From positions 10,181,945 through 10,245,944 of the forward strand of contig NZ_CP011125.1 in the NCBI RefSeq assembly GCF_000737325.1: a stretch of 64,000 nt of DNA. The letters run 5' to 3'. The notes below the pieces were generated by a model. It had not been told where the DNA came from and ran no database searches. It saw only the letters and a list, made by a program, of their open reading frames with translations. This stretch comes from Sandaracinus amylolyticus. GTDB taxonomy: Bacteria > Myxococcota_A > Polyangia > Polyangiales > Sandaracinaceae. Position numbers and translations under genes: made by a program. Numbering within the stretch: position 1 is the stretch's first letter; each line of letters begins with the position of its first letter. Shown piece after piece: positions 1 through 64,000 of this stretch.

Positions 1-668
1 CGTGCGCGGAGCGCGACGGCTGGGTCGAGATCACCGTCGAGGACAACGCGGGCGGCATCCCCGAGGAGACGCGGGCGCGGGTGTTCGATCCGTTCTTCTC
101 GACGAAGCCCGCGAACGTCGGCACCGGGCTCGGGCTCTGGATCTGCCACGGGCTCGTGACCGCGATGGGCGGCACGATCGCCCTCGAGTCGGTGCTCGGT
201 CGCGGCACCACGGTGCGGGTGCGCATGCCGACGGCGAGCCCCGGAAGCGGCCGCGCCCGGCCGCCCAGCGTGATCCCGGCGAGCCCCGACGAGCTGCGGC
301 CGATGCGCGTGCTGGTGGTCGACGACGAGCCCACGCTCGGGCGCCTCATCCAGCTGCTGTTGAGCGGCGAGCACCAGGTGCACGCGGTCACGAGCGCGGA
401 GGACGCGATCGCGTGCTTCGACGCGGGCGAGCAGTACGACGCGGTGCTCTGCGACGTGATGATGCCGCGCACCAGCGGCCCCGAGCTGCACGAGCGGGTG
501 CGCGCGGTGTGGCCCGACGTCGCGTCGCGCTTCGTCTTCATGACTGGCGGCGCGCTCACCGAGCGCTCGCGTCACTACCTCGACGCCTCGCCGCAGCCGC
601 TGCTCGACAAGCCGTTCTCGCCGGACGTGCTGCGCCACGCGCTGCGGCGGGTCGTGCCCTCGACCTGA
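1..668 (+). CDS. Hybrid sensor histidine kinase, C-terminal part (ATPase plus receiver domain)
   Basis: The gene enters from the left edge; full codons begin at base 3. The visible part starts in the histidine-kinase ATPase domain: N-box-like VEDNAGGIP, F box FDPFFSTK and G2 box GTGLGLWI. After a Pro/Ser-rich linker comes a receiver domain from about base 303 (MRVLVVDDEP). Its phospho-acceptor Asp is in AVLCDVMMP at 453-455 and the conserved Lys in LLDKPFSP near the end. The ATP-binding and phospho-acceptor residues seen are intact, so the protein should autophosphorylate and relay phosphate to its own receiver. The His-phosphotransfer and sensor parts lie outside the window, so the signal is unknown. 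The stop is TGA at 666-668. Confidence 0.93.
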   Translation, partial: CAERDGWVEITVEDNAGGIPEETRARVFDPFFSTKPANVGTGLGLWICHGLVTAMGGTIALESVLGRGTTVRVRMPTASPGSGRARPPSVIPASPDELRPMRVLVVDDEPTLGRLIQLLLSGEHQVHAVTSAEDAIACFDAGEQYDAVLCDVMMPRTSGPELHERVRAVWPDVASRFVFMTGGALTERSRHYLDASPQPLLDKPFSPDVLRHALRRVVPST

Positions 669-726
669 CGTGCGCGGGGTGCGCGGGGGTGGCGCGCGCG
701 CACCCGGGGAGTATCTGGGTCGGAGC

Positions 727-1260
727 ATGATCCCGCTGCGCTCGCGCCGAGATCCCGCGCCCACCGTACACGGGCCCGACGACGTCGTCGGGCGGCTCGC
801 CGACTGTCACGCGCGCATCCGTCGCTTCCTCGTGGACGCGCGCGCGCTCGCGACCGGCACCGGCGAGCCCAGCCGCCGCCGCGAGAGCGCGCGCGCGGTG
901 CTGCGCTACTTCCGGGTCGCGATGCCGCTCCACGAGGCGGACGAGGACGCGTCGATCGCACCGCGCATCGAGCAGCGCTCGGTCGGCCTCGCGCGCGCGC
1001 TGCTGGCGCGCATGGACGAGCACGGCGCGATCGACGCCGCGGTCGATCTGCTGTGCGCCGACTGGGCGTGCTGGGCGGGCGAGGGCGATCCGGGGCACGT
1101 CGTCGATCTCGCGGGGCACCAGCGGTTGCTCGAGACGCTCGACGCGGCGATGGAGGTCCACCTCGAGCTCGAGGAGCGCGAGATCTTCCCGGCGATCGAC
1201 ACGCTGCCCGCGAGCGAGCGCCGCGCGATCGTGCTCGAGATGCAGGAGCGCCGCCGCTAG
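727..1260 (+). CDS. Hemerythrin-like (HHE) domain protein
   Basis: This 177-residue soluble protein resembles HHE cation-binding proteins, four-helix bundles that bind a di-iron or similar metal centre. The His/Glu-rich helices are visible in order: DCHARIRRFL, MPLHEADEDASIAPRI, DEHGAIDAA and MEVHLELEEREIFPAI, a spacing typical of the family. The ATG at 727 was chosen because the upstream in-frame extension is low-complexity Arg/Gly sequence overlapping the end of the kinase gene. The gene follows the kinase by about 60 bp on the same strand and may be co-transcribed. Oxygen, nitric oxide or redox sensing are roles known in the family; the ligand here is not determined. Confidence 0.8.
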   Translation: MIPLRSRRDPAPTVHGPDDVVGRLADCHARIRRFLVDARALATGTGEPSRRRESARAVLRYFRVAMPLHEADEDASIAPRIEQRSVGLARALLARMDEHGAIDAAVDLLCADWACWAGEGDPGHVVDLAGHQRLLETLDAAMEVHLELEEREIFPAIDTLPASERRAIVLEMQERRR

Positions 1261-1298
1261 CGGCGCGCCGCGCGAGCCACACGACGCCGGGCGGCGGT

Positions 1299-1655
1299 GA
1301 CACGGCGCCGGCGCTCGGTGACACGGCGCCGGCGCCCGGTGACACGCCACCGGCGCCCGGTGACACGGCGCCGGCGCCCAGTCACACGGCACCGGCCCTC
1401 ACTCACACGGCACCGGCGCCCAGTCACACGGCACCGGCCCTCACTCACACGCCACCGGCGCCCAGTCACACGGCACCGGCCCTCACTCACACGCCACCGG
1501 CGCCCAGTCACACGCCACCGGCGCCCAGTCACACGGCACCGGCCCTCACTCACACGCCACCGGCGCCCAGTCACACGCCACCGGCCCTCACTCACACGGC
1601 ACCGGTGCTCACTCCCACGGCGCCCGCGCTCACTCCCACGCCGCCGGCGCCCGCT
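1299..1655. repeat. Tandem array of 17 x 21-bp units
   Basis: Seventeen consecutive 21-bp units run without interruption from 1299 to 1655. Each follows the pattern (g/c)acacg(g/c)c(a/g)ccgg followed by an eight-base variable end. Two main forms, ending gcgcccagt and gccctcact, alternate through most of units 4-14, so there is a 42-bp higher-order period. The first three and last three units are the most diverged, as expected if the array grows from the middle. It lies between the hemerythrin gene and the 3' end of the Lys-rich gene, and the last unit supplies that gene's stop codon. The 7-codon unit leaves several frames open on both strands, which creates long spurious reading frames. Confidence 0.95.
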
Positions 1656-2596
1656 CACACCGGCGCGACCGCCGGCGACACCGCGCCCGGCGTCGTCGGA
1701 GATCCCGCGTCGGGCGCTGCCGGCTCGTTCGGCGCCGCGCGCTCGGTGCGGCTCGGCGCCAGCGCGCTCCGGGTCGCCGGTCCCGGCGTCAGGCGAGGCA
1801 CCAGCGCGGTGCGGCGGTGCGCCGCCTCGAACACGCCCATCACCAGCCGCATCTCGAACAGCATCCGGCCCTCGGCGCGGCTCGTCGCCGGCTCGTCGTG
1901 GGTGCCCGCCGCGCCCTCGACGATGCGCGTGCTCCGCGCCGCGCCCAGCGCGGCGTGCGCCTCGCGCGCGAGCCGCACGTCGTCCGCCGTGAGGTCCACC
2001 GACTCGACGAGCGCGCGCGTCGTCGCGTCGGTCGCGCGCAGCGTCTCGTCCGCGAGATCGGCGAGCGCCGCGAGCGAGTCGCGCAGCGCGTCGAGCGAGT
2101 CCGCCACGCCGAACGCCGCCGCGTACGCCGCCTCGGCCTTCGGGTCGCCCGCCGCGAGCAGCTCGAGCGCCTCCGCGATCAGCGCGCGCACCGCCTTCGC
2201 CTCGTCGATCGCGCGCTCGAGCGCGGTGCGCGCGCTCGTCGCCTTCGAGCGCTTGCCCTTCTGCGTCGCGACGCGCTCGCCGAGCTCGCGCAGGCAGAGG
2301 AGGAACCAGGCAAACCGCGCCCGACCGTAGCGACGCAGCGCGACTGGGTGCTGCTGGAGCGCGGTGTGGATGATCGGCGCCCACTTCTGCGCGTCGCGAT
2401 AGACACCCTCGGCCTTGGTGCGCGCGCCGAGCTCGGCGCACTTCGCGATCGACACCTGGCCGAGGAACGCGCGCTGCTGCGCCTCGCCGAGCGTCGGGTA
2501 GCTCGCCGCGAGCGAGACCTCGATCGCGATCGCCGCCGAGGGCGCGGCCTTCTTGGTGGGGCTCTTCTTGATGGGGCTCTTCTTCTTGGTCGCCAT
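1655..2596 (-). CDS. Lys-rich N-terminal, helical hypothetical protein
   Basis: This 313-residue protein is not recognised. Residues 1-20 are basic and repetitive (MATKKKSPIKKSPTKKAAP), like the histone H1-type Lys/Pro/Ala tails that bind DNA in some bacteria. Residues 20-240 are Ala/Glu/Leu-rich and predicted mostly helical, with a stretch including WAPIIHTALQQHP and YGRARFAWFLLCLREL. The last 70 residues are Pro/Ala/Ser/Thr-rich and disordered. The TGA stop lies in the outermost unit of the 21-bp array, so the C-terminal tail merges with repeat DNA and its length could vary between strains. The ATG at 2596 is the only good start. A nucleoid or polyanion-binding role is inference from the tail only. 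Confidence 0.75.
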   Translation of the reverse strand: MATKKKSPIKKSPTKKAAPSAAIAIEVSLAASYPTLGEAQQRAFLGQVSIAKCAELGARTKAEGVYRDAQKWAPIIHTALQQHPVALRRYGRARFAWFLLCLRELGERVATQKGKRSKATSARTALERAIDEAKAVRALIAEALELLAAGDPKAEAAYAAAFGVADSLDALRDSLAALADLADETLRATDATTRALVESVDLTADDVRLAREAHAALGAARSTRIVEGAAGTHDEPATSRAEGRMLFEMRLVMGVFEAAHRRTALVPRLTPGPATRSALAPSRTERAAPNEPAAPDAGSPTTPGAVSPAVAPV

Positions 2597-2649
2597 GCGC
2601 GCGACGGTACCCCAGCCGCGCGAGCGAGGCGCCGTCCGTGATAGGTGTC

Positions 2650-4035
2650 ATGGACATGAACCACCGCCTTCTGCTCGCGTTCGCGCTCCTCACAGTGGCC
2701 TGCGGCGGCGACGACCCACCGCCCGACGAGCCGTGTCCGGCGGGTCGGTTTCGCCCCGGGCCCGGGCTCGATTGCCAGGCCCACACCCCCTGCGAAGACG
2801 GCGAGCACGAGGTCGCGCCGCCGAGTGCCTACGGCGATCGCGTCTGCCGCGCGCACACGACCTGCGGCGCGAGCGAGTACGAGCTCGCGCCGCCGACCGC
2901 GACCGACGATCGTCGCTGCGTCGCGATCACGACGTGCAGCAGCGACGAGTACGAGCTCGCGCCGCCGAGCGTCTCGCGCGATCGCCTCTGCGCGCCGCTC
3001 TCGACGTGCGCCTCCGGCGAGTGGGAGGCCGCGCCGCCCAGCGCGATGCGCGATCGGCTCTGCCTGCCGCACCGCGCCTGCGACGTCGGCGAGGTGTTGC
3101 GCACCGCGGGCACCGCGACCTCGGACGCGAGCTGCCGCGCTTGCATCCCCGGCGAGTTCTGCGCCGGCGGCGACACCCCGCCGTTGCGCTGCGACTGGCG
3201 CGACCGCGATCGTGATCCCGGCACGCCGTGCCCGTCGCTGGTGCAGATCGCGCTCGGCGGGGCGCACCTCTGCGCGCTCGACGACGCGGGCGCGGTGCGG
3301 TGCTGGGGCATGAGCCGCGACGGGCAGACGAACGTGCCTTCGTCGCTCGGTGACGTCGTGCAGCTCGCGGCCAGCAACGCGCACACCTGCGCGCTCGACG
3401 CCGCGGGTGACGTGACGTGCTGGGGCACCGGGCCCGCGGCCCCCGCGGATCTCGGGACGATCGTGCAGATCGCGGGCGCGCCCGACACCGTCCACACCTG
3501 CGCGCGTGACGACGCGGGGGGTGTCCGGTGCTGGGCACCGAGCTTCGAGGTGCCGCTCGCGCCGCCGGCCGGGCTCGCGCCGATCGTCGACGTCGCGGTC
3601 GGCATGAACAGCGCCTGCGCGGTCGACGAGGCGGGCGACGTCACGTGCTGGGGCGGGCGCTACGCGGACGGCACCGACGTGGTCCCGAGCGACCTCGGCG
3701 AGATCGTGCAGGTCACCGTCGGCACCACCCACGCCTGCGCGCGCGACGACGCCGGCGGCGTCCGGTGCTGGGGCTCGGACGGCGACGGACAGCTCGACGT
3801 GCCGGTGGGCATGCCTCCCGCGACCCGCATCACGACCGGCGGGCCGCGCACCTGCGCGCTGCACGCCGACGGCACCGCGACCTGCTGGGGCGCGGCGGCC
3901 GGCATGCGTCCCGCCGCGCTCGAGGGGATCGTGCAGATCGCCCCGTCCTACGGCGCCGACTGCGCGGTGCGCACCGACGATGCGATCGAGTGCTGGGGTC
4001 AGAGCGCCGGGCTGTACACGACGCCCGGCGCGTGA
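2650..4035 (+). CDS. Lipoprotein with Cys-rich repeats and an RCC1-like seven-repeat domain
   Basis: The protein of about 461 residues begins with a lipoprotein signal (LLLAFALLTVAC then GGDD), so it should be lipid-anchored in the envelope. Residues 30-175 carry TNFR/EGF-like Cys-rich repeats of the form C-x-EYELAPPTATDDRRC, about five in number. Residues 200-460 contain seven RCC1-like repeats, each ending in CALDDAGAVRCWG or a variant, enough for a seven-bladed propeller. Such proteins are abundant in myxobacteria and are thought to act in surface binding; no catalytic residue is seen. ATG at 2650 and at 2656 are both plausible, and GTG 2638 is possible. It is divergent from the Lys-rich gene and convergent with the membrane protein downstream. 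Confidence 0.88.
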   Translation: MDMNHRLLLAFALLTVACGGDDPPPDEPCPAGRFRPGPGLDCQAHTPCEDGEHEVAPPSAYGDRVCRAHTTCGASEYELAPPTATDDRRCVAITTCSSDEYELAPPSVSRDRLCAPLSTCASGEWEAAPPSAMRDRLCLPHRACDVGEVLRTAGTATSDASCRACIPGEFCAGGDTPPLRCDWRDRDRDPGTPCPSLVQIALGGAHLCALDDAGAVRCWGMSRDGQTNVPSSLGDVVQLAASNAHTCALDAAGDVTCWGTGPAAPADLGTIVQIAGAPDTVHTCARDDAGGVRCWAPSFEVPLAPPAGLAPIVDVAVGMNSACAVDEAGDVTCWGGRYADGTDVVPSDLGEIVQVTVGTTHACARDDAGGVRCWGSDGDGQLDVPVGMPPATRITTGGPRTCALHADGTATCWGAAAGMRPAALEGIVQIAPSYGADCAVRTDDAIECWGQSAGLYTTPGA

Positions 4036-4054
4036 GTCAGTCCGAGCTGGAGTG

Positions 4055-4084
4055 CTCGCTGGCGGAGGGCCCTGCGCCGGCGAG
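4055..4084. terminator. Hairpin between convergent genes
   Basis: The arms CTCGCTGGCG (4055-4064) and CGCCGGCGAG (4075-4084) form a 10-bp stem with one G-U pair and a GC-rich loop. It sits in the 67-bp gap between two convergent stop codons. No U-run follows on either strand, so a terminator role, possibly in both directions, is inferred from position and stem strength. Confidence 0.45.
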
Positions 4085-4102
4085 CCGAGTTCGAACGGTC
4101 TC

Positions 4103-7100
4103 TCAGCCTTCGCCCGACGGCGGCGCCTCGACGGGCGCGCTCACGGGTGCCGGCGCGGGCGGCGGGACGGCGGGCTTCTTCGGCGGCCACGTCCTCCACA
4201 TGCCGCCCGCGACGAACGCGGCGAACGCCCAGCGCGACCACGCGATCAGCCGCGCCGCGAGCCAGAGCGACCAGAGCAGCATCACGACGTGGTAGGCCCA
4301 CGTCGGCACCGAGATCATCGTCGCGATCGGGAGCGACGCCTCGGGCCCGTCGACGCGATCGACGTACCACTCGAGCGTCGCGTAGAGATCGGGCGCGATC
4401 GAGGTGTCGGGATCGACGAGCAGGCCGACGTGGATCACCGCGTAGAGCACGATCGCGGTGATCAGGGTCCAGCCGAGGATCACGAGCTGGCGCAGATCCG
4501 ACCAGCCCGCGCTGAGATCGGGCGTGCGGCGGCGCCACTCGATCAGCGCGACCCAGCTCGGGACGATCCACACGATCTGCCACGGCAGCTGCGAGAGCCC
4601 GAGCCCGAGCAGCGCCCAGTCGAGCGCGCTGACGCCGGCGCGCGTTCCGTCGCGCGCCGCGAGCACGCGCGCGAGCGCGATCGACACCACGATCAGCACC
4701 AGCAGGTACGGCCAGAAGAGCACGACCGGGCCCCACGCCGGCCCGCTCAGCCAGAGCGTCCACCGGCTCGGCCGCTCGATGACGACGGTCGCGTTCACCG
4801 CGCCGCCCGAGAGCGTCACCGGCGACGTGCGGTACACGAGGTCGAGCGCGCGCGGCTCCTGCCACTCGAGATCGACGTGGGTCGCGCCCGGCGCGATGGT
4901 CAGGCTCACCTGACGATCGCGCTGCTCGACCGAGCGGCGCTCGCCCGCGACCATCACCGACTGCAGCACCGCGCCCTCGGGGAGCGTGATCGTCTGGGTC
5001 GAGCCGACGCTGCTGCGCACGTCGAGCGAGAGCGTCGCGATGGTGAGGCGCTCGCCGGGGCGCAGCGTGAGGCGCGCTCCGTCGATCGTCATCGACTGGC
5101 CCTGTGCCGCGGGAAGGCGCGCGACGTCGACGTGCAGCGTGTCGCCGGGGAAGGGGCGGAACTGGGGCTGCCACATCCCGTCCTGCTCGATGCTCACCGG
5201 GTCGAGATCGCGCGTCTCGCAGCGCCACACGGTGCCGCACGACACGCGCCAGGTCTCGCTGCGGCGCTCGCTGGTGGGCGCGGTGAGCTCGAGCGACTCG
5301 CGCGGCGTGAGCACGCTCGACCACGAGCGCTCGGTCTCGGTGCCGCCGAGCGTGACCACGACGACGCCGTTCTCGACGGTGAGATCCGACGAGAGCACCG
5401 ACTCGCCGGGGAGCAGCGGGATGCGCGCGACGATCGGGGCGCCGATCGCCGACGTGCGGCGCACCGTGGTCGTCGCCTCCCAGCGGATGCCGAGCGCGAA
5501 CGAGCGCTCGAGCGAGAGCCACGGCACGACGCGGATCGACGCGCCGCCGCCGGTCTCGCCTTCGCCCTCGCCGGGCTCGGTGCCGACCGAGCGCCGCAGC
5601 TGGATCGAGCTGCCGATGCGATCGCCGCCCGAGAGGCCGTCGACCTCCCAGCCCGGCGCGCTCACTTGCGCGTGGTGCGGCGCGGCGGCGAACGCGAGGG
5701 TGAACGCGTCGCTCGAGGGGAGCGCGCCCTCGAGCCGCACCCGGTGCGCGCCCTGGGGGACGCGCGCGTAGAGGTAGCCGTCGTCGGCGCGCGCGGCGGC
5801 GGTGGTCGCGCCGCCGTCGATGGTGATCGTCGCGGGCGACCACGCGTCGAGCGGTCCGGGCAGCGGCACCGCGGAGAGCGCGCTCGCCTGCACGTCGAGA
5901 TCGATCACCAGGCGACCGCTCGCGATCGAGATCGTCGCGGCCGCGAGGTCGGCGCAATTCGGCGCGCAGCGCGGGGCCCGGGTGAGGCGGGTGCGCAGCT
6001 GCTCGAGCATCTGCGGCGAGGGCTCGTACGCGTCCTGGGCGCGCGCGATCGCCGCCGGGGCGATCACGATCGCGAGCAGCACGGCGGCCGCGGCGATCGG
6101 CGCGGGTGCGCTCTCCTCGGCAGGCGCGGGCGGCGGCGGCTGGGGGCGCGCGCGGTAGAGGAAGTAGAGGAAGAGCCCGAAGAGCGCGACCTCGAGGATC
6201 GCGAGCACCGCGTTCTCGAACGGGGTGACGAGCCAGAGGCGCACCTGGGTGTCGTGGGTCACCGGGCCGTCCCACGAGAGCGTGATCGTCTGACCGCCGC
6301 GCGACTGCCACGAGGGCACGCCCGGTCCGGTCTGCAGCACCGCGTTGGGCTCGTAGGACCAGAGGTTCGGGCTGCGCGACGCGTCGCTGCTGCTGCCGAA
6401 GAAGCCGCCGCTCTCGTCGGCCTCACCGCCGCGGTAGCGCCGTCCGCCGCCGCCCTCGGCGTCGTCGGCCATCATCGGCTCGGCGGCGGGCGCGGCGGGT
6501 GCCATGCCGCCGGTCGCGTAGCCGAGCGCGGAGAGCTGCTCTTCCTCGCGCACCTCGAACGCGGGCGCGCTGGGATCGGCGTAGGGCCAGATTCCGCGCC
6601 GCAGCTCGTAGCCCGCGAAGTACACGACGAGCAGGCAGAGCAGCGCGAAGCAGACGTGGAACGCGTAGCGCATCGACTCGCGCATCCATCCGCGCGGCAG
6701 CGCCTTGGCGAGCGCGAGCGTGATCACCAGCGGGATCCACACGAGGAACGGCGCATCCGGCGCGTGGTACGAGAGCACGAGCACCGCGAGCGACGTCGCG
6801 CCCGCGACGGGCCCGGCGAGGCGACCGATCGCGAGCGAGATCACGAGCACGAAGAAGAGCCCCCAGAGGTTCCAGCGATCGAGCCAGGTCGCGGCGTGAT
6901 CGACGCCGCTCGCCGCGATGAGGCGGAACCCGGGCGCGAGGTGGAGGGTCGCGACGAGGCTCTGCACGTCCTCGTCCCAGCCCACCGCGGAGAACACGTT
7001 GCTGGTCGCGTCGTCGCGCCACTCGGCGCGCACGTCGATCGTCGGACGGCGCAGCTCCACACCGGCGCGCCCGTCCTCGGCGAGCGCCGAGATGAGGTGC

Positions 7101-8275
7101 GGCGATCCGTCGACCGTCGCGCGGCCGAGCACGCCGTGCGCGAGCTCGAGGCGCCAGCGCTGGTGCATCTGACCGCTGAGCAGGTCGATGCCGGTGAGGC
7201 CCTCGCCGTCGGGATCGAGCCAGAGCTCGCGCGAGAGCGAGACCTGGTTGGGCGGCGGCGCGGGGTTGCCGCGGCGCGTGGTGGTCAGCGTGAGCTCGGC
7301 CGACGCGGAGGGCGCGAGATAGGTCGGAAGGCCGCGCCACTCGCCGGGCAGGTTGGTGCGATCGGGGTCGATGCGATCGGCGCCCGCGAGCTCGACCTGA
7401 CGGAGCGCCTCGTCGGCGCTCCACACCCAGATCTCCTCGGCGGGCCAGATCTCGGCGCGGGGGATCGCGCGGAGCGGCGCGTCGAGCGAGGCGCGCACGC
7501 CGACGACCTCGACGTCGAAGGAGCCCGCCTGCACCTGCACGGTGAGCTCGCCGTCCTCGCTCATGCGCACCGGCGCGCTCGAGGTGACCGCGATCGGATC
7601 GACGCCCTCGAGCAGCGCGCGCCCGAGCGCGATCTCGCGGGGGCGACCGCCGACCCGCAGCGCGATGCGCGTGGTGATGCGCATCGGCGAGCCGTCGTCG
7701 ATGCGCCGGAACACCTCGATCGAGAGCGTGTCCTCCTGCGCGGCCTCGCGCGTCGCGGTCTGCAGCCAGAGCGTGGTCGCGTCGCGGCGCGGGCGGGTGA
7801 CGAGGCCCTCGGGCGTGCGCAGCGAGATGCGCCCGACGTCGAACGGGATCGCGATCGTCTCGGGCTGCTCGGTCCACGTGAAGCGGCCCTCGATGCGGAA
7901 CGCGCCCGCGGGCAGATCGACGAGCGGCGCGCCGCCGCGACGCACCGGCACCGCGCGACCGTCGACGCGCACGTCGAGCGGCCAGCGTCGCTCGTCGCCG
8001 GGGAGCGTCACGGTGCTCGCGTGATCGAGCGAGACGCTGAGCACGAACGTCGCGCCCCCCGGCTCGACGGCGAGCGCGAGCTCGCCGGGCCAGATGCAGC
8101 GCGGCGAGCCGTCGGGCATGAACGTGCAGCCGTAGGTCTCCGCGCCGTCGAGCGCCCACGGGATCCACGGCTGGAGCGGCGCGGGCACGTCGCTCGGCGC
8201 GAGCGGCGCCTGGGCGTGCACGACCGACGGGAGCACGAGCGCGAGGACGAGCAGCGACCACGAGAGGCGCGTCAT
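4103..8275 (-). CDS. Giant membrane protein with two exported halves, function unknown
   Basis: This 1390-residue protein is not recognised. It starts with a clear signal peptide (MTRLSWSLLVLALVLPSVVHAQA). Residues 25-460 are beta-rich and periplasmic-looking. A membrane cluster follows at about 465-570 (WGLFFVLVISLAIGRL, LVWIPLVITLALAKAL, VCFALLCLLVVYFAGY). Next come a Gly/Ala linker, a short beta region, and a helix near 685-705. At about 727-747 there is a second signal-peptide-like segment ending AIARAQ. A second beta-rich region (750-1175) with CAPNC and paired Cys leads into a final cluster of about five membrane spans (1178-1360) and a Pro-rich tail. The layout suggests two ancestral exported membrane proteins fused in one gene. 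The ATG at 8275 directly precedes the signal peptide. The neighbours suggest an envelope role, but nothing shows a catalytic activity. Confidence 0.85.
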   Translation of the reverse strand: MTRLSWSLLVLALVLPSVVHAQAPLAPSDVPAPLQPWIPWALDGAETYGCTFMPDGSPRCIWPGELALAVEPGGATFVLSVSLDHASTVTLPGDERRWPLDVRVDGRAVPVRRGGAPLVDLPAGAFRIEGRFTWTEQPETIAIPFDVGRISLRTPEGLVTRPRRDATTLWLQTATREAAQEDTLSIEVFRRIDDGSPMRITTRIALRVGGRPREIALGRALLEGVDPIAVTSSAPVRMSEDGELTVQVQAGSFDVEVVGVRASLDAPLRAIPRAEIWPAEEIWVWSADEALRQVELAGADRIDPDRTNLPGEWRGLPTYLAPSASAELTLTTTRRGNPAPPPNQVSLSRELWLDPDGEGLTGIDLLSGQMHQRWRLELAHGVLGRATVDGSPHLISALAEDGRAGVELRRPTIDVRAEWRDDATSNVFSAVGWDEDVQSLVATLHLAPGFRLIAASGVDHAATWLDRWNLWGLFFVLVISLAIGRLAGPVAGATSLAVLVLSYHAPDAPFLVWIPLVITLALAKALPRGWMRESMRYAFHVCFALLCLLVVYFAGYELRRGIWPYADPSAPAFEVREEEQLSALGYATGGMAPAAPAAEPMMADDAEGGGGRRYRGGEADESGGFFGSSSDASRSPNLWSYEPNAVLQTGPGVPSWQSRGGQTITLSWDGPVTHDTQVRLWLVTPFENAVLAILEVALFGLFLYFLYRARPQPPPPAPAEESAPAPIAAAAVLLAIVIAPAAIARAQDAYEPSPQMLEQLRTRLTRAPRCAPNCADLAAATISIASGRLVIDLDVQASALSAVPLPGPLDAWSPATITIDGGATTAAARADDGYLYARVPQGAHRVRLEGALPSSDAFTLAFAAAPHHAQVSAPGWEVDGLSGGDRIGSSIQLRRSVGTEPGEGEGETGGGASIRVVPWLSLERSFALGIRWEATTTVRRTSAIGAPIVARIPLLPGESVLSSDLTVENGVVVVTLGGTETERSWSSVLTPRESLELTAPTSERRSETWRVSCGTVWRCETRDLDPVSIEQDGMWQPQFRPFPGDTLHVDVARLPAAQGQSMTIDGARLTLRPGERLTIATLSLDVRSSVGSTQTITLPEGAVLQSVMVAGERRSVEQRDRQVSLTIAPGATHVDLEWQEPRALDLVYRTSPVTLSGGAVNATVVIERPSRWTLWLSGPAWGPVVLFWPYLLVLIVVSIALARVLAARDGTRAGVSALDWALLGLGLSQLPWQIVWIVPSWVALIEWRRRTPDLSAGWSDLRQLVILGWTLITAIVLYAVIHVGLLVDPDTSIAPDLYATLEWYVDRVDGPEASLPIATMISVPTWAYHVVMLLWSLWLAARLIAWSRWAFAAFVAGGMWRTWPPKKPAVPPPAPAPVSAPVEAPPSGEG

Positions 8276-8413
8276 GCCGGCGAGCGTCACACGGCTCGCG
8301 AGGCCGCAACAAGCGCGCCCTTCCGTCACGACGATCGCCAACGCGGTTGGCTCGCCGCGCGCCGGAGATGCGAGAGATCGCGCGAGGCACGGTGCTCGCA
8401 GTGCGCGCCCGCG

Positions 8414-9556
8414 ATGCGGCGATGGTGCGCGACGATGATGCTGCTCTCCGCGTGCGCGACGTCGCCGGCGGAGCCGCACGACGCGTCGCTCTCGCGCGAC
8501 GTCGCGAGCGACCCGGACGCCGGGCGTCCACCGCTCGCGCCGACCGCTCGCGTCGACATCCTGTTCGTGATCGACGCGTTCTCGTACGCGACTCGGCTGC
8601 AAGGCGCGCTGTCCGAGGCGACCCCCGCGTTCCTGCATGCGCTGGCGAGCGGCGACGTCGATCGGGACGGCGTTCCCGAGCAGCCGGCGGTGCGCTCGCT
8701 GCGCGCGGGGGTGATCACGGCCGACCTCGGCGCGGGCGTGGTCGAGGACTACGGCTGCGGCCCCGACGGCGGCGACGATGCGCAGCTGATCGACGGCGCG
8801 CGCACGATGACCGAGCACGCGGCGCTGCAGGTCCTCGAGGAGGGCGACGAGGTGGACACGGTCGCGCATGCGCTCGCGGACCTCTACCGCGTCGGCTCCG
8901 ACGACTGCTTCGTCGTGCAGGCGCTCGAGGCGGCGCTGAAGGCGCTCTCGCCGGCGCGCGCGACGTCGTGGACCGCGCCCGGCTACGTCGCGCCGGCGTT
9001 CGAGCGCGGCGCGGGCCACGGCGACGGCGCGAACGCCGGGCTCGTGCGCGACGAGAGCGTGCTCGTGATCGTGCTCGTCACCGCGCACGACGACGCCTCG
9101 ACCGCGGACCTCTCGCTCTACGACCTCGCGTCGGATCGTTACGACGGCGAGCTCCCCGTGCGGTCCGTGCGCCACCCGGAGGCGCTGCGCCCGGTCGAGC
9201 GCTATGTGCGAGGTCTGCTCGCGCTGCGCGACGATCCCCGCCGCGTCGTGGTCGCGACGGTGCTCGGCGCCCCGCCCGCGGCGGTGAGCGATCCGCGCGA
9301 CGTCGACGCCGAGGCGCTCCTCGCGCATCCCGACATGCAGATCCGGTTCGAGCCCGGTCGCACGTGGCCGCTGCCCGCGTGCCTCCGCGGTGCGAGCGGT
9401 GTCTCGGCGTACCCCGGACGGCGTCTCCTCGAGCATGCGGCCGCGATGCGCGACGCGGGCGCGCACGTGGTGATCGAGTCCGCGTGCGTCGAGTCGTTCG
9501 ACCGCTTCACGGACGCGCTCGCGCGCGAGATCGGGCTCGCGCTCGCGGGTGAGTGA
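8414..9556 (+). CDS. Lipoprotein with degenerate VWA-like domain
   Basis: This 380-residue protein has a short lipoprotein signal (MRRWCATMMLLSAC), followed by a Ser/Asp-rich linker. The core starts at VDILFVIDAFSYATRLQ, which matches the first strand and metal loop of VWA domains in myxobacterial lipoproteins that normally read DNSGSM. Here it reads DAFSYA, so the metal site is weak or lost. VLVIVLVTAHDDAST matches the later strand and its acidic loop. Cys residues at CGPDGG, DDCFVVQ, LPACLRG and ESACVE could form disulfides. It is divergent from the giant membrane protein, with 138 bp between starts, so the two could share control. A binding or adhesion role is inferred from the fold. Confidence 0.78.
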   Translation: MRRWCATMMLLSACATSPAEPHDASLSRDVASDPDAGRPPLAPTARVDILFVIDAFSYATRLQGALSEATPAFLHALASGDVDRDGVPEQPAVRSLRAGVITADLGAGVVEDYGCGPDGGDDAQLIDGARTMTEHAALQVLEEGDEVDTVAHALADLYRVGSDDCFVVQALEAALKALSPARATSWTAPGYVAPAFERGAGHGDGANAGLVRDESVLVIVLVTAHDDASTADLSLYDLASDRYDGELPVRSVRHPEALRPVERYVRGLLALRDDPRRVVVATVLGAPPAAVSDPRDVDAEALLAHPDMQIRFEPGRTWPLPACLRGASGVSAYPGRRLLEHAAAMRDAGAHVVIESACVESFDRFTDALAREIGLALAGE

Positions 9557-9588
9557 TGCGCCGCGCACCACGCGTGGCGCGTGACCGC

Positions 9589-9843
9589 TCAGTGCGTGTC
9601 GTGGCGGTGGTGATCGGGAAGCCCGAGCTTCGCGCGCAGCGCGTCGATGCGCTTGCTCGCCTCGGCCTTCGTGAGGTGCGGCTCGAACTCCTCGTGGGCC
9701 TGCTCGCAGAGCGTCGCGAGGTACGAGGACTGCGCGTCGGTCATCGGATCGTCGCCGCTCACCCAGTCGTCGGGATCCTTCTCGAGGTTGCTCCGACGCG
9801 GATCGAAGTCGCGGCCCGGCACCGGCTTCTTCGGATGCTCCAT
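9589..9843 (-). CDS. DUF3072 domain protein
   Basis: This 84-residue protein matches DUF3072: DPMTDAQSSYLATLCEQAHEE followed by LTKAEASKRIDALRAKLGL is the characteristic family sequence. It has a short charged N-terminus (MEHPKKPVPGRDFDP) and a His-rich end (PDHHRHDTH). No signal peptide or membrane segment is present, so it should be cytoplasmic. The family function is unknown. It lies 7 bp downstream of the gene at 9851-10351 on the same strand and is probably the third gene of the TetR-led operon. The ATG at 9843 fits the family's usual N-terminal length. Confidence 0.85.
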   Translation of the reverse strand: MEHPKKPVPGRDFDPRRSNLEKDPDDWVSGDDPMTDAQSSYLATLCEQAHEEFEPHLTKAEASKRIDALRAKLGLPDHHRHDTH

Positions 9844-9850
9844 GTGCCGA

Positions 9851-10351
9851 TCACCGCAGCAGCGTTCGTGCCGCGCGTGCTCGCGCGCACCGCTCGGCGA
9901 GCGCCGGACCCACCGCGTCGACGAGGCGTGCCTCGCCGATCGCCTGCGCCACGAAGTAGAGCGCGCCGGCCCCGCTGCGGCAGCCGCTCCCCGCGGCGCA
10001 CGAGCTCGCGAGCTCGGCGATCGCGAAGCAGCCGTCGCCCGAGCCGAACGGATAGCTCGCGGTCGCGGCCTCCTCGTAGGCCGTCCAACACGCCTCGTCG
10101 GGGTGCTCGAGGTAACGCTCCGCCGCCGCGACGGTCGCGCGCACGTTCGTGTCGAGCTCGAGCACACCGGCATCGAGGAGCGCGCGTCCCGCGGCGACCA
10201 TCGCGGACGTGAGCGCGACGCGCGCGGCGCTGCTCGTGTCGGGCTCGCGCGCGACCGCGAGGTCGAGGAGCCGCACCCACGAGAGCACGCGCTCGCGCGG
10301 GTCGATCGCGCCGTCCAACGTGCGCTCGATCTCGGCGACCAGCTCGCTCAC
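9851..10351 (-). CDS. Helical hypothetical protein coupled to TetR gene
   Basis: This 166-residue Ala-rich, mostly helical protein is not firmly recognised. The GTG at 10351 overlaps the TGA of the upstream TetR gene in the sequence GTGA, a strong sign of translational coupling and the reason for choosing this start. Features are VSELVAEIERTLDGAIDPRERVL, a motif-like stretch AERYLEHPDEACWTAYEEAA, and Cys residues in SSCAAGSGCRSG. The AERYL...A...A pattern faintly resembles Imm5-type immunity proteins, but that is a guess. There is no signal peptide. Co-expression with the TetR regulator suggests the regulator controls it. Confidence 0.72.
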   Translation of the reverse strand: MSELVAEIERTLDGAIDPRERVLSWVRLLDLAVAREPDTSSAARVALTSAMVAAGRALLDAGVLELDTNVRATVAAAERYLEHPDEACWTAYEEAATASYPFGSGDGCFAIAELASSCAAGSGCRSGAGALYFVAQAIGEARLVDAVGPALAERCARARAARTLLR

Positions 10352-10938
10352 GGCTCGCGCAGCCGGAGCAGGTTCACCACCACGCGCCACACCTGCTCGG
10401 TGAGCTTCGCGCGCGAGCGCTTCATCTCGCCGAGGAGCGCGCGGTTGATCGCCTGCACCATCCCGCCGATCAGCACGGTCGCGGCGAGCTCGGGATCGAG
10501 CTCCGCGTCGACCTCGCCGAGGCGCTGTCCGGCGCGCACGTTCTTCGCGGCGCGCTTGATCTGCTGGGCCACGCGGTCGCGCTGTCCCGCCGCGACGCTC
10601 GCGTCGCTCGAGACCGCGCTGACGAACGGCGCGAGCGGCTCGGTCAGGAAGAACCGCACGAACGCCTCGGTGCGCGCGCGCTCCCGCGCGGTCCAGGTCT
10701 CGCCGGAGAAGTGCGCGTCGAACACCTGCGCGTCGAAGCGATCGAAGAACGACCCCACGAGCGCGCGGATCCACTCCGACTTCGTCGGGTAGTAGCGGTA
10801 GGGCAACCCCGCGCTCACCCCGGCGCGCGAGGCGAGCCGCGCGAGATCGAGCTCACCACGCGTCGCGAGCTCGTCCGTCGCGATCTCGAGCAGTCGCCGC
10901 CGCGTCCGCTCGCCCTTGGCGATCCGCTCCTCGTGCAT
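10348..10938 (-). CDS. TetR/AcrR-family transcriptional regulator
   Basis: This 196-residue protein has the usual TetR length. Residues 8-55 form the DNA-binding domain: ERTRRRLLEIATDELATRGELDLARLASRAGVSAGLPYRYYPTKSEWI contains the helix-turn-helix and the YRYYPTK recognition-helix signature. The rest is the helical ligand-binding and dimer domain (QQIKRAAKNVRAGQRLGEVDAEL, AATVLIGGMVQAINR). TetR proteins usually repress their own operon until a small ligand binds. This one leads an operon with the coupled gene at 10351 and the DUF3072 gene. No obvious palindromic operator was seen in the 75 bp upstream, and the ligand is unknown. Confidence 0.93.
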   Translation of the reverse strand: MHEERIAKGERTRRRLLEIATDELATRGELDLARLASRAGVSAGLPYRYYPTKSEWIRALVGSFFDRFDAQVFDAHFSGETWTARERARTEAFVRFFLTEPLAPFVSAVSSDASVAAGQRDRVAQQIKRAAKNVRAGQRLGEVDAELDPELAATVLIGGMVQAINRALLGEMKRSRAKLTEQVWRVVVNLLRLREP

Positions 10939-11013
10939 CGTCGGCGCGCCCGAGCCTGACGCTCGCGCAGAAATGAGTCCAGCTCACTTCCGCAGAGCGG
11001 CCTCGAGCGCCAC

Positions 11014-11760
11014 TCACGGTGACGAGAGCGCCGACTCCTCGTTCACGCGCTCGACGAACCCGAGGAGACGGCCTTGCGCTTCGGGCCCCACCACCCACTC
11101 GTGGCCGCAGGTCTGTCCGATCACGCGCGCCGCAGTCGCGAAGGCGGTGAGCACGTCCAGATCGACGAGGCTCCGGACCTCTTGCCCTTCGACCACCGGG
11201 TGGCGCTGCACGACCTCGAGATCGACGCGCGTGCCGTCGACGAGCACGCGCGTCGAACAGGTCTCGTCCGGCGCGGTCGTGGGAATCCGGATCGACCACC
11301 ACACGCGCCGCGGATCGGCGCTCGGCACCGCGTGCAGCGACACCCTCGCGCCCTCGAGCTGCGCGGTCGTCTCGAGCGCCCAGCCTGCTTCGGTGCGGAC
11401 CCGGCTCACCGCGCGGATCGCCTCCGGCGCGGCGCCCCTCTCGCTCCCGATGACCTGGCGCTGCGTGCTCGCGACGTCGCTCGGCGGTCCCGACACCGCT
11501 TCCTCGCCGCTCACCTCGCGGATGATCGTCGTGCTCGTGCAGTTCGCCTCGTTGCAGGTCGAGACGTAGGTCGCCGTGCGCCCGCACCCGGATGCGCGAT
11601 ACGCGCCGCTCGTGAGATCCTCCACGGTCACCTCGCGCTCTCCGCAGCCGTGCTCGGCCGCGAAGCGCTGACGCACCGCGTGCGTCGCCGAGGCACAGCC
11701 GGGCAGCGCGAGGCCGAAGAGCAACGCGGCGACGACGATGACTGGGACGTAGCGGCGCAT
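11014..11760 (-). CDS. Lipoprotein, function unknown
   Basis: This 248-residue protein starts with a lipoprotein signal (MRRYVPVIVVAALLFGLALPGC). Residues 35-75 contain a Cys-rich region (HGCGEREVTVEDL, SGCGRTATYVSTCNEANCTST) of a type repeated in many myxobacterial envelope lipoproteins. The C-terminal 150 residues look beta-rich, with WWSIRIPTTAPDETC and a later Cys in IGQTCGHEW that may pair with it. No catalytic motif is recognised. The ATG at 11760 directly precedes the signal peptide. It is divergent from the Cys-rich lipoprotein gene at 11997, with a 236-bp gap that probably holds both promoters. Confidence 0.85.
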   Translation of the reverse strand: MRRYVPVIVVAALLFGLALPGCASATHAVRQRFAAEHGCGEREVTVEDLTSGAYRASGCGRTATYVSTCNEANCTSTTIIREVSGEEAVSGPPSDVASTQRQVIGSERGAAPEAIRAVSRVRTEAGWALETTAQLEGARVSLHAVPSADPRRVWWSIRIPTTAPDETCSTRVLVDGTRVDLEVVQRHPVVEGQEVRSLVDLDVLTAFATAARVIGQTCGHEWVVGPEAQGRLLGFVERVNEESALSSP

Positions 11761-11996
11761 CGCTCCTCCGTGGGGTCCGCGAGTGTCGGCGGGAGGGACG
11801 ACGTCGTCAACGCGGCGGAACGTCCGGTGGTGCGCGACTTCCCGCAGCGACGCTGCACCGATTGTTTCCGGCGTGTGAAATGCGATCTCCGCGTCACGCG
11901 CGCGAGACCCGCTCGGGCGCGACGCGCCCCCTCCGCGGCACCGAGCGCCGATCCCTTGCGGCCGCAGCGATCGCGCGCTCGGTGGCGGAGGTACGC

Positions 11997-13232
11997 GTGG
12001 GGAAGCTTCGGAGCTGCTTGGCGATCGTGGTGATCGGGACATGGGGCGCGGCGTGCGCCGCGGACGACGACGACGGAGGTGGAGGGCGCGTCGACGCGGG
12101 GCGTCGCGATGCGAGCACCAGCGTCGACGCGTACGTGCCTGCGATCGATGCCGCGCCCATCGACGCGGCGCCGCCGCTCGACGCGGGCGACGACGGCGGT
12201 GCCGACGCGAGCGCGCCGGATGCCGGCCTTCCCGACTCGGGCGCGCTCGACGCGGGCAGCGACGCGGGCACGCCCGACGCGGGCAGCGACGGCGGCACGA
12301 GCGACGCGGGCAGCGACGCCGGCTCGCGCTGCACCGGCGTCGACTGCTCGGCGATGGACGGCGCCTGCGTCGTCGGCGTGTGCGACCCGGCCGACGGAAC
12401 CTGCGGGACGATCCCGCGCCCCGATCGCACCCGCTGCGACGACGGCGATCCCTGCACCACCGAGGACGCGTGCACCGCGGGCACGTGCGAGGGCACCGCG
12501 CTCGACTGCACCGCGATGGACGACGCCTGCAACGTCGGCGCGTGCGACGCGACCGGCGCGTGCGTGCCCGCCCCGGGCAACGAAGGCGGCGCGTGCGACG
12601 ACGGCGATCGCTGCACCGCGGACGACGTGTGCACCGCGGGCGTGTGCGAGGGCGTCGCGGCGACGTGTGGGGATCCCGTGCTCGCGTTCCCGGCGGGCGT
12701 CGAGTCGCCGATGCGCGGCAACGTGACCGGCGGCACGCGCTTCGACGACGCGTGCCCCGAGGGCCAGGTGCTGATCGGCTTCGACGGCCTCTTGAGCTCG
12801 GCGAACGGCTACTTCCAGCGCCTCGCGGCGGCGTGCGGGACCCCCGCGCTCACGCACGACGGCAGCGGCGGATACACCGTCTCGATCGGCGCAGGCGCCA
12901 CGCTGCCGCTGCGCGGCGGCCACACCGGACCGGTGATGGCGAGCACGCGCTGCGCGCCCGGCGAGATCGTCACGGGGTTCGTCGGACGCCGCGGCGCGCT
13001 CGTCGACAGCATCACGATCTCGTGCGCGAGCCTCACCGTGAGCGGCACCGGCGCGTCGCTCGCGCTCGTGATCGGCACGCCCTCGGCGCGGCCTTCGGTC
13101 GGCGGCAGCGGTGGCTCGGCGTTCCCCGAGTCGACGTGTCCCGCGGGATCGATCGCGCGGGGCGCGGTGATCCGCGCGGGTGACTCGCTCGACGCGATCG
13201 CGCTGATGTGCAGCGTGCCCGAGCTCCGCTGA
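11997..13232 (+). CDS. Cys-rich repeat lipoprotein with C-terminal paired lectin-like region
   Basis: This 411-residue protein begins at GTG 11997, chosen because GGAGG at 11987-11991 is correctly spaced and because the lipoprotein signal follows (LRSCLAIVVIGTWGAACAADDDD). Residues 25-115 are an Asp/Ala/Gly/Ser stalk (DAGSDAGTPDAGSDGG). Residues 115-220 hold Cys-rich repeats such as CDDGDPCTTEDACTAGTC, a common myxobacterial surface module with possible calcium-binding Asp clusters. The C-terminal 190 residues contain two related units with CPEGQVLIGFDGL and CAPGEIVTGFVGRRGALVD, each followed by a short Cys strand, which look like a repeated beta-sandwich. A surface adhesion role is inferred from this architecture. 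Confidence 0.85.
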   Translation: MGKLRSCLAIVVIGTWGAACAADDDDGGGGRVDAGRRDASTSVDAYVPAIDAAPIDAAPPLDAGDDGGADASAPDAGLPDSGALDAGSDAGTPDAGSDGGTSDAGSDAGSRCTGVDCSAMDGACVVGVCDPADGTCGTIPRPDRTRCDDGDPCTTEDACTAGTCEGTALDCTAMDDACNVGACDATGACVPAPGNEGGACDDGDRCTADDVCTAGVCEGVAATCGDPVLAFPAGVESPMRGNVTGGTRFDDACPEGQVLIGFDGLLSSANGYFQRLAAACGTPALTHDGSGGYTVSIGAGATLPLRGGHTGPVMASTRCAPGEIVTGFVGRRGALVDSITISCASLTVSGTGASLALVIGTPSARPSVGGSGGSAFPESTCPAGSIARGAVIRAGDSLDAIALMCSVPELR

Positions 13233-15682
<2,450 letters not shown>

Positions 15683-15701
15683 TCGAGACGCTTCGGCGAG
15701 A

Positions 15702-15884
15702 GGCGCGGGGTGAGGGTGCCGGCGCCTTGGTACTCGCGGCCGCCGGACCGTGGCGGTGAGAGCTTCGGGACGCGGCGCTTCGCTCGCTCGTGCGCTTCGC
15801 GCACAGCGCTCGCTCGCCGACGATCTCGCGTTGCCGTCGTGCGGAACCCGCTGCGTGAAGGCGCGAGCACCCTCACCCCGCGCC
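15702..15884. repeat. 183-bp element bounded by 18-bp perfect inverted repeats
   Basis: Bases 15702-15719 (ggcgcggggtgagggtgc) reappear in inverted orientation at 15867-15884. The 147-bp interior has no gene but includes smaller palindromic pieces, such as gtgcgcttcgcgcac. It lies 20 bp after the stop of the DUF5348-like gene. It could be a non-autonomous mobile element or a large structured RNA; neither flanking target-site duplication nor a second copy was seen in the window. Confidence 0.5.
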
Positions 15885-15974
15885 CGGTACCGCGGTTCTG
15901 CCGCCTCGTTGGTGGAGGCTGGGGAGAGCTCGCGGCCGATCCGCGCTGCTCGCGCGGCTCGGACGCTCGCGGGT

Positions 15975-16049
15975 AGCACCGCGCTTCGCGCGTGTGCGCG
16001 CGTTGCGCGGGATTTCGGAGAGCACCGCGCTTCGCGCGTGTGCGCGCGT
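15975..16049. repeat. 29-bp direct repeat, two copies 46 bp apart
   Basis: An identical 29-bp sequence beginning agcaccgcgcttcgcgcg occurs at 15975-16003 and 16021-16049. The unit is itself partly self-complementary. It may result from a short tandem duplication; its function, if any, is unknown. Confidence 0.85.
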
Positions 16050-16196
16050 CCGGTGGGCAAGAGGTGCGGGCGCGCGACGCGCGCGCGCCGACGGTTGGAG
16101 TGGCGGGTCGGCGCGATCTTGCGTGCGCGTCGACGTGTCGCTGCGGCGAGCGTGCGCGTCGGGTGCGTGGCGCTCGCTCGTGCGTACGTCGAGGGG

Positions 16197-16937
16197 ATGC
16201 GTGATCGCGTGCTCGAAGAGCTCTGGGACGACGCCGTACCGCGGGGGGCGGGGTTCGATGCGCGCGCGGTCGCGCAGCTGCCGCCGGCTGCGCAGCGGTA
16301 TCTGCGTCACGCGATCGCGAGAGGCACGCCGCTCGCGCATGCGGTGCGGCTCGCGATGCACGGGGAGATCAAGCTCGGAGGCGCGTGGAGCGCGTTCGAG
16401 GCGGAGCAGGTGATCCACGCGGCGCGCGGCTTCGTGTGGCGCGCGCGGGTGCGCATGAAGGGACTGCCGGTGCGCGGATCGGATCGCTGGGTCGACGGCG
16501 CGGGCGCGCTCGACTGGCGCTTGCTCGGCGTGATCCCGGTGGCGCGCGCGTCGGGCGTCGACGTGTCGCGATCGGCCGCGGGGCGCGCGCAGGCGGAGGC
16601 GATCTGGTTGCCCTCGATCCTCACCGGCGCCGAGTGGCACGCGCGCGACGATGCGCACGCCGACGCGGAGATCGCGATCCACGGCGAGAGCGGCCGCATC
16701 GACTACACGATCGACGCGCACGGTGCGCTGCGCGAGATCGTGTTCGATCGCTGGGGCGATCCCGATGCGACGGGCACGTCGTCGACGTTCCCGTTCGGCG
16801 GTGTGATCGAGGACGAGCGCACGTTCGAGGGCTTCACGATCCCGTCGCGCGTGCGCGTCGGATGGTTCTTCGGCACGCCGCGCTGGGAAGAAGGCGAGTT
16901 CTTCCGCGTCACGATCGACGACGCGACGTATCGCTGA
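16197..16937 (+). CDS. DUF6544/DUF6920-like protein
   Basis: This 246-residue protein matches a family of unknown function found mostly in actinobacteria and myxobacteria. The recognisable run includes LPPAAQRYLRHAIARGTPLA, RLAMHGEIKLGGAW, ARGFVWRARVRMKGLPVRG, GVIPVARASGVDVSRSAAG, FDRWGDP and ERTFEGFTIPSRVRVGWFFGT. The sequence suggests a lipocalin- or LolA-like beta-barrel. There is no signal peptide, although an upstream GTG would add a hydrophobic Ala/Val segment. ATG 16197 follows gaggggat directly, so the ribosome site is poorly spaced, and GTG 16209 is an alternative. It is transcribed toward the VWA gene and ends 61 bp before it. Confidence 0.82.
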   Translation: MRDRVLEELWDDAVPRGAGFDARAVAQLPPAAQRYLRHAIARGTPLAHAVRLAMHGEIKLGGAWSAFEAEQVIHAARGFVWRARVRMKGLPVRGSDRWVDGAGALDWRLLGVIPVARASGVDVSRSAAGRAQAEAIWLPSILTGAEWHARDDAHADAEIAIHGESGRIDYTIDAHGALREIVFDRWGDPDATGTSSTFPFGGVIEDERTFEGFTIPSRVRVGWFFGTPRWEEGEFFRVTIDDATYR

Positions 16938-16998
16938 CGCGCGCCCAAGGTCGCTCGAATCGCTCGGGTCGTAGGCCACACCCGACCGGAGAGAGCGA

Positions 16999-19011
16999 AT
17001 GTTGAACGATCGTTCGTGCAGCGGCGCGCGGCACCGCGCGCCGCGGTGGATCGCGCTCGTGCTGATGACGCTCGTCGCGCTGCTCACCGTCCCAGCCTGC
17101 GATCGCACCGCGGACTCGCCCGCCGCGTCGCCGGCGATCGTGAGCCCTGCGATCGCCGACGACGAGGCAGCGATCGCAGAGGAGGGGGCGCGCGAAGAGA
17201 GCGCCGAGCGCGAGCAGGACGCGGTGGCGAGCGGGGTCGCAGCGGCGCCGGTGCTCGCGCAGTCCGCCCCGACGACGCCGGTTGCGCTCGCGGATCAGCC
17301 CTTCGCGCGCATGCCGGCCGAGCCCGCCGCAGCGCCGCCTCCGCCGCCCGCGCAACGACGTGCGCGCGCCGCTGCCTCGGGCGGTCCCCAGGATCGCGGC
17401 GGCGACGTCGACGCGCTGCTGCAGGGTGCGCTCGGCGGCGGTGGGCGCCCGGCCGGCGCGCCGATCCCGAGCATGCCGACCACGCAGCGGACGGTCGCGG
17501 CGCCGCTGCCCCAGAGCGGCGTGCTCGCGTCGACGTTCGTCGGCGGAAGCGGCGCGCAGGCGCGGCTCGAAGATCTGCTCGAGCGCGGGGTGATGGTCGG
17601 CGGTCAGCACGTGCGGCTCGAGGCGTTCGACGAGCTCGGACGCCTTCCCTACGCGGTCCCGGCGCGCGACGCGGTCGCGCTCCACGCCGAGCTCGAGCGC
17701 GCCACGCTGCGCGCCGAAGGGGAGCGCGTGCACCTCCAGATCGCGCTGATGGCACGCCAGGGCGAGATGCCGGCGCGCCCGCGCATGGACGTGCGGCTCG
17801 TGATCGATCGCTCGGGCTCGATGCACGGCGACAAGTGGACCCACGCGATCCAGGCGGCGCACGCGCTCGTCGATCGTTTGAGCTCCAACGATACGTTCGG
17901 GCTCATCAGCTACAGCGACGACGCCAGCATCGATCTCGAGCCGGCGCGGGTCGGCAATCGCCAGCGCGCGCACCACGCGATCGATCAGCTCGTGATCGGC
18001 GGCGGAACGAACATCGACGGCGCGCTCTCCGCCGTCTCGCGGGTCCGCCCGGAGCGCCGCCGCCCCAACGACGTGCTGCTCGTCGTGCTGCTGTCGGACG
18101 GTGTCGCGAACGTCGGGCAGACCAACGCGGACATGATCGCGGCGCGCGCCCGCGCGCTCTTCGACGAGGGCGGCGTGCTCACGACGACGCTCGGCGTGGG
18201 CACCGACTTCGACGAGCAGACCATGCTCTCGATCGCCCGCGAGGGCAGCGGCAGCTACCACTTCGTGCGCCGCAGCGAGGACATCGCGAGCATCCTCACC
18301 GACGAGCTCGAGGAGCGCGCCCAGGCGGTCGCGCAGAACCTCCGGCTGCGCATCGAGCTCGCGCCCGGCGTGGTCGCGACGCGCGTGTACGGATCGCGCC
18401 TGCTCGATCAGCAGGAGGCGCAGGCGGTGCGGCGGACCGAGGTCGCGACCGACGTGCGCCTCGCGCGCGAGCTCGGGATCGCGCGGGATCGCCAGGAGGA
18501 CGATCAGCGCGGTCTGCGCATGCACTTCCCGACGTTCCGGCGTGGCGATCAGCACGTCGTGCTGATGGAGCTCGAGGTGCCGCCGGGCGTCGATCGCACG
18601 TCGATCGCGCAGGTGTCGCTCGATTGGAAGGACCTGGTCGACGAGCACAACGCGCAGGCGGCGGTCGACGTGACCGCGGAGCGCACGCACGATGCCGAGG
18701 CCGCCGTCGCGTCGACGGTGCGCCAGGTGAAGCGCACGGTGCTCGCGTTCCAAGCGGGCGATGCGCTGCAGTCGACGGCGGACGCGCTCGATCGCGGCGA
18801 CTACGCGGGCGCGCAGCTCGCGATCGAAGAGCGCATCACGCTGCTGCGCGCGGCGCGAGATCTGTGGCGCGATCGCGGGCTCGACGACGATCTGCGCATC
18901 CTCGAGGGCTACCAGCGCGTGCTCGCGTCGGCGTGGGGCGGGTGGGGCGAGGACTCGCGCCGCACGCTGGTGATGGCGATGAACTACTACGGCGACCGGA
19001 GGATGCGATGA
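16999..19011 (+). CDS. VWA-domain lipoprotein
   Basis: This 670-residue lipoprotein has the signal RWIALVLMTLVALLTVPAC, then a 180-residue Ala/Pro/Glu-rich linker. A YfbK-type N-terminal region (LEDLLERGVMVGGQHVRLEAFD) precedes the VWA domain at about 265-440. The metal site is intact: DRSGSMHGDKW, the Thr in GGGTNIDGAL and the Asp in LLSDGVANVG. The remaining 230 residues form a beta-rich domain and a helical end (QVKRTVLAFQAGDALQST). ATG 16999 has a well-placed ggagag. It overlaps the next gene as ATGA, so the two products are probably made together. Such proteins usually bind a partner at the cell surface through the metal site; the ligand is unknown. Confidence 0.92.
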   Translation: MLNDRSCSGARHRAPRWIALVLMTLVALLTVPACDRTADSPAASPAIVSPAIADDEAAIAEEGAREESAEREQDAVASGVAAAPVLAQSAPTTPVALADQPFARMPAEPAAAPPPPPAQRRARAAASGGPQDRGGDVDALLQGALGGGGRPAGAPIPSMPTTQRTVAAPLPQSGVLASTFVGGSGAQARLEDLLERGVMVGGQHVRLEAFDELGRLPYAVPARDAVALHAELERATLRAEGERVHLQIALMARQGEMPARPRMDVRLVIDRSGSMHGDKWTHAIQAAHALVDRLSSNDTFGLISYSDDASIDLEPARVGNRQRAHHAIDQLVIGGGTNIDGALSAVSRVRPERRRPNDVLLVVLLSDGVANVGQTNADMIAARARALFDEGGVLTTTLGVGTDFDEQTMLSIAREGSGSYHFVRRSEDIASILTDELEERAQAVAQNLRLRIELAPGVVATRVYGSRLLDQQEAQAVRRTEVATDVRLARELGIARDRQEDDQRGLRMHFPTFRRGDQHVVLMELEVPPGVDRTSIAQVSLDWKDLVDEHNAQAAVDVTAERTHDAEAAVASTVRQVKRTVLAFQAGDALQSTADALDRGDYAGAQLAIEERITLLRAARDLWRDRGLDDDLRILEGYQRVLASAWGGWGEDSRRTLVMAMNYYGDRRMR

Positions 19012-19994
19012 GGCGCGTCGTCGCCTGGGCGCTCTCGCTGATGGTCGTCGCGATCGCGGCGCGCGCGGGCGCGCAGGATCGGGTGGTCGCGACGTATCGC
19101 ATCGACGCGTGGGATCGCGCCGACGTGTCGTGGGCGCCGGGCGCGACGGTGCGAGTGCTGCTGCGCGGCACGCTGAGCAACGCGATCGACGGATCGGAGA
19201 TCGACGCGATGCACGTGACGACGGCGTCGCGCTCGATGGAGGACGCCTCGCCGCTGGTGTTCCCGGCGGGCGCGCGCCTGATCGAGCAGCGCGGACCGCA
19301 CGCGTACCTCGTCGAGGTGCCGGCCGGCGCGGGCGCGACGATCGGGCTCAACGTGCCGGCGCTCGCGGCGCGTCATCTGGTGACGGTCTCGGAGCTGCGC
19401 GCGAGCTTGAGCGGAGTGATCGTCGCGGAGGTGCTCGGGGACGAGGCGGCGCCGATCGTGCACGACGCGCCGACCGCGGCGGTGGTCGAGCCGCGCGTGT
19501 CGCCTGCGGGGCTCGCGGGCGCGGTGACGCTGAGCGTTCCGCTGCTCGTCCTGGGCATCGTGCTCGCGCGGCGTCGACGCCACGATCACGACGCGGCGCT
19601 GATGGCGCGGGTGACGAAGGCACGTGCTGCGATCGCCCGCGAGGCGAAGGTGCTGGGCGCTGCGTTCGACGGGGCATTCGCCTCGGCGAGCGCGCTCGTC
19701 GATGCGGCCACGCGCCAGCGCGCGCACCTCGTCGAGCTCGATCGCGCGATCGGCCGGAGCGCGTGGGTGCGATCCGAGGCGGCGAGCGCGACGCTGAGCA
19801 CGATGCACGCCCGGCGCGCCGAGGCGCGCGCGAAGCTGGAGTCGATCGTCGCGCAGCTCGAGGAGACGGTGGTGCGCATGGCGGCATGTGTCGCCGATCG
19901 CAGCGCGATCGCGGGGCTCGAGCGCGATCTCGCGCGGGCGCGCAGCGAGGTCGAGGTCGGCGAGAGCGTCGAGGCGGAGATCGCGAGGATCTGA
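19008..19994 (+). CDS. Secreted/membrane protein with cytoplasmic coiled coil, partner of VWA lipoprotein
   Basis: This 328-residue protein has a signal peptide (MRRVVAWALSLMVVAIAARAGAQ), a 160-residue beta-rich extracytoplasmic domain, one membrane span at about 170-190 (LAGAVTLSVPLLVLGIVLARRRR), and a 130-residue helical tail with coiled-coil character (RQRAHLVELDRAIGR, ARAKLESIVAQLEETVVRM). The positive residues after the span place the tail in the cytoplasm. This layout would let it transmit a change from outside to inside. ATG 19008 overlaps the upstream stop and has GGAGG at 18998-19002. No enzyme motif is present. It is not recognised as a named family; pairing with the VWA protein is inferred from coupling. 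Confidence 0.87.
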   Translation: MRRVVAWALSLMVVAIAARAGAQDRVVATYRIDAWDRADVSWAPGATVRVLLRGTLSNAIDGSEIDAMHVTTASRSMEDASPLVFPAGARLIEQRGPHAYLVEVPAGAGATIGLNVPALAARHLVTVSELRASLSGVIVAEVLGDEAAPIVHDAPTAAVVEPRVSPAGLAGAVTLSVPLLVLGIVLARRRRHDHDAALMARVTKARAAIAREAKVLGAAFDGAFASASALVDAATRQRAHLVELDRAIGRSAWVRSEAASATLSTMHARRAEARAKLESIVAQLEETVVRMAACVADRSAIAGLERDLARARSEVEVGESVEAEIARI

Positions 19995-20438
19995 TCAGTC
20001 CGCGGTCGCGCACCCGGGCGGGCACTCGTCCTCGACCTGCACGCGACCGCCGACGCACTCGACGCTGTGCGAGCAGCACAGGCGATCGTCGAACTGCGAG
20101 CAGAAGAACGCGCCCTCGCACGGGTCGCCTTGCTCCGCCGACTCGAGCGCGTCCTCGCAGGTGTTGTAACAGCCGGGCAGCCCGCAGCGGGTCGCGCTCA
20201 CGAGCGAGCTCGCTTCGCAGGTCCACGTCGTCGCGCAGCAGCCGTCGTCCACGACACACGGCTCGTCGAAGTCGCACGCGTCGCCGTCGCGGAACGTCGC
20301 GACGCGCGCGCAGTGCGCGGGGCCCGCGTCGACGAAGCCGCCCTCGGGGACGCGCTCGCGCGAGGTGCTGCATCCCGTCGCGAGGAGACCGCCGAGCAGC
20401 ACGAGCCAGGAGATCACGAGCGCGGACGTCGAGCGCAT
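19995..20438 (-). CDS. Small Cys-rich lipoprotein
   Basis: This 147-residue protein has a lipoprotein signal (ALVISWLVLLGGLLATGC) and is then rich in Cys: about 17 in the mature 120 residues, in patterns such as CDFDEPCVVDDGCCATTWTC, RCGLPGCYNTC and DRLCCSHSVEC. Such spacing suggests a disulfide-bonded surface domain. No family was recognised. Its TGA stop is directly back-to-back with the stop of the convergent gene at 19994, giving TGATCA with no gap. It is divergent from the gene at 20515 across 76 bp, which contains a small CGGGAC/GTCCCG hairpin. Confidence 0.82.
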   Translation of the reverse strand: MRSTSALVISWLVLLGGLLATGCSTSRERVPEGGFVDAGPAHCARVATFRDGDACDFDEPCVVDDGCCATTWTCEASSLVSATRCGLPGCYNTCEDALESAEQGDPCEGAFFCSQFDDRLCCSHSVECVGGRVQVEDECPPGCATAD

Positions 20439-20514
20439 GACGATCGAGCCTAGTCCGTCGTCGGGACTTCGTCCCGCGCGCCCTCGCCGCCCGTGCCAGA
20501 CTCGCGCGCCGACG

Positions 20515-22314
20515 ATGCCCTCCTTCATCCTCCCCGCCTTCGACGCGCCGCGCGGCGCGAGCCCTGCCGCGCGCCGCCGCGCGCTGCTGCGCGCCACCGA
20601 CGACGTGCTCGCGTCGCGTCTCGTCCAGCTCGCGCTCGCGCTGCGCGATCCAGCGATCCACGAAGCGCTCGCGCGCGCGGTCTCGCTGCCCGTCGCCGAG
20701 GTCGCGGCCTCGCCCTTCGCGACCCGCATGGTCGCGCTCGGCGCGATGCGCGGCGCGAGCACGGTGCACGGCGATCTGCGCCGCGTGATGACGTGGCCGC
20801 GCGCGCTCGCGGGCGAAGAGGGCACGCGCGATCCCGTGCACGGACAGTGGGATCGCGGGGTGCTGCGCCTCGGGAAATACCAGCAATTCCTGCAGGACGA
20901 GCCGTTCGCGACGTTCCATCCCGATCACGTCGGCAAGTGGGGCCCGCACGAGCTGATGCATCGCGCGGTGGGCTTCTTCTTCCGGCCCGGGTGCTCGCGC
21001 TGGGAGCTCTACCTCGGCGCGCGCCTCAACGAGCTCTTGCCCGTCGTGACGTGGTACGGGCCCGAGCAGGCGATGCGCCTCGACGAGGGCGCGTTCGATC
21101 GCGAGCTCGCGGGGCGTGATCCCGCCGCGCGCCTCGCGGACGCGCGCTGGATCGAGGAGGACGAGGCGTCGCTGCGCGTGCGCGCGAGCCGCTCGGCCAC
21201 GCTGATCAAGGAAGGCATCACGCACTTCGAGCGCGAGCTCGCGGCGATCGACGAGGAGATCGCGACCGGGCGCCGGGTGCGCGCGCCGCATCCGTTCCTC
21301 GACGCGTCGAGCGATGCGCTCGCGTACGTCGCGGGACACCGCGCGCGGCTCGACAAGACGGGCGACGTGCTCGCGCAGCTGGTGCCGGTGGGCCCCGACC
21401 GCTACGAGGACGTGCGCGCGTACCGCACTGGGGTCGAGGAGGCGTTCGACGCGCTGCTCTTCGCGACGCTGTCGTTCGATCCGAAGAAAGCGGCGATCCA
21501 GCGGAGCGGGCGCGCGCTCTGGGATCGCGTGCAGCGCGCCGCGCACGCCGGCGGCAGCGCGGCGAAGTGGGCGGAGTCGATCGCGACCGACGCGGGCACC
21601 GAGGTCGCGCGTGCGCTCGACGGCACGAAGGCGGTCGACGTCGCGGCGTGGGATCGCCGGATCGCGAAGGCGCTGCGCGGCGCGGCGCCGACGGTCGTCG
21701 AGACCGGCGATCTCGAGCGGGGCGCGCTGTGCGTCGATCAGCTCGCCGACGGTGTCGCCTCGTGCGCGCCGCGGACGCTCGCGCTGCTGGGGCGTCGCGC
21801 CGGATCGACGCTCACCGCGCTCGCCACCAGCGACGCGCTCCTCGCGCGCGCTCCGCTCGCGGATCGCCTCGCGACGTTCCTCGCGACCAGCGGCGGCGAT
21901 CCGAAGATCGCGGAGCTCGCGCGCTTCGAGGCCGCGATCGCGGCGGCGCGTCGTGGCGACGATCGCGTCGAGCGTCTCTCCGAGCCGGCGCGCGCGCTGC
22001 CGCGCGATCTCGAGCACGTGCAGCTGGTGCGCAGCCAGACGTTCCGCGTGATGCCGTTCGATCGCGACGTGTTCGCGCTGCACTCCGGGCAGAAGCCGGG
22101 CAAGGGCGCGCGCACGTACCTGATCGGCGCGTACCGCGGCGAGGTCGTCGTGGTCGCGATCGCCGAGATCGTCGCCGACGCGCTCGACGTGCTCGCGCGC
22201 GCGCCGATGCGCGCTACGGAATTCGTAGCGCTCCTCGAGGAGGCGCCCGATCCGCGGGCCTGGCTGCGCGAGCTGATCGAGGCCGGCGTGATCGCGTGGT
22301 CGCCTATGTTGTGA
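20515..22314 (+). CDS. Unrecognised 599-residue protein with HELMH motif
   Basis: This 599-residue soluble protein is not recognised. Its most notable feature is the sequence WGPHELMHRAVGFFF at about residues 142-156. HELMH fits the HExxH zinc-binding motif of metallopeptidases, and Glu residues follow about 20 and 29 residues later (CSRWELYLGARLNELLP), a spacing compatible with a third zinc ligand. The C-terminal 100 residues (RVMPFDRDVFALHSGQKPGKGARTYLIGAYRG, then LEEAPDPRAWLRELIEAGVI) resemble a separate small domain. There is no signal peptide, so it should be cytoplasmic. ATG 20515 was chosen because the protein-like composition begins there. It overlaps the convergent deaminase by 11 bp. 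A peptidase activity is only a hypothesis. Confidence 0.72.
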   Translation: MPSFILPAFDAPRGASPAARRRALLRATDDVLASRLVQLALALRDPAIHEALARAVSLPVAEVAASPFATRMVALGAMRGASTVHGDLRRVMTWPRALAGEEGTRDPVHGQWDRGVLRLGKYQQFLQDEPFATFHPDHVGKWGPHELMHRAVGFFFRPGCSRWELYLGARLNELLPVVTWYGPEQAMRLDEGAFDRELAGRDPAARLADARWIEEDEASLRVRASRSATLIKEGITHFERELAAIDEEIATGRRVRAPHPFLDASSDALAYVAGHRARLDKTGDVLAQLVPVGPDRYEDVRAYRTGVEEAFDALLFATLSFDPKKAAIQRSGRALWDRVQRAAHAGGSAAKWAESIATDAGTEVARALDGTKAVDVAAWDRRIAKALRGAAPTVVETGDLERGALCVDQLADGVASCAPRTLALLGRRAGSTLTALATSDALLARAPLADRLATFLATSGGDPKIAELARFEAAIAAARRGDDRVERLSEPARALPRDLEHVQLVRSQTFRVMPFDRDVFALHSGQKPGKGARTYLIGAYRGEVVVVAIAEIVADALDVLARAPMRATEFVALLEEAPDPRAWLRELIEAGVIAWSPML

Positions 22315-22768
22315 GCATCGCGCGCTCGCCCTCGTCGGCGAGGAACGGGCCCTCGACGCGCACCACGATCGACGACGCCGCGAGCACGTCGCGCACGCCG
22401 ATCGAGAACGTCGGGCCCGGTCGTCCCGCGAGGATCGCGCCGATGCGCGCGGCGGGCACCGAGAACACGACGCGCGGGATCCCCGCCCACGCGATCGCCG
22501 CCGCGCACATCGGGCAGGGCTCTCCGCTCGCGTAGAGCGTCGCGCCCTCGAGGCGATGGGCGCCGACGCGCGCGAAGAGCCCGCGGAGCAGGTTGAGCTC
22601 GGCGTGTCCCGTCGGATCGCCGTCGCTCGTCGCGGTGTTCTCCGCCTCCGCGAGGAGCTCACCGTCGCGCGAGACCAGCACCGCGCCGAACGGCGTGTTC
22701 CCCGCGCGCCGCGCGGCGCGTGCGCGCTCGAAGCTCCGCCGCATCCACCGCTCGTCGTCCTCTCGCAT
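22304..22768 (-). CDS. Nucleoside/guanine deaminase family (CDA fold)
   Basis: This 154-residue zinc enzyme belongs to the cytidine/guanine/tRNA-adenosine deaminase fold. The catalytic motifs are GHAELNLLRGL (His ligand and proton-shuttling Glu) and GEPCPMCAAAIAWAGIPRVVF (two Cys zinc ligands). Free-nucleoside or guanine deaminases of this group act on purine or pyrimidine bases; the sequence is closer to the GuaD-like group than to TadA, but the substrate is not fixed. The length is normal. It leads the cluster toward the NUDIX and GNAT genes only in position, since those lie upstream on the same strand. It ends 11 bp inside the convergent gene. Confidence 0.9.
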   Translation of the reverse strand: MREDDERWMRRSFERARAARRAGNTPFGAVLVSRDGELLAEAENTATSDGDPTGHAELNLLRGLFARVGAHRLEGATLYASGEPCPMCAAAIAWAGIPRVVFSVPAARIGAILAGRPGPTFSIGVRDVLAASSIVVRVEGPFLADEGERAMLTT

Positions 22769-22798
22769 CGCCGTGATCTCGTGCCGCGCAGCGCGCGA

Positions 22799-23215
22799 TC
22801 AACGTCCTGCGCGCAGCGCGACCACCGCGAGCTGGTACACGTTCTTCGGTGCGTGCTCCCAGGGCCCGTCCTCGAGCGTCACCCAGCGCCAGTCGGTGAA
22901 CTCGTCGCACGGCGTGATCTCGTCGGTGGTCACGTCGGCGACGAACACGAAGTTCATGTGCACGCCCTTCTTGCCCGCGACGTGCTCCTCGTAGCCGATG
23001 AGCCCCGGCGGCGTGCCCTCGATCTCCGAGACGATCGGGAACGTGCCCACGAGCCCGGTCTCCTCGCGCAGCTCGCGGACCGCGGCCTCGAGCGGGGTCT
23101 CGCCCTCTTCGAGCTCGCCGCCCGGCGGGAGCCACACCCCGAGCCGCGTGTGCTTGATCAAGAGCACGCGATCGCCGCGCCGCGGATACACCGCGATCGA
23201 GAACGCCTTCCTCAT
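22799..23215 (-). CDS. NUDIX hydrolase
   Basis: This 138-residue protein contains the full Nudix box: GELEEGETPLEAAVRELREETGL follows the GX5EX7REUXEEXGU rule, with residues for the divalent metal intact. The N-terminal part (MRKAFSIAVYPRRGDRVLLIKHTRLGVWLPPGG) is the usual start of the fold. Nudix enzymes cleave nucleoside diphosphates linked to other groups, and often clean up oxidised nucleotides; the substrate is not known here. ATG 23215 overlaps the stop of the upstream GNAT gene as ATGA, showing translational coupling. Confidence 0.93.
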   Translation of the reverse strand: MRKAFSIAVYPRRGDRVLLIKHTRLGVWLPPGGELEEGETPLEAAVRELREETGLVGTFPIVSEIEGTPPGLIGYEEHVAGKKGVHMNFVFVADVTTDEITPCDEFTDWRWVTLEDGPWEHAPKNVYQLAVVALRAGR

Positions 23216-23784
23216 CGTGAACGAGCCTCCCACTCGGCGCGCGTGAGCACGAATTCGGTGAGCGTGCGCGCGTAATAACGCTCGGTGATCCCGACCTGCC
23301 GCAGGCCGAGCCGCGACGCCACGCGCTCGCTGCGCACGTTGCCGGGATCGACGACCGCGCGCACCTCGTCGATCGCGGTCGTGGTGAACGCACGCTCGCG
23401 CATCGCCGCGCCGAATTCCGTCGCGTAGCCCTTGCCCCAGGCGGCGCGCGCGAGGTGCCAGCCGATCTCGAGATCGTCGGTGTCGACGCGCTCCTCGGAT
23501 CCCGGCGTCATGAACGGCAGCGGCTTGAACAGCGCGGTGCCGATCAGCGCGCCGGTGTCGCGCTCGAACGCGCCCATCGCGCAGTACGGCAGGCCGCGCG
23601 CGCGGTAGCCGTCGAACTTCGCGCAGACTTTCTCGAGGAACGCGCGCTGCTCGGCGACGGTCCGGCGCTGCACGCCGCCGAGGAAGTGCATCACCTCGGG
23701 ATCGCCGTCGATGACGAGCATCGCCTCGGCGTCGTCGGGGGTGTAGTCGCGCAGGAAGAGCCGCGCGGTCTCGATCGTACGCAT
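23212..23784 (-). CDS. GNAT-family acetyltransferase (RimJ/RimL type)
   Basis: This 190-residue protein has the RimJ-type GNAT pattern: an ARLFLRDYTPDDAEAM start, then the central EIGWHLARAAWGKGYATEFGAAMRERAF where the acetyl-CoA-binding loop lies, and GNVRSERVASRLGLRQVG at the end. These enzymes acetylate amino groups of proteins, antibiotics or small metabolites. The substrate cannot be told. It is coupled to the NUDIX gene by a 4-bp overlap. It is divergent from the gene at 23836, with 51 bp between starts. Confidence 0.93.
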   Translation of the reverse strand: MRTIETARLFLRDYTPDDAEAMLVIDGDPEVMHFLGGVQRRTVAEQRAFLEKVCAKFDGYRARGLPYCAMGAFERDTGALIGTALFKPLPFMTPGSEERVDTDDLEIGWHLARAAWGKGYATEFGAAMRERAFTTTAIDEVRAVVDPGNVRSERVASRLGLRQVGITERYYARTLTEFVLTRAEWEARSR

Positions 23785-23835
23785 GCGCCGCGCATGCTAA
23801 CGCACGCGCGGTCGACGGCGAGGAGTGAGCCTGGG

Positions 23836-24870
23836 ATGCGGTCCAGCGAGCGCGCCGACCTTCCACGCTGGAAGGGCGAGCCGGGGTTCTTCGAGATCTG
23901 GTTCCTGGTGGTGCTCGACCCGAGCGGCGAACGCGCGTGGTGGCTGCGCTACACGCTCTTCGCGCCGGCGCCCGGAGCGCGCGGCGAGCCCCGCGCGACG
24001 GTGTGGGCGGCGGCGTTCGATCGTCGATCGAGCGAGCCGGCGCGCGCGCTGAAGTCGCTGCACTCCATCTCGGAATTCGATGCGGGCACGTCCGATCGTT
24101 TCGCGATCCGCATCGGCGCGTCGGAGCTCGCGACCGGCGTGAGCCGCGGGCGCGTGGCGTCGGGCGATCACGCGATCGAGTGGGACCTGCGCTTCGCTCC
24201 CTCGCCGAGCGTCGCGCGACGCGGTCCGCGCGGCTTCGACCTGCTGCCGCTCCCCACGCACGTGAGCCACTCGCACGACGACGTCACGTTCACCGGCGTC
24301 GTGTCGGTCGACGGAACGCGTCACGAAGTGCGCGGCGCGTCCGGTCTCCAGAAGCACATCTGGGGGACACGCCGTGTCGAAGCGCTCACGTGGCTCTACT
24401 GCCCGCGTTTCCGCGAAGATCCCGAGGCGCGCCTCGAGGCGCTCACCGTGCAGCCGCGGCGCAGCGTGCCCGGGCTGCGCTTCTCGCCGATCTACCTGCG
24501 CACGTCGGAGCGCGAGCACGCGTTCCACGAAGTGCCGGGCATCCTGCTCACGCGCCTCGATCCGCGCGACGGCGAGCTGCGCTTCGAAGCGCGCTCCGCG
24601 ACACGATCGCTGCGTGGCCGCGCGTGGTGCGATCCGCGCACGCTCGTCGGGTACGCGTATCGCGATCCGGAGGGATGGGACGTGCACGTCGCGCAGAGCG
24701 ACGTCGCGGAGTGCGAGGTCGAGCTCTTCTCGCGCGCGCACCCGCTCGATCGTTGGAGGCCCGATGGACGCCTGACGTCGCAGGTCGCAGCGCTCGAATT
24801 CCACGCGCCCGAGCCGCTCGACGGAGCGCGCTACCTCGGGTGGGACGCGACGCACCTGGAGGAACGATGA
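23836..24870 (+). CDS. CrtC/tocopherol-cyclase-like (lipocalin fold) protein
   Basis: This 344-residue protein resembles the CrtC/AttH-like double-lipocalin group of putative hydratases or cyclases. Supporting features are the aromatic start PGFFEIWFLVVLDPSGERAWWLRYTLFAP, the central IEWDLRF, and the later SGLQKHIWG and VEALTWLYCPRF, which in this group line a hydrophobic pocket. No signal peptide is seen. The ligand may be an isoprenoid or lipid, as in the family, but that is inference. It is the first gene of a three-gene operon: its TGA overlaps the FAH gene start as ATGA. ATG 23836 was chosen over upstream frames that fall in the divergent GNAT gene. Confidence 0.68.
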   Translation: MRSSERADLPRWKGEPGFFEIWFLVVLDPSGERAWWLRYTLFAPAPGARGEPRATVWAAAFDRRSSEPARALKSLHSISEFDAGTSDRFAIRIGASELATGVSRGRVASGDHAIEWDLRFAPSPSVARRGPRGFDLLPLPTHVSHSHDDVTFTGVVSVDGTRHEVRGASGLQKHIWGTRRVEALTWLYCPRFREDPEARLEALTVQPRRSVPGLRFSPIYLRTSEREHAFHEVPGILLTRLDPRDGELRFEARSATRSLRGRAWCDPRTLVGYAYRDPEGWDVHVAQSDVAECEVELFSRAHPLDRWRPDGRLTSQVAALEFHAPEPLDGARYLGWDATHLEER

Positions 24871-25754
24871 CCGCGAAGCCCGCGACGATGCGCGCGCTCG
24901 ACCCGCGCGATGGCACCACGCGCCCGCTCGAGCTCGCGCCGAAGCGCGTCCACGCGCTCGGCCTGACCTACGCCGCGCACATCAACGAGACCGGCGGTGA
25001 CGGCGAAGGGCTCGTCGTGTTCGACAAGGACGCGGCGTCGCTGCTGCGCGACGGAGACGCGGTCCAGCGCCCGTCGCGCGACACCATGCTCTCGGCGATC
25101 GCACGCCTCGATCCGGCCCTCGCGTCGCGCGTCGGACAGCGGTTCGCGATGCTCCCGCCGCTCTTCGACTACGAGGTCGAGCTCGGCTTCCTCTTGCTCG
25201 ACGACGTGCACGTCGCGCAGCTCGAGCGCCGCGATCTCGCGCCGCCGATCGGCTACTTCGTCGCGAACGATCTCACCGCGCGCACGGTGCAGGTGCTCGG
25301 CGAAGGACGCGCCGATCGCATGCGGTTCTGGGGCGCGGCGAAGAGCTTCCCCGGGCTCCTCGTCGCGGGGACGACGCTGTGGGTGCCCGACACGCCGCGC
25401 GTCGATGCGTGCCTCGACGTGACGCTCACGCTCACGGTGAACGGCGAGACGCGCCAGCGCGGGCGCACGATGGACCTCGTCGCGACCCCGCGCGAGCTGC
25501 TGCTCGCGGCGGCGCGCGGAGTGCCCTCGGGCGTGCTCGAGAAGGGCGATGCGGTGCTCACCGGCACTCCGTCGGGCGTCGCGTTCACCGTCGCGGCGTG
25601 GAAGCGAAAGCTCGCGTCGCTGCTCCCCGGTCGCACCACGCGCCTCGCCGCGGCGCTGCGCGCACACACCTCCAATGCGCGCATGCTCGGGCCGGGCGAC
25701 GTCGTCGAGATCGACGGCGGCGTGCTCGGGCGCCGTCGCGTCACGGTGGTCTGA
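24867..25754 (+). CDS. Fumarylacetoacetate hydrolase (FAH) family protein
   Basis: This 295-residue protein has the FAH fold: the N-terminal half leads to FDYEVELGFLLLDD, with the metal-binding Glu-x-Glu, and FVANDLTARTVQ carries the Asp ligand. LTGTPSGVAF is the conserved Gly-rich C-terminal motif. FAH proteins cleave C-C bonds or open lactones in aromatic and sugar acid breakdown, using Mg2+ or Ca2+. ATG 24867 has GGAGGA at 24858-24863 and overlaps the upstream stop, so translation is coupled. The next start shares the base A of the stop (TGATG). The actual substrate is unknown. Confidence 0.92.
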   Translation: MTAKPATMRALDPRDGTTRPLELAPKRVHALGLTYAAHINETGGDGEGLVVFDKDAASLLRDGDAVQRPSRDTMLSAIARLDPALASRVGQRFAMLPPLFDYEVELGFLLLDDVHVAQLERRDLAPPIGYFVANDLTARTVQVLGEGRADRMRFWGAAKSFPGLLVAGTTLWVPDTPRVDACLDVTLTLTVNGETRQRGRTMDLVATPRELLLAAARGVPSGVLEKGDAVLTGTPSGVAFTVAAWKRKLASLLPGRTTRLAAALRAHTSNARMLGPGDVVEIDGGVLGRRRVTVV

Positions 25755-26851
25755 TGGCGGCGCAGCTCAAGGACTTCTTCGACACCGCGTTGGTGCAGCG
25801 CCTCGGTGCGTCGCTGCGCGCGGTGCATCCGACGTTCGACGAGCGCGCGTTCCGACGTCGCGCGACGGATGGGCTCGACGCCCTCGAGCTGCTCGACCGT
25901 GGGCGGCACCTGATGCGCGCGATGCACGCCGGGCTGCCGGCGCGCTACGAGGACGCGATCGACGTGATCGAGCGCTCGCTCGGTCCGGTCGGGAACATCG
26001 ACGCGGTGTCGGGCATGGCGCCGTTCTTCTACCTGCCGCACACGATGTTCGTCGCGGAGCACGGCCTCGCGCACCCGGCGCGATCGCTCGACGCGATGCA
26101 TGCAATTACGCAACGCTTCTCTTGCGAATTCGCAATACGTCCGTTCCTCGAGCAGCACCGCGAGCTCACGCTCGCGCGGCTCGATGGGTGGGTGACCGAT
26201 CCGAGCCCGCACGTGCGCCGCCTCGTGAGCGAGGGCATGCGCCCGCGTCTGCCGTGGGCGGCGCGGGTGCGCTGGCTGATCGAGGATCCCGAGCCCGGGC
26301 TCGCGCGCATCGCGCGGCTGGTCGACGACGAGAGCGAGACGGTGCGTCGCTCGGTCGCGAACCACCTGAACGACGTCGCCAAGGATCACCCGGCGCGCGC
26401 GGTCGAGATCGCACGCGCGTGGGTGCGCGTTCCGGCGCGCGAGAAGACGGTGCGCCACGCGCTGCGCACGCTGATCAAGCGCGGCGATGCGGGCGCGCTC
26501 GAGGTGCTCGGCGTGTCGAGCGCGCGCCCCGAGTGCGAGGTGCGTGGCGCCATCACACCAGCGCGCGTGAAGCGCGGCGGCGAGGTGCGCATCGACGCGA
26601 CGATCACCACCGCGGCGCCGCTCGACGCGGTGATCGACCTCGTCGTCCACTACGTGAAGGCGCGTGGCCAGACGAGCGCGAAGGTGTTCAAGTGGACGCG
26701 CGCCTCGCTCGCGCCGGGCGCAGCGCTCGCGCTCACGCGCCGCCTCTCGCTCGAAGAGCGCACGACGCGCAAGCACCACCCCGGCGAGCATCGCGTCGAG
26801 GTGCAGATCAACGGCACGCGCTTCCCGCTCGGTGCGTTCGTCCTTCGTTGA
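25754..26851 (+). CDS. AlkC-like DNA alkylation repair protein
   Basis: This 365-residue protein matches the AlkC family of DNA glycosylases, which remove alkylated adenine. It has the N-terminal AQLKDFFDTALVQRL, the conserved FSCEFAIRPFLEQH, and HEAT-like helical repeats (LDGWVTDPSPHVRRLVSEGMRPRLPW, ARLVDDESETVRRSVANHLNDVAKD). Residues 260-365 form the Ig-like C-terminal domain known to be needed in AlkC (ARVKRGGEVRIDATITTAAPLDAV, GEHRVEVQINGTRFPLG). ATG 25754 shares its A with the upstream TGA. A local patch at 26098-26148 is unusually AT-rich for the gene. The operon ends with a likely terminator at 26855. Confidence 0.88.
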   Translation: MAAQLKDFFDTALVQRLGASLRAVHPTFDERAFRRRATDGLDALELLDRGRHLMRAMHAGLPARYEDAIDVIERSLGPVGNIDAVSGMAPFFYLPHTMFVAEHGLAHPARSLDAMHAITQRFSCEFAIRPFLEQHRELTLARLDGWVTDPSPHVRRLVSEGMRPRLPWAARVRWLIEDPEPGLARIARLVDDESETVRRSVANHLNDVAKDHPARAVEIARAWVRVPAREKTVRHALRTLIKRGDAGALEVLGVSSARPECEVRGAITPARVKRGGEVRIDATITTAAPLDAVIDLVVHYVKARGQTSAKVFKWTRASLAPGAALALTRRLSLEERTTRKHHPGEHRVEVQINGTRFPLGAFVLR

Positions 26852-26854
26852 GCG

Positions 26855-26888
26855 CGCGGGTGCGCCGAAGTGCGCCCGCGTGTTTTCC
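26855..26888 (+). terminator. Intrinsic terminator of the FAH/AlkC operon
   Basis: Starting 4 bp after the AlkC stop, CGCGGG-TG-CGC (26855-26865) can pair with GCGCCCGCG (26872-26880) to give a nine-pair stem with a 2-nt bulge, and tgttttcc follows at 26881-26888. The T-run is one of the few in the window. It also sits upstream of the dikinase gene. Confidence 0.65.
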
Positions 26889-26934
26889 GGTCACGACGAG
26901 AACGCTCGCGGGCACTCGTACGTCGCAGAGGTTT

Positions 26935-28989
26935 ATGCTCGACGACGTGCGCAGGATCGGGGGGCGGCTCGCGGCGTTGGGGATCGTCGCGCTGATCGCG
27001 TCGTGTGGGAGCGCGCTGGCGCGACGCAACGGCGGACCGGTCGCGCCATTGCCCGACGATCACTCGCTGCGCGGCGACGCGCAGGGCGGTGAGTCGAGCG
27101 ACGGCGCGCAGAGCACCGCCGAGGGGCGCCTCGAGTCTGCGCATCGCATCGACGACGCGAGCACGTGGGCACGGCTCGCGGCGCGTCCCGCGTCGAGCGC
27201 GGTCGCGCGCACCGAGGTCGTGAAGTTCCTCGTCGACGTCGCCGAGGGCCGGACCGTCTGGTTCATCGACACGCAGCGCTGGGGCATCCATTACGAGTTC
27301 GCGCGCGATCATCTCTCGACCGAACAGCATCCCGTCGGGCGCCAGCCCGCCGATCACCAGATGTTCAACGTCCGCGAGTACCGCCGTCCCGAGCGCCGCT
27401 TCGAGCTCGGCACGATCGTGCACTACCTCGACAGCGACATCTGGACCGTCGAGCTCGTCGGGGGCGACACGCTGCCCGGCGATCGCATCGTCGCGCTCTT
27501 CGAGCAGCTGCGCGGCGCGTTGTGGATCGGCGATCGTCTCCGATTCCGCCCGATGTCGCCGCTGCACGACCGGTCGATCGCGAGCGTGCGCGCGCAGCTG
27601 CCGATCGCGACCGCGGACGAGGTGTTCGCGGGCGTGCGCTACCAGCCGCTCACCGATGGTCCGGCGTTCGGCACGCTGCGCGTCGTGCGCGGCGCGCTCG
27701 ATCCCAGCACGGTGCGCCCCGATCAGATCCTCGTGCTCGAGCAGCTGCCCGACGAGATCCCGGTCGTGAGCGGCGTGATCAGCGCGCAGCTCCAGGCCCC
27801 GCTCGGGCACGTCGCCATCCTCTGCGCGACCCGCGGCACGCCGAACATGGGGCTTCGCGGCGCGCTCGATCATCCCGACGTGCAGCGGCTCGACGGGCGG
27901 CTCGTGCAGCTCGTGATCGGCCCGCAGGAGTTCGCGATCCGCGAGGCCACGCTCGCGCAGGCCGAGGCCGCGTGGGCATCACGCCGTCCCGCCCAGCCGC
28001 AGGTCCCGCGCGTCGATCGGCGCGAGCGACGCCTCGTCGACGTGTGTGATCTCCGGCTGCCCGACGCCGCGTTCGCGGGCGCGAAGGCGTCGCAGCTGGG
28101 CGAGGTGTGCTCGCTGGGCAACATCGACACGCCGGGCGGGTTCGTGGTGCCGGTCGCGCACTACCTCGAGCACCTCGGCGACAGCGGGATCGTGCACGGC
28201 CTGCCGCAGATGCTCGCGGACCCGACGTTCCGCGGCGACGCGACGGTGCGCGCGCGACAGCTCGCGCAGGTGCGCGCGATGATCCAGAGCGCGGGCGTCG
28301 AGCCGCGGCTCGTGCAGGAGGTGCGGCGCCGCATCGCGCACGTCGCGCCCCAGGCGCGGTGGATCCTGCGATCGAGCACGAACGCCGAGGACCTCGCGGG
28401 CTTCACCGGCGCGGGCCTCTATCGCAGCGTCGTGGTGAGCGCGGGCGCGAGCGAGCAGGAGATCGCGAACGCGCTGCGCGAGGTGTGGTCGAGCGTGTGG
28501 CTGCTCGGCGCGTACGAGGAGCGCGAGTGGTATCGCGTCGATCACCGCAGCGTCGGGATGGCGATCCTCGCGCAGCCCTTCGTCGACGGTGCGAGCGCGA
28601 ACGGCGTCGCGATCACCGCGAACCCGTATTACGAGGCGCGCCCCGGGTTCTTCGTGAACGCGCAGGTGCTCGGCGGGAGCGTGACCGGCGCGGCGGGCGA
28701 GGAGATCCCCGAGCAGCACATGATCTACACGTACGCCGGCCCGCTCGAGACCGAGCTCCTCGCGCGCAGCTCGCGGAGCCCCGGCGCGCTCTTGCTCGAC
28801 GACGCGGCGATCACCGCGCTGCACGAGCGCCTCGCGCGCATCCACGCGCACTTCGTCGGCGGAGAGCGGCCCCGCTGGGCGGCGCCGGTGAACGCGGTGG
28901 ACGTCGAGTTCCTGCTCGCCGGCGGGCGCATCGTGATCGTCCAGGCGCGCCCCTTCGTCGTGCGCTGGGGCCCGGGACAGACGTTCTAG
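26935..28989 (+). CDS. Lipoprotein with swivel-His and PEP/glucan dikinase ATP-binding domain
   Basis: This 684-residue protein has a lipoprotein-type signal (GRLAALGIVALIASC), so it should be exported. A region near residue 280 (VVSGVISAQLQAPLGHVAILCATRGTPNMG) matches the phosphohistidine swivel domain, with His in PLGHVAILC. The second half matches the ATP-binding domain: FAGAKASQLGEV, WILRSSTNAEDLAGFTGAGLY, GVAITANPYY, and VNAVDVEFLLAGGRIVIVQARPF. In PEP synthase the swivel domain follows the ATP domain; here it precedes it, as in glucan water dikinases. RSSTNAEDLAGFTGAGLY also reads like the GWD motif. That an ATP-using fold carries an export signal is odd. ATG 26935 follows gcagagg. It converges with the next gene, overlapping by 4 bp (CTAG). 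Confidence 0.83.
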   Translation: MLDDVRRIGGRLAALGIVALIASCGSALARRNGGPVAPLPDDHSLRGDAQGGESSDGAQSTAEGRLESAHRIDDASTWARLAARPASSAVARTEVVKFLVDVAEGRTVWFIDTQRWGIHYEFARDHLSTEQHPVGRQPADHQMFNVREYRRPERRFELGTIVHYLDSDIWTVELVGGDTLPGDRIVALFEQLRGALWIGDRLRFRPMSPLHDRSIASVRAQLPIATADEVFAGVRYQPLTDGPAFGTLRVVRGALDPSTVRPDQILVLEQLPDEIPVVSGVISAQLQAPLGHVAILCATRGTPNMGLRGALDHPDVQRLDGRLVQLVIGPQEFAIREATLAQAEAAWASRRPAQPQVPRVDRRERRLVDVCDLRLPDAAFAGAKASQLGEVCSLGNIDTPGGFVVPVAHYLEHLGDSGIVHGLPQMLADPTFRGDATVRARQLAQVRAMIQSAGVEPRLVQEVRRRIAHVAPQARWILRSSTNAEDLAGFTGAGLYRSVVVSAGASEQEIANALREVWSSVWLLGAYEEREWYRVDHRSVGMAILAQPFVDGASANGVAITANPYYEARPGFFVNAQVLGGSVTGAAGEEIPEQHMIYTYAGPLETELLARSSRSPGALLLDDAAITALHERLARIHAHFVGGERPRWAAPVNAVDVEFLLAGGRIVIVQARPFVVRWGPGQTF

Positions 28990-29864
28990 TTCATGACGCG
29001 CACGCGCAGCTCGACGCGACCGCACCCGAACGAGCCGCGGTTCTGGCTGTCGAGCAGCAGGTAGTACGTGCCGGGGTCGAGCTCGAGCTCGAGGCGCGAC
29101 TGGCGCGGCTGGCGCCCCGACTCGCACGGAGTCGCCTTCAGATCGTCGTCGGCGTCGGCGCACGCGACGTCGTTCGCGCACTCGATCTCGCTCTGCACGT
29201 CACCACAGCGGCGCAGCAGCGAGAGCACCGTGTCGACCCCGCCCGGGCCGTCGACGTCGCGCAGATCGAGGCGCAGCCGACGTCGCTGCGACACGAACAG
29301 GCGCACCTGCGCGTCCTCGCCGTTGCTCGCCGCGCCCTCGCACTGGTCGGCGCGCACGCGGTGATCGTCGGTGCGCCCGCAGAGATCGATCGTGTACGAG
29401 CCCTCGTCGACGATCTCGCCGCTCCACACGCACGACGGAGCTTCGGTCACGCACGCGCCCTCGCTGCATCCGTGCTCGCACGTCGTGGGCGCTTCGTGCG
29501 CGCCGTCCGCGTCGCACGTGTAGAGCACGTCGCCGTCGCAGCGCGTCCGCAGCGGCTCGCAGGTGCGCGCGACGCACGTCGCATCGCCGTCGGTCATCGC
29601 GCATCGCGCGCCGCGCGGCGCGCAGTCCTCCTCGACGGTGCTCGTCCCCACGCACCGGATCGCGACGGTGTCCGCGCATCGCGGCACGCACGCGCCGACC
29701 ACGCCTGCGTCACCGGCGCCCGCGTCGATCGCGCTCGCATCGCGCGAGGCGCCCGCGAAGCTCACGCGCTCGAGCGAGCAACCCCCCCAGAGGATGCTCG
29801 CGCCCGAGAGCACCACCGTCGCGGCGATGCTCCCCCATACCGCTCGCCCGCCCACGAAGCGCAC
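28986..29864 (-). CDS. Cys-rich lipoprotein with C-terminal beta domain
   Basis: This 292-residue protein has a lipoprotein signal (SIAATVVLSGASILWGGC), then a short Asp/Ala/Gly linker (DASAIDAGAGDAG). Residues 55-145 are Cys-rich (CVPRCADTVAIRCVG, CEPLRTRCDGDVLYTCDADG, CEHGCSEGACV), similar to other surface lipoproteins here. The last 120 residues (RLFVSQRRRLRLDLRDVDG, ELDPGTYYLLLDSQ) resemble a peptidase-associated pre-peptidase-type beta-sandwich. No catalytic residue is seen. The start is GTG 29864; no better ATG was found. Its TAG stop is inside the CTAG shared with the convergent dikinase gene. Confidence 0.82.
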   Translation of the reverse strand: MRFVGGRAVWGSIAATVVLSGASILWGGCSLERVSFAGASRDASAIDAGAGDAGVVGACVPRCADTVAIRCVGTSTVEEDCAPRGARCAMTDGDATCVARTCEPLRTRCDGDVLYTCDADGAHEAPTTCEHGCSEGACVTEAPSCVWSGEIVDEGSYTIDLCGRTDDHRVRADQCEGAASNGEDAQVRLFVSQRRRLRLDLRDVDGPGGVDTVLSLLRRCGDVQSEIECANDVACADADDDLKATPCESGRQPRQSRLELELDPGTYYLLLDSQNRGSFGCGRVELRVRVMN

Positions 29865-29918
29865 CTTCGCGCGACGGCCATCCGGAGTCTCCCCGGCAAT
29901 TCGAGGATTAACTCTCGA

Positions 29919-30785
29919 TTAACCCGCGAGCACCGCGGCCATCGCCCGCGCATCGGGCCATCGGTGCGCGACGTCGGGCTCGAGCGCGCCGTCGATCGCG
30001 CGCGCGAGCGCGTCGGGCACATCGGCGCGGACCTCGCGAATGCGCGGCGGACGGCTCGTGACGATGCGCATCAGCAGCATCGGGAGGCTCGGCTCCTGGA
30101 AGTGGGTGCGCCCGGTCGCGGCATGGAAGAGCGTCGCGCCCGCGCCCCACAGATCGGTGCGCGCATCGACGGGCAGCGCGCGCGCCTGCTCGGGCGCCAT
30201 GTACGTCGGCGTGCCGATCGCGGTGCCCGGCTTGGTGAGGATGCCGCTGCGATCGACGCTCTGGAGGTTCTTCGCGACGCCGAAGTCGAGCAGCCGCACG
30301 CCGAGCGTGCCCTTCTCGCGCACGAGGAACACGTTCTCGGGCTTCACGTCGCGATGCACGATGTGCACGTCGTGCGCGGCCGCGAGCACGTCGCAGAGCT
30401 GCACGCCGATCGTGGTGACGTCGTCGAGCGTGAGGTCCTTCGCGCGGATCGCCTCGTCGAGCGAGCGACCCTCGAGCAGCTCGTTGACGATGTACGGGCG
30501 ACCGTCCTCGAGCGTGCCCGCGTCGAGCACCTGCGGGATGCCGGGATGTCCGACCGCCGCGGCCGCGCGCGCCTCGCGCAGGAAGCGCCGCACCGCCTCG
30601 GGCGCGGCCGTGAGGTGCGGGTGCATCGCCTTCAGCGCGACGCTGCGATCGGTGTAGCGATGGATCGCCTCGTAGACGGCGCCGCTCGCGCCGACGCCGA
30701 GCAATCGCTGGAGCTCGTAGCGATCGGCGACGACCTGCCCGACGCGGCCCTGCGCGACCTCGTCGATCGTCTTCGACGTCGTCAT
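29919..30785 (-). CDS. Ser/Thr protein kinase (Hanks type)
   Basis: This 288-residue kinase is essentially a bare catalytic domain. The glycine-rich loop is LLGVGASGAVYEA, the ATP-binding Lys is in VALKAMHPHL, the catalytic loop is IVHRDVKPENVFL, the metal-binding DFG is LLDFGVAKN, and the activation segment ends GTPTYMAPEQA. All key residues are intact. There is no transmembrane tail, so it should be cytoplasmic or bound to a partner. It is divergent from the Tat lipoprotein gene, with 155 bp between starts that contain a CGTCCC/GGGACG hairpin. ATG 30785 is preferred; ATG 30800 adds five residues. Substrates are unknown. Confidence 0.93.
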   Translation of the reverse strand: MTTSKTIDEVAQGRVGQVVADRYELQRLLGVGASGAVYEAIHRYTDRSVALKAMHPHLTAAPEAVRRFLREARAAAAVGHPGIPQVLDAGTLEDGRPYIVNELLEGRSLDEAIRAKDLTLDDVTTIGVQLCDVLAAAHDVHIVHRDVKPENVFLVREKGTLGVRLLDFGVAKNLQSVDRSGILTKPGTAIGTPTYMAPEQARALPVDARTDLWGAGATLFHAATGRTHFQEPSLPMLLMRIVTSRPPRIREVRADVPDALARAIDGALEPDVAHRWPDARAMAAVLAG

Positions 30786-30940
30786 GGACGGGGAGAGCAT
30801 AGCGGCGCGCCTCGTAGCATGGGAGTCGCCTCGACCGCTGCGGTCGTGAGAGAATCTGCCGGGGGCCGGGCGCGTCCCTACGGGACGCCCGGGCGAGAAC
30901 ACGAGAGCCGGGCAGGCTTTCCATAGGAGTCGTGCCGCGC

Positions 30941-31513
30941 ATGTCCGACAAGAAGACTGATCCCGAGGTCGCGAAGAAGACGCTCACGCTCGACGATGCC
31001 GACATCGTCTCGGAGCGGAGCGGATCGGAAGAGCCCGCACCCGTCACGCGCCGCTCGATGCTGGGCGTGATCGGCGTGCTCGCCGGAGGCGCCGCGGCCG
31101 CGGTGCTCCCGGGATGCGTGGTGCGACGGCGGCCGGTCGTGTACGCGCAGGCGCCCGCGGCGCCCCCCGGGGCGACGGTGGTGGTGCAGGCGCCGCAGGG
31201 CCGTTATCGCACCGGCGTGACCGACAGCGACGGCGGCGCGTACGCGGATCCCGCGGGCTACGGGCGCGGCCAGCAACGCCAGGCGTACACCGGGCTGACC
31301 GACAGCGACGGGGGCGCGTACGCGGATCCCGCGGGCTACGGGCGCGGCGTGTACGGGCGGACCAGCGGGATCACCGACAGCGACGGCGGGCCGTACGCGG
31401 ATCCCGCGGGCAACGGACGCGGCACCGGGCGCGTCGGGTACACGGGGATCACGGACAGCGACGGCGGGCCGTATGCCGATCCGGCGGGGCAGGGTCGCGG
31501 TCGCTGGCGCTGA
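30941..31513 (+). CDS. Tat-exported lipoprotein with four DSDGG repeats
   Basis: This 190-residue protein has an acidic N-terminus of about 35 residues, then a Tat-type signal with a lipobox: TRRSMLGVIGVLAGGAAAA and LPGC. The mature part is almost wholly four repeats of 25-26 residues, each containing TDSDGG(A/P)YADPAG, then a Gly/Arg-rich spacer. The Asp-rich core could bind calcium, but this is inference. The repeats lie at 31220-31501 with starts 75-78 bp apart. A Tat signal fits folding before export. ATG 30941 was chosen; GTG 30932 is close to AGGAG (30925-30929). It is divergent from the kinase gene, so shared regulation is possible. Confidence 0.85.
   Translation: MSDKKTDPEVAKKTLTLDDADIVSERSGSEEPAPVTRRSMLGVIGVLAGGAAAAVLPGCVVRRRPVVYAQAPAAPPGATVVVQAPQGRYRTGVTDSDGGAYADPAGYGRGQQRQAYTGLTDSDGGAYADPAGYGRGVYGRTSGITDSDGGPYADPAGNGRGTGRVGYTGITDSDGGPYADPAGQGRGRWR
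31220..31501 (+). repeat. Four in-frame repeats of about 26 codons
   Basis: Units begin at 31220, 31298, 31373 and 31451, and each encodes TDSDGG-x-YADPAG-x-GRG. Units 1 and 2 read GAYADPAGYG and units 3 and 4 read GPYADPAG(N/Q)G, so the array grew by duplication of pairs. The frame is kept throughout. Confidence 0.9.
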
Positions 31514-31806
31514 GTCGCGGGGCACCGACGAGCACGCGCAGGTGGCACGTGGACGAGCACGCGGGACGTGCACGCGCACGAGCACGGTGCGGATCGGCGT
31601 GACGAGCGCCGTGGATCGGGCGTGATGACGGCGGCGGGTGCGGTGAGCTTCGGCTCGCTGCTCTCGCCGCGTTCGTGTTCGCGCGGCTGACTCGAGCTCG
31701 TGCACGTGCCGCTCGAGCGTTCTCGAATGGTGGCGTGGACCGACGAGCCAGCCTCCTGCACCCGTGGTTCCTTCCTTCGCAGCCCGCGCCTCGCTCAGAT
31801 CGACCG
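31514..31806. other. 293-bp gap without a gene
   Basis: No protein-like reading frame was seen. The first half repeats short pieces of the type gacgagcacgcg and cacgcgcacgagcac, related to one another but not in a regular period. Promoter signals for the gene at 31807 may lie in the second half; none could be named. Confidence 0.5.
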
Positions 31807-32259
31807 ATGGCGCTGCCGAAGGTGGATCTCTCGACCTGGCCCGTGCTCCTCGTCGAGATGCCAGCCGAGCTCTCGTTGAGCGACGTGGACTCGCATTTCG
31901 ACGAGCTCGTCGCGATCGCGCGCACCCGCCGCGCCCACGTGCATCTCGTCGATGGCTCGGAGCTCGGGCCGACCGCGCTCAGCCCGACCCACCGCAAGCG
32001 CATGGGCGAGCGGCTCCAGAGCCTCACGCGCGAGCTCGAAGGACGGCGCGTCGCCGAGGCGATCGTCCTGCCGAACCCGCTGCTGCGCGGAGTGATGACC
32101 GCGATCCACTGGATCGCGCCCCCGAAGTGGCCGGTGCAGACGTTCGCGACGCGCGCCGACGCGCTCACCTGGTGTCAGGAGCAGCTCGCCGCGAACGGGA
32201 TGCCGACCCGCGAGCCCGCGCCCGCGATCGATCGGCGCTCCCGTCCCTCGGCGAGCTGA
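31807..32259 (+). CDS. STAS/SpoIIAA-like protein
   Basis: This 150-residue protein resembles the SpoIIAA-like STAS-fold group seen in many myxobacteria. Its pattern is a first strand (WPVLLVEMPAELS), an SDVDSHFDELVAIARTRRAHVHLVDG strand-helix-strand, and the later MTAIHWIAPPKWPVQTFATRADALTW. STAS proteins work as regulatory switches, often by binding kinase or sigma-factor partners. The Ser usually phosphorylated in anti-anti-sigma factors is not obvious. ATG 31807 was chosen by composition. It converges with the glutathione peroxidase gene, with 6 bp between the stops. Confidence 0.68.
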   Translation: MALPKVDLSTWPVLLVEMPAELSLSDVDSHFDELVAIARTRRAHVHLVDGSELGPTALSPTHRKRMGERLQSLTRELEGRRVAEAIVLPNPLLRGVMTAIHWIAPPKWPVQTFATRADALTWCQEQLAANGMPTREPAPAIDRRSRPSAS

Positions 32260-32265
32260 GCTCGC

Positions 32266-32742
32266 TCAGCCGAGCGCGCGCTGCAGCGCGGCGACGATCT
32301 TCGGATCGTCGGGCGCGGTCTTCGGCGAGAAGCGCTCGACCACGCGGCCGTCCTTGCCGACGACGAACTTCTCGAAGTTCCACTGGATGTCGCCGCCGCC
32401 GGTCTCGCCCTTCAGCCACTGGTAGAGCGGGTGCGCGCCGCCGCCGTTCACCTCGATCTTCGAGAAGAGCGGGAACGTCACGCCGTAGCTCGTCTCGCAG
32501 AACGTCTTGATCTCGTTCTCGGTGCCGGGCTCCTGGCCCATGAACTGGTTGCACGGGAAGCCGAGCACCTCGGCGCCCTTCGCTCCGTACTGCTCGTAGA
32601 GCGACTGCAGCTTCGAGTACTGCGGTGTGAGCCCGCACTGGCTCGCCACGTTGACGACGAGCAGCGCTTTTCCGCGGTAGTCGGCGAGGCTCTTGGTCGC
32701 GCCGTCGATCGTCTTCACCTGGAAATCGTGGAGCGTGGTCAT
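32266..32742 (-). CDS. Glutathione peroxidase family protein
   Basis: This 158-residue protein is a Cys-type glutathione/thioredoxin peroxidase. The peroxidatic Cys is in NVASQCGLTPQY, and the other conserved residues of the active site are in GFPCNQFMGQEPG (Gln and Cys) and IQWNFEKFVV (Trp and Asn). It reduces hydrogen peroxide or lipid peroxides; in bacteria thioredoxin is usually the donor. The length is normal and there is no signal peptide. ATG 32742 gives the family N-terminus MTTLHDFQVKTIDG; an ATG 12 bases upstream is also in frame. It is divergent from the methyltransferase gene at 32788 with 45 bp between starts. Confidence 0.94.
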   Translation of the reverse strand: MTTLHDFQVKTIDGATKSLADYRGKALLVVNVASQCGLTPQYSKLQSLYEQYGAKGAEVLGFPCNQFMGQEPGTENEIKTFCETSYGVTFPLFSKIEVNGGGAHPLYQWLKGETGGGDIQWNFEKFVVGKDGRVVERFSPKTAPDDPKIVAALQRALG

Positions 32743-32787
32743 GGCGGCCACCATCGTGGCGCGCGCGTGGTAGGTCAAGCGCCTTCG

Positions 32788-33612
32788 ATGACGGTGACGG
32801 ACGAGGAGATCGGCGAGCTCAGCGACGACGCGATCGCGGGCGCTTGGCGCTTGTGGCAGCGCGTTCGTGGGCATCGCTATTCGCTCGACGACGTCGCGAC
32901 CGCGCGCGAGGCGGTGGAGGCGCGGCCCGATGCGCAGCGCGTGATCGACCTCGGGTGCGGGATCGGATCGGTCACGCTGATGGTCGCGTACAAGCTTCGC
33001 GACGCGCGCGTGATCGCGATCGAGGCACAGGCGATCTCGCACGAGCTCGCGCGGCGCAACCTCGCGCGCAACGCGCTCACGGAGCGCGTGCGGCTGATCC
33101 ACGGTGACCTCCGCACGGTCGCGCTCGAGGAGCGCGCGGATCTGATCACCGGTACGCCGCCGTACTTCGATCCCAAGAAGAGCTCGCCCTCGACCGACTC
33201 GCAGCGGACCTATGCACGGATCGAGATGCGCGGCGGGATCGAGGACTACGTCGCGGCGGGCGCGCGGCTGCTCGCGCCCGGAGGTCGCCTCGTGGTGTGC
33301 GGCGATGCGCGTCGTCCCGATCGCGCGATGGCAGGCGCGGCTGCGGCGGGGCTCGACGTGATCGCGAAGCGCGACGTCGTGCCCCGCGCGGACAAGGACG
33401 CGCTCTTCACGATCTGGACGTTCGCCCTGCGGTCCGACGGGGAACCGCGAGGCGAGGGAACGGGGACGATCGCGGAGCATCCGCCGATCGTCGCGCGCAC
33501 TGCGGACGGTGCGCGCACCGAGGACGCGCACGCGCTGCGTCGCTTCTTCGATCAGCCGGTGAACGAGGACGAGGCGCCGAGCCCGAGGGCTCGCGCGCGG
33601 AGGGCGCGATGA
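32788..33612 (+). CDS. SAM-dependent methyltransferase, TrmN6-like
   Basis: This 274-residue protein has a Rossmann SAM-binding domain: motif I is VIDLGCGIGSVTLMVAYKL, and motif IV is ITGTPPYFDPKK, the (N/D)PPY-type motif of N6-adenine methyltransferases. The order matches the TrmN6 group, which methylates adenine in tRNA. The first residue of the motif IV quartet is T rather than N, so function is less sure. The C-terminal 50 residues are disordered. The gene overlaps the DNA methyltransferase gene as ATGA (33609-33612), suggesting coupled translation of two methyltransferases. Confidence 0.85.
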   Translation: MTVTDEEIGELSDDAIAGAWRLWQRVRGHRYSLDDVATAREAVEARPDAQRVIDLGCGIGSVTLMVAYKLRDARVIAIEAQAISHELARRNLARNALTERVRLIHGDLRTVALEERADLITGTPPYFDPKKSSPSTDSQRTYARIEMRGGIEDYVAAGARLLAPGGRLVVCGDARRPDRAMAGAAAAGLDVIAKRDVVPRADKDALFTIWTFALRSDGEPRGEGTGTIAEHPPIVARTADGARTEDAHALRRFFDQPVNEDEAPSPRARARRAR

Positions 33613-34931
33613 GCGAGGAGCGGAAGAGAGTTCGTCGTCCCAGTGCCAATGCTGGCACTGGCAGTGCCAGCGCTGGCACTGGCAGTGCCAATGCTGGCAC
33701 TGGACGACCGAGGCGCGAGAGCGACGACGAGTCGATCGGTCGGAAGGCGCTGGTGAACGTCGGCGGGCCCACGCGCTCGCAGGGCGACCCGAAGATCGCG
33801 GCGACGCTCGTCGAAGCGATGGAGGCCGCGGCGCACGAAGATCCCGACGCGCTCACCCACGGGTTCCACGCGTGGCCGGCGCGCATGCACCGCGCGATCG
33901 CGCGCACCGTGATCGCGCGCGCGACGCGCGAGGGTGAGCGCGTGCTCGATCCGTTCTGCGGGAGCGGGACCGTGCTGCTCGAGGCGATGCTCGCGGGCCG
34001 GCGCAGCGCGGGCGTCGATCTCAATCCGCTCGCGGGCGCGCTGGTCGGGGTGAAGTGCGAGCGACGCGACCTCGAGTCGCGTGACGCGTTCGAGCAGCTC
34101 GCGGAGCTGGTGGGCGAGGCGTCGCTCGAGCGCGTGCAAGCGCGCGAGCGCGCGATCGCGAAGCTGCCGCCCTCGATGATCGGCTGGTACGGCCCGCACG
34201 TGCTCAAGGAGCTCGCGGGGCTGCTCGAGGAGATCCGGAGCGTGGAGGACGAGGCCGATCGTCGCGCGCTCGAGATGGTCTTCTCGTCGCTCGTCGTGAA
34301 GCTCTCGAAGAAGCGCGCCGAGACCTCGCAGCAGGAGGCGGAGAAGCGCATCCGCAAGGGGCTCAGCACCGAGATGTTCGTGCGCAAGGCGCACGAGCTC
34401 GCGCAGCGCTGGGGCACGCTCGACGAGGCGCTGCCCGAGGGCGCGATCGCGCCGCGCTTCTTCGAGGGTGACTCGCGCGAGCTCGAGCGCTTGCTCGGCG
34501 CGCGCACCAAGGCGCGATTGATCCTCACGTCGCCGCCCTACGGCGGGACCTACGACTACCACGCGCAGCACGCGCTGCGCCTCGCGTGGCTCGGCCTCGA
34601 CGCGCGCGCGTTCGCGCGGCGCGAGATGGGCGCGCGTCGCAGCGCTGCGGTCGATCCCGACGAAGCCGCGGAGCAGTGGTGGGACGACGTCGCGGCGATG
34701 CTGCGCGGCATGGAGCGCGTGCTCGATCGCGATGGGTTCATCGTGCTCTTGATGGGCGACGGGCGCTTCGGTCAGCTCGACGTGCCGCTGATCCCGCAGC
34801 TGATCGAGATCGCGCCGCACGTGGGGCTCGAGCTGGTCGCGAGCGCGTCGCAGCCGCGCCCTGCGTGGGGTGGCGGCGCGACGCGCGAGGAGCACCTCGT
34901 CGCGCTCAAGAGAGCGGAACGGCGCCGCTGA
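33609..34931 (+). CDS. DNA methyltransferase (N4/N6 type) with repeat insertion
   Basis: This 440-residue protein has the DNA methylase signatures: DPFCGSGTVLLEAM for SAM binding near residue 115 and SPPYGGTYDYH, the catalytic motif IV, near residue 307. It lacks an obvious target-recognition domain of the restriction type, and no restriction endonuclease lies nearby, so it may be an orphan. HGFHAWPARMHRAIAR precedes motif I as in related methylases. Residues 11-31 are the repeat SANAGTG/SASAGTG/SANAGTG, coded by three palindromic 21-bp units (33641-33703). ATG 33609 is coupled to the upstream stop. Target sequence and base are unknown. Confidence 0.87.
   Translation: MSEERKRVRRPSANAGTGSASAGTGSANAGTGRPRRESDDESIGRKALVNVGGPTRSQGDPKIAATLVEAMEAAAHEDPDALTHGFHAWPARMHRAIARTVIARATREGERVLDPFCGSGTVLLEAMLAGRRSAGVDLNPLAGALVGVKCERRDLESRDAFEQLAELVGEASLERVQARERAIAKLPPSMIGWYGPHVLKELAGLLEEIRSVEDEADRRALEMVFSSLVVKLSKKRAETSQQEAEKRIRKGLSTEMFVRKAHELAQRWGTLDEALPEGAIAPRFFEGDSRELERLLGARTKARLILTSPPYGGTYDYHAQHALRLAWLGLDARAFARREMGARRSAAVDPDEAAEQWWDDVAAMLRGMERVLDRDGFIVLLMGDGRFGQLDVPLIPQLIEIAPHVGLELVASASQPRPAWGGGATREEHLVALKRAERRR
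33641..33703. repeat. Three in-frame palindromic 21-bp repeats within the DNA methyltransferase gene
   Basis: Units cagtgccaa...ctggcactgg lie at 33641-33661, 33662-33682 and 33683-33703. The middle unit, with its preceding base, is a perfect 22-bp palindrome; the outer ones differ from it in the centre. Together they encode 21 residues of Ser/Ala/Asn/Gly/Thr at the N-terminus. Confidence 0.93.
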
Positions 34932-35204
34932 GGAGAGCACGAGAGGCTTCTGAGGAGAGCAGGAGTGGAAGGAGGGACCACGTCGAGTGGTCTGCTCGAT
35001 GCTCGATGCTCGCGGAGCGCTCAGCCGAGCGTTTCCGAGGAGCGCGGGACACGAATCGCGACCCCACGAAGACACTCTCCTCGTGGCCCGGGTGCGCTCG
35101 GCACGGCTCGATTGGGAACACTTCCGTGGTGTTCCTAACCCTCCTGCCTTCCTCAGGAATTCTCGGAAGGCGGCGCGTCGAGACGCGATGATAGAGTCGC
35201 CGGC
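34932..35204. other. 273-bp gap with hairpins
   Basis: No gene is seen. Two hairpins stand out: GGAACAC (35115-35121) pairs with GTGTTCC (35129-35135), and CCTTCC (35147-35152) with GGAAGG just before 35172. A run of purine-rich DNA (gaggagagcaggagtggaaggaggg) follows the methyltransferase stop. The hairpins could end transcription; no U-run is present. Confidence 0.45.
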
Positions 35205-36305
35205 GTGAGCAGTGCGGTCGAGGCGCTCGTCGTCGACGAAGAGGTGAGCGCGCCGTCGCGCGGGCGCGTCGCGGAATTCCTGCTCACCGGCGGGATCACG
35301 CTGCTGCTCTTCCCGCTCTCGTGGCTGCTGCGCGCGCACGTCGGGCTCGATGCGTCGGAGCTCGCGTTCGGGTTCCTGTTCTTCCACGCGGCGCACGTGA
35401 TCAACGATCCGCACTTCGCGGTCACCTACCTGCTCTTCTACGACGACGTGCGCGAGCGTGTGCTCGGCGCGTCGATCCCACGTGCGCAGCGGATTCGCTA
35501 CGTGATCGCGGGGTTCGTGGTGCCGCTCGTGCTCGTGACGTGGGCGGGCGCCGCGATGGTGCTGCGCTCCGCGCAGTCGCTCGGGTGGATGGTGCAGCTG
35601 ATGTTCGTGCTCGTCGGCTGGCACTACGTGAAGCAGGGCTTCGGCGTGCTCACCGTGCTCTCGATGCGGCGCGGCGTGCGCTTCGATCAGAACGAGCGGC
35701 GCGTGATCCTCGCGCACTGCTACGCAGCGTGGATCTACGCGTGGGCGAGCCCCTCGACGCCGGCGGGCGAGTTCGTCGAGAAGGGCGTCGTCTACTGGGC
35801 GATGGCGCGCCCCGCGTGGCTCGAGCTCGTCAGTGCGATCGCGCTCGCGATCACGACCGTGCCGTTGGTGATCGTGCTCGCGCGTCGATGGCGGACTCTC
35901 CCGCTCGCGCCGCTCTCGGGCTTCCTCGTCACGGTGTGGGCGTGGACCGTGTGGTCCAACGCCGATCCGCTGGTGCGCTACGCGATCCCCGCGCTGCACG
36001 CGGTGCAGTACTTCTACTTCGTCGCGCTGATGCGCGGGAATCGCGCGCGCGCCGAGGAGGCACCGCCGACGCTCGGACGTCCCGTCGCGCTGCGGCTCGG
36101 TCTGCTCGCGCTCTCCGCGCTCGCGCTCGGATGGCTGCTCTTCCGCGGCGGCCCCGCGCTGCTCGACGACGGGCTCGCGAGCGACGGACCGCTCGGACCG
36201 ACGCCGTTCTTCGCGGCCTTCTTCGTCGTGGTGAACGTGCACCACTACTTCATGGATCACGTGATCTGGCGCCGAGAGAACCCCGAGGCGCGCTGGCTGC
36301 GCTGA
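35205..36305 (+). CDS. Polytopic membrane protein with conserved His clusters
   Basis: This 366-residue protein is not recognised. It has about nine membrane spans (FLLTGGITLLLFPLSWLL, YVIAGFVVPLVLVTWAG and others). Several His clusters lie at the ends of spans: FFHAAHVINDPHFA, VGWHYVKQGFG, AHCYAAW and NVHHYFMDHVIW. Such clusters are typical of membrane di-iron enzymes (desaturases, hydroxylases), but the exact HxxxH and HxxHH boxes are not present, so that is only a suggestion. The start is GTG 35205. It is followed by the kinase gene 79 bp downstream. Confidence 0.78.
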   Translation: MSSAVEALVVDEEVSAPSRGRVAEFLLTGGITLLLFPLSWLLRAHVGLDASELAFGFLFFHAAHVINDPHFAVTYLLFYDDVRERVLGASIPRAQRIRYVIAGFVVPLVLVTWAGAAMVLRSAQSLGWMVQLMFVLVGWHYVKQGFGVLTVLSMRRGVRFDQNERRVILAHCYAAWIYAWASPSTPAGEFVEKGVVYWAMARPAWLELVSAIALAITTVPLVIVLARRWRTLPLAPLSGFLVTVWAWTVWSNADPLVRYAIPALHAVQYFYFVALMRGNRARAEEAPPTLGRPVALRLGLLALSALALGWLLFRGGPALLDDGLASDGPLGPTPFFAAFFVVVNVHHYFMDHVIWRRENPEARWLR

Positions 36306-36384
36306 TCCCCGAGCACGGATCGTCCGCGTCGCTTTTTTGACCGGGATCTCCGTTGCCCCGAAGGTCGCCGCTGGAGGCTCGGCG

Positions 36385-37356
36385 ATGGAAGCAGCGGAGC
36401 GTTCGGAGCTGCGGGGAAGGATCCTGGACGGCCGCTATCTCGTCGGCGAGGTCCTCGGGATCGGCGGCACCGCGGTGGTCTTCGAGGCAGAGCGCATCGA
36501 CGACGGCGCGGACGTCGTCGTCAAGACGCTGCGCCCGATCTTCGTCGACAACCCCGACCTCGTGCGCCGCCTGCGCCGCGAGGGCGAGGTCGCGCGCACC
36601 GTCGCGCACCCCGGCATCGTGCCGGTGATCGACGAGGGCGTGCTCCCCGACGGCTCGCCCTACCTCGTGCTCGAGCGCGTGCGCGGCGAGTGCATGGCGC
36701 GCCTGCTGCGTCGCGTCGGCACGCTCGCGCCCGAGGTGGTCGGCGCGATCGTCATGCGCGTCGCGACGATCCTCCACGCCGCGCACGCCCACGGCTACGT
36801 GCACCGCGACGTGAAGCCCGAGCACATCGTGATGGATCGCGACGTCGACGGATCGCTGCGCGTGCGGCTCCTCGACTTCGGCGTGTGCGCGTCGGATCGC
36901 GCGCCCGCCGACGAGCGACAGCGCGAGGTCGGTCGGGTGTTCGGCACGCCGAGCTACGTCTCGCCCGAGCAGGCGTCGGGTGATCCCGACGTCGACGCGC
37001 GCGCCGACGTGTTCGGCATGGGCGTGGTGATGTTCGAGGCGCTCACCGGGCGTCTTCCGTTCACGGGATCGAACGTCGCGAACCTGCTGCGCCGCATCAT
37101 CCGCGAGGACGCGCCGCGCGCCGGGCTCATCCGCCACGATCTCGACTTCGCGTGGGACGAATTCGTCGCCCGTGCGATGGCGCGCGTGCAGGACGATCGG
37201 TTCCCGACGATGCGCGCGCTCGCGCGCGGCGTCGCGCCGCTGGTCGGCGATCGACGCATCGCCGAGAGCCGCCTGCTCGCGCTGCTCGAGTCGCGTGGCA
37301 TCGCCGCCGACGGCGAGCGCACGCGGCCCGACACCGCGGCGATCCGCGCGGCCTGA
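36385..37356 (+). CDS. Ser/Thr protein kinase (Hanks type)
   Basis: This 323-residue kinase contains all key sites: Gly-rich loop VLGIGGTAVVFEAE, Lys in VVVKTLRPIF, catalytic loop YVHRDVKPEHIVM, DFG in LLDFGVCAS, and activation end GTPSYVSPEQA. The C-terminal part after about residue 280 is short and has no membrane segment, so it is a soluble kinase. ATG 36385 was chosen because GGAGG (36373-36377) is well placed; TTG 36337 would add 16 residues. The gene is followed by SixA with a 4-bp gap, so they are likely co-transcribed. A kinase next to a phosphatase is suggestive, but SixA acts on phosphohistidine, not on Ser/Thr. Confidence 0.93.
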   Translation: MEAAERSELRGRILDGRYLVGEVLGIGGTAVVFEAERIDDGADVVVKTLRPIFVDNPDLVRRLRREGEVARTVAHPGIVPVIDEGVLPDGSPYLVLERVRGECMARLLRRVGTLAPEVVGAIVMRVATILHAAHAHGYVHRDVKPEHIVMDRDVDGSLRVRLLDFGVCASDRAPADERQREVGRVFGTPSYVSPEQASGDPDVDARADVFGMGVVMFEALTGRLPFTGSNVANLLRRIIREDAPRAGLIRHDLDFAWDEFVARAMARVQDDRFPTMRALARGVAPLVGDRRIAESRLLALLESRGIAADGERTRPDTAAIRAA

Positions 37357-37360
37357 GCCC

Positions 37361-37801
37361 ATGCCGATCCTGGTGGTGCGTCACGGCGAGGCGATGGCCG
37401 CGCACGGAAACGACGAAGAGCGCGTGCTCTCGCTGCGTGGTCGCGACGAGGCGCGCGCGATCGCGAGCGCGCTCTCGCTACGCGGGATGGTGCCCGCGAT
37501 GATGATCGCGAGCCCGCTCGTGCGCGCGGTGCAGACCGCGGAGCTGCTCGCGCAGGGGCTCGGCTACGCCGGGCTGATCAGCGTCGATCGTGCCTTCGAG
37601 CCCCACGGTGACGCGCTGCGCGCCGAGCACCTGCTCACGAGCGTGCCGGGGCTCGTCGTCGCGGTGTCGCACGAGCCCTTCGTGCGCGTGATCACCGCGC
37701 GACTGACGGGACAGGCGTCGGTGAAGTCGTTCCGCACCGCGGAGTGCGCGCTGATCGACGGCGGGCGCGTGGTGCTGCGGCTCGACCCCGACACGGCGTG
37801 A
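37361..37801 (+). CDS. SixA-like phosphohistidine phosphatase
   Basis: This 146-residue histidine phosphatase has the RHG motif near its start (PILVVRHGEAMAAHG), the Arg in SPLVRAVQTAELL, and the second His in VAVSHEPFVRVI. These are the three catalytic parts of the SixA group, which removes phosphate from phosphorylated His, as in phosphorelays. The length is normal. It is the second gene of the kinase operon and converges with the epimerase gene, with 7 bp between the stops. Confidence 0.92.
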   Translation: MPILVVRHGEAMAAHGNDEERVLSLRGRDEARAIASALSLRGMVPAMMIASPLVRAVQTAELLAQGLGYAGLISVDRAFEPHGDALRAEHLLTSVPGLVVAVSHEPFVRVITARLTGQASVKSFRTAECALIDGGRVVLRLDPDTA

Positions 37802-37808
37802 TCGACGG

Positions 37809-38639
37809 TCACGCCGCGCCGGCGGCGATCGCGTCCTGGAGGCGCGGGTACGCCGGGCGGAAGCCGAGGTCGTCGCGGAGTCGTCGGCCATCGAGCAGCA
37901 TCTCGAACGCACGCGCGGCCTCGGCCGCCGAGCCGTCGGGCGGCGGCGCGCCGACCGACGCGAACAGCGTGGCGAGATCGGGCGCCTCGTCGTCGACGAC
38001 GTTGTAGACGCGGTGCGACGGCGACCGCGCGTCGAGGACGCGCGCGACCGCCTGCGCGACGTCGGCGTGGTGACCGAGCGACATGCGCTGCGTCGGCAGG
38101 AAGCCGCGCATCATCGGGACCACTTCCTCGACGTGGGGATCGCCGTCGCCGTAGACGAACGGGAGACGGAGCACGCGGACATCGAGGCCCTCGATCGCGA
38201 AGAGCGCACGCTCGGCGGCGAGCTTGCTCGCCGGATATCCCGCTGCCGGCGTGCACGGATCGTCCTCGCGCGCGTGGCGCCCGCCGTTCGCGCCGTACAC
38301 GAGCCCGGTGCTCGTGAACACGAAGCGCCTCACCGACGCGCCGCGTGCGGCGGTCGCGAGGTGCTGCGTGCCGAGGTCGTTGACGGCATGCGCCTGCTCC
38401 GGGGTCGCACCGCGGAAGAAGGCGGCGCAGTGCACGACCGCGTCGACGCCGTGCACCGCGGCGTCGAGAGACGCGACGTCGAGCAGGTCGCCCTGCACCA
38501 GCTCCACGCCGTGCTCGCGCAGCGACGCGGCACGGCTCGGATCGCGCACGAGCGCGCGAACGTCGTCGCCTCGCGAGGCGAGGCGGCGAGCGAGGCGACT
38601 TCCGACCTTTCCGGTCGCTCCGGTGACGAGGATCTTCAT
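37809..38639 (-). CDS. NAD(P)-dependent epimerase/dehydratase (extended SDR)
   Basis: This 276-residue enzyme has the nucleotide-binding motif MKILVTGATGKVGSRLARRL and the catalytic YPASKLAAERAL (Tyr-x-x-x-Lys) with Ser in VFTSTGLVYG. The fold matches extended SDR epimerases that act on nucleotide sugars or ketones. The substrate is unknown. It is divergent from the AraC-type regulator, with 86 bp between the starts, an arrangement usual for a regulator and the gene it controls. Confidence 0.93.
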   Translation of the reverse strand: MKILVTGATGKVGSRLARRLASRGDDVRALVRDPSRAASLREHGVELVQGDLLDVASLDAAVHGVDAVVHCAAFFRGATPEQAHAVNDLGTQHLATAARGASVRRFVFTSTGLVYGANGGRHAREDDPCTPAAGYPASKLAAERALFAIEGLDVRVLRLPFVYGDGDPHVEEVVPMMRGFLPTQRMSLGHHADVAQAVARVLDARSPSHRVYNVVDDEAPDLATLFASVGAPPPDGSAAEAARAFEMLLDGRRLRDDLGFRPAYPRLQDAIAAGAA

Positions 38640-38725
38640 GCGCCGACCGTAGCGACCCGCGCGGCGCGCGGATTGGAGAAAGCGGACCACGACGCGCGCC
38701 CCTTGTGCAGCGAGCGCGCGACGCC

Positions 38726-39523
38726 ATGCTCAGCGCCATGCACGTCGATCGCCGATCTCTCGCTCCGAGCAGCGCGCCGACCGCATCGGTCGTCGACGCG
38801 TTGCTCGTGCACGAGCCCGAGGCGGACGCGCCGCACGTGCTGATCCCGCGCGCCGAGATCGAGATCATCGTCCGCTTCGGCCCCACCGCGCGGAGAGGGA
38901 TCGACGCACACGCGCTCGGCGCGAGGGAGCGCGTTCGTCGCAAGGTCGTGCGCGGGACGCACCGCAGCGTGAGCGCGCGCCTTCGTCTGGGCGCGTCCGA
39001 GGCCGTGCTCGGCGTGCCCGCGTCGGAGATCGCAGGACGCGTCGTCGCGCTCGAGGATCTCTGGGGCGAGGCCGCGGCGCGCCACCTGTTCGAGCGGCTC
39101 GCCGCGTCGCGCGACGCGCTCGAGGCCGCGACGATCCTCGATGCCGCGATCGCCGAGCGCGTGCGGACCGATGCGCGGCCGTGCTCGCGTCTCGCGCTCG
39201 ACGCCGCGGCGAAGCTGCGCGACGCGTCCTCCGTCGGTGCGAACGTACAGGACGTGGCGGACGAGCTCGGCGTGACCGCGCGCCACCTCCGCCGCGTGTT
39301 CCGCGACGCGTTCGGGATCGCGCCGAAGGCGTTCGCGAAGCTCGCGCGCTTCCACCGCGCGCTCGGTGCTGCGCGCTCGGACGATCGCGTCGCCTGGGCG
39401 ACGATCGCGGCCCGCGCCGGCTACTGCGATCAGGCGCACCTGATCGCCGAATTCCGCGCGATCGCGGGCGCGCCTCCGCGCGCGCTGATCGGCGAGCTCG
39501 GGTCGGCCGCGTCGATCGGCTGA
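38726..39523 (+). CDS. AraC-family transcriptional regulator
   Basis: This protein of 265 residues has an AraC-type DNA-binding domain in the C-terminal 100 residues: VQDVADELGVTARHLRRVFRDAFGIAPKAF is the first helix-turn-helix, and WATIAARAGYCDQAHLIAEFRAIAGAPPRAL the second, with the usual GY-DQxHL signature. The N-terminal 160 residues carry an AraC-type ligand or dimer domain (HVLIPRAEIEIIVRFG). It probably controls the divergent epimerase gene. ATG 38726 or 38738 are both possible starts; GTG 38705 is less likely. Confidence 0.9.
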   Translation: MLSAMHVDRRSLAPSSAPTASVVDALLVHEPEADAPHVLIPRAEIEIIVRFGPTARRGIDAHALGARERVRRKVVRGTHRSVSARLRLGASEAVLGVPASEIAGRVVALEDLWGEAAARHLFERLAASRDALEAATILDAAIAERVRTDARPCSRLALDAAAKLRDASSVGANVQDVADELGVTARHLRRVFRDAFGIAPKAFAKLARFHRALGAARSDDRVAWATIAARAGYCDQAHLIAEFRAIAGAPPRALIGELGSAASIG

Positions 39524-39536
39524 GCGCCGCGATCGA

Positions 39537-39911
39537 TCACGTCAGGCGGCGCTTGTAGCGCTCGCCCCACTCGCGCATGCCGAGCAGGATCGGCTCGAGG
39601 CTGCGACCGAACGCCGTGAGCTCGTACTCCACGCGCGGCGGGACCTCGGCGTAGACGGTGCGCGAGACGAGCCCGTCCTCCTCGAGCTCGCGGAGCTGCA
39701 GCGTGAGCATGCGCTCCGAGCAGTTCGGTACGCGGCGGCGCAGCTCGCCGAACCGCAGCTTCCCGCCGAGCAGCCAGTAGAGCACCACGCCCTTCCAGCG
39801 CCCGCCGATCACGCCGAGCGTCGCCTCGACCGCGCAGTTCGAGCGCTGATCGTCGCCGCGCTTACTTCCCTTCTTGATAGTACCGGCGGTCTTTGTACGT
39901 ACTTGCGACAT
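39537..39911 (-). CDS. HxlR-family winged helix regulator
   Basis: This 124-residue protein has the HxlR core: NCAVEATLGVIGGRWKGVVLYWLLGGKLRFGELRRRVPNCSERMLTLQLRELEEDGLVSRTVYAEVPPRVEYELT, with a Cys at the usual redox position (SNCAVE) and a second Cys in the recognition region (VPNCSERM). HxlR proteins often sense quinones or electrophiles through such Cys. The Lys/Arg-rich N-terminus of 25 residues is an extension. It is divergent from the alcohol-dehydrogenase-like gene with 49 bp between starts, so it probably represses that gene. Confidence 0.93.
   Translation of the reverse strand: MSQVRTKTAGTIKKGSKRGDDQRSNCAVEATLGVIGGRWKGVVLYWLLGGKLRFGELRRRVPNCSERMLTLQLRELEEDGLVSRTVYAEVPPRVEYELTAFGRSLEPILLGMREWGERYKRRLT
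39874..39906. promoter_or_regulatory. Candidate promoter/operator for the alcohol-dehydrogenase gene
   Basis: Within the first codons of the HxlR gene there is an AT-rich stretch unusual for this DNA. It contains TTGATA at 39874-39879, tacgta about 16-17 bp later, and AGTAC at 39878-39882 repeated inverted as GTACT at 39899-39903. It could be the promoter of the gene at 39961 and an HxlR site. This rests on pattern alone. Confidence 0.3.
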
Positions 39912-39960
39912 CGGAAGCAGGGTACGAGAGACCGGCGCGCCTCACGAGGAGAAGACGAAC

Positions 39961-40971
39961 ATGAAGGCCTACGAGCTCCGTCCCGCCCCCGAGAACGACG
40001 CGCTGGTGCTCACCGATCGACCCTCGCCGCCGCTCGGCGCGCGCGACGTGCGGGTGCGGGTGCGCGCGGCCTCGCTCAACTATCGCGACCTGATCGTCCG
40101 CCGGAACGCGAAGAGCAGGAAGGCGTCGGTCGTGCCGCTCTCCGACGGCGCCGGCGAGGTGATCGAGGTCGGCGCGGAGGTCACGCGATGGAAGATCGGC
40201 GATCGCGTCGCGGCGTCGTTCTTCCCCACCTGGCAGAGCGGGCTGCTCTCCGACTTCCATCACGCGAACGCGCTCGGCGGTGGGCGCGACGGGATGCTCG
40301 CGGAGGAGGTCGTGCTCGACGAGTCGGCGTGGGTCGCGATCCCGTCGCACCTCTCGTTCGAGCAGGCCTCGACGCTGCCGTGCGCAGCGGTGACGGCGTG
40401 GCACGCGCTCTTCGAGACCACGCACGTGGTCGCGCCGGGCGACGTGGTGCTCGTGCAGGGCACCGGCGGCGTCTCGGTGTTCGCGCTGCAGCTCGCGAAG
40501 GCCGCGGGCGCGCAGGTGATCCTCACGTCGAAGAGCGCGGAGAAGCGCGAGCGGGCGCGCGCGCTGGGCGCCGATCACGTGATCGACTACGTCGCGGAGC
40601 CGAAGTGGGGAGAGCGCGCGAAGGCGCTCACCGGCGGACGCGGCGTGGACCTCGCCGTCGAGGTCGGTGGGCCCGGCACGTTCGACCAGTCCGTCGCCTC
40701 GCTGCGCTACGGCGGCACGATGGGCCTGATCGGCGTGCTCACCGGGACGCGCGGCGAGATCGACACGTACGCGCTCTTCCACAAGGCGCTGCGCGTCGCG
40801 GGTGTGTACGTGGGCTCGGTCGCGATGTTCGAGGCACTGAGCCGCGCGCTCGAGGCGGCGAAGATCGAGCCGGTGATCGATCGTGTGGTCCCGTGGCGCG
40901 ACGCGCGCGAGGCGTACGCGCGGCTCGCGAGCGGAGAGCACTTCGGGAAGGTCGTGCTCGCGATCGACTGA
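39961..40971 (+). CDS. Zinc-type alcohol dehydrogenase/quinone reductase family (MDR)
   Basis: This 336-residue protein belongs to the medium-chain dehydrogenase superfamily. N-terminal catalytic features are SLNYRDLIVRRN, SDGAGEVIEVG and the pocket residues in FPTWQSG. The NAD(P) site is VLVQGTGGVSVFALQLAKAAGAQVILT. Zinc-binding Cys residues are missing, so it is probably a zinc-free quinone oxidoreductase type. The usual length is kept. GAGGAGAAG is well placed before ATG 39961. The HxlR gene next to it points to a response to electrophiles. Confidence 0.93.
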   Translation: MKAYELRPAPENDALVLTDRPSPPLGARDVRVRVRAASLNYRDLIVRRNAKSRKASVVPLSDGAGEVIEVGAEVTRWKIGDRVAASFFPTWQSGLLSDFHHANALGGGRDGMLAEEVVLDESAWVAIPSHLSFEQASTLPCAAVTAWHALFETTHVVAPGDVVLVQGTGGVSVFALQLAKAAGAQVILTSKSAEKRERARALGADHVIDYVAEPKWGERAKALTGGRGVDLAVEVGGPGTFDQSVASLRYGGTMGLIGVLTGTRGEIDTYALFHKALRVAGVYVGSVAMFEALSRALEAAKIEPVIDRVVPWRDAREAYARLASGEHFGKVVLAID

Positions 40972-41039
40972 GCGGACGACGACGAGGCGTGGTGCGCAGG
41001 CCCTTGTGGCGATGAGGCGCGCGAGCATGTCCTCGCACG

Positions 41040-42164
41040 ATGACGCGTGTGTGGATGTGCCTCGCCGCGACCGTCGTGATCGGCTGCGGCTCGTCTTCGG
41101 AGGAGAGCGCCGAGCGAGCCGCGCCTGCGCCGCAGCAGGCTGCGACGACGGCGATCCCCGATCCCGCGCCGGCCCAGGCGCTCGGCGGGATCCAAGCGCT
41201 GCCCGAGGCGCGGTTCGAGCGGCGCGAGGCGCTGCTCGGCCGCGCGCTCTTCCACGATCCGCGCTTGTCCGGTGATGGCTCGGTCGCGTGCGTCACGTGC
41301 CATCAGCTCGAGCACGGCGGCGCCGAGCCGCGGCGCACGTCGATCGGGATCGGCGGTCAGGTCGGCCCGATCAACTCGCCGCCGGTGCTGAACGCGGCGC
41401 TCAACTTCGTGCAGTTCTGGGACGGACGCGCGCCCGATCTCGAGACGCAGTGCGCGGGGCCGATCACGAACCCGCTCGAGATGGGCTCGAGCTGGGATCG
41501 TGTGCTCTCCGTCATCCAGAACGATCCGACGTACGCGGCGGAGTTCGCGGCGGTGTTCGGCGGCGAGCGCCCGATCTCGCAGGAGAACGTGCAGAGCGCG
41601 ATCGCCGAGTACGAGCGCATGTTGATCACGCCGGGTCGCTTCGACCGCTTCGTGCGCGGCGACGCGAGCGCGCTGACCGACGAGGAGCGTCGCGGCTACG
41701 CGCTCTTCGTGAGCGTCGGGTGCACCGCGTGCCACACCGGACCGAACCTCGGCGGCACGATGTACCAGCGCATGGGCCTGGTGCGCGACTACTTCCAGGA
41801 CGTCGGGAGGCCGCTCACCGAGGCCGACATGGGCTGTTACAACGTCACGCACGACGAAGCGGATCGTCATCGCTTCAAGGTGCCGACGCTGCGCAACGTC
41901 GCGCTCACCGCGCCGTACCTGCACGACGGATCGCAGGCGACGTTGCCCGAGGTGGTGCGCGTGATGGGCCGCTACCAGCTCGGCCGCGAGCTGAGCGACG
42001 AGCAGGTGCGCTCGATCGTCGCGTTCCTGAACTCGCTGAGCGGCGAGGTCCCGCGCGACGCGTTCCCGGAGACGCCCACCGCGACCCCGAGCGCGCCGCC
42101 ACCGCCCGACAGCGAGACTCCGCCCGCCGAGCGCCCGAGCAGCGAAGCGCCGACCGCGCGGTGA
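41040..42164 (+). CDS. Di-heme cytochrome c peroxidase-family lipoprotein (CcpA/MauG)
   Basis: This 374-residue protein begins with MTRVWMCLAATVVIGC, a lipoprotein-type signal, and then a Pro/Ala-rich linker. It has two c-heme sites: CVTCH in VACVTCHQLEHGG and CTACH in VGCTACHTGPNLGG. RFDRFVRGDASALTDEERRGYALF is the usual stretch between the halves, and the distal Met/His region (TLRNVALTAPYLHDGSQATL) is recognisable. Such enzymes reduce hydrogen peroxide in the periplasm or oxidise other substrates. The C-terminal 30 residues are a disordered Pro/Thr tail. A hairpin follows the stop. Confidence 0.93.
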   Translation: MTRVWMCLAATVVIGCGSSSEESAERAAPAPQQAATTAIPDPAPAQALGGIQALPEARFERREALLGRALFHDPRLSGDGSVACVTCHQLEHGGAEPRRTSIGIGGQVGPINSPPVLNAALNFVQFWDGRAPDLETQCAGPITNPLEMGSSWDRVLSVIQNDPTYAAEFAAVFGGERPISQENVQSAIAEYERMLITPGRFDRFVRGDASALTDEERRGYALFVSVGCTACHTGPNLGGTMYQRMGLVRDYFQDVGRPLTEADMGCYNVTHDEADRHRFKVPTLRNVALTAPYLHDGSQATLPEVVRVMGRYQLGRELSDEQVRSIVAFLNSLSGEVPRDAFPETPTATPSAPPPPDSETPPAERPSSEAPTAR

Positions 42165-42172
42165 TCGACGAA

Positions 42173-42191
42173 TGCGTGCTCCGAGCACGCA
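42173..42191 (+). terminator. Hairpin after the peroxidase gene
   Basis: TGCGTGCT (42173-42180) pairs perfectly with AGCACGCA (42184-42191), 8 bp after the peroxidase stop. The sequence that follows (tctcgc) is not a U-run, so the terminator role is inferred from place. Confidence 0.5.
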
Positions 42192-42328
42192 TCTCGCATC
42201 GCGCGCCGCGCCCCGGATACGCTCTCGTTCCGTCGATCTCCCTCGTTCTGCGCTCAGAACTTCCAGGCTCCCAAGGCGTCTAGGGCGCCCGTGGTCAGTG
42301 GTAGCCTGGCTCACGAGGGAGGCTCTGG

Positions 42329-45300
42329 ATGAGGCGACACCACGTCGTGATCGTGGGGGTGGTCGCGCTCGCGCTGGTCGCGTGTGGGCACCGCACCGAA
42401 GCGGTGGACGCCACGGTCGCGACGCTGCGCACGGTGCGCGGAGACGTGCGCGCGGGGGAGGACGTCGCGGGTCCTCGCGCGCGGGTCGCGCCCGGTGCGA
42501 TCGTCACGACGGGTGAGGCCTCGCGCGCTCGCCTCGAGCTCGACGGAGGCGGCGCGCTGCTGCTCGATCAGGGCGCGCGCCTCACCGTCGCCGCCGAGGA
42601 CGCGATCGCGATCGACGCCGGGCGCGTCTACCTGCGCGCGCACCCCGGCGACGCCGTCGCGATTACGATCGGCGAGGCCGCGCTGCGCGCCGCCGATGCC
42701 GCGCTCTCGATCGAGCCGACGCGCGTCTACGTGGTGCGCGGCGAGATCAGCTATCGCGTCGGCGCGCATCGCGGCGTGATCCGCGCCGGCGAAGAAATGG
42801 CACTCGGTGCCACTTCTTCCGGCCCGCCCGCGATCACGCCCGCGACGTTGTGGAGCGACTGGACCGGCGGCCTCGTGCGGCCCGGGCCCGACGGCGGCGA
42901 CGTCGCGCCCGGCATGGGCATGCTCGAGGCGCGTGTGCCCGACGAGATCGGCGTCGCGCGCTGGGCGCTCACGATCCGCCGCCTCGACGTGCGCGTGCGC
43001 GTCGACGGCGACCTCGCGATCACCGAGGTCGAGCAGGAGTTCTTCAACCCCGCGAGCGAGACCGTCGAGGGCCTCTATCGCGTGTCGGTGCCCGAGGGCG
43101 CGGTGCTGCAGCGCTTCGCGGTCGATCGCGACGGCACGATGGTCGAGGGCTACGTGCGCGAGCAGCAGCAGGCGCGCGTGGCGTACGAAGCGCAGGTCTA
43201 TCGCGGCTCGACCGACGATCCCGCGCTGCTCGAGTGGGACGCCGCGGGACGCTATCGCGCGCGGATCTATCCGATCGCGCCCGGCGAGGTGCGGCGCATC
43301 GCGATCCGCTACGCGGAGTGGCTCGGGGCCGCGCGCGAAGGTGGGCCGCGCCTCTATCGCTACCCGATGGGCGCGGGCGATCGCGCGCCGCACGTGCAGG
43401 AGATGTCGTTCGTCGCCGATCTCGCGCGCGCCGGTGCGCCGCACGTGCGCGCGGGCATGGGCGCGGTGGTCGAGGGCGACTCGGTGGTGCTCCGGCGCAG
43501 CGACTTCCGTCCGCGCAGCGATCTCTGGCTCGAGCTGACGAGCGACGAAAGCGGGCGCGCTCAGCGCGCGTACCGCGCGCGCCACGAGCCGCCGCCGCGC
43601 GCCCCGGGATCGCGCGCGATCGTCCACGAGGCCGACGAGCGCGACTACTGGTTCCTGCCGCTGCGACTGCCCGCGCGGCTGACCGAGCGCACGAGCGAAG
43701 GCGGGATCGATCTCGTCGTGGTCGCCGACGTGAGCGCCGCGACGGATCGATCGCACCTCGAGCTCGGTCGCAGCGTGGTCGAGTCGATCGCGGCGCACCT
43801 CGGGCCGCGCGATCGACTGAGCATCGTGGGCGCCGATCTCGCGATCCGTCCGCTGATCGAGGGCGAGGGCGCGACCGCGCTCGGACCGGCGAGCGGCGAG
43901 CGCGTCGAGGCGCTGCTCGAAGGGCTCTCGCGCGTGCCCGCGGGCGGCGCGACCGATCTCGGCGCGGCGATCGCGGAGGCCGCGGCGCTGCTCGATCCTG
44001 CGCGACCGGGCGCCGTGGTGTACGTCGGCGACGGTGCGCCGACCGTCGGTGAGCTCGGCGCGGAGCAGCTGCTCGAGCACTTCGCGCGGCTGCCGCATCC
44101 GGTGCGTCTGTACGCGATCGGCGTGGGCTCGAGCGCGAGCCGAAGCCCGGGCGCGCATTGCGCGACCGCGCGTGAGGCCAATGCATCCGACGGCCCGCTC
44201 GGGGCCGTTGGATGCAGCAACCTCGATCTGCTCGACGCGCTCACCCAGGGCGGTGGGCTCGCGCTGCGCGTCGAGGAGCGCGGGCAGTCCGCCGAGGCGG
44301 CGCTCGACGTGCTCGCGCACGCGCAGCGTCCGCTGCTCTCGCGCGTGACGGTCGAGCTCGGCACCGGCATCGACAACGTGTTCCCGCGGCGTCCGGTCGA
44401 TCTCACGTCGGGCGACGTGCTCGCGATCGTCGGTCGGGTGCGCGACGACCCGCCGAGCGAGATCGTCGTGCGCGGCGAGGTCGCGGGCGCGCCGTTCGAG
44501 GAGCGCATCGCGGTGAGCACCGAGACGCGCGCCGAGACGGTGGATCTGCGGCTGCGCTGGGCGGGCGAGCGCCTCCATCAGCTCTTGCTCGGAGGCGCGA
44601 GCCGCGAGGAGATCGCGGAGCTCGGCACGCGGTACGGGCTGATCACGCCGTTCACCAGCTACTACGTGCCGAGCGCGCGCGAGCTGCGCGAGATGGGGCA
44701 GCTCTCGCGACTGCTGCGTCACGAGCCGCTCGTCGACCCGAGCGTGGCCGCGGAGGAGTCGACGCTCGCGCAGATCGCGCTCGGCATCGCGCTCGGTCCG
44801 CTCGCGCTCACGGGCTGCACCACCAGCGCCGAGCCGCCGACTGGATCGAGTGCGACGAGCGACCCCGGTGCGCTCGAGGAGGTCGAAGAATCGCCGCCGC
44901 CGCAGCAGCCGGGAGCGACGGAGACCGCGACGAGCACGCAGACCGAGAGCGCGCGCTACGGCGTCGAGGGCAACGGCGCGAGCGCGGCGGTGCCGCTCGG
45001 TCAGGAACGCGTCGACGCGCCGCAGCCCGCGCCCGCGCCGCCGCCCGCGACGACGGCGCCCGTGCTGCCCGCGGAGCCCGAGGCCGCGGCGGCGCCGGTC
45101 ACCGGCGCGACCACCGATCGCGCGCCGGCGCGCAGGGCGGAGCCCTCCCCCGACGAGATCCGCAGTCAGCTCGATGCGCTCGGCTACGCCCCGGCGGACG
45201 GCTACGGCGGCCTCGGTATCCGCGGCACCGGCCGCGGCGGAGGTGGCAGCGGCGAAGGCACGATCGGCCTCGGCAACCTCGGCGCGATGGGGCACGGCGC

Positions 45301-47143
45301 CGGCGACGGAACCGGCCAGGGCTACGGCTCGGGCGCGGGCGGCTCCAGCGGTCGTCGCGCCGCGGTGCCGCAGGTGCGGTTCGGTCAGGCCGAGGTGCGC
45401 GGCGCGCTCTCGAGCGAGGTGATCCGTCGCGTCGTGCGACGGCACGTCAACGAGGTGCGCTTCTGCTACGAGCAGGAGCTCGCGGCGCGCCCCGATCTCG
45501 AAGGGCGCGTCACCGTCGGCTTCGTCATCGGCGCCACCGGCGCCGTGCAGGGCGCGGGCGTGACCGACAGCTCGCTCGGCAACCCGCGCGTCGAGGGATG
45601 CATCGCGCAGGCGGTGCGTCGCTGGACGTTCCCTTCGCCCGACGGCGGCGGCGTGGTCGCGGTGACGTATCCGTTCGTGCTCGAGTCCTCCGGCGGGTCG
45701 GGCGCGTACATCCAGCCCACGTCGACGACGACGCGCACGACGACGACGATCATCGTCACCACCACGACCGCCGACGATCACGCGCGGCGTCGCTGCAGCG
45801 ACGCGGCGTCGCGCTCGCTCGACGATCGCCGCGCGCTGTGGCGCGAGCGGCTCGAGCAAGCGAGCGGCACGTGGGGATGGGTCGACGTCTATCGCACCGC
45901 GATCCGCGACTGCGAGACGCCGGGCTGGCGCGATCGCCGCGCGCTGCTCTCGCTGATGCTCGCGCGCGCGGGCTCGCTCGCGACGATGATCGAGCTCTAC
46001 CAGCAGATGACCGAGGGCTCGGCGCGCGGCTACTTGCGCGGTGAGATCCTGCGGCGCGTGCGCTCGCCCGAGGATCTGCGCCTCGTGCGCAACGCGTTCG
46101 GTCTGAGCGGCGGGGTCGACTGGTCGCTCGTCGAGCAGGTGCTCGCGCGCGCGACGACGCCTGCGGCGCGGCTGCGCGCATTGCGTGAGCTCGTCGCGCA
46201 GCGGCCCGATTCGTTGGACCTCCAACTACGTCTGCTCGAGGAGCTCGAGCACCAGCAGCGCATGCCCGAGGCGTTCCGCCTCGCGAGCACGATGCGCCTC
46301 GATCCGCTCGCCGACGCAGGCGTGCGCACCGCGATCGGCGAGATGTACCTGCGGCACGATCGCGAGCCCGACGCGCGCCGCGCGTTCAGCGAGATCGTGG
46401 AGTTCGCGCCGCTCGACGAGCTCGCGCGCCGTCGCCTCGGGGACCTCTACCGCGCCCACGGCTGGTACGACGACGCCTATCGCCAGTACGCGACGCTCTC
46501 CGCGATCCGTCCCGACGATCCCGGCGTGCTGCTCCTGCTCGCGCAGGCCGCCGCGGGCGCGGGGCGCGTCGACGAAGCGCTGCGGCTCGAGCAGCGGCTC
46601 ATGGAGACGGCCGAGCCGGGCGCGCGCGAAGGGCTCGCGCGCATCGCGCAGCTCTGGTCGAGCGTGCGCTTCGCGAAGTTGCGCGAGGACGCGCGGCGCA
46701 ACGCGGACGAGGCGCGCCTCGCGTCGCTGGTCGCGCGCATGCGCCGCAGCGGCGTGCTGCGCGGCGCGGGCGACATGCGGGTGTCGCTCACGTGGTCGCA
46801 TCCCGACGCGCAGCTGGCGCTCTGGGCCGCGCATCCGGGCCTCTCGCCGACGCGCCCCGAGGACCTCGCGCCCGAGCTCGGCATCGAGGCGTTCGACGTC
46901 GCGGAGCAGGAGAGCGGTCCCTATCGCATCGAGGTGCGCCGCTCGAGCCGCGATCGCCTCGGCGCGATCGAGGGCGAGCTCGTCGTGGTGTGGCACGAGG
47001 GACGCCCCGACGAGCGCATCCAGGTGATCCCGCTGCGGTTCGACGCCGAGCGACGCGCGATGGCGTGGACGATCACCGGCACGAACATCGCGGAGACGAC
47101 GCCGCTCGAGACCACCACGCTCGCGACGCGAGGGAACCGCTGA
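42329..47143 (+). CDS. Giant lipoprotein 1: FecR-like, VIT, VWA, AgmX/PglI-like, TPR regions
   Basis: This 1604-residue protein begins with a lipoprotein signal (VVIVGVVALALVAC). By rough residue: 30-175 FecR-like (VRGDVRAGEDV, LELDGGGALLLDQGARL); 215-340 VIT domain (ADL-type TEVEQEFFNPASETVEGLYRVSVPEGAVLQRF); 460-650 VWA with degenerate metal site (VVADVSAATDRS); 760-780 a VIT/VWA end (YGLITPFTSYYVPS); then an internal lipobox-like LALTGC at 825-830; 840-1012 Pro/Ala and Gly-rich linker; 1013-1120 AgmX/PglI-like (VRRHVNEVRFCYEQELAARPDLEGRVTVGFVI); 1150-1460 TPR-like helices; 1480-1600 a beta domain (VSLTWSHPDAQL). GAGGGAGG precedes ATG 42329. The stop overlaps the start of its paralogue. It probably scaffolds protein contacts in the envelope. 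Confidence 0.92.
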   Translation: MRRHHVVIVGVVALALVACGHRTEAVDATVATLRTVRGDVRAGEDVAGPRARVAPGAIVTTGEASRARLELDGGGALLLDQGARLTVAAEDAIAIDAGRVYLRAHPGDAVAITIGEAALRAADAALSIEPTRVYVVRGEISYRVGAHRGVIRAGEEMALGATSSGPPAITPATLWSDWTGGLVRPGPDGGDVAPGMGMLEARVPDEIGVARWALTIRRLDVRVRVDGDLAITEVEQEFFNPASETVEGLYRVSVPEGAVLQRFAVDRDGTMVEGYVREQQQARVAYEAQVYRGSTDDPALLEWDAAGRYRARIYPIAPGEVRRIAIRYAEWLGAAREGGPRLYRYPMGAGDRAPHVQEMSFVADLARAGAPHVRAGMGAVVEGDSVVLRRSDFRPRSDLWLELTSDESGRAQRAYRARHEPPPRAPGSRAIVHEADERDYWFLPLRLPARLTERTSEGGIDLVVVADVSAATDRSHLELGRSVVESIAAHLGPRDRLSIVGADLAIRPLIEGEGATALGPASGERVEALLEGLSRVPAGGATDLGAAIAEAAALLDPARPGAVVYVGDGAPTVGELGAEQLLEHFARLPHPVRLYAIGVGSSASRSPGAHCATAREANASDGPLGAVGCSNLDLLDALTQGGGLALRVEERGQSAEAALDVLAHAQRPLLSRVTVELGTGIDNVFPRRPVDLTSGDVLAIVGRVRDDPPSEIVVRGEVAGAPFEERIAVSTETRAETVDLRLRWAGERLHQLLLGGASREEIAELGTRYGLITPFTSYYVPSARELREMGQLSRLLRHEPLVDPSVAAEESTLAQIALGIALGPLALTGCTTSAEPPTGSSATSDPGALEEVEESPPPQQPGATETATSTQTESARYGVEGNGASAAVPLGQERVDAPQPAPAPPPATTAPVLPAEPEAAAAPVTGATTDRAPARRAEPSPDEIRSQLDALGYAPADGYGGLGIRGTGRGGGGSGEGTIGLGNLGAMGHGAGDGTGQGYGSGAGGSSGRRAAVPQVRFGQAEVRGALSSEVIRRVVRRHVNEVRFCYEQELAARPDLEGRVTVGFVIGATGAVQGAGVTDSSLGNPRVEGCIAQAVRRWTFPSPDGGGVVAVTYPFVLESSGGSGAYIQPTSTTTRTTTTIIVTTTTADDHARRRCSDAASRSLDDRRALWRERLEQASGTWGWVDVYRTAIRDCETPGWRDRRALLSLMLARAGSLATMIELYQQMTEGSARGYLRGEILRRVRSPEDLRLVRNAFGLSGGVDWSLVEQVLARATTPAARLRALRELVAQRPDSLDLQLRLLEELEHQQRMPEAFRLASTMRLDPLADAGVRTAIGEMYLRHDREPDARRAFSEIVEFAPLDELARRRLGDLYRAHGWYDDAYRQYATLSAIRPDDPGVLLLLAQAAAGAGRVDEALRLEQRLMETAEPGAREGLARIAQLWSSVRFAKLREDARRNADEARLASLVARMRRSGVLRGAGDMRVSLTWSHPDAQLALWAAHPGLSPTRPEDLAPELGIEAFDVAEQESGPYRIEVRRSSRDRLGAIEGELVVVWHEGRPDERIQVIPLRFDAERRAMAWTITGTNIAETTPLETTTLATRGNR
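42791..42819. repeat. Imperfect palindrome inside giant gene 1
   Basis: GAAGAAATGGCAC (42791-42803) and GTGCCACTTCTTC (42807-42819) pair with one mismatch around a 3-nt loop. It lies within the codons for GEEMALGATSS, and its composition is lower in GC than its surroundings. Confidence 0.75.
44182..44216. repeat. 15-bp imperfect inverted repeat within an insertion in the VWA region of giant gene 1
   Basis: TGCATCCGACGGCCC (44182-44196) pairs with GGGCCGTTGGATGCA (44202-44216), one mismatch, loop GCTCG. It encodes part of a loop that the paralogue lacks, and so may mark an inserted palindromic element. Confidence 0.8.
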
Positions 47144-50100
47144 TGCGCACGCTTCGTCTCTCGCTCGCGCTGATCCTGCTCGTCGGGTGCGGCGAGCATC
47201 ACGACCCCGCGCCGACCGTCGCGTTGGTCTCGGTGGTCCGCGGCACGACGACGCTCGAGCGCGGCGACGCGCGCGAGACCGTCGATCATCCGGCGCGCGT
47301 CGAGCAGGGCGCGACGGTGCGCACCGCCGACGATGGCCGCGCGGCGCTCACGCTCGACTCCGGCGCGTGGGTGCTCCTCGATCGCGCGACGGCGGGCGCG
47401 GCGCAGCTCGCGTCGCTCACGCTCGCGCAGGGGCGCGTGTGGGTCGACGCGTCGAGCGCGGAGGAGACGACGATCGAGACCGCGCACGGTCGCTTCGCGA
47501 GCAGCGGCGCGGCGTTCGCGGTCGAGCTCGCGGACGGCGAGACGCGCGTCTACTGCGGCTCGGGCGAGGTCACCTACGCGACGCCTCACGGGGAAGGGCG
47601 CATCGCGCAGGGCGAGACGCTACGCGCGAGCGCGAGCGCGGCGGACCTCGCGCCCGAGGCGATGTGGGACGACTGGACCGGCGGGCTCGCGGATCCCGCG
47701 CACGGTCGGCTGCGCGTGGTCGAGCGTGTCGGCGTGCTCGCGGGTCGCACGCCCTACGAGCTCGGCCGCGCGCGCACGCCGCTGCCGATCCGCGGTCACG
47801 AGGTGAGCGCCGACATCCGCGGCGATCTCGCGGTGACCGAGGTGGTGCAGACGTTCTTCAACGCGCGCTCCGAGGCGCTCGAGGGCGAGTGGAGCATGCG
47901 CCTGCCCGAAGGCGCGATCGTGCAGGGCTTCGCGGTGGACACCGGCGGCGGCTTCGTCGACGCGGTGGTCGGCACGATCCCGGTGAGCCCCGGCTATCAG
48001 CTCGGGTGGCAGACGCGCGAGACGCCGGGCAGCAAGCTCTCGTGGGACGGCCCCGAGCGCCTGCGCGCGCGCATCTTTCCGGTGCCGCCGGGCGGCACGG
48101 TGCGGGTGCGCGTTCGTTATACCGAGTGGCTCGACCGCGCCGGCGAGCGACGCACCTACGTCTATCCGATGCGCGCCGAGGGCGAGGCGCCGCTGCTCGG
48201 CGAGTTCGTGCTGAGCGTCGACACGCGCCACGCGAACGCCGGCGCGCTGCGCGCCGGGATGGGCGCGGCGGAAGAAGACGGCCGCGTCACTCTGCGTCGC
48301 AGCGACTTCCGACCGCGCGCCGACTTCTATCTCGACCTCTACGACGGCGAGCGCGCCGAGCGCGGGAGCGGCGCGATCGCGTATCGCGTGGGCGGGCTGC
48401 AGACCCAGCCGGCGGCGGAGGGCGAGGACGACTACGTGCTCTTCGACGTGCCGACCGCGGCGCTCGCGTCGGAGCGCGAGGAGACGCCGCCCGGGCCCTC
48501 GATCGTGCTGCTGCTCGACGTCTCGGGCGCGACGGATCCCGAGGATCTCGAGATCGCGCGCGGCGTCGTCGAAGCGGTGCTGCGCCAGCTCGCGCCCGGC
48601 GATCGCGTCGCGATCCGCGTCGCCGACGTGCGCGCGCGCGTGCCCGAGGGCGCGCCCGAAGGTCTCGTCATCGCGAGCGACGAGACGCGCGAGCAGATCC
48701 TCGAGTCCCTGGCGCGCGTCGACCTCGGCGGCGCGACCGATCTCGGCGCGAGCCTCCGCGATGCCGCGGCGCTGGTCGCCGGTGAAGCGCGCGGCGCGGT
48801 GATCTACCTCGGCGACGCGATGCCCACGACGGGCGCGCTCGACGCGACCGCCATCCGCGCGCAGCTCGCGACGCTCGACGCGCCGCCGCGCTTCTTCGGG
48901 CTCGCGATCGGCGACGGCGCGAACGTCGATCTGCTGCGCGCGCTCTTCGGCGAGCAGGCGAGCGCGGTGCGCGATCGCGAGAGCGCGGCGCGCGCCGTGA
49001 TGGCGGTGCTCGCCGACGCGTCGCGCGCGACGCTGCGCGGGATCACGGTCGAGCTCGGCGAGGGCGTGGAGCGCGTGTACCCGCGTGGCCCGATCTCGAT
49101 CCGACGCGGCGAGCACCTGCGCCTCGTGGGCCGGCTCGTCGACGCGCTCCCGACGTCGATCACGATCCGCGGTCAGGTCGACGGCGTCGACTTCGAGCGC
49201 GAGGTGCCGGTCACGACCGGCAGCGTCGAGGACGAAGGCGACGTGCGACGTCGCTGGGCGAGCGCGCGCCTGCGCGAGCTGCTCGATGCCGACGCGGGCC
49301 GGGAGGCGCTGGTCGATCTCGGCGTGCGCTTCGGGCTCGTCACGCCGTGGACCTCGATGGGCGTCGGAGTCACCGAGAACGCGATCCTCGCGCTGATCGA
49401 CGGCTTCGATCACGACCCGCTCGGCGTCGCGTGGGGCCTCGGCGGCGGCGGCGCGAACGTGCCGGTCACCGGGCTCACGTCGGACGAGCTCGGCTGGCGC
49501 CGTCGCATGCGGCGCGACGATCCGAGCCGCGACGCGTCGGCGCCCGAAGCGACGTGGTCGTCGCGCGTGAGCAGCACGCCGCCCGAGCCGGTTCGCGGTG
49601 AGAGCGGCGACGGTGGGCTCGGTCGTGCATCGGCCGCGCGCGCGCTGGTCGTCGGCGAGCGCGGGCCGCGGCAGTGCTACGAGCGTCGCTCGCTGGTGCG
49701 CCCCGATCTCACCGGCGACGTCACGGTGCGGGTCGCGATCGAGGGCGACGGCAGCGTGCGCAGCGCGGAGATCGCGAGCACCGGGCTCGGTGATCGCGAC
49801 GTCGAGCAGTGCGTGATCGCGGAGGTGCGCGGGATTCGCTTCCCCGCGCACGGCGGCGCGCAGGTCTCGGTCGATCACACGTTCGTGTTCCGCGTGCCGG
49901 AGCGCGAGCTCGGGACGCGACGGCAGTGCAGCGATGCGTCGCAGCAGGCGCTCGAGATGCGTCGCGCGTTGTGGCGCGAGCGCCTGTCGGGCGCGTACGG
50001 CGTGAGCGGCGCGCTCTCGGTGTGGCGCGATGCGCGCGCGCAGTGCGAGCTCGGCAACTGGCGGGCGCGGCGCACGCTGCTCGACATGATGCTCGAGCAC

Positions 50101-51282
50101 GTCGGTGGCGTCGCCGCCGAGGTCGAGCTCTATCGCGCGCTCGCGGGCGACGGCGCGGCGGCGAGCTACCTGCGGCGCGCCATCCTCCGTCACGTGCGCA
50201 CCGTGCAGGACGTCTACGACGTGCGCTGGGGCCTCGGGCTCGACGCGGGCGTCGAGTGGGCGATCTTCTCGCGCCTCTGGTGGACGAACGCCGATCCCGC
50301 GGCGCGCCTCGCGCTGGTGCGGCGCTGGCTCGAGGTCGCGCCCGACGAGATGGATCTGCGCCTGCGTCTGCTCTCGCTGCTCGAGCAGACGGGCGCGATC
50401 CCCGAGGCGCGTCGCGTCGCGCGCGAGCTGCGCGCCGATCCGCTCGCCGACGCGCGGGTGCGCACCGCGGTGGGCGAGTTCTGGCTGCGTCAGGAGAACG
50501 AGACCGAGGCGCGCCGCGTGTTCAGCGAGATCGTCGAGCACGCGCCGCTCGATCCCTGGGCGCGTCGCCGGCTCGGCGATCTCTATCGCGCGCACGGCTG
50601 GGCGGACGACGCCTACCGCGAGTACGGCACGCTCGCGCGGCTGCGCCCGGGCGAGGGCGACGTGCTGCTCCTGCTCGCGCGCGCGGCGGCGGACGGGCAG
50701 CGCACCGACGAAGCGCTGCGCCTCGAGCAGCGGCTCGGCGAGGCGACCGAGCCCGGCGTCGACGAGGGCGCGGCCTCGCACGCGCGTCTGTGGACGATGG
50801 TGCGCCTCGCGCGGCTCGAGCTCGCGGCGGCCGACGACGAGGCGATGCGCGCGGCGATCCGACGAAGGTGGCGCGAGGCGGGGGTGATGCGCGATCCGCC
50901 GGACGTGCTGGTCGCGCTCACGTGGTCCCATCCCGACGACGCGCCGGAGCTCGCGGTGCACTGGCCCGGCATCGAGGACGCGAGCGCGTTCGAGGCGGCG
51001 ACGCTCGGCGGCACCGAGCACGGCGTGCGCGCGATCCGCATCGGCGAGCGCGAGCCGGGCGATCACGTCTTCGAGGTGCGCCGCGAGGATCGCGACGCGA
51101 TCCGCGACACCACCGCGGAGCTGACGATCATCGTGCGCCCGGGCACGAGCGAGCAGCGCATCGTGGTGCAGCCCGTGACCCTCACGAGAGAGCGCCGCGT
51201 CGTGCGCTATCGCCTGAACGAGGCGAACCAGCTCGACGAGGTCGCGACGCCGACCGCGAGCGCGACGGGCGGCGCAGGCTGA
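47143..51282 (+). CDS. Giant lipoprotein 2: FecR-like, VIT, VWA, AgmX/PglI-like, TPR regions
   Basis: This 1379-residue paralogue of the upstream gene starts at ATG 47143, sharing its A with the upstream TGA (TGATG). The signal is SLALILLVGC. Regions follow the same order: FecR-like at 20-165, VIT at 205-330 (TEVVQTFFNARSEALEGEWSMRLPEGAIVQGF), VWA near 454 with degenerate metal site LLLDVSGATD, a short Gly-rich link, AgmX/PglI-like core at about 834-918 (GERGPRQCYERRSLVRPDLTGDVTVRVAI), and a TPR-like helical part at 930-1240. It lacks the internal lipobox and the long Pro/Gly linker of paralogue 1, which explains most of the size difference. Tandem, coupled paralogues suggest a hetero-complex in the envelope. 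Confidence 0.92.
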   Translation: MRTLRLSLALILLVGCGEHHDPAPTVALVSVVRGTTTLERGDARETVDHPARVEQGATVRTADDGRAALTLDSGAWVLLDRATAGAAQLASLTLAQGRVWVDASSAEETTIETAHGRFASSGAAFAVELADGETRVYCGSGEVTYATPHGEGRIAQGETLRASASAADLAPEAMWDDWTGGLADPAHGRLRVVERVGVLAGRTPYELGRARTPLPIRGHEVSADIRGDLAVTEVVQTFFNARSEALEGEWSMRLPEGAIVQGFAVDTGGGFVDAVVGTIPVSPGYQLGWQTRETPGSKLSWDGPERLRARIFPVPPGGTVRVRVRYTEWLDRAGERRTYVYPMRAEGEAPLLGEFVLSVDTRHANAGALRAGMGAAEEDGRVTLRRSDFRPRADFYLDLYDGERAERGSGAIAYRVGGLQTQPAAEGEDDYVLFDVPTAALASEREETPPGPSIVLLLDVSGATDPEDLEIARGVVEAVLRQLAPGDRVAIRVADVRARVPEGAPEGLVIASDETREQILESLARVDLGGATDLGASLRDAAALVAGEARGAVIYLGDAMPTTGALDATAIRAQLATLDAPPRFFGLAIGDGANVDLLRALFGEQASAVRDRESAARAVMAVLADASRATLRGITVELGEGVERVYPRGPISIRRGEHLRLVGRLVDALPTSITIRGQVDGVDFEREVPVTTGSVEDEGDVRRRWASARLRELLDADAGREALVDLGVRFGLVTPWTSMGVGVTENAILALIDGFDHDPLGVAWGLGGGGANVPVTGLTSDELGWRRRMRRDDPSRDASAPEATWSSRVSSTPPEPVRGESGDGGLGRASAARALVVGERGPRQCYERRSLVRPDLTGDVTVRVAIEGDGSVRSAEIASTGLGDRDVEQCVIAEVRGIRFPAHGGAQVSVDHTFVFRVPERELGTRRQCSDASQQALEMRRALWRERLSGAYGVSGALSVWRDARAQCELGNWRARRTLLDMMLEHVGGVAAEVELYRALAGDGAAASYLRRAILRHVRTVQDVYDVRWGLGLDAGVEWAIFSRLWWTNADPAARLALVRRWLEVAPDEMDLRLRLLSLLEQTGAIPEARRVARELRADPLADARVRTAVGEFWLRQENETEARRVFSEIVEHAPLDPWARRRLGDLYRAHGWADDAYREYGTLARLRPGEGDVLLLLARAAADGQRTDEALRLEQRLGEATEPGVDEGAASHARLWTMVRLARLELAAADDEAMRAAIRRRWREAGVMRDPPDVLVALTWSHPDDAPELAVHWPGIEDASAFEAATLGGTEHGVRAIRIGEREPGDHVFEVRREDRDAIRDTTAELTIIVRPGTSEQRIVVQPVTLTRERRVVRYRLNEANQLDEVATPTASATGGAG

Positions 51283-51309
51283 GCGCGGTGCGCGCCGCGC
51301 GCGACGAGC

Positions 51310-52842
51310 TCACGCCTGCGCGAGCTCGTCGTGAGCGTGCCGCGCGGCGCTGAGCTCGGACCAGTCGAGCTCCTCCTCGAGACGGTGGAACGCGTCGTCG
51401 GCGATCCGATCGTCGCGGCGCAGCCTCGCGAGGACCTCGCGCTGCCTCGCGATCACCATCATCCGCACGCGATCGTGCTCGGTGTGCGCACGATCCCGCG
51501 CGATCGTGCGGATCGCCTCGTACTCGGAGCGCACCGCGGCGGCGACCTCGCCTTCGATGCACGCGAGGCGGTCCATCGCGGCATCGATCAGCAGCCTCCG
51601 GCCGCTCGACACTTCGTCCTCCAGCGAGTGATCGCGTCCGATCCGCAAGAGCGCGAGCAGCGGCGTCATCGTGAGCCCCTGCACGACGAGCGTCCCGATC
51701 ACCACCGCGAATGCGCTGAGCACGACGAGGTCGCGGTGGGGGAAGTCCGCCGGCAGCGCGAACGCGGTGGCGAGCGTCACGAGACCGCGCATGCCGCACC
51801 ACGCGATGACCGCGCCCTCGCGCACGCTCGGCTGCTCGAGCTGCGCACGGTGCCCGAGGAACGCGGCCGCGAAGGCGCCCGACGCCGCGACCCAGGCGAT
51901 GCGCGCGATCACGGTGACCACCAGCACGATCCCCGCGAAGCCCAGCGCCCCCGCGAGCGCGTCCGAGCCGAGCCTCGCGACGATGGTCCTGGCCTGCAGC
52001 CCCATGAGCGAGAAGGCGACGACGTTGAGCACGAACACGGTCGCCTGCCACACCGAGTAGGAGTGCACGCGATCTCGCGCCGCCTGGCGCGCGGGTGCGT
52101 GGCTCGCGACGATCGCCGCGAACGCGACGATCGCGAGGATCGGCGAGAGCCGAAGCCGATCGGCGACGACCCAGGTGCCGAACGTCGTGACCAGCTCGAG
52201 CACCGTCGCCGCGAGCGTGCCTGCCATCCGCGGCGCGGTCGCGAGATAGAGCTTGCCCATCGCGAGGCCGAGCACCACGCCGCCCGGTCCCGCGAGCACG
52301 AGCCTCACGAAGCTCGCGGCGCTCGGTGCGTCGCTCGCAGTCGCCGCCGAGACCGCGGCGCTGTAGACGAGCAGCGCGACGGCGTCGTTGAGGAGGCTCT
52401 CGCCCTCGAGGATCGAGCGCGTGCGCCGCGGGAGCTCGAAGCGCTGCAGCACCGCGGACGCCGCGGCCGCGTCGGGCGGCGCGACGATCGCGCCGAGCGC
52501 GATCGCCGCGGCGATCGGAAGTCCTGCGATCGCCCATCCCGCCCACGCGACCGCCGCCGTGGTCACGAGCACCGCGAGGACGGCGAGCGCGATCAGCGGC
52601 ACCCAGTGCCGGCGGAGCTCGCGCGGCGGCGTGTCGTACGCCGCATCCATGAGCGCGGGAGCGACGAAGACCGCGAGCGCGAGGTGCGGGTCCATCGTCA
52701 TCTCCGGCGCCCACGGGAGCGCCCCGACGAGCGCGCCCGCGAGGGCGAGCATCGTGGGGTACGGGACCCGCGCGCGCCGCGCGATCTGCAGCAGCACGAG
52801 CGCGATCGCGAGCAACCAGAGCGCGTTCTCGAAGAGCGCCAT
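51310..52842 (-). CDS. Na+/H+ antiporter, CPA1 family
   Basis: This 510-residue membrane protein has about 12 spans and a C-terminal cytosolic tail of about 100 residues. The CPA1 signatures are LGAIVAPPDAAAASAVLQRFELPRR, and the transport-site Asp region ESLLNDAVALLVYS, followed by GMRGLVTLATAFALP. It exchanges Na+ or K+ for protons and controls internal pH and ions. The tail is rich in Arg and Glu (RRLLIDAAMDRLACIEGEVAAAV) and may regulate. It converges with the giant paralogue 2, with 27 bp between stops. Confidence 0.94.
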   Translation of the reverse strand: MALFENALWLLAIALVLLQIARRARVPYPTMLALAGALVGALPWAPEMTMDPHLALAVFVAPALMDAAYDTPPRELRRHWVPLIALAVLAVLVTTAAVAWAGWAIAGLPIAAAIALGAIVAPPDAAAASAVLQRFELPRRTRSILEGESLLNDAVALLVYSAAVSAATASDAPSAASFVRLVLAGPGGVVLGLAMGKLYLATAPRMAGTLAATVLELVTTFGTWVVADRLRLSPILAIVAFAAIVASHAPARQAARDRVHSYSVWQATVFVLNVVAFSLMGLQARTIVARLGSDALAGALGFAGIVLVVTVIARIAWVAASGAFAAAFLGHRAQLEQPSVREGAVIAWCGMRGLVTLATAFALPADFPHRDLVVLSAFAVVIGTLVVQGLTMTPLLALLRIGRDHSLEDEVSSGRRLLIDAAMDRLACIEGEVAAAVRSEYEAIRTIARDRAHTEHDRVRMMVIARQREVLARLRRDDRIADDAFHRLEEELDWSELSAARHAHDELAQA

Positions 52843-52853
52843 CGCCGGTCCCC

Positions 52854-53129
52854 TCAGCGCTCGCGGTGCAGGATCATCCCGGCGTGGTGGAGCACGTCGT
52901 CGCGGAAGTCACCGTCGGCGGTGAAGCCGGTGTCGTCCACGTAGTCGATGTGATCGCCGGTGATGGTGTAGCGGCCTCGGTAGGCGCTCTTCCTCGAGCC
53001 GCGCGCCTCGACGTAGCGGCCGCCGGGCAAGAGCTCGTGGCGAACGTAGCCGTCGCGCGTGACCCACGTGCCGACGTAGCGGCTCTCGTCGGCGCGAGCG
53101 GTGGAGTCGCTCGGTGCGTGCTTCGTCAT
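52854..53129 (-). CDS. Atu4866-family small protein
   Basis: This 91-residue protein matches the Atu4866 family: RYVGTWVTRDGYVRHELLPGGRYVEARGSRKSAYRGRYTITGDHIDYVDDTGFTADGDF reads almost as the family consensus. It forms a small calycin-like beta-barrel. The function is unknown; such genes often lie beside oxidoreductases. Here it is next to the SDR gene, 20 bp downstream, with GAGGAGAG well placed before ATG 53129. Confidence 0.93.
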   Translation of the reverse strand: MTKHAPSDSTARADESRYVGTWVTRDGYVRHELLPGGRYVEARGSRKSAYRGRYTITGDHIDYVDDTGFTADGDFRDDVLHHAGMILHRER

Positions 53130-53149
53130 CGTCGTCTCTCCTCGGCGGG

Positions 53150-53887
53150 TCAGTACGCCTGCGCGGTCGGGCGCACGACGATCTCGTTGACGTCGACGTC
53201 GCGCGGCTGCCCGATCGCGAACCCGATCGCGCGCGCGATCGCCTCGGCGGGCAGGAGGTCGCTCCGGTACTCGTCGACCACGCGACGCTTCAGCTCGGGA
53301 TCGGAGATCGTGCTCGCGAGCTCGGACTCCGTCGCGCCGGGCGAGACCAGCGTGACCCGGATCGCACCGCCGATCTCTTGTCGAAGCCCCTCGGAGATCG
53401 CGCGCACCGCGTACTTCGTCCCGGAGTACACCGCCGCGGTCGGCACGATGCGCCGGTCGGCGATCGACGAGACGTTCACGATCTGACCGCCGCCCTGGGC
53501 GCGGAACACCGGCAGCGCGGCGGCGATCCCGTAGAGGACGCCCTTCAGGTTCACGTCGATCATGCGCTCCCACTCGTCGACGAGGAGGCGCTCCATCGGC
53601 GACAGCGGCATCAGTCCCGCGTTGTTGACCAGGACGTCGAGCCGTCCGTAGCGCTCCACCGCGAGCTCCACGAACGCGCGCACGTCGTCGCGCGAGGTCA
53701 CGTCGAGGCGGCGAGCGCTCGCCTCGCCACCTGCCTCGCGGATCTGCTGCACCAGCGCCTCGAGACGGTCCGTGCGCCGCGCGCCCACCACGACGTGCGC
53801 GCCCTCGCGAGCGAGCCAGCGCGCGCTCGCCTCGCCGATGCCGCTCGATGCCCCGGTGATCGCCACGACCTTTCCTGCGATGTCCAT
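53150..53887 (-). CDS. Short-chain dehydrogenase/reductase (SDR)
   Basis: This 245-residue enzyme has the full classical SDR pattern: VVAITGASSGIGEASARWLA for NAD(P), NNAG in LDVLVNNAGLMPLSP, Ser in IVNVSSIADRRI, and the catalytic YSGTKYAVRAISE. The C-terminus (EIVVRPTAQAY) is typical of oxidoreductases in the YdfG-like group. Arg residues after the Gly-rich loop suggest NADP. The substrate is unknown. It is divergent from the LysR gene and heads an operon with the Atu4866 gene. AAGGAGAGG precedes ATG 53887. Confidence 0.95.
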   Translation of the reverse strand: MDIAGKVVAITGASSGIGEASARWLAREGAHVVVGARRTDRLEALVQQIREAGGEASARRLDVTSRDDVRAFVELAVERYGRLDVLVNNAGLMPLSPMERLLVDEWERMIDVNLKGVLYGIAAALPVFRAQGGGQIVNVSSIADRRIVPTAAVYSGTKYAVRAISEGLRQEIGGAIRVTLVSPGATESELASTISDPELKRRVVDEYRSDLLPAEAIARAIGFAIGQPRDVDVNEIVVRPTAQAY

Positions 53888-53968
53888 GCTCCTCGCCTCT
53901 CCTTCGCGCGGCGGGCGATCCGCTCGCGCCACGACGTCGGTATGGCGGCGCACGATGATCAGAACCAC

Positions 53969-53997
53969 TTGAGAATCCTGGATGACCTCGTTATGTC
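53969..53997 (+). promoter_or_regulatory. Sigma-70-like promoter for the LysR gene
   Basis: TTGAGA (53969-53974), a 17-bp spacer and TATGTC (53992-53997) resemble a housekeeping promoter. The expected start site would lie only a few bases before ATG 54007, which has no ribosome site, so the mRNA could be leaderless. This rests on pattern alone. Confidence 0.35.
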
Positions 53998-54006
53998 GGC
54001 TAACGA

Positions 54007-54942
54007 ATGAAGACGGAGATCGCGGGGCTGCTCTCGTTCGTGGCCGTCGTCGAAGAGGGCAGCTTCCGTCGCGCCGCGGAGCGGCTCGGTGTGACGAGCT
54101 CCGCCGTGAGCCAGTCCGTCGCGCGGATCGAGGAGCACCTCGGCGTGCAGCTCCTCCACCGCACGACGCGCAGCGTGGTGCCGACCGAAGCGGGCGAGCA
54201 GCTCCAGCGCACGCTCGGACCGCTCTTCGCCGAGATCCGCAGCACGCTCGACGCCGCCGGCGCGCTGCGCGGGCGGCCCGCGGGGACGCTGCGGCTGACG
54301 GTGTCGTCGATCGCCGAGAGCTTCCTGAGCGAGTCGACGCTCCAGGGCTTCCTCGCGAGGTATCCCGAGATCCGGCTCGAGCTGTCGATCGACGATCGCG
54401 ACGTCGACATCGTGAGCGAGGGCTTCGACGCGGGCGTGCGGCTCGGCGAGGTGATCGACGAGGACATGGTCGCGGTGAGCGTCTCGCGCCGCCAGCGCCA
54501 GATCGTGGTCGGCGCGCCGTGCTACCTCGAGCGACACGGCGTGCCGCAGCACCCGCGCGATCTGCACCGGCACAGCTGCATCGGATGGCGTCGCTTCGAC
54601 CTGCCCGCGGCGTATCGATGGGAGCTCGTCGACCGCGGCAAGGACATCGCGGTCCCCGTGAAGAGCCGCGTCGAGACCAACGACATGGGCGTGATGATCC
54701 GGCTCGCGCGCGCCGGCGTCGGGCTGACGATCGGGATGGAGGAGACGTTCGCGCCGTACGTCGCTCGAGGAGAGCTCGTGCCGGTGCTCGAGGCGTTCGC
54801 TCCGTCGTTCCCCGGCTTCTTCCTCTACTACCCGCGCCGCGCACGGCTCTCACCGAAGCTCCAGGCGCTCCTCGACTACGTGCGCGAGCAACGGCGGCCC
54901 GCCGCGCCGCAGCCCGCGAAGCGGCGGAAGACCCGCCGTTGA
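54007..54942 (+). CDS. LysR-family transcriptional regulator
   Basis: This 311-residue regulator has the LysR helix-turn-helix (SFVAVVEEGSFRRAAERLGVTSSAVSQSVARIEEHLGVQLLHRTTRSVVPTEAGEQL) and the two-part sensor domain (GTLRLTVSSIAESFLSE, LSIDDRDVDIVSEGFDAGVRLGEV). The C-terminal 15 residues are basic. It is divergent from the SDR/Atu4866 operon with 119 bp between starts, so it probably controls it, as LysR members commonly do. The ligand is unknown. A hairpin lies after the stop. Confidence 0.95.
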   Translation: MKTEIAGLLSFVAVVEEGSFRRAAERLGVTSSAVSQSVARIEEHLGVQLLHRTTRSVVPTEAGEQLQRTLGPLFAEIRSTLDAAGALRGRPAGTLRLTVSSIAESFLSESTLQGFLARYPEIRLELSIDDRDVDIVSEGFDAGVRLGEVIDEDMVAVSVSRRQRQIVVGAPCYLERHGVPQHPRDLHRHSCIGWRRFDLPAAYRWELVDRGKDIAVPVKSRVETNDMGVMIRLARAGVGLTIGMEETFAPYVARGELVPVLEAFAPSFPGFFLYYPRRARLSPKLQALLDYVREQRRPAAPQPAKRRKTRR

Positions 54943-54960
54943 GGCGCACGAAAACGAGAA

Positions 54961-54986
54961 CGCGCCGCTGGGAGCCCAGCGGCGCG
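54961..54986. terminator. Bidirectional terminator hairpin
   Basis: The arms CGCGCCGCTGG and CCAGCGGCGCG pair perfectly around a 4-nt loop, between the convergent LysR and M23 genes. On the minus strand the sequence after the stem is ttctcgttttcg, which is U-rich in RNA, so it probably ends the M23 transcript; on the plus strand tctcttc follows. Confidence 0.7.
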
Positions 54987-55010
54987 CTCTCTTCGACACG
55001 ACTCGTCCGA

Positions 55011-55925
55011 TCACCGGCAGGTCGGCGCGACCTGTCCGTCCGAGCCCGTCGAGATGTACGCGTCGGCGACGTAGCCCGTGCCGATGTAGTCCCACAGCGT
55101 CGAGGTGCCGTACGTGCCGGTGATCGACTGGCCGCGCACCTGACACTGGATGCGCACCGTCGCGCCGTCCGCGACCGATCCCACCGCGCGCGTCGACGAG
55201 CTCGCGCCCGCGCGCACCGTCAGCGCCGCGCCGCTCGTGTTCACGCGGCCCGTCACGCCGCCCGTCGACCCACCACCACCACCGCCGCCGCCGCCGCACG
55301 CGTTCTGGCTCGTGTAGTTGCGCGTCCCGTAGAAGAGCGCGGTGCGCCCGTCGAACACCGGGCGGATCGCGACGCCGTTGCGGCGCAGCTCGTAGTGCAG
55401 GTGCGGGCCCGACGAGCCGCCGGTGTCGCCCACCGTGCCGATGCGCTGGCCCTGCGCGACGCGCTGCCCGACCGACACGCCCTGCGTGTGCAGGTGCGCG
55501 TAGCGCGTGCGGTAGCCGTTGCCGTGATCGATCTCGATCCACCGGCCGTAGCTGCGGTTGCCCTCGTTCGCGACGCGCGTGACCGTGCCTCCCGCCGCCG
55601 CGACGACCGCGTCGCCGATGTCGTTCGCGCGGTTGAAGTCGACCGACGCGAGCGGGCTGTGGTTGGTGCGCGTCTGTCCCGCCCAGACCTGGCCGCACGG
55701 GAACGGCAGCTGGAAGCGCGGCGCCCCGGTCAGCGCGGACGAGATCGTGCCGAGGTCGTCGTCGCCCTCGGGCGGCACCTCGGACTCCGCTTCTTCACCG
55801 GGCGGCGGGCCCTCGTCGGTCCACTCCTCTTCGCCGAGGCTCGATGCGGGATCGAGATCCTCGTCCATCGACGCGACACAGCCCGAGAGCGCCACCACAC
55901 ACACGATCGCGAGAGCACGTTGCAT
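55011..55925 (-). CDS. M23 metallopeptidase lipoprotein with SH3b domain
   Basis: This 304-residue protein has a lipoprotein signal (ALAIVCVVALSGC), then an acidic linker. The M23 domain covers about 75-205: TNHSPLASVDFNRAND carries the first His and Asp zinc ligands with LasA-like spacing, and GPHLHYEL holds the second pair. These endopeptidases cleave peptidoglycan cross-bridges. A nine-Gly linker leads to a C-terminal SH3b domain (ALTVRAGASSSTRAVGSVADGATVRIQC), which binds cell wall. The zinc ligands look intact. It could act in predation or in wall remodelling. ATG 55925 was chosen; GTG 55943 would add six residues. Confidence 0.92.
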   Translation of the reverse strand: MQRALAIVCVVALSGCVASMDEDLDPASSLGEEEWTDEGPPPGEEAESEVPPEGDDDLGTISSALTGAPRFQLPFPCGQVWAGQTRTNHSPLASVDFNRANDIGDAVVAAAGGTVTRVANEGNRSYGRWIEIDHGNGYRTRYAHLHTQGVSVGQRVAQGQRIGTVGDTGGSSGPHLHYELRRNGVAIRPVFDGRTALFYGTRNYTSQNACGGGGGGGGGSTGGVTGRVNTSGAALTVRAGASSSTRAVGSVADGATVRIQCQVRGQSITGTYGTSTLWDYIGTGYVADAYISTGSDGQVAPTCR

Positions 55926-56105
55926 GAGCGGCGCACGTTGCACCCGGCGTGCTCACGCGATCCCGGCTCACGACCGCCGAATTGCGCGCTCGACCTCGCG
56001 CATCCTGCGCACCGCGCGCGCGCCGCGGCATGCACGGCGTCCACGCTCTGGACGTCGTGCTGCGCGCAGTCCGCACGTGCGACCGCACGGTCGCACCTCG
56101 CGCGC

Positions 56106-56873
56106 TCACATCGCGGGCGCGGTCGTCGAAGGACGCTGCGGCTTCGCGGCGCTGCGCAGCGTGCCGCGCCACGTGCGCGCCGCGAGACGACGCGCGAACA
56201 CGCTCAGGTTCGCGCGATCGAGCGGGCACAAGCACACGAGCACCGTGCCGTCCGCGTACGTCGGGTTCGTCCGCGCGAAGTACGAGATCCACGGATCGCT
56301 CGTGCGCGAGGGCACCGGCGCGACGCCTTCGCGCATCCGCTTGCCCGCCGAGCTCGCGACGCCGCGCGCAGGGTCCCATCGCGACCCGTAGCGCTCCCGC
56401 GCGAGCCGATCGAGCAGCGAGCGCTCGTCGTCCGGCATCTCGCGATCGGGGCGCGGCCAGAACTCGCCGAAGTTGCGCGCCATCAGCGCGTAGCTCTTGT
56501 AGCTGAACGTGTCGAAGAACCAGACGTGCCGCGCGGTCGGGGCGCGCACCATCTCGCGCGCGAGGTACACGATCGCCGACGTCTCGATCGCGGATTGACC
56601 GCGGTACTCCGGCTCGATCAGCACCGAGCCCGTCCAGATCACGCGCTGGCGCCGGCCCTCGTGCTCGACGTCGTACGCGCGCACCAGCGCCATCCCGCGG
56701 AGCACGTCGCGCCCGTCGCGATACTCGATCGCTCGATCGGCGGAGTCGATCGCGGCCTCGAACGCGCTGCGCTCGACGTCGATCGATCGCGCGTACAGCG
56801 CGAAGAGCTCGTCGCGATCGCGCGAGCCGAGCGTGCGTGTCCCTCGGAACCGAGCGGTCAGCTTGTCGTTCAT
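56106..56873 (-). CDS. GNAT-like hypothetical protein
   Basis: This 255-residue protein resembles the acyl-CoA N-acyltransferase fold: RVIWTGSVLIEPEYRGQSAIETSAIVYLAREMV has the position and type of the CoA-binding loop, though the usual Q-x-x-G-x-G/A motif is not exact. RHVWFFDTFSYKSYALMARNFGEFWPRP follows. No close family is recognised. ATG 56873 overlaps the stop of the LysE-like gene as ATGA, so the two are translated together. There is no signal peptide. Confidence 0.72.
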   Translation of the reverse strand: MNDKLTARFRGTRTLGSRDRDELFALYARSIDVERSAFEAAIDSADRAIEYRDGRDVLRGMALVRAYDVEHEGRRQRVIWTGSVLIEPEYRGQSAIETSAIVYLAREMVRAPTARHVWFFDTFSYKSYALMARNFGEFWPRPDREMPDDERSLLDRLARERYGSRWDPARGVASSAGKRMREGVAPVPSRTSDPWISYFARTNPTYADGTVLVCLCPLDRANLSVFARRLAARTWRGTLRSAAKPQRPSTTAPAM

Positions 56874-57511
56874 GCACCTCCGAAGAGCGAGCGGGCGAGG
56901 CCCACCGCGCCGAGCACCACGAGCGCCGCCGCGAGCCCGCGCGCGACCGTCGCGCGACGCGCGTCGCTCATCGCGCGCTGCAGTCGATCGAGCAGCGCGG
57001 TCGCGCCGACGAACGCGAGCGCGGCGCCGATCGTCGCGCTCGGCACGACGATCACGAGGGCGGCCGCGAGCGACGCATCCGGGCCCGGCGCGAGCGGTCC
57101 GATCGCGAGCGGGCCCGCGGTGACGAGCGCGTACGCCGCGAGCAGCGTCGGGTTGAGCACGGTGAGCAGGAACGTGCCCGCGATCGATCCCGCGCTCGCT
57201 CGCGACGCCGCGACCCGCGGCTTCGCGAGCGCGAGCCGAACGCCGATCGCCACGAGCAGGAGCGCCGCGACGATGCGCAACGTCCGCTCGTGCGCACCGA
57301 GCGCGCTCGACGCGAGCAGCGTCGCGCTCGTCGCGATCGCAGCGACGACCGCGTGGCCGATCGGGACGCCCGCGCTCGCGACGTACGCGTCGTCGCGGCG
57401 CCCCGACAGCATCATCGACGCGACCACCGCGCCCGAGGGTCCGAGCGGCGCGCCGAGCACCGCGCCCGCGATCACACTGCCCGCCGCCAAGAACAGTGTA
57501 TCTGGATCCAT
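56870..57511 (-). CDS. LysE-like transporter
   Basis: This 213-residue membrane protein has six likely spans, in the LysE pattern: an early Gly/Pro-rich helix (VIAGAVLGAPLGPSGAVVASMMLSGRRDD), VPIGHAVVAAIATSA, then the NP motif FLLTVLNPTLLAAYALVTAG. LysE-type proteins export amino acids or other small molecules. The substrate is unknown. It is coupled to the GNAT-like gene by a 4-bp overlap; export after modification is one possible theme. Confidence 0.82.
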   Translation of the reverse strand: MDPDTLFLAAGSVIAGAVLGAPLGPSGAVVASMMLSGRRDDAYVASAGVPIGHAVVAAIATSATLLASSALGAHERTLRIVAALLLVAIGVRLALAKPRVAASRASAGSIAGTFLLTVLNPTLLAAYALVTAGPLAIGPLAPGPDASLAAALVIVVPSATIGAALAFVGATALLDRLQRAMSDARRATVARGLAAALVVLGAVGLARSLFGGA

Positions 57512-57550
57512 CGTGCGAGAGTGGAATGTCGCACGAGCGCGGACGTGGCG

Positions 57551-58996
57551 TCAACGGCGGGAGATCGCCCGAACCCGTGCGATCTCGCGCTGCGCGCGCT
57601 GCGCGAGCTCGTCGCGGCCGACCGCCTGCGCGACCTGCAGCATCGTCGACCACGCGGTCGCGACGTCGGGATGATCGGGGCCGACCGCTTCGATCGTCAG
57701 CAGCACGCCGCGCTCCGCGAGCTGCACCGCCTCGTCCATCCGGCCCAGCGCGACGAGCACCGGCGCGAGCGCGCGATGGCTGCGCCCGCGATCGGGATGG
57801 CCGGGCGGCAGCGAGCGCTCGCGGATCGAGATCGCACGTCGCAGCAGCGCCTCCGCCTCGGCGTGACGGCCTGCGGTGCGCTCGATGAACGCGATCGCGT
57901 CGAGCGTCACCGCGACGCTCGGATCGCTCGCACCGAGCACGCGCGTGCGCGTGTCGAGGATTTGCTGGTGCATCGCGAGCGCGCCCGCGAGATCGCCGCG
58001 CCGCTGGAGCATCATCGCGATGTTCGAGCGCGACACGAGCGCGTCGGGATGACCCGGGCCGAGCGCGCGCTCGCGGATCGCGAGGGCGCTCTGGTTGGCG
58101 ATGATCGCGTCGTCGACCCGCTCGAGCTCGCCGAGCGCCACCGCGCGACGGCCCACCAGATCCGCGACCCAGGGATCGCCCGCGCCGAGCCGCGACTGCG
58201 CGACCGAGAGCGCACGATCGTACGCCGCGAGCGCGTCCGCGAACCGACGCGCGTGCGCGTGCGCGATGCCGAGCGCGACCTGCGCGTCGACGAGCGCGCG
58301 CCATCCTGCGTCCGCCGCGCTCGTCGCGCGCGACGCGGCGTCCTCGATCGCGCGCACTCCCTCGGCGTCGCGCATCGCACCGAGGTGCGCCTCGCCCACG
58401 CCGCGCACGAGATCCGCCGAGAGCACCGGATCGGCGTCGCCGACCACCGCGCGCCCTGCCTCGAAGCGCGCGCGCGCGAGCTCCCACTGCGACGACGCGA
58501 GCAGCGCCGCGCCCCGCACGAAGAGGGCGCGCGGCCCCGGGTCCTGCACCATCACCTCGGCGCTCGCGCCGTTCGACACCACGCCGAGCCACACCGCGAC
58601 CTCGAGCGCGATCAGCGCCTCGCTCGGCGCTTCGTCGCTCGCGCGGCACTCGCCCGCCGACGCGACCGCGCGACGTGCCGCCTCCCACGCGCGGCTCGCC
58701 GCGCGATCCGGGCTCTCGGTCACCGCGGCCGCGATCGCTTCGACGCGCCGTCGCGCGATCGCCTTGCATCCGTCGCTCGCGCTCGTCGCGTCGATCGCGC
58801 GCATCGCCGCGCTCAGCTCCGCCGCGATCCGATCGCGCTCCACGCCCGCGTAGCCGGCCGCGTTGCGCAAGCCGCGCACCATCGCTGGGATCGGCGCGCG
58901 CTCCCGCCTCTGTGCGGACGCGACCGGCGCCGTGGCGGCGAGCGGCGGAGCGAGCGAGAGCACCATCGCGACCAGCGCCCACGAGCGGATTGTCAC
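57551..58996 (-). CDS. Secreted TPR-repeat protein
   Basis: This 481-residue protein has a signal peptide (VTIRSWALVAMVLSLAPPLAATAPVASAQ) starting at GTG 58996. The C-terminal 270 residues contain kinesin-light-chain-type TPRs, about 42 residues each, with the consensus ...ALAIRERALGPGHPDALVSRSNIAMML...GDLAGAL. These form protein-binding solenoids. The N-terminal part (about 30-190) is Ala-rich and helical, with Cys in SDGCKAIA and AGECRASD. No catalytic site is seen. It lies 39 bp upstream of the LysE-like gene on the same strand. Confidence 0.87.
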   Translation of the reverse strand: MTIRSWALVAMVLSLAPPLAATAPVASAQRRERAPIPAMVRGLRNAAGYAGVERDRIAAELSAAMRAIDATSASDGCKAIARRRVEAIAAAVTESPDRAASRAWEAARRAVASAGECRASDEAPSEALIALEVAVWLGVVSNGASAEVMVQDPGPRALFVRGAALLASSQWELARARFEAGRAVVGDADPVLSADLVRGVGEAHLGAMRDAEGVRAIEDAASRATSAADAGWRALVDAQVALGIAHAHARRFADALAAYDRALSVAQSRLGAGDPWVADLVGRRAVALGELERVDDAIIANQSALAIRERALGPGHPDALVSRSNIAMMLQRRGDLAGALAMHQQILDTRTRVLGASDPSVAVTLDAIAFIERTAGRHAEAEALLRRAISIRERSLPPGHPDRGRSHRALAPVLVALGRMDEAVQLAERGVLLTIEAVGPDHPDVATAWSTMLQVAQAVGRDELAQRAQREIARVRAISRR

Positions 58997-59083
58997 GGCC
59001 GCAATGGTAGCGGCGCGCAATCGATCGATCCCGCGCTTTGTTTCGCCGCGCGCGTGATCGTGCGCCGATTCGACCAGGTTTTC

Positions 59084-59731
59084 CTACTCCTGCGGTCCCG
59101 GGTGACGGCGCAACATCGCGAGCATCGCCGCCGCGGCGGGCCCGAGGTCCACCGACGCGCGCAGCTCCATCAGCGTCTGCGCGCCGACGACGGCCGCGAG
59201 AAGGATCGCCGCCGCGTCCTCGGGGCGCACGTCGTCGCGCAGCGTCTTCTCGTCCTGTCCGCGCGCGACGATCGCGGCGAGCCGCGCGATCGACGACTCG
59301 ATCAGCGCGACGTAGCGCGCGCGCACGGGCTCGCTCCGCGCGCACGCGTCGAGGAGCTGGTGCGGGCGCACGCCGTCCTTCGCGGTGAGCGGGTACTCGC
59401 CGCTCGCGACCGCGACGAGGAAGCGCTGCACCACCGTCGTGAGCGTGGGCGGTGTGTCGTCGCTCCCGAGCACGACGTCGAGGAACGGAAGCCCCACGCG
59501 CTCCATCACCGCGGCGAGGAACGCATCGCGATCGGGGAAGTGCACGTAGAACGCGCCGCGCGTCTTGCCGGCGCGCGCGCAGATCGCGTCGAGGCTCGGC
59601 GCGTCGAGGCCTTCGGACGCGAAGAGCTCGATCCCCGCGCGGATCAGCGCCTCGCGCGTCTCGGCGCTGCTCTCGGCGCGAGATCGCGGCTCGCTCTTGG
59701 TGGGCTTCTTCTTCGCTCGTCCGCTTGACAT
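59084..59731 (-). CDS. TetR-family regulator (autorepressor candidate)
   Basis: This 215-residue regulator has a Lys/Arg-rich N-terminus (SGRAKKKPTKSEPRSRA), then the TetR DNA-binding domain: REALIRAGIELFASEGLDAPSLDAICARAGKTRGAFYVHFPDRDAFLAAV with the usual FYxHF. The rest is the helical ligand domain. It is divergent from the operon at 59796 with 64 bp between starts. Two matching palindromes lie there, one covering its own start codon, so it probably represses itself and the divergent genes. Confidence 0.94.
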   Translation of the reverse strand: MSSGRAKKKPTKSEPRSRAESSAETREALIRAGIELFASEGLDAPSLDAICARAGKTRGAFYVHFPDRDAFLAAVMERVGLPFLDVVLGSDDTPPTLTTVVQRFLVAVASGEYPLTAKDGVRPHQLLDACARSEPVRARYVALIESSIARLAAIVARGQDEKTLRDDVRPEDAAAILLAAVVGAQTLMELRASVDLGPAAAAMLAMLRRHPGPQE

Positions 59732-59747
59732 ACGAATCCGTACGTGA
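59726..59747. promoter_or_regulatory. TetR operator O1 (overlaps tetR start codon)
   Basis: TGACATACG-aatc-CGTACGTGA: 9-bp arms with two mismatches around a 4-bp centre. The ATG of the TetR gene (complement of 59729-59731) lies inside, so binding here would block its expression directly. It matches O2 in arm sequence and in arm spacing. Confidence 0.75.
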
Positions 59748-59755
59748 AATTCGTC

Positions 59756-59777
59756 TCACATACGCGTTCGTATGTGA
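59756..59777. promoter_or_regulatory. TetR operator O2
   Basis: TCACATACG-cgtt-CGTATGTGA: a perfect inverted repeat with 9-bp arms and a 4-bp centre. Its centre is 30 bp, about three helical turns, from that of O1, so two dimers could bind on the same DNA face. It lies 18 bp before the ATG of the divergent operon. Confidence 0.85.
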
Positions 59778-59795
59778 GCGCCTGGAGGACCGAAC

Positions 59796-60365
59796 ATGGA
59801 GACCATCGCCGCCCGTTCGCTCGACGTCCACTCTCCGGCGCGGTCGACCGGCGCAGCGCCCTCGTCGATCCGACGCCTCGACGAGCTGCTGCACCTCGAT
59901 CACGACGCGCTCGCCGCGCTCTACGAGCGCGCGACGCTGCCGCAGCTCGAGGCGATCTCGGGCGACCTGCGTGGGCGCATGCTCGCGGTCCCGGCGGTGC
60001 CCTCGTGGTTGAGCAAGCTGCCGGTGGCGTGGGCGCGCACCGGCTCGTTCCCGTGGCGCGGCAAGAGCTTCGCGCCGCACGGCGAGGGGCGCGGCGAGGG
60101 CAACAACCGCGTGGTCTTCGACGCGATCCGTCTGTTCCGGTTCGAGACGTTCGCGGGACCGTCGCGCCACGACGGACAGCCGGCGATCCAGCTCGACTAC
60201 GATCACGCGGAGAACCCGTTCTTCATCCGCAAGATCGAGGACGAGATCCGCGAGCTCGCGCCCGGCGTGTACCTCGGACAGGCGTGGCTGCGCGTCGGTG
60301 CCGAGCCGCGCTTCGTCCTGTGGTTCGGGCTCGAGGATCGACGCCGCGTCGAAGGGACGCGCTGA
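59796..60365 (+). CDS. Hypothetical protein in TetR-controlled operon
   Basis: This 189-residue soluble protein is not placed in a named family. The C-terminal half has FRFETFAGPSRHDGQPAIQLDYDHAENPFFIRKIEDEIRELAPGVYLGQAWL, which looks like a conserved signature (D-Y-D-x-x-x-NP-x-x-x-R-x-I-x-DEIR-x-x-x-PGxYLG). The N-terminal 70 residues look helical. The gene has GGAGG at 59784-59788 before ATG 59796. It overlaps the epimerase gene by sharing TGATG. Because it follows the operator pair, it is probably induced when the TetR protein binds its ligand. Confidence 0.75.
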   Translation: METIAARSLDVHSPARSTGAAPSSIRRLDELLHLDHDALAALYERATLPQLEAISGDLRGRMLAVPAVPSWLSKLPVAWARTGSFPWRGKSFAPHGEGRGEGNNRVVFDAIRLFRFETFAGPSRHDGQPAIQLDYDHAENPFFIRKIEDEIRELAPGVYLGQAWLRVGAEPRFVLWFGLEDRRRVEGTR

Positions 60366-61369
60366 TGCGCGCGCTGGTCACCGGCGCGGCGGGCCTGATC
60401 GGCCACCACGTCGTGCGCCAGCTCTGCGAGCGCGGCGACGACGTGCGCGCGCTGGTGCTGGCGCGCGACGATCTGCGCAACCTGCGAGGCCTCGACGTCG
60501 AGGTGCGCATCGGGGACGTGACCGATCGCGACTCGGTCGCGCGTGCGATGCGCGAGGTCGAGGTCGTGTTCCACCTCGCGGCCATCTACGCGCTGTGGAC
60601 GCCCGATCGCGGCGCGCGGATGCGCCGGGTGAACGTCGAGGGCACGCGCATCGTGCTCGACGAAGCGCGGCGCGCCGGGGTGCGGCGGGTGGTGCACACG
60701 AGCTCGATCGCGCGCTTCGGCGGACAAGGCCCGGGACGGCGCGCGACCGAGTCTTCGCCGTTCGCGCTGGGCGTGACGAAGAGCGCGTACGCGATCAGCA
60801 AGCGTGACGCGCACGAGGTCGCGCTCGACGCGGCGCGCGATCAGGACGTGGTGATCGTCGCGCCGTGCGGGCCGATCGGTCCGGGCGACGTGGGGCCGAC
60901 GCCGACCGGACGACTGCTCGTCGAGTGCCTGCGTCTGCCGGTGATCGCGGTGACGCCGACGGTCACGAACTTCGTGGACGTGCGCGACGTGGCGCGCGGT
61001 CATCTGCTCGCGGCCGAGCGCGGAGCACGGAGCGAGAGCTACTTGCTCGGACATCGCGATCTCTCGCTGGCGCAGCTCGCGGGGATGGCGCTCGAGGTCA
61101 CCGGACGTCGCGCGCCGATCGTCGAGATCCCGTGGCGCGCGGCGCGGATCGCGGGTCGCGCGATGAGCGCGCTCGCGGACCGCGTGACCCATCGCGCGCC
61201 GCCGATCACGACCGAGGCGATCGCGATCGCGGAGCTCGGCCTCGCCGCGGACGCGTCGCGGGCAGTGCGCGAGCTCGGACTGCCGCAGACGCCGATCGAG
61301 CGCGCGCTGAGCGACGCGCTCAAGTGGTTCGATCGCGAGGGGTATCTCGCCGCGCGCCTCGCGGCGTGA
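60365..61369 (+). CDS. HpnA-like NAD(P)-dependent epimerase/reductase
   Basis: This 334-residue extended SDR resembles the HpnA and dihydroflavonol-reductase group. It starts MRALVTGAAGLIGHHVVRQLCERGDDVRALV (NAD(P) loop), then DLRNLRGLDVEVRIGDVTDRDSVARAM, VFHLAAIYALWTPD, VNVEGTRIVLDEARRAGVRRVVHTSSIA and the catalytic YAISKRDAHEVAL. HpnA members lie in hopanoid genes; no other hopanoid gene is in this window, so the exact substrate is unknown. ATG 60365 shares its A with the upstream stop. Expression probably follows the TetR protein. Confidence 0.9.
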   Translation: MRALVTGAAGLIGHHVVRQLCERGDDVRALVLARDDLRNLRGLDVEVRIGDVTDRDSVARAMREVEVVFHLAAIYALWTPDRGARMRRVNVEGTRIVLDEARRAGVRRVVHTSSIARFGGQGPGRRATESSPFALGVTKSAYAISKRDAHEVALDAARDQDVVIVAPCGPIGPGDVGPTPTGRLLVECLRLPVIAVTPTVTNFVDVRDVARGHLLAAERGARSESYLLGHRDLSLAQLAGMALEVTGRRAPIVEIPWRAARIAGRAMSALADRVTHRAPPITTEAIAIAELGLAADASRAVRELGLPQTPIERALSDALKWFDREGYLAARLAA

Positions 61370-61474
61370 GCTCGGGACAGCATCGAGGGTGCTCGCGTAG
61401 TCTCGCCCGCGTGTCGGTCGCAGTGAGCTCACGCGCGACCGGTGTTGGCACTCTCTGCCTGGACGCGAGGAGCG

Positions 61475-62239
61475 ATGACGTCACAACTCTCGAGCACGTA
61501 CCGATTCGACGCGCAGCTGAGCATCCGGCTCGTCTGGGCGCTTCTGGAGACCGACGTCCTGCGCTCGGTGACTCGCGTCGCACTGCCACATGTCCGCGGC
61601 GTCTTGTCCGAGCCCATGAGCGGCGGCGTCGAGGGCGTGCTCTACGACAGCCAGCGCGTGTCATCCGAGCGGCTGGAAAGTGCAGTCACCGAGCTCGCGA
61701 GCGTCTACGCCGTGCGGTGGCGTTGGGCTGCGGATCTCTTCGATGCGGCGATCTCGGCGACGCGTTTCGATATTCGCGTGCACACCGCCGAGATGGCGCT
61801 CCTCCAGCGGACCTTCTTCCACTACCTCACGACCGCGCGACCCGACCCGAGCGACCGCATCCGGATCGGGCGCGCAGTGCTGTCGCTCATCGGGAGCTCG
61901 GAGCGACACGCGATCGAGCGCGCAGCGGCGGTGACGAACAAGATCATGAGGAACCCGGAGAACGTCGGCGTGGATTTCGCGCCTGAGGAGCTGACCGCGC
62001 TGATCGCGTCCGAGCCACCGGCGCTCGAAGCACGGTCGGTCGTCGCGTCAGCGCTCTCGCGGGCCGTCGAGCACCGCATGGACGACGCATCGAGCCGCGC
62101 GGTCGTCGAGACGGCGTTGGGCGAAGGACGGAAGCTCGTCCTCTCGTTCGAAGCCCAGATCCACGCCGCCCTCGCGTGGCTATCGCTCTCGTCCGCGGAG
62201 GAGATTCATGTGGTCACGAACGACGAACAGAGCGGGTGA
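61475..62239 (+). CDS. Hypothetical helical protein
   Basis: This 254-residue protein is not recognised. It is helix-rich, with no signal peptide and no membrane segment. Notable stretches are YRFDAQLSIRLVWALLETDVLRSVTRV, YAVRWRWAADLFDAAISATRFDIRVH and NKIMRNPENVGVDFAPEELTALI. Its codon use is less GC-biased than that of its neighbours (more A/T-ending codons such as gat, cgt, atc to att), which may point to a different origin. GAGGAG stands before ATG 61475; GTG 61442 is less likely. It converges with the RND gene, with 22 bp between the stops. Confidence 0.75.
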   Translation: MTSQLSSTYRFDAQLSIRLVWALLETDVLRSVTRVALPHVRGVLSEPMSGGVEGVLYDSQRVSSERLESAVTELASVYAVRWRWAADLFDAAISATRFDIRVHTAEMALLQRTFFHYLTTARPDPSDRIRIGRAVLSLIGSSERHAIERAAAVTNKIMRNPENVGVDFAPEELTALIASEPPALEARSVVASALSRAVEHRMDDASSRAVVETALGEGRKLVLSFEAQIHAALAWLSLSSAEEIHVVTNDEQSG

Positions 62240-62261
62240 GCGGTCGGCTGACGCGACTGTG

Positions 62262-64000
62262 TCACTCCGCCGGTGACGGGAGCAGCGCGCCGCCCATCTC
62301 GGGCTCTTCTTCGCGTCGCTTCTCCTCGACACGCACACGGTGCTCGCGCGCGATCAGCACGTACACCGCGGGCACCACGAAGAGCGTGAAGATCGTCCCG
62401 ATCGCCATCCCGCCGACCAGCACGAGGCCGATCGAATTGCGCGCCTCCGCGCCCGGGCCGGTCACGAGCGTCAGCGGGAAGTGTCCCGCGATCGTCGCCG
62501 CCGTCGTCATCAGGATCGGGCGCAGGCGCGTCGCGGCCGCGTGCTTCACCGCTTCGATCTTCGAGAGCCCTTCGCGCTGCGCGTCGTTCGCGAACTCGAC
62601 GATCAGGATCCCGTGCTTCGCGATCAGACCGACCAGCGTGACGAGCCCGACCTGCGAGTAGATGTTGAGCGTCGTCGTCCATCCCGACGTGAGCCCGAAC
62701 TCGACGCCGGGCGGTCCCTCGAAGTGCAGGAACGTGAACACCAGCGCGCCGAAGAGCGCGAGCGGCACCGAGCCCGCGAGGATGACGAACGGATCGCGGA
62801 ACGAGTCGAACTGCGCGGCGAGCACCAGGAAGATCACGAGCAGCGCGAGCCCGAGCACCGGCAGGAATTTCCCCGCTTCTTGCCGCAGCTGGCGTGACTC
62901 GCCGGTGTAGTCGACGCGGTATCCCGGCGGCAGCGTCTCGGCCGCGGCCTCCTCGAGCACGCGCAGCGCCGCGTCGACCGAGCGCGCCGGCACGCCCGAG
63001 AGCTTCACCGAGTTGAGCTGCTGGAAGCGGTTCAGCGTGCGCGGCTCGACCGTCTCCTGCAGCGTCGCGATCGCGCCGAGCGGGATCAGCGTGCCGTTCG
63101 GCCCGGTCACGTGGATGTCCTGCAGCTGCCGCGGCACGAGGCGCGAGGTGCGCACGATCTGCGGGATCACGCGGTAGCTGCGGCCCGCCATGTTGAAGCG
63201 GTTCACGTAGTTGCCCGAGAGCATCCACGACAGATCGGAGCCGATCTGGCCCATGTTCACGCCCATCGCGGCGATCTGATCGCGATCGAGCACGATGTCG
63301 GCGCGCGCCTCGTCGAAGCGCACGTCGCTGATCGGCGGGAACGCGAACTCGCCGCTCTGCGCCGCGATCTCGGTGAGGCGCTCGGTGTAGCGGACGATCT
63401 CCTCGTGATCGGCGCTCGCGCTGACCACGAATTCGATCGGCAGCGTGCCCGGGCTCGGCAGCGCGGCGGGGAGGAAGAGCGGCGCGCGCACCCCGGCGAT
63501 CGCCGAGACGCGCGGCGTGAGCGCGCCCTGGATCGCGAAGATGTCGCGCTCGCGCTCCTGCCACGGCGCCGCGATCATCCCGCCGAACGCGGTGCCCGGC
63601 GTCGTGAGCTGGAAGCTCTGGTGGTAGTCGGGGTCCTGCTCGAAGACGTGCTGCAGCTCTCCGGCGTACGCCGAGACCTGCTCGAGGCTCGCGTTCGCGG
63701 GGACCTCGAGCGAGCTGAACACGACGCCCTGATCTTCCTCGGGCGCGAGCTCCGACGACGAGAGCATGAACATCGGGATCGTCGCGAGCGCGATCAGGAT
63801 CCACACGACGTACACGACGGGGCGCATCGCGAGCGTCGTGTCGAGCGCGTGCCCGTACCCGCGCTGCACCGCCGAGAACGCGCGCGCCACCGCGCGCGCG
63901 ATCCGCCCCTGCTTCTCGGGCACCAGGCGCGACGACATCACGGGCGAGAGCGTGAGCGCGACGATGCCCGAGATGAGCACCGCGCCCGCGAGCGTGAACG
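62262..64000 (-). CDS. RND efflux pump inner-membrane subunit, C-terminal part
   Basis: The gene enters from the right edge, so only the C-terminal ~579 residues of about 1040 are seen. They include the fourth-span region (GIVALTLSPVMSSRLVP), the second large periplasmic region with the pore and docking parts (EEDQGVVFSSLEVPANASLEQV, FRDPFVILAGSVPLALFGAL), and membrane helices 7-12, with GLVTLVGLIAKHGILIVEFAND and RLRPILMTTAATIAGHFPL. These fit the hydrophobe/amphiphile type (AcrB/MexF) rather than metal pumps. The C-terminal tail is Glu/Arg-rich. It should work with an adaptor and an outer-membrane channel encoded nearby; those genes are not visible. Confidence 0.95.
   Translation of the reverse strand, partial: FTLAGAVLISGIVALTLSPVMSSRLVPEKQGRIARAVARAFSAVQRGYGHALDTTLAMRPVVYVVWILIALATIPMFMLSSSELAPEEDQGVVFSSLEVPANASLEQVSAYAGELQHVFEQDPDYHQSFQLTTPGTAFGGMIAAPWQERERDIFAIQGALTPRVSAIAGVRAPLFLPAALPSPGTLPIEFVVSASADHEEIVRYTERLTEIAAQSGEFAFPPISDVRFDEARADIVLDRDQIAAMGVNMGQIGSDLSWMLSGNYVNRFNMAGRSYRVIPQIVRTSRLVPRQLQDIHVTGPNGTLIPLGAIATLQETVEPRTLNRFQQLNSVKLSGVPARSVDAALRVLEEAAAETLPPGYRVDYTGESRQLRQEAGKFLPVLGLALLVIFLVLAAQFDSFRDPFVILAGSVPLALFGALVFTFLHFEGPPGVEFGLTSGWTTTLNIYSQVGLVTLVGLIAKHGILIVEFANDAQREGLSKIEAVKHAAATRLRPILMTTAATIAGHFPLTLVTGPGAEARNSIGLVLVGGMAIGTIFTLFVVPAVYVLIAREHRVRVEEKRREEEPEMGGALLPSPAE

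Follow-up and report, generated by a model that had tools for sequence, protein, structure and literature searches.

In the current analysis we have characterised a gene of Sandaracinus amylolyticus whose product, P0001, is predicted to be an exported dikinase-like lipoprotein. The window, that is the whole stretch of 64,000 nucleotides analysed, corresponds to positions 10181945-10245944 of a genome that consists of one contig of 10,327,335 bases. The frame at 26935-28989 is open and begins with an ATG at 26935, in agreement with the coordinates given in the preliminary description of the locus. The mechanical ORF reaches further upstream than this codon. The ATG at 26935 is taken as the start on the basis of the AGAGG just 5' to it and of the conservation of the start codon in a 92% identical orthologue from the same genus (L058), which likewise has the signal and its Cys. 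The features of the gene, with positions in the window, are as follows.

26935..28989, + strand: gene for the predicted exported dikinase-like lipoprotein P0001, 684 residues, stop codon included (ORF and Pfam)
26927..26931, + strand: AGAGG, possible ribosome-binding site, read from the sequence and scored as RBS-like, with a short spacing of 3 bases to the ATG
26935..27003, + strand: predicted signal peptide, residues 1-23 (sequence rule; orthologue L058)
27004..27006, + strand: Cys24 of the lipobox, the predicted site of lipid attachment (81 of the 87 aligned members have C here, 5 have a gap and 1 has T)
27007..27132, + strand: low-complexity linker, residues 25-66 (pLDDT <50 over residues 22-63; boundaries by eye)
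27133..27615, + strand: N-domain, residues 67-227, proposed to be acceptor-binding (without Pfam match)
27289..27291, + strand: His119 of the N-domain, invariant (87/87)
27616..27984, + strand: swivel domain of the phosphohistidine type, residues 228-350 (aligned with the RPH swivel at Z 11.8 and with Enzyme I at Z 11.6)
27808..27810, + strand: His292, predicted phosphorylated swivel histidine (87/87)
28021..28968, + strand: ATP-grasp (PPDK_N) domain, residues 363-678 (PF01326, E 8.4e-28; structure alignments)
28084..28086, + strand: Lys384, aligned with RPH Lys22 (87/87)
28369..28371, + strand: Arg479, aligned with RPH Arg117 (87/87)
28906..28908, + strand: Glu658, aligned with RPH Glu297, a Mg ligand (84 E and 3 D of 87)
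28942..28950, + strand: Gln670 and Arg672 of the QARP motif (87/87 each)

The protein thus comprises a lipoprotein-type signal, an N-domain, a swivel domain and then an ATP-grasp domain of the PPDK/PEP-synthase type. PPDK_N is the sole Pfam domain assigned to P0001 (residues 381-675, E 8.4e-28, 98 bits against a cut-off of 27) and is matched by all 33 family members scanned (E<=1). A profile of 33 relatives matches PEP synthase and RPH chains across the ATP domain. AlphaFold2 models were built from eight sequences and are of middling confidence, with a mean pLDDT of 73.2 for the whole protein and 76.7 for a second model covering residues 62-366. Residues 363-678 of the model align with residues 1-317 of the rifampin phosphotransferase RPH (Z 27.8, rmsd 2.6, 287 aligned), and the ATP-grasp part also with PEP synthase 2ols (Z 26.5, rmsd 2.4, 279 aligned) and PPDK 1dik (Z 20.9, rmsd 3.0, 239 aligned). 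Residues 228-338 align with the RPH swivel (5hv1, 742-867; Z 11.8, rmsd 2.6, 101 aligned) and the swivel model with Enzyme I 2wqd (Z 11.6, rmsd 3.6, 112 aligned); a pyruvate kinase, by its C-terminal part, heads the swivel list at Z 11.9, level with the RPH and Enzyme I rows. Since the RPH alignments place the swivel at residues 228-338 and the ATP domain at 363-678, the swivel precedes the ATP-grasp domain, and the order proposed in the preliminary description is borne out by Pfam and the structure alignments together. The N-domain has no Pfam match in P0001 or in the 33 members, and a Foldseek search with the second model gave no match at E<=0.001. The VIA-align rows for this second model spanned model residues 170-292 only and barely covered the N-domain.

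Residue conservation has been counted over 87 aligned members that were not dereplicated, a few of which represent one genome reached twice. His119, Leu290, His292, Lys384, Arg479, Ser481, Asn483, Glu485, Asp486, Gly494, Glu529, Arg530, Gln670 and Arg672 are invariant in all 87, and Asp656 and Glu658 are each kept in 84, the other three carrying the alternative acid. The swivel histidine and the ATP ligands, whose retention had earlier been singled out as a point to check, are therefore intact (His292, Lys384, Arg479, Gln670 and Arg672). In RPH, exchange of Lys22 for Ala leaves no activity, rifampin phosphorylation depends on Arg117 and Thr136, which bind the alpha-phosphate, and Glu297 can be dispensed with (PMC4844700). 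By count along the alignment, Ser498 of P0001 occupies the position of RPH Thr136. In domains of PEP synthase, PPDK and the HpeH type a T/SXXGGXXXH motif has been reported (PMC12167813); the swivel consensus of the P0001 family, (S/T)xxxQxPLxH, has no such GG.

Comparison with the L058 orthologue gave dN 0.016 and dS 0.243 for the swivel, 0.035 and 0.225 for the ATP domain and 0.054 and 0.210 for the N-domain, values that point to strong purifying selection on the domains, with the swivel the most constrained. The signal, over 24 codons only, has dN 0.160 and dS 0.137; it appears to drift as signals do while retaining its form.

The signal of P0001, MLDDVRRIGGRLAALGIVALIAS followed directly by C, has a lipobox. 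Lipoboxes were called by a sequence rule of our own rather than by SignalP, with codon-shuffled sequences as controls. The strict rule is passed by 60 of the 87 members as against 0-3 in shuffles (20 runs). A looser rule applied to a longer upstream stretch is passed by 76/87, as against 0-4/87 when the same stretch is codon-shuffled (10 shuffles), so the lipobox signals are not a product of chance and the lipoprotein-type signal previously noted ahead of both domains is upheld. Among the 11 members failing the looser rule, eight are lipobox-like by eye (L067, L055, L039, L076, L043, L046, L102 and L112), L003 and L115 look Sec type I by eye and L073 is cut by the contig end. The 60 strict-signal members have a mean net charge of +1.77 in the n-region and of -2.15 in the 15 residues after the Cys, and among the residues at their +2 position are Gly (20), Ala (10), Asp (8) and Lys (1). 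Export by the Tat route was considered and dropped, RR being found in the n-region of only 9 of these 60.

In Myxococcus xanthus Lys occupies +2 in 8 of 12 inner-membrane lipoproteins, and FibA requires Ala at +7 to reach the matrix (PMC3222651). With Gly at +2 and Arg at +7, P0001 carries neither of these sorting signals, and the Gly at +2 makes residence in the outer membrane or at the surface likelier than retention in the inner membrane.

Two Cys columns that precede the N-domain are frequent in the family (67/87 and 56/87) and absent from P0001. They are what a disulphide would need and may be counted in favour of export. In another phylum, four members bear Sec signals of ordinary appearance that lack a lipobox; by eye, their His, Lys, Arg, Glu, Gln and Arg residues are retained. 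It is therefore export, and not the lipid anchor, that appears to persist, and these signals are the strongest argument for export as the conserved feature. Lamin tail domains lie between the lipoprotein-type signal and the dikinase part at L061, L072, L102, L104, L107, L109, L112, L113 and L114; Pfam LTD was confirmed in all four scanned (L061, L107, L112 and L114) and the remaining loci were assigned by eye. These fusions bear their own N-terminal signal.

The family profile is matched by 108 of 282 genomes of the phylum (E<=1e-45), often in several copies, and by 74 of the 192 genomes that are >=90% complete and <=5% contaminated. This count is preferred to an earlier one of 133/282 (E<=1e-10), which takes in ATP-domain-only matches. 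P0001 is matched in 9 of the 10 genomes of its taxonomic family (E<=1e-10). The S. amylolyticus genome encodes one full-length member and two ATP-domain-only profile matches; another PPDK_N gene is situated at contig positions 4313377-4314396 in a 566-codon frame. The four members with Sec-type signals are from the phylum of genome G290, which carries locus L003; among 194 genomes of that phylum these 4 are the ones with a match (E<=1e-30). A plasmid collection gave 20 records with ATP-domain matches only, none covering 80% of the query.

Neighbouring genes were called by a crude script. Among the 142 nearest neighbours of 86 loci the commonest Pfam families, LTD and SGL, occur 4 times each; as no Pfam family exceeds this number, there is no conserved operon that would point to a substrate. 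BLAST clustering of the neighbours gave small groups, including a secreted-looking protein of 320-370 aa near 5 loci and an outer-membrane-protein-like gene adjoining the dikinase at 2 loci. One of the latter genes (L048:8477-9574) lies directly after the dikinase on the same strand and matches Pfam Porin_O_P (E 4.6e-6); the other (L005:9911-11305), also directly after the dikinase on the same strand, is its BLAST-cluster relative and is without a Pfam match. At L047 and L049, whose two genomes belong to a single genus, the dikinase is adjoined on the same strand by a large gene resembling those of Ser/Thr protein kinases. In the window itself, a convergent gene for a Cys-rich lipoprotein-like product without Pfam match (28986-29864, - strand) has a stop that overlaps the end of the dikinase gene. 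It is followed by a Ser/Thr protein kinase gene (29919-30902, - strand; Pkinase E 1.4e-38) and by a gene for a small protein (30932-31513, + strand) with repeated TDSDGGxYADPAG-type units, without Pfam match and with a twin-arginine-like stretch ahead of a hydrophobic segment.

The preliminary description had likened the domain order to that of the alpha-glucan water dikinase GWD. In GWD the swivel domain likewise precedes the ATP domain, and the GWD swivel, like the consensus of the P0001 family, has no GG and shows LSH at the histidine. The conserved catalytic His is shared with GWD and the phosphoglucan water dikinase PWD; P0001 differs from them in being bacterial and lipoprotein-exported, in having another N-domain and in the absence of a Pfam-detectable CBM, and no CBM is present among the Pfam families of the 33 members either. 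The likeness was judged by this order and by the Pfam profile GWD1_pHisD (PF22973). The profile matches 12 of the 33 members at E<=1, with a best value of 0.0021 that is below the cut-off, and has no match in P0001 itself at E<=1. Across 95 whole genomes there are 4 matches (4/95 genomes) at E<=0.01, none over the cut-off; by eye all 4 are within P0001-family proteins, and 3 of them coincide with places found in the phylum search with P0001. No match was found in 14 control genomes. With sub-threshold matches in the family only and none in the controls, the swivel is probably a remote relative of that of GWD. The earlier likening thus stands for the domain order and the weak profile matches and falls short in that no match in the genomes searched reaches the cut-off and no CBM is found by Pfam; by the sequence features tested, P0001 is not a GWD.

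The best explanation, to which we give an even chance, is that P0001 is an exported, lipid-anchored dikinase performing extracytoplasmic ATP-driven phosphotransfer to a hydroxyl acceptor. We infer its activity, ATP as the donor, the role of the N-domain and any acceptor as follows. The Sec/lipoprotein signal would carry P0001 across the inner membrane, with Cys24 becoming lipidated. Outside the cytoplasm the ATP-grasp domain would bind ATP, and His292 of the swivel would receive the beta-phosphate, with release of AMP and Pi. The swivel would then turn to the N-domain with its invariant His119 and hand the phosphate to a hydroxyl group on an acceptor in the envelope or outside the cell. Neighbouring cells or prey would release the ATP when they lyse, and prey lysis is practised by many myxobacteria. 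ATP is normally scarce outside the cytoplasm and is not known to reach usable amounts in the periplasm or beyond, which counts against this explanation, as do the lack of a conserved operon, the swivel without GG and the middling confidence of the models. The difficulty raised in the preliminary description, namely how an exported enzyme would be supplied with ATP, is a real one. RPH has a Km for ATP of 8.38 uM (PMC4844700), and the use of released ATP would be feasible if the affinity of P0001 resembles it.

Two other readings keep the protein outside; we regard each as improbable. The same exported enzyme might use a donor other than ATP, the histidine being charged from another phosphate compound or the reaction running in reverse on a phosphorylated extracellular substrate. 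The scarcity of ATP outside cells would favour such a donor, and 4-phosphoacetophenone served HpeH, acting by itself, as phosphate donor for a second phenolic substrate (PMC12167813). The Porin_O_P gene downstream at L048 has been counted on the same side, but the porin link rests on two loci, at one of which (L005) the neighbour is without a Pfam match. A non-nucleotide donor would moreover not require the nucleotide ligands of the ATP-grasp domain, and those tested are invariant or nearly so. Alternatively P0001 may be a catalytically retired lipoprotein, a sensor or scavenger that binds a nucleotide or another ligand and has kept the fold without phosphotransfer, as the missing GG of the swivel could suggest. 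Such a protein would not need a supply of ATP that turns over. The catalytic His and ATP ligands are, however, invariant in the 87 members and by eye present in the four of the other phylum, and constraint is strongest in the swivel, so that the earlier suggestion of a binding protein is not favoured.

Two further readings are, in our judgement, more improbable still, and equally so. In one the protein is cytoplasmic or faces the cytoplasm, its N-terminus being a non-working signal or an anchor that stays uncleaved and leaves the body inside. Such an enzyme would have ATP at hand, export is predicted from sequence only, and the charge balance of P0001 itself is ambiguous, with RR on both sides of the hydrophobic stretch. 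This orientation, which the preliminary description had allowed for, is nevertheless disfavoured by the lipobox Cys in 81/87 members, by signals far above shuffles, by the family charge bias of the N-in/C-out type, with a positive n-region and an acidic stretch after the Cys, by the lamin-tail-domain fusions after the signal and by the Sec-type signals in another phylum. In the other, P0001 is a bacterial GWD relative acting on an extracellular alpha-glucan and aiding starch breakdown. S. amylolyticus is a starch-degrading myxobacterium with 15 GH13 enzymes, and the GWD-like order and the GWD1_pHisD matches confined to the family agree with this role. Against it, Pfam detects no carbohydrate-binding domain, and no amylase is found among the seven window neighbours scanned or among the 25 commonest neighbour families of the relatives. 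The spread over 108/282 genomes of the phylum also indicates that the family is not tied to this starch degrader.

In a wider sense, P0001 could represent a family of extracytoplasmic dikinases of predatory and related bacteria that use outside ATP, such as that spilled when prey or kin lyse, in the phosphorylation of surface glycans, proteins or antibiotics, a proposal which we advance tentatively and rate somewhat below the mechanism itself. If true, it would mean ATP-driven phosphohistidine chemistry outside the cytoplasm. A large family in which the catalytic residues are kept and the protein is exported implies either phosphotransfer from external ATP or a new donor, and knowing which of the two applies would assign a function to a family represented in over a third of the sampled genomes of a predator-rich phylum.

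To our knowledge the dikinases of this superfamily are cytoplasmic or plastid enzymes, and the open-access literature searched, preprints aside, yielded no paper that describes such an exported dikinase. RPH resembles P0001 in its ATP-grasp and swivel domains, in the equivalents of Lys22, Arg117 and Glu297 and in a three-domain plan with a separate acceptor domain, a role proposed for the N-domain in P0001. It differs in its order of ATP, rifampin-binding and swivel domains (PMC4844700), and no similarity to the rifampin-binding domain was found in P0001; an export signal is not mentioned in the passages of PMC4844700 consulted. The NCBIfam model RIF_Ptrans_rph gives P0001 68.5 bits against a cut-off of 999, over the ATP part only. 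The phenol dikinases HpeHI, PpsAB and CreHI share the ATP-grasp part (HpeI, 9goj, Z 20.5, rmsd 5.4) and act with an ATP-grasp domain and a His swivel on small hydroxyl compounds. They differ in being two separate proteins of catabolic role, with the swivel at the C-terminus of HpeH, and the term 'signal peptide' occurs 0 times in the text of PMC12167813.

PEP synthase and PPDK share the PPDK_N ATP-grasp domain and the His swivel chemistry. Their ATP domain comes first, the swivel second and a PEP-binding barrel third, whereas P0001 has the swivel and the ATP domain reversed with respect to RPH, PPDK and PEP synthase alike; the earlier statement that its order is unlike that of PEP synthase is correct. 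P0001 has no Pfam match to the PEP-binding C-terminal domain, and the best NCBIfam PEP synthase score is 75.1 bits against a cut-off of 598, again over the ATP part only. CotH-type kinases, which have a protein-kinase-like fold, are met outside the cytoplasm, sometimes beside lamin tail domains. These secreted kinases share with the P0001 family the predicted extracytoplasmic setting and the link to lamin tail domains and differ from it in fold.

Follow-up and report, generated by a model that had tools for sequence, protein, structure and literature searches.

A tandem pair of large FecR-VIT-VWA-AgmX-TPR proteins with predicted inter-alpha-inhibitor-like heads in Sandaracinus amylolyticus and other Polyangia

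Results

The 64,000-nucleotide stretch of the Sandaracinus amylolyticus chromosome analyzed here (the window; contig NZ_CP011125.1) contains two adjacent large genes, designated A and B (Table 1). Their lengths and the TGATG overlap between them, reported by a first-pass annotation made from the sequence alone, were confirmed. The two products are paralogues that align from end to end (38% and 44% identity); this alignment, together with Pfam and NCBIfam matches, bears out the proposed common domain order. Two long ORFs (1304 and 1148 aa) lie on the minus strand opposite A and B, but were rejected as high-GC artefacts because homology falls on the plus-strand frames. The pair is flanked by a CCP_MauG gene upstream and a Na/H exchanger gene downstream. 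A same-genus genome matches the C-terminal third of A at 97% identity and the tandem pair recurs across families, so the architecture is not a product of chance.

Table 1. Positions in the window of genes A and B and of the features assigned to them.
Feature	Position	Strand	Description	Basis
Gene A	42329..47143	+	1604 aa, lipoprotein (Cys19)	ORF and lipobox
A signal peptide and lipobox	42329..42385	+	LVAC, Cys19	
A FecR-like beta domain	42401..42853	+	Foldseek match 4m0n	Pfam 16.6 bits, below cut-off; AF2 model
A VIT domain	42977..43312	+		Pfam PF08487, E 2.4e-20
A VWA domain	43709..44263	+		weak by sequence, clear in AF2 model
A MIDAS motif	43727-43747	+	DVSAATD, third Ser replaced by Ala	
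A rest of heavy-chain-like head	44264..44728	+	hybrid strands and helices after VWA	AF2 model; 6fpy alignment
A internal lipobox-like motif	44807..44818	+	LTGC (Cys830), after hydrophobic stretch	
A linker	44819..45406	+	Gly/Ala/Pro-rich	
A AgmX/PglI (TonB_C-like) domain	45407..45682	+	with CYE...C pair	NF033768, 105.5 bits
A TPR-type solenoid	45800..46765	+	helical	Pfam TPR; AF2 model
A C-terminal beta domain	46775..47098	+	weakly like DUF2135	AF2 model
A-B stop/start overlap	47141..47145	+	TGATG; one base common to A stop and B ATG	
Gene B	47143..51282	+	1379 aa, lipoprotein in window (Cys16)	ORF and lipobox
B signal peptide and lipobox	47143..47190	+	LVGC, Cys16	
B FecR domain	47314..47571	+		Pfam 31.8 bits, above cut-off
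B VIT domain	47791..48120	+		Pfam, E 3.3e-10
B VWA domain	48502..48945	+	MIDAS DVSGAT	Pfam VWA_3
B AgmX/PglI domain	49669..49893	+		NF033768, 62.0 bits
B TPR-type solenoid	49927..50892	+		Pfam TPR; comparison with A
B C-terminal beta domain	50911..51228	+		alignment with A

Both chains follow one order: FecR-like domain, VIT-VWA, linker, AgmX/TonB_C domain, TPR solenoid, and terminal beta domain. The five parts originally described are thus all present and in sequence, but a sixth, the C-terminal beta domain, had been overlooked, and the AgmX domain, which had been taken for a C-terminus, sits mid-chain. The FecR domain typical of anti-sigma regulators scores above the Pfam cut-off in B; in A it falls below (16.6 bits), with a beta domain predicted at the same place in the AlphaFold2 model, 47 of 68 relatives matching FecR, and a Foldseek partner, 4m0n, that is a putative anti-sigma factor. 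DUF2135 was considered as the identity of the terminal beta domain, but its match (E 0.18) is below the cut-off and is kept only as a lead. Two cysteines of A, Cys1156 before the solenoid and Cys1195 within it, are nearly invariant in the family. An internal hydrophobic-x-G-C motif after the VWA head, such as the LTGC of A, occurs in about half of the A proteins and in nearly all single-copy relatives, and is absent from B; this lipobox-like motif could be a site of lipidation or cleavage, or a vestige.

Structure prediction of single chains was carried out on two segments of A with AlphaFold2, using an alignment of 68 sequences taken from the fetched loci and the window. Residues 25-812 gave a mean pLDDT of 91.5 and a pTM of 0.91; residues 1010-1600, comprising the AgmX domain, the TPR-type solenoid, and the C-terminal beta domain, gave 91.7 and 0.69, respectively. 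Foldseek matched the head model to heavy chain 1 of inter-alpha-inhibitor (ITIH; E 2.3e-28), and VIA-align superposed it on the same chain with a Z score of 20.2 and an rmsd of 6.2 over 512 residues; the 6fpy alignment spans model residues 186-768. A profile of the family alignment also retrieved ITIH4 (E 6.5e-44) and ITIH1 (E 1.3e-30). Given these model and profile matches, the VIT-VWA region is predicted to be one complete heavy-chain head, of the kind termed integrin-beta-like (PMC7170535), rather than a set of loose domains. For the C-terminal model, VIA returned generic TPR folds only and was uninformative on the beta and AgmX parts.

The metal ion-dependent adhesion site (MIDAS) of this head is asymmetric between the two proteins. 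None of the 129 sequences compared deviates at its Asp, first Ser, or last Asp, yet neither window protein has the DxSxS form of ITIH (DVSAATD in A, DVSGAT in B). The third serine is present in none of 60 A proteins, 25 of 47 B proteins, and 2 of 20 single-copy relatives. Its equivalent in human HC1, Ser302, takes part in metal chelation, and self-association of HC1 runs through the MIDAS (PMC7170535). The complete loss of this residue, confined to A, suggests specialization and need not mean that A is without metal.

The AgmX domains of A and B, at 105.5 and 62.0 bits, both exceed the 40-bit cut-off of NF033768, the AgmX/PglI C-terminal domain model, and residues 910-1128 of A are 67% identical to the GltG homologue of the same genome. 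GltG of Myxococcus is a motor-linked transducer that interacts with the motor protein AglR (PMC3169522). Against the GltG equivalog NF033760, A and B scored 165.5 and 56.1 bits, aligning to no more than the C-terminal portion of the model and falling well short of its 650-bit cut-off, which no genome of the order passes either. Neither Pfam nor NCBIfam searches matched an FHA domain in A or B. The genome as a whole holds 33 AgmX/PglI matches, 18 of them above the cut-off, which marks a strong expansion of the TonB_C-like domain.

The distribution of the pair was assessed through its C-terminal module, which is found in 80 of 145 genomes of the order (47 of 71 genera), mostly as two matches approximately 4 kb apart, and in 54 of 379 genomes of the phylum, all but one of these in the class of the window. 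A GltG homologue is present in 124 of the 145 genomes of the order. Dependence of the pair on GltG was rejected because the module is scattered across the order and GltG close to universal there. Neighborhood comparison likewise revealed no link between the pair and glt genes; with only the middle domain GltG-like, and the ITIH heavy chain structurally closest to the head, an AgmX-type motility protein is not the best description of either chain.

When the same tandem pair was sought in other genomes, as the first-pass annotation had proposed, it recurred across families of Polyangia, with loci in Sandaracinus, Minicystis rosea, Sorangium cellulosum, Byssovorax, and Labilithrix, among others. 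When 129 sequences were placed in a tree, every first-position gene of a tandem pair that could be assigned fell in one clade of 60 (support 0.996), which comprises 52 first-of-pair genes, 8 single genes, and no second-position genes. Single-copy relatives (S) form a separate clade of 20 sequences (support 1.0). Translational coupling is retained: 51 of 62 tandem loci have a B-frame start codon that overlaps the stop of A, as NTGA or TGATG, and in 6 more a candidate start lies 8 bases deeper. The A-only clade and this overlap argue that the A-B pair is ancient and that its side-by-side arrangement has been kept across many Polyangia. Since the comparison of loci revealed no other conserved operon partner, the pair itself is the unit, and the near-strict overlap predicts that it is obligate. 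Distances among A proteins closely track those among B proteins (r = 0.97), as shared species history alone would suffice to produce, and B evolves about 1.3 times faster. Genomes in which one member exists alone without effect had been named as evidence that would count against the pair; lone A copies do occur, but five or more of the genomes concerned have the pair as well, so this objection does not apply. Two tandem loci of a distant family (L163 and L164, family f19) have second genes that belong to none of the A, B, and S clades, which may reflect an independent duplication.

Both window proteins are lipoproteins by their lipoboxes, in line with the initial description, but this does not extend to all B orthologues, some of which are anchored by a transmembrane helix instead. 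A lipobox was detected in 52 of 60 A proteins, and several of the remainder have one by eye. Among B proteins, 27 of 47 have a lipobox and at least 15, nearly all Polyangiaceae-type, have a clear N-terminal transmembrane helix. A is therefore predicted to be nearly always a lipoprotein, with B a lipoprotein in Sandaracinaceae and membrane-anchored in many Polyangiaceae. In one Polyangiaceae group (L058, L059, L061, and L070), the B protein has a cytoplasmic tail before the transmembrane helix that carries a conserved RG(E/D)xxDxAEW-like motif.

Relatives outside the pair include a more distant, sigma-coupled form. The same genome encodes a paralogue (C1:8953601-8957977) with a cytoplasmic tail, a transmembrane helix, and FecR, VIT, VWA, and TPR regions. 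The gene for this bitopic form overlaps an ECF sigma factor gene by 4 bases (L071:8033-12978; C1 about 8953032-8957977), and an ECF sigma gene adjoins the paralogue in 14 of 16 loci from this genome and related ones, that of the S. amylolyticus genome included. Coupling of a sigma factor to an ITIH-like head looks unusual. Upstream of the S relatives, a crude motif inspection of ORFs gave one sigma candidate, a 1023-residue ORF. No ECF sigma gene was found next to A and B in the window, nor any conserved neighbor across loci.

Discussion

The most economical reading of these findings is that A and B form a co-translated two-subunit scaffold or tether of the cell envelope, which we advance tentatively, at somewhat below an even chance. 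In each chain, an ITIH-type, integrin-beta-like head bearing a MIDAS-type site would lie close to the membrane anchor, followed by the linker, a GltG-type TonB_C/AgmX docking domain, the TPR solenoid, and the terminal beta domain. A would be a lipoprotein, probably of the outer membrane, while B, a lipoprotein in the window, would have an inner-membrane anchor in many Polyangiaceae; binding of A to B would then create either a periplasmic link between the membranes or a two-headed receptor. We infer the membrane side of each chain, the A-B contact, metal binding, and the tether or receptor role; the equal amounts and hetero-complex originally proposed for A and B are likewise predictions. This reading draws on the ITIH-like head and the MIDAS-dependent self-association of HC1, the conserved gene order and coupling, the distinct anchors and asymmetric MIDAS of A and B, the AgmX match to GltG, and the lack of AgmX in the single-copy relatives scanned. 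Against it, coupling would suit any stoichiometric pair, even proteins that never touch, inner-membrane anchoring of B is not conserved (it is a lipoprotein in Sandaracinaceae), and lone extra copies of A exist. The third MIDAS serine is also missing from both window proteins, so a metal-bridged contact may not apply there.

Of the alternatives, the one that survives best, though we still consider it unlikely, is that A and B are a signal-sensing pair descended from transmembrane ECF sigma regulators of the FecR type and still serving as ligand sensors or co-receptors that feed a regulator located elsewhere. The sigma-coupled paralogue and the RGERxDVAEW-like motif in the cytoplasmic tail retained by some Polyangiaceae B proteins point this way, but neither a sigma nor a kinase gene is a conserved neighbor of A and B, both window proteins are lipoproteins with no cytoplasmic part, and we know of no role for an AgmX domain in FecR signaling. 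A less likely option is that an old duplication has simply been kept in one operon and that the paralogues do separate jobs: the two are unlike in MIDAS, anchor, and evolutionary rate, and A-only copies exist, but so strict an order, with stop/start overlap maintained in many families, exceeds what an operon needs. It is also improbable that A and B make up a trans-envelope heterodimer of integrin-beta-like chains in the outer and inner membranes, joined through the MIDAS or through the AgmX/TPR regions; if true, this would constitute a force-bearing or signaling link analogous to integrins. Equally doubtful is a gliding focal-adhesion adhesin whose head binds substrate or prey while AgmX docks on Glt-type machinery, comparable to CglB, the VWA adhesin of Myxococcus, since the integrin-like VWA head, the closeness of the AgmX domain to GltG, and the wide occurrence of GltG homologues in the order are set against a module that is present in far fewer genomes and not at glt loci, two near-complete genomes (G027 and G100) with the pair and no GltG match at 1e-60, and a GltG domain that is one among the many AgmX matches of the genome.

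The pair probably arose from sensor-like ancestors with FecR and an ITIH head through gain of a GltG-type AgmX domain and duplication, a direction that we infer. Relatives in single copy and those coupled to a sigma gene suggest how a sensor could have turned into a structural scaffold. In what order these events took place is uncertain, since B looks paraphyletic under the rooting of the 129-sequence tree and is a single clade in a smaller one.

The suggestion that the system is undescribed has held: profile searches of A and B turned up no known fused family, neither Pfam nor NCBIfam has a full-length model for either chain, and we found no description of the chain or tandem pair in the openly licensed literature; one elsewhere is possible. 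The parts themselves are known, while the chain, the tandem pair, and the conservation of that pair are apparently new. The single-copy S relatives of Polyangiales and sister orders share the FecR, VIT, VWA, TPR, and C-terminal modules, but have no AgmX match in the four scanned, are not in tandem, and are mostly anchored by a transmembrane helix. FecR-type ECF sigma regulators share the FecR domain, and one paralogue, likewise ordered FecR-VIT-VWA-TPR, is sigma-coupled; in contrast, the window proteins possess neither a cytoplasmic anti-sigma part nor an adjoining sigma gene. Transducers of the GltG/PglI type (NF033760) have the AgmX/TonB_C domain with a Gly-rich stretch ahead of it, whereas A and B lack FHA and A lacks the GltG-type inner-membrane helix. 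Marine sortase target and other VIT-VWA proteins (TIGR03788) resemble A and B across the VIT-VWA-hybrid region, but that model, which A and B match at 79 and 58 bits against a cut-off of 551.65, does not cover the regions flanking the head. The closest likeness is to ITIH1 and ITIH4 (PDB 6FPY and 9C4F), with which A and B share, as judged from profile and predicted fold, the full VIT, VWA, and hybrid head; unlike these, A and B are bacterial lipoproteins with added FecR, AgmX, TPR, and C-terminal beta parts, and A is without the third MIDAS serine. The pair is thus apparently a variant of the VIT-VWA/ITIH-type proteins, a conserved two-gene envelope module of one bacterial class built on the head of animal matrix-stabilizing, integrin-like proteins.
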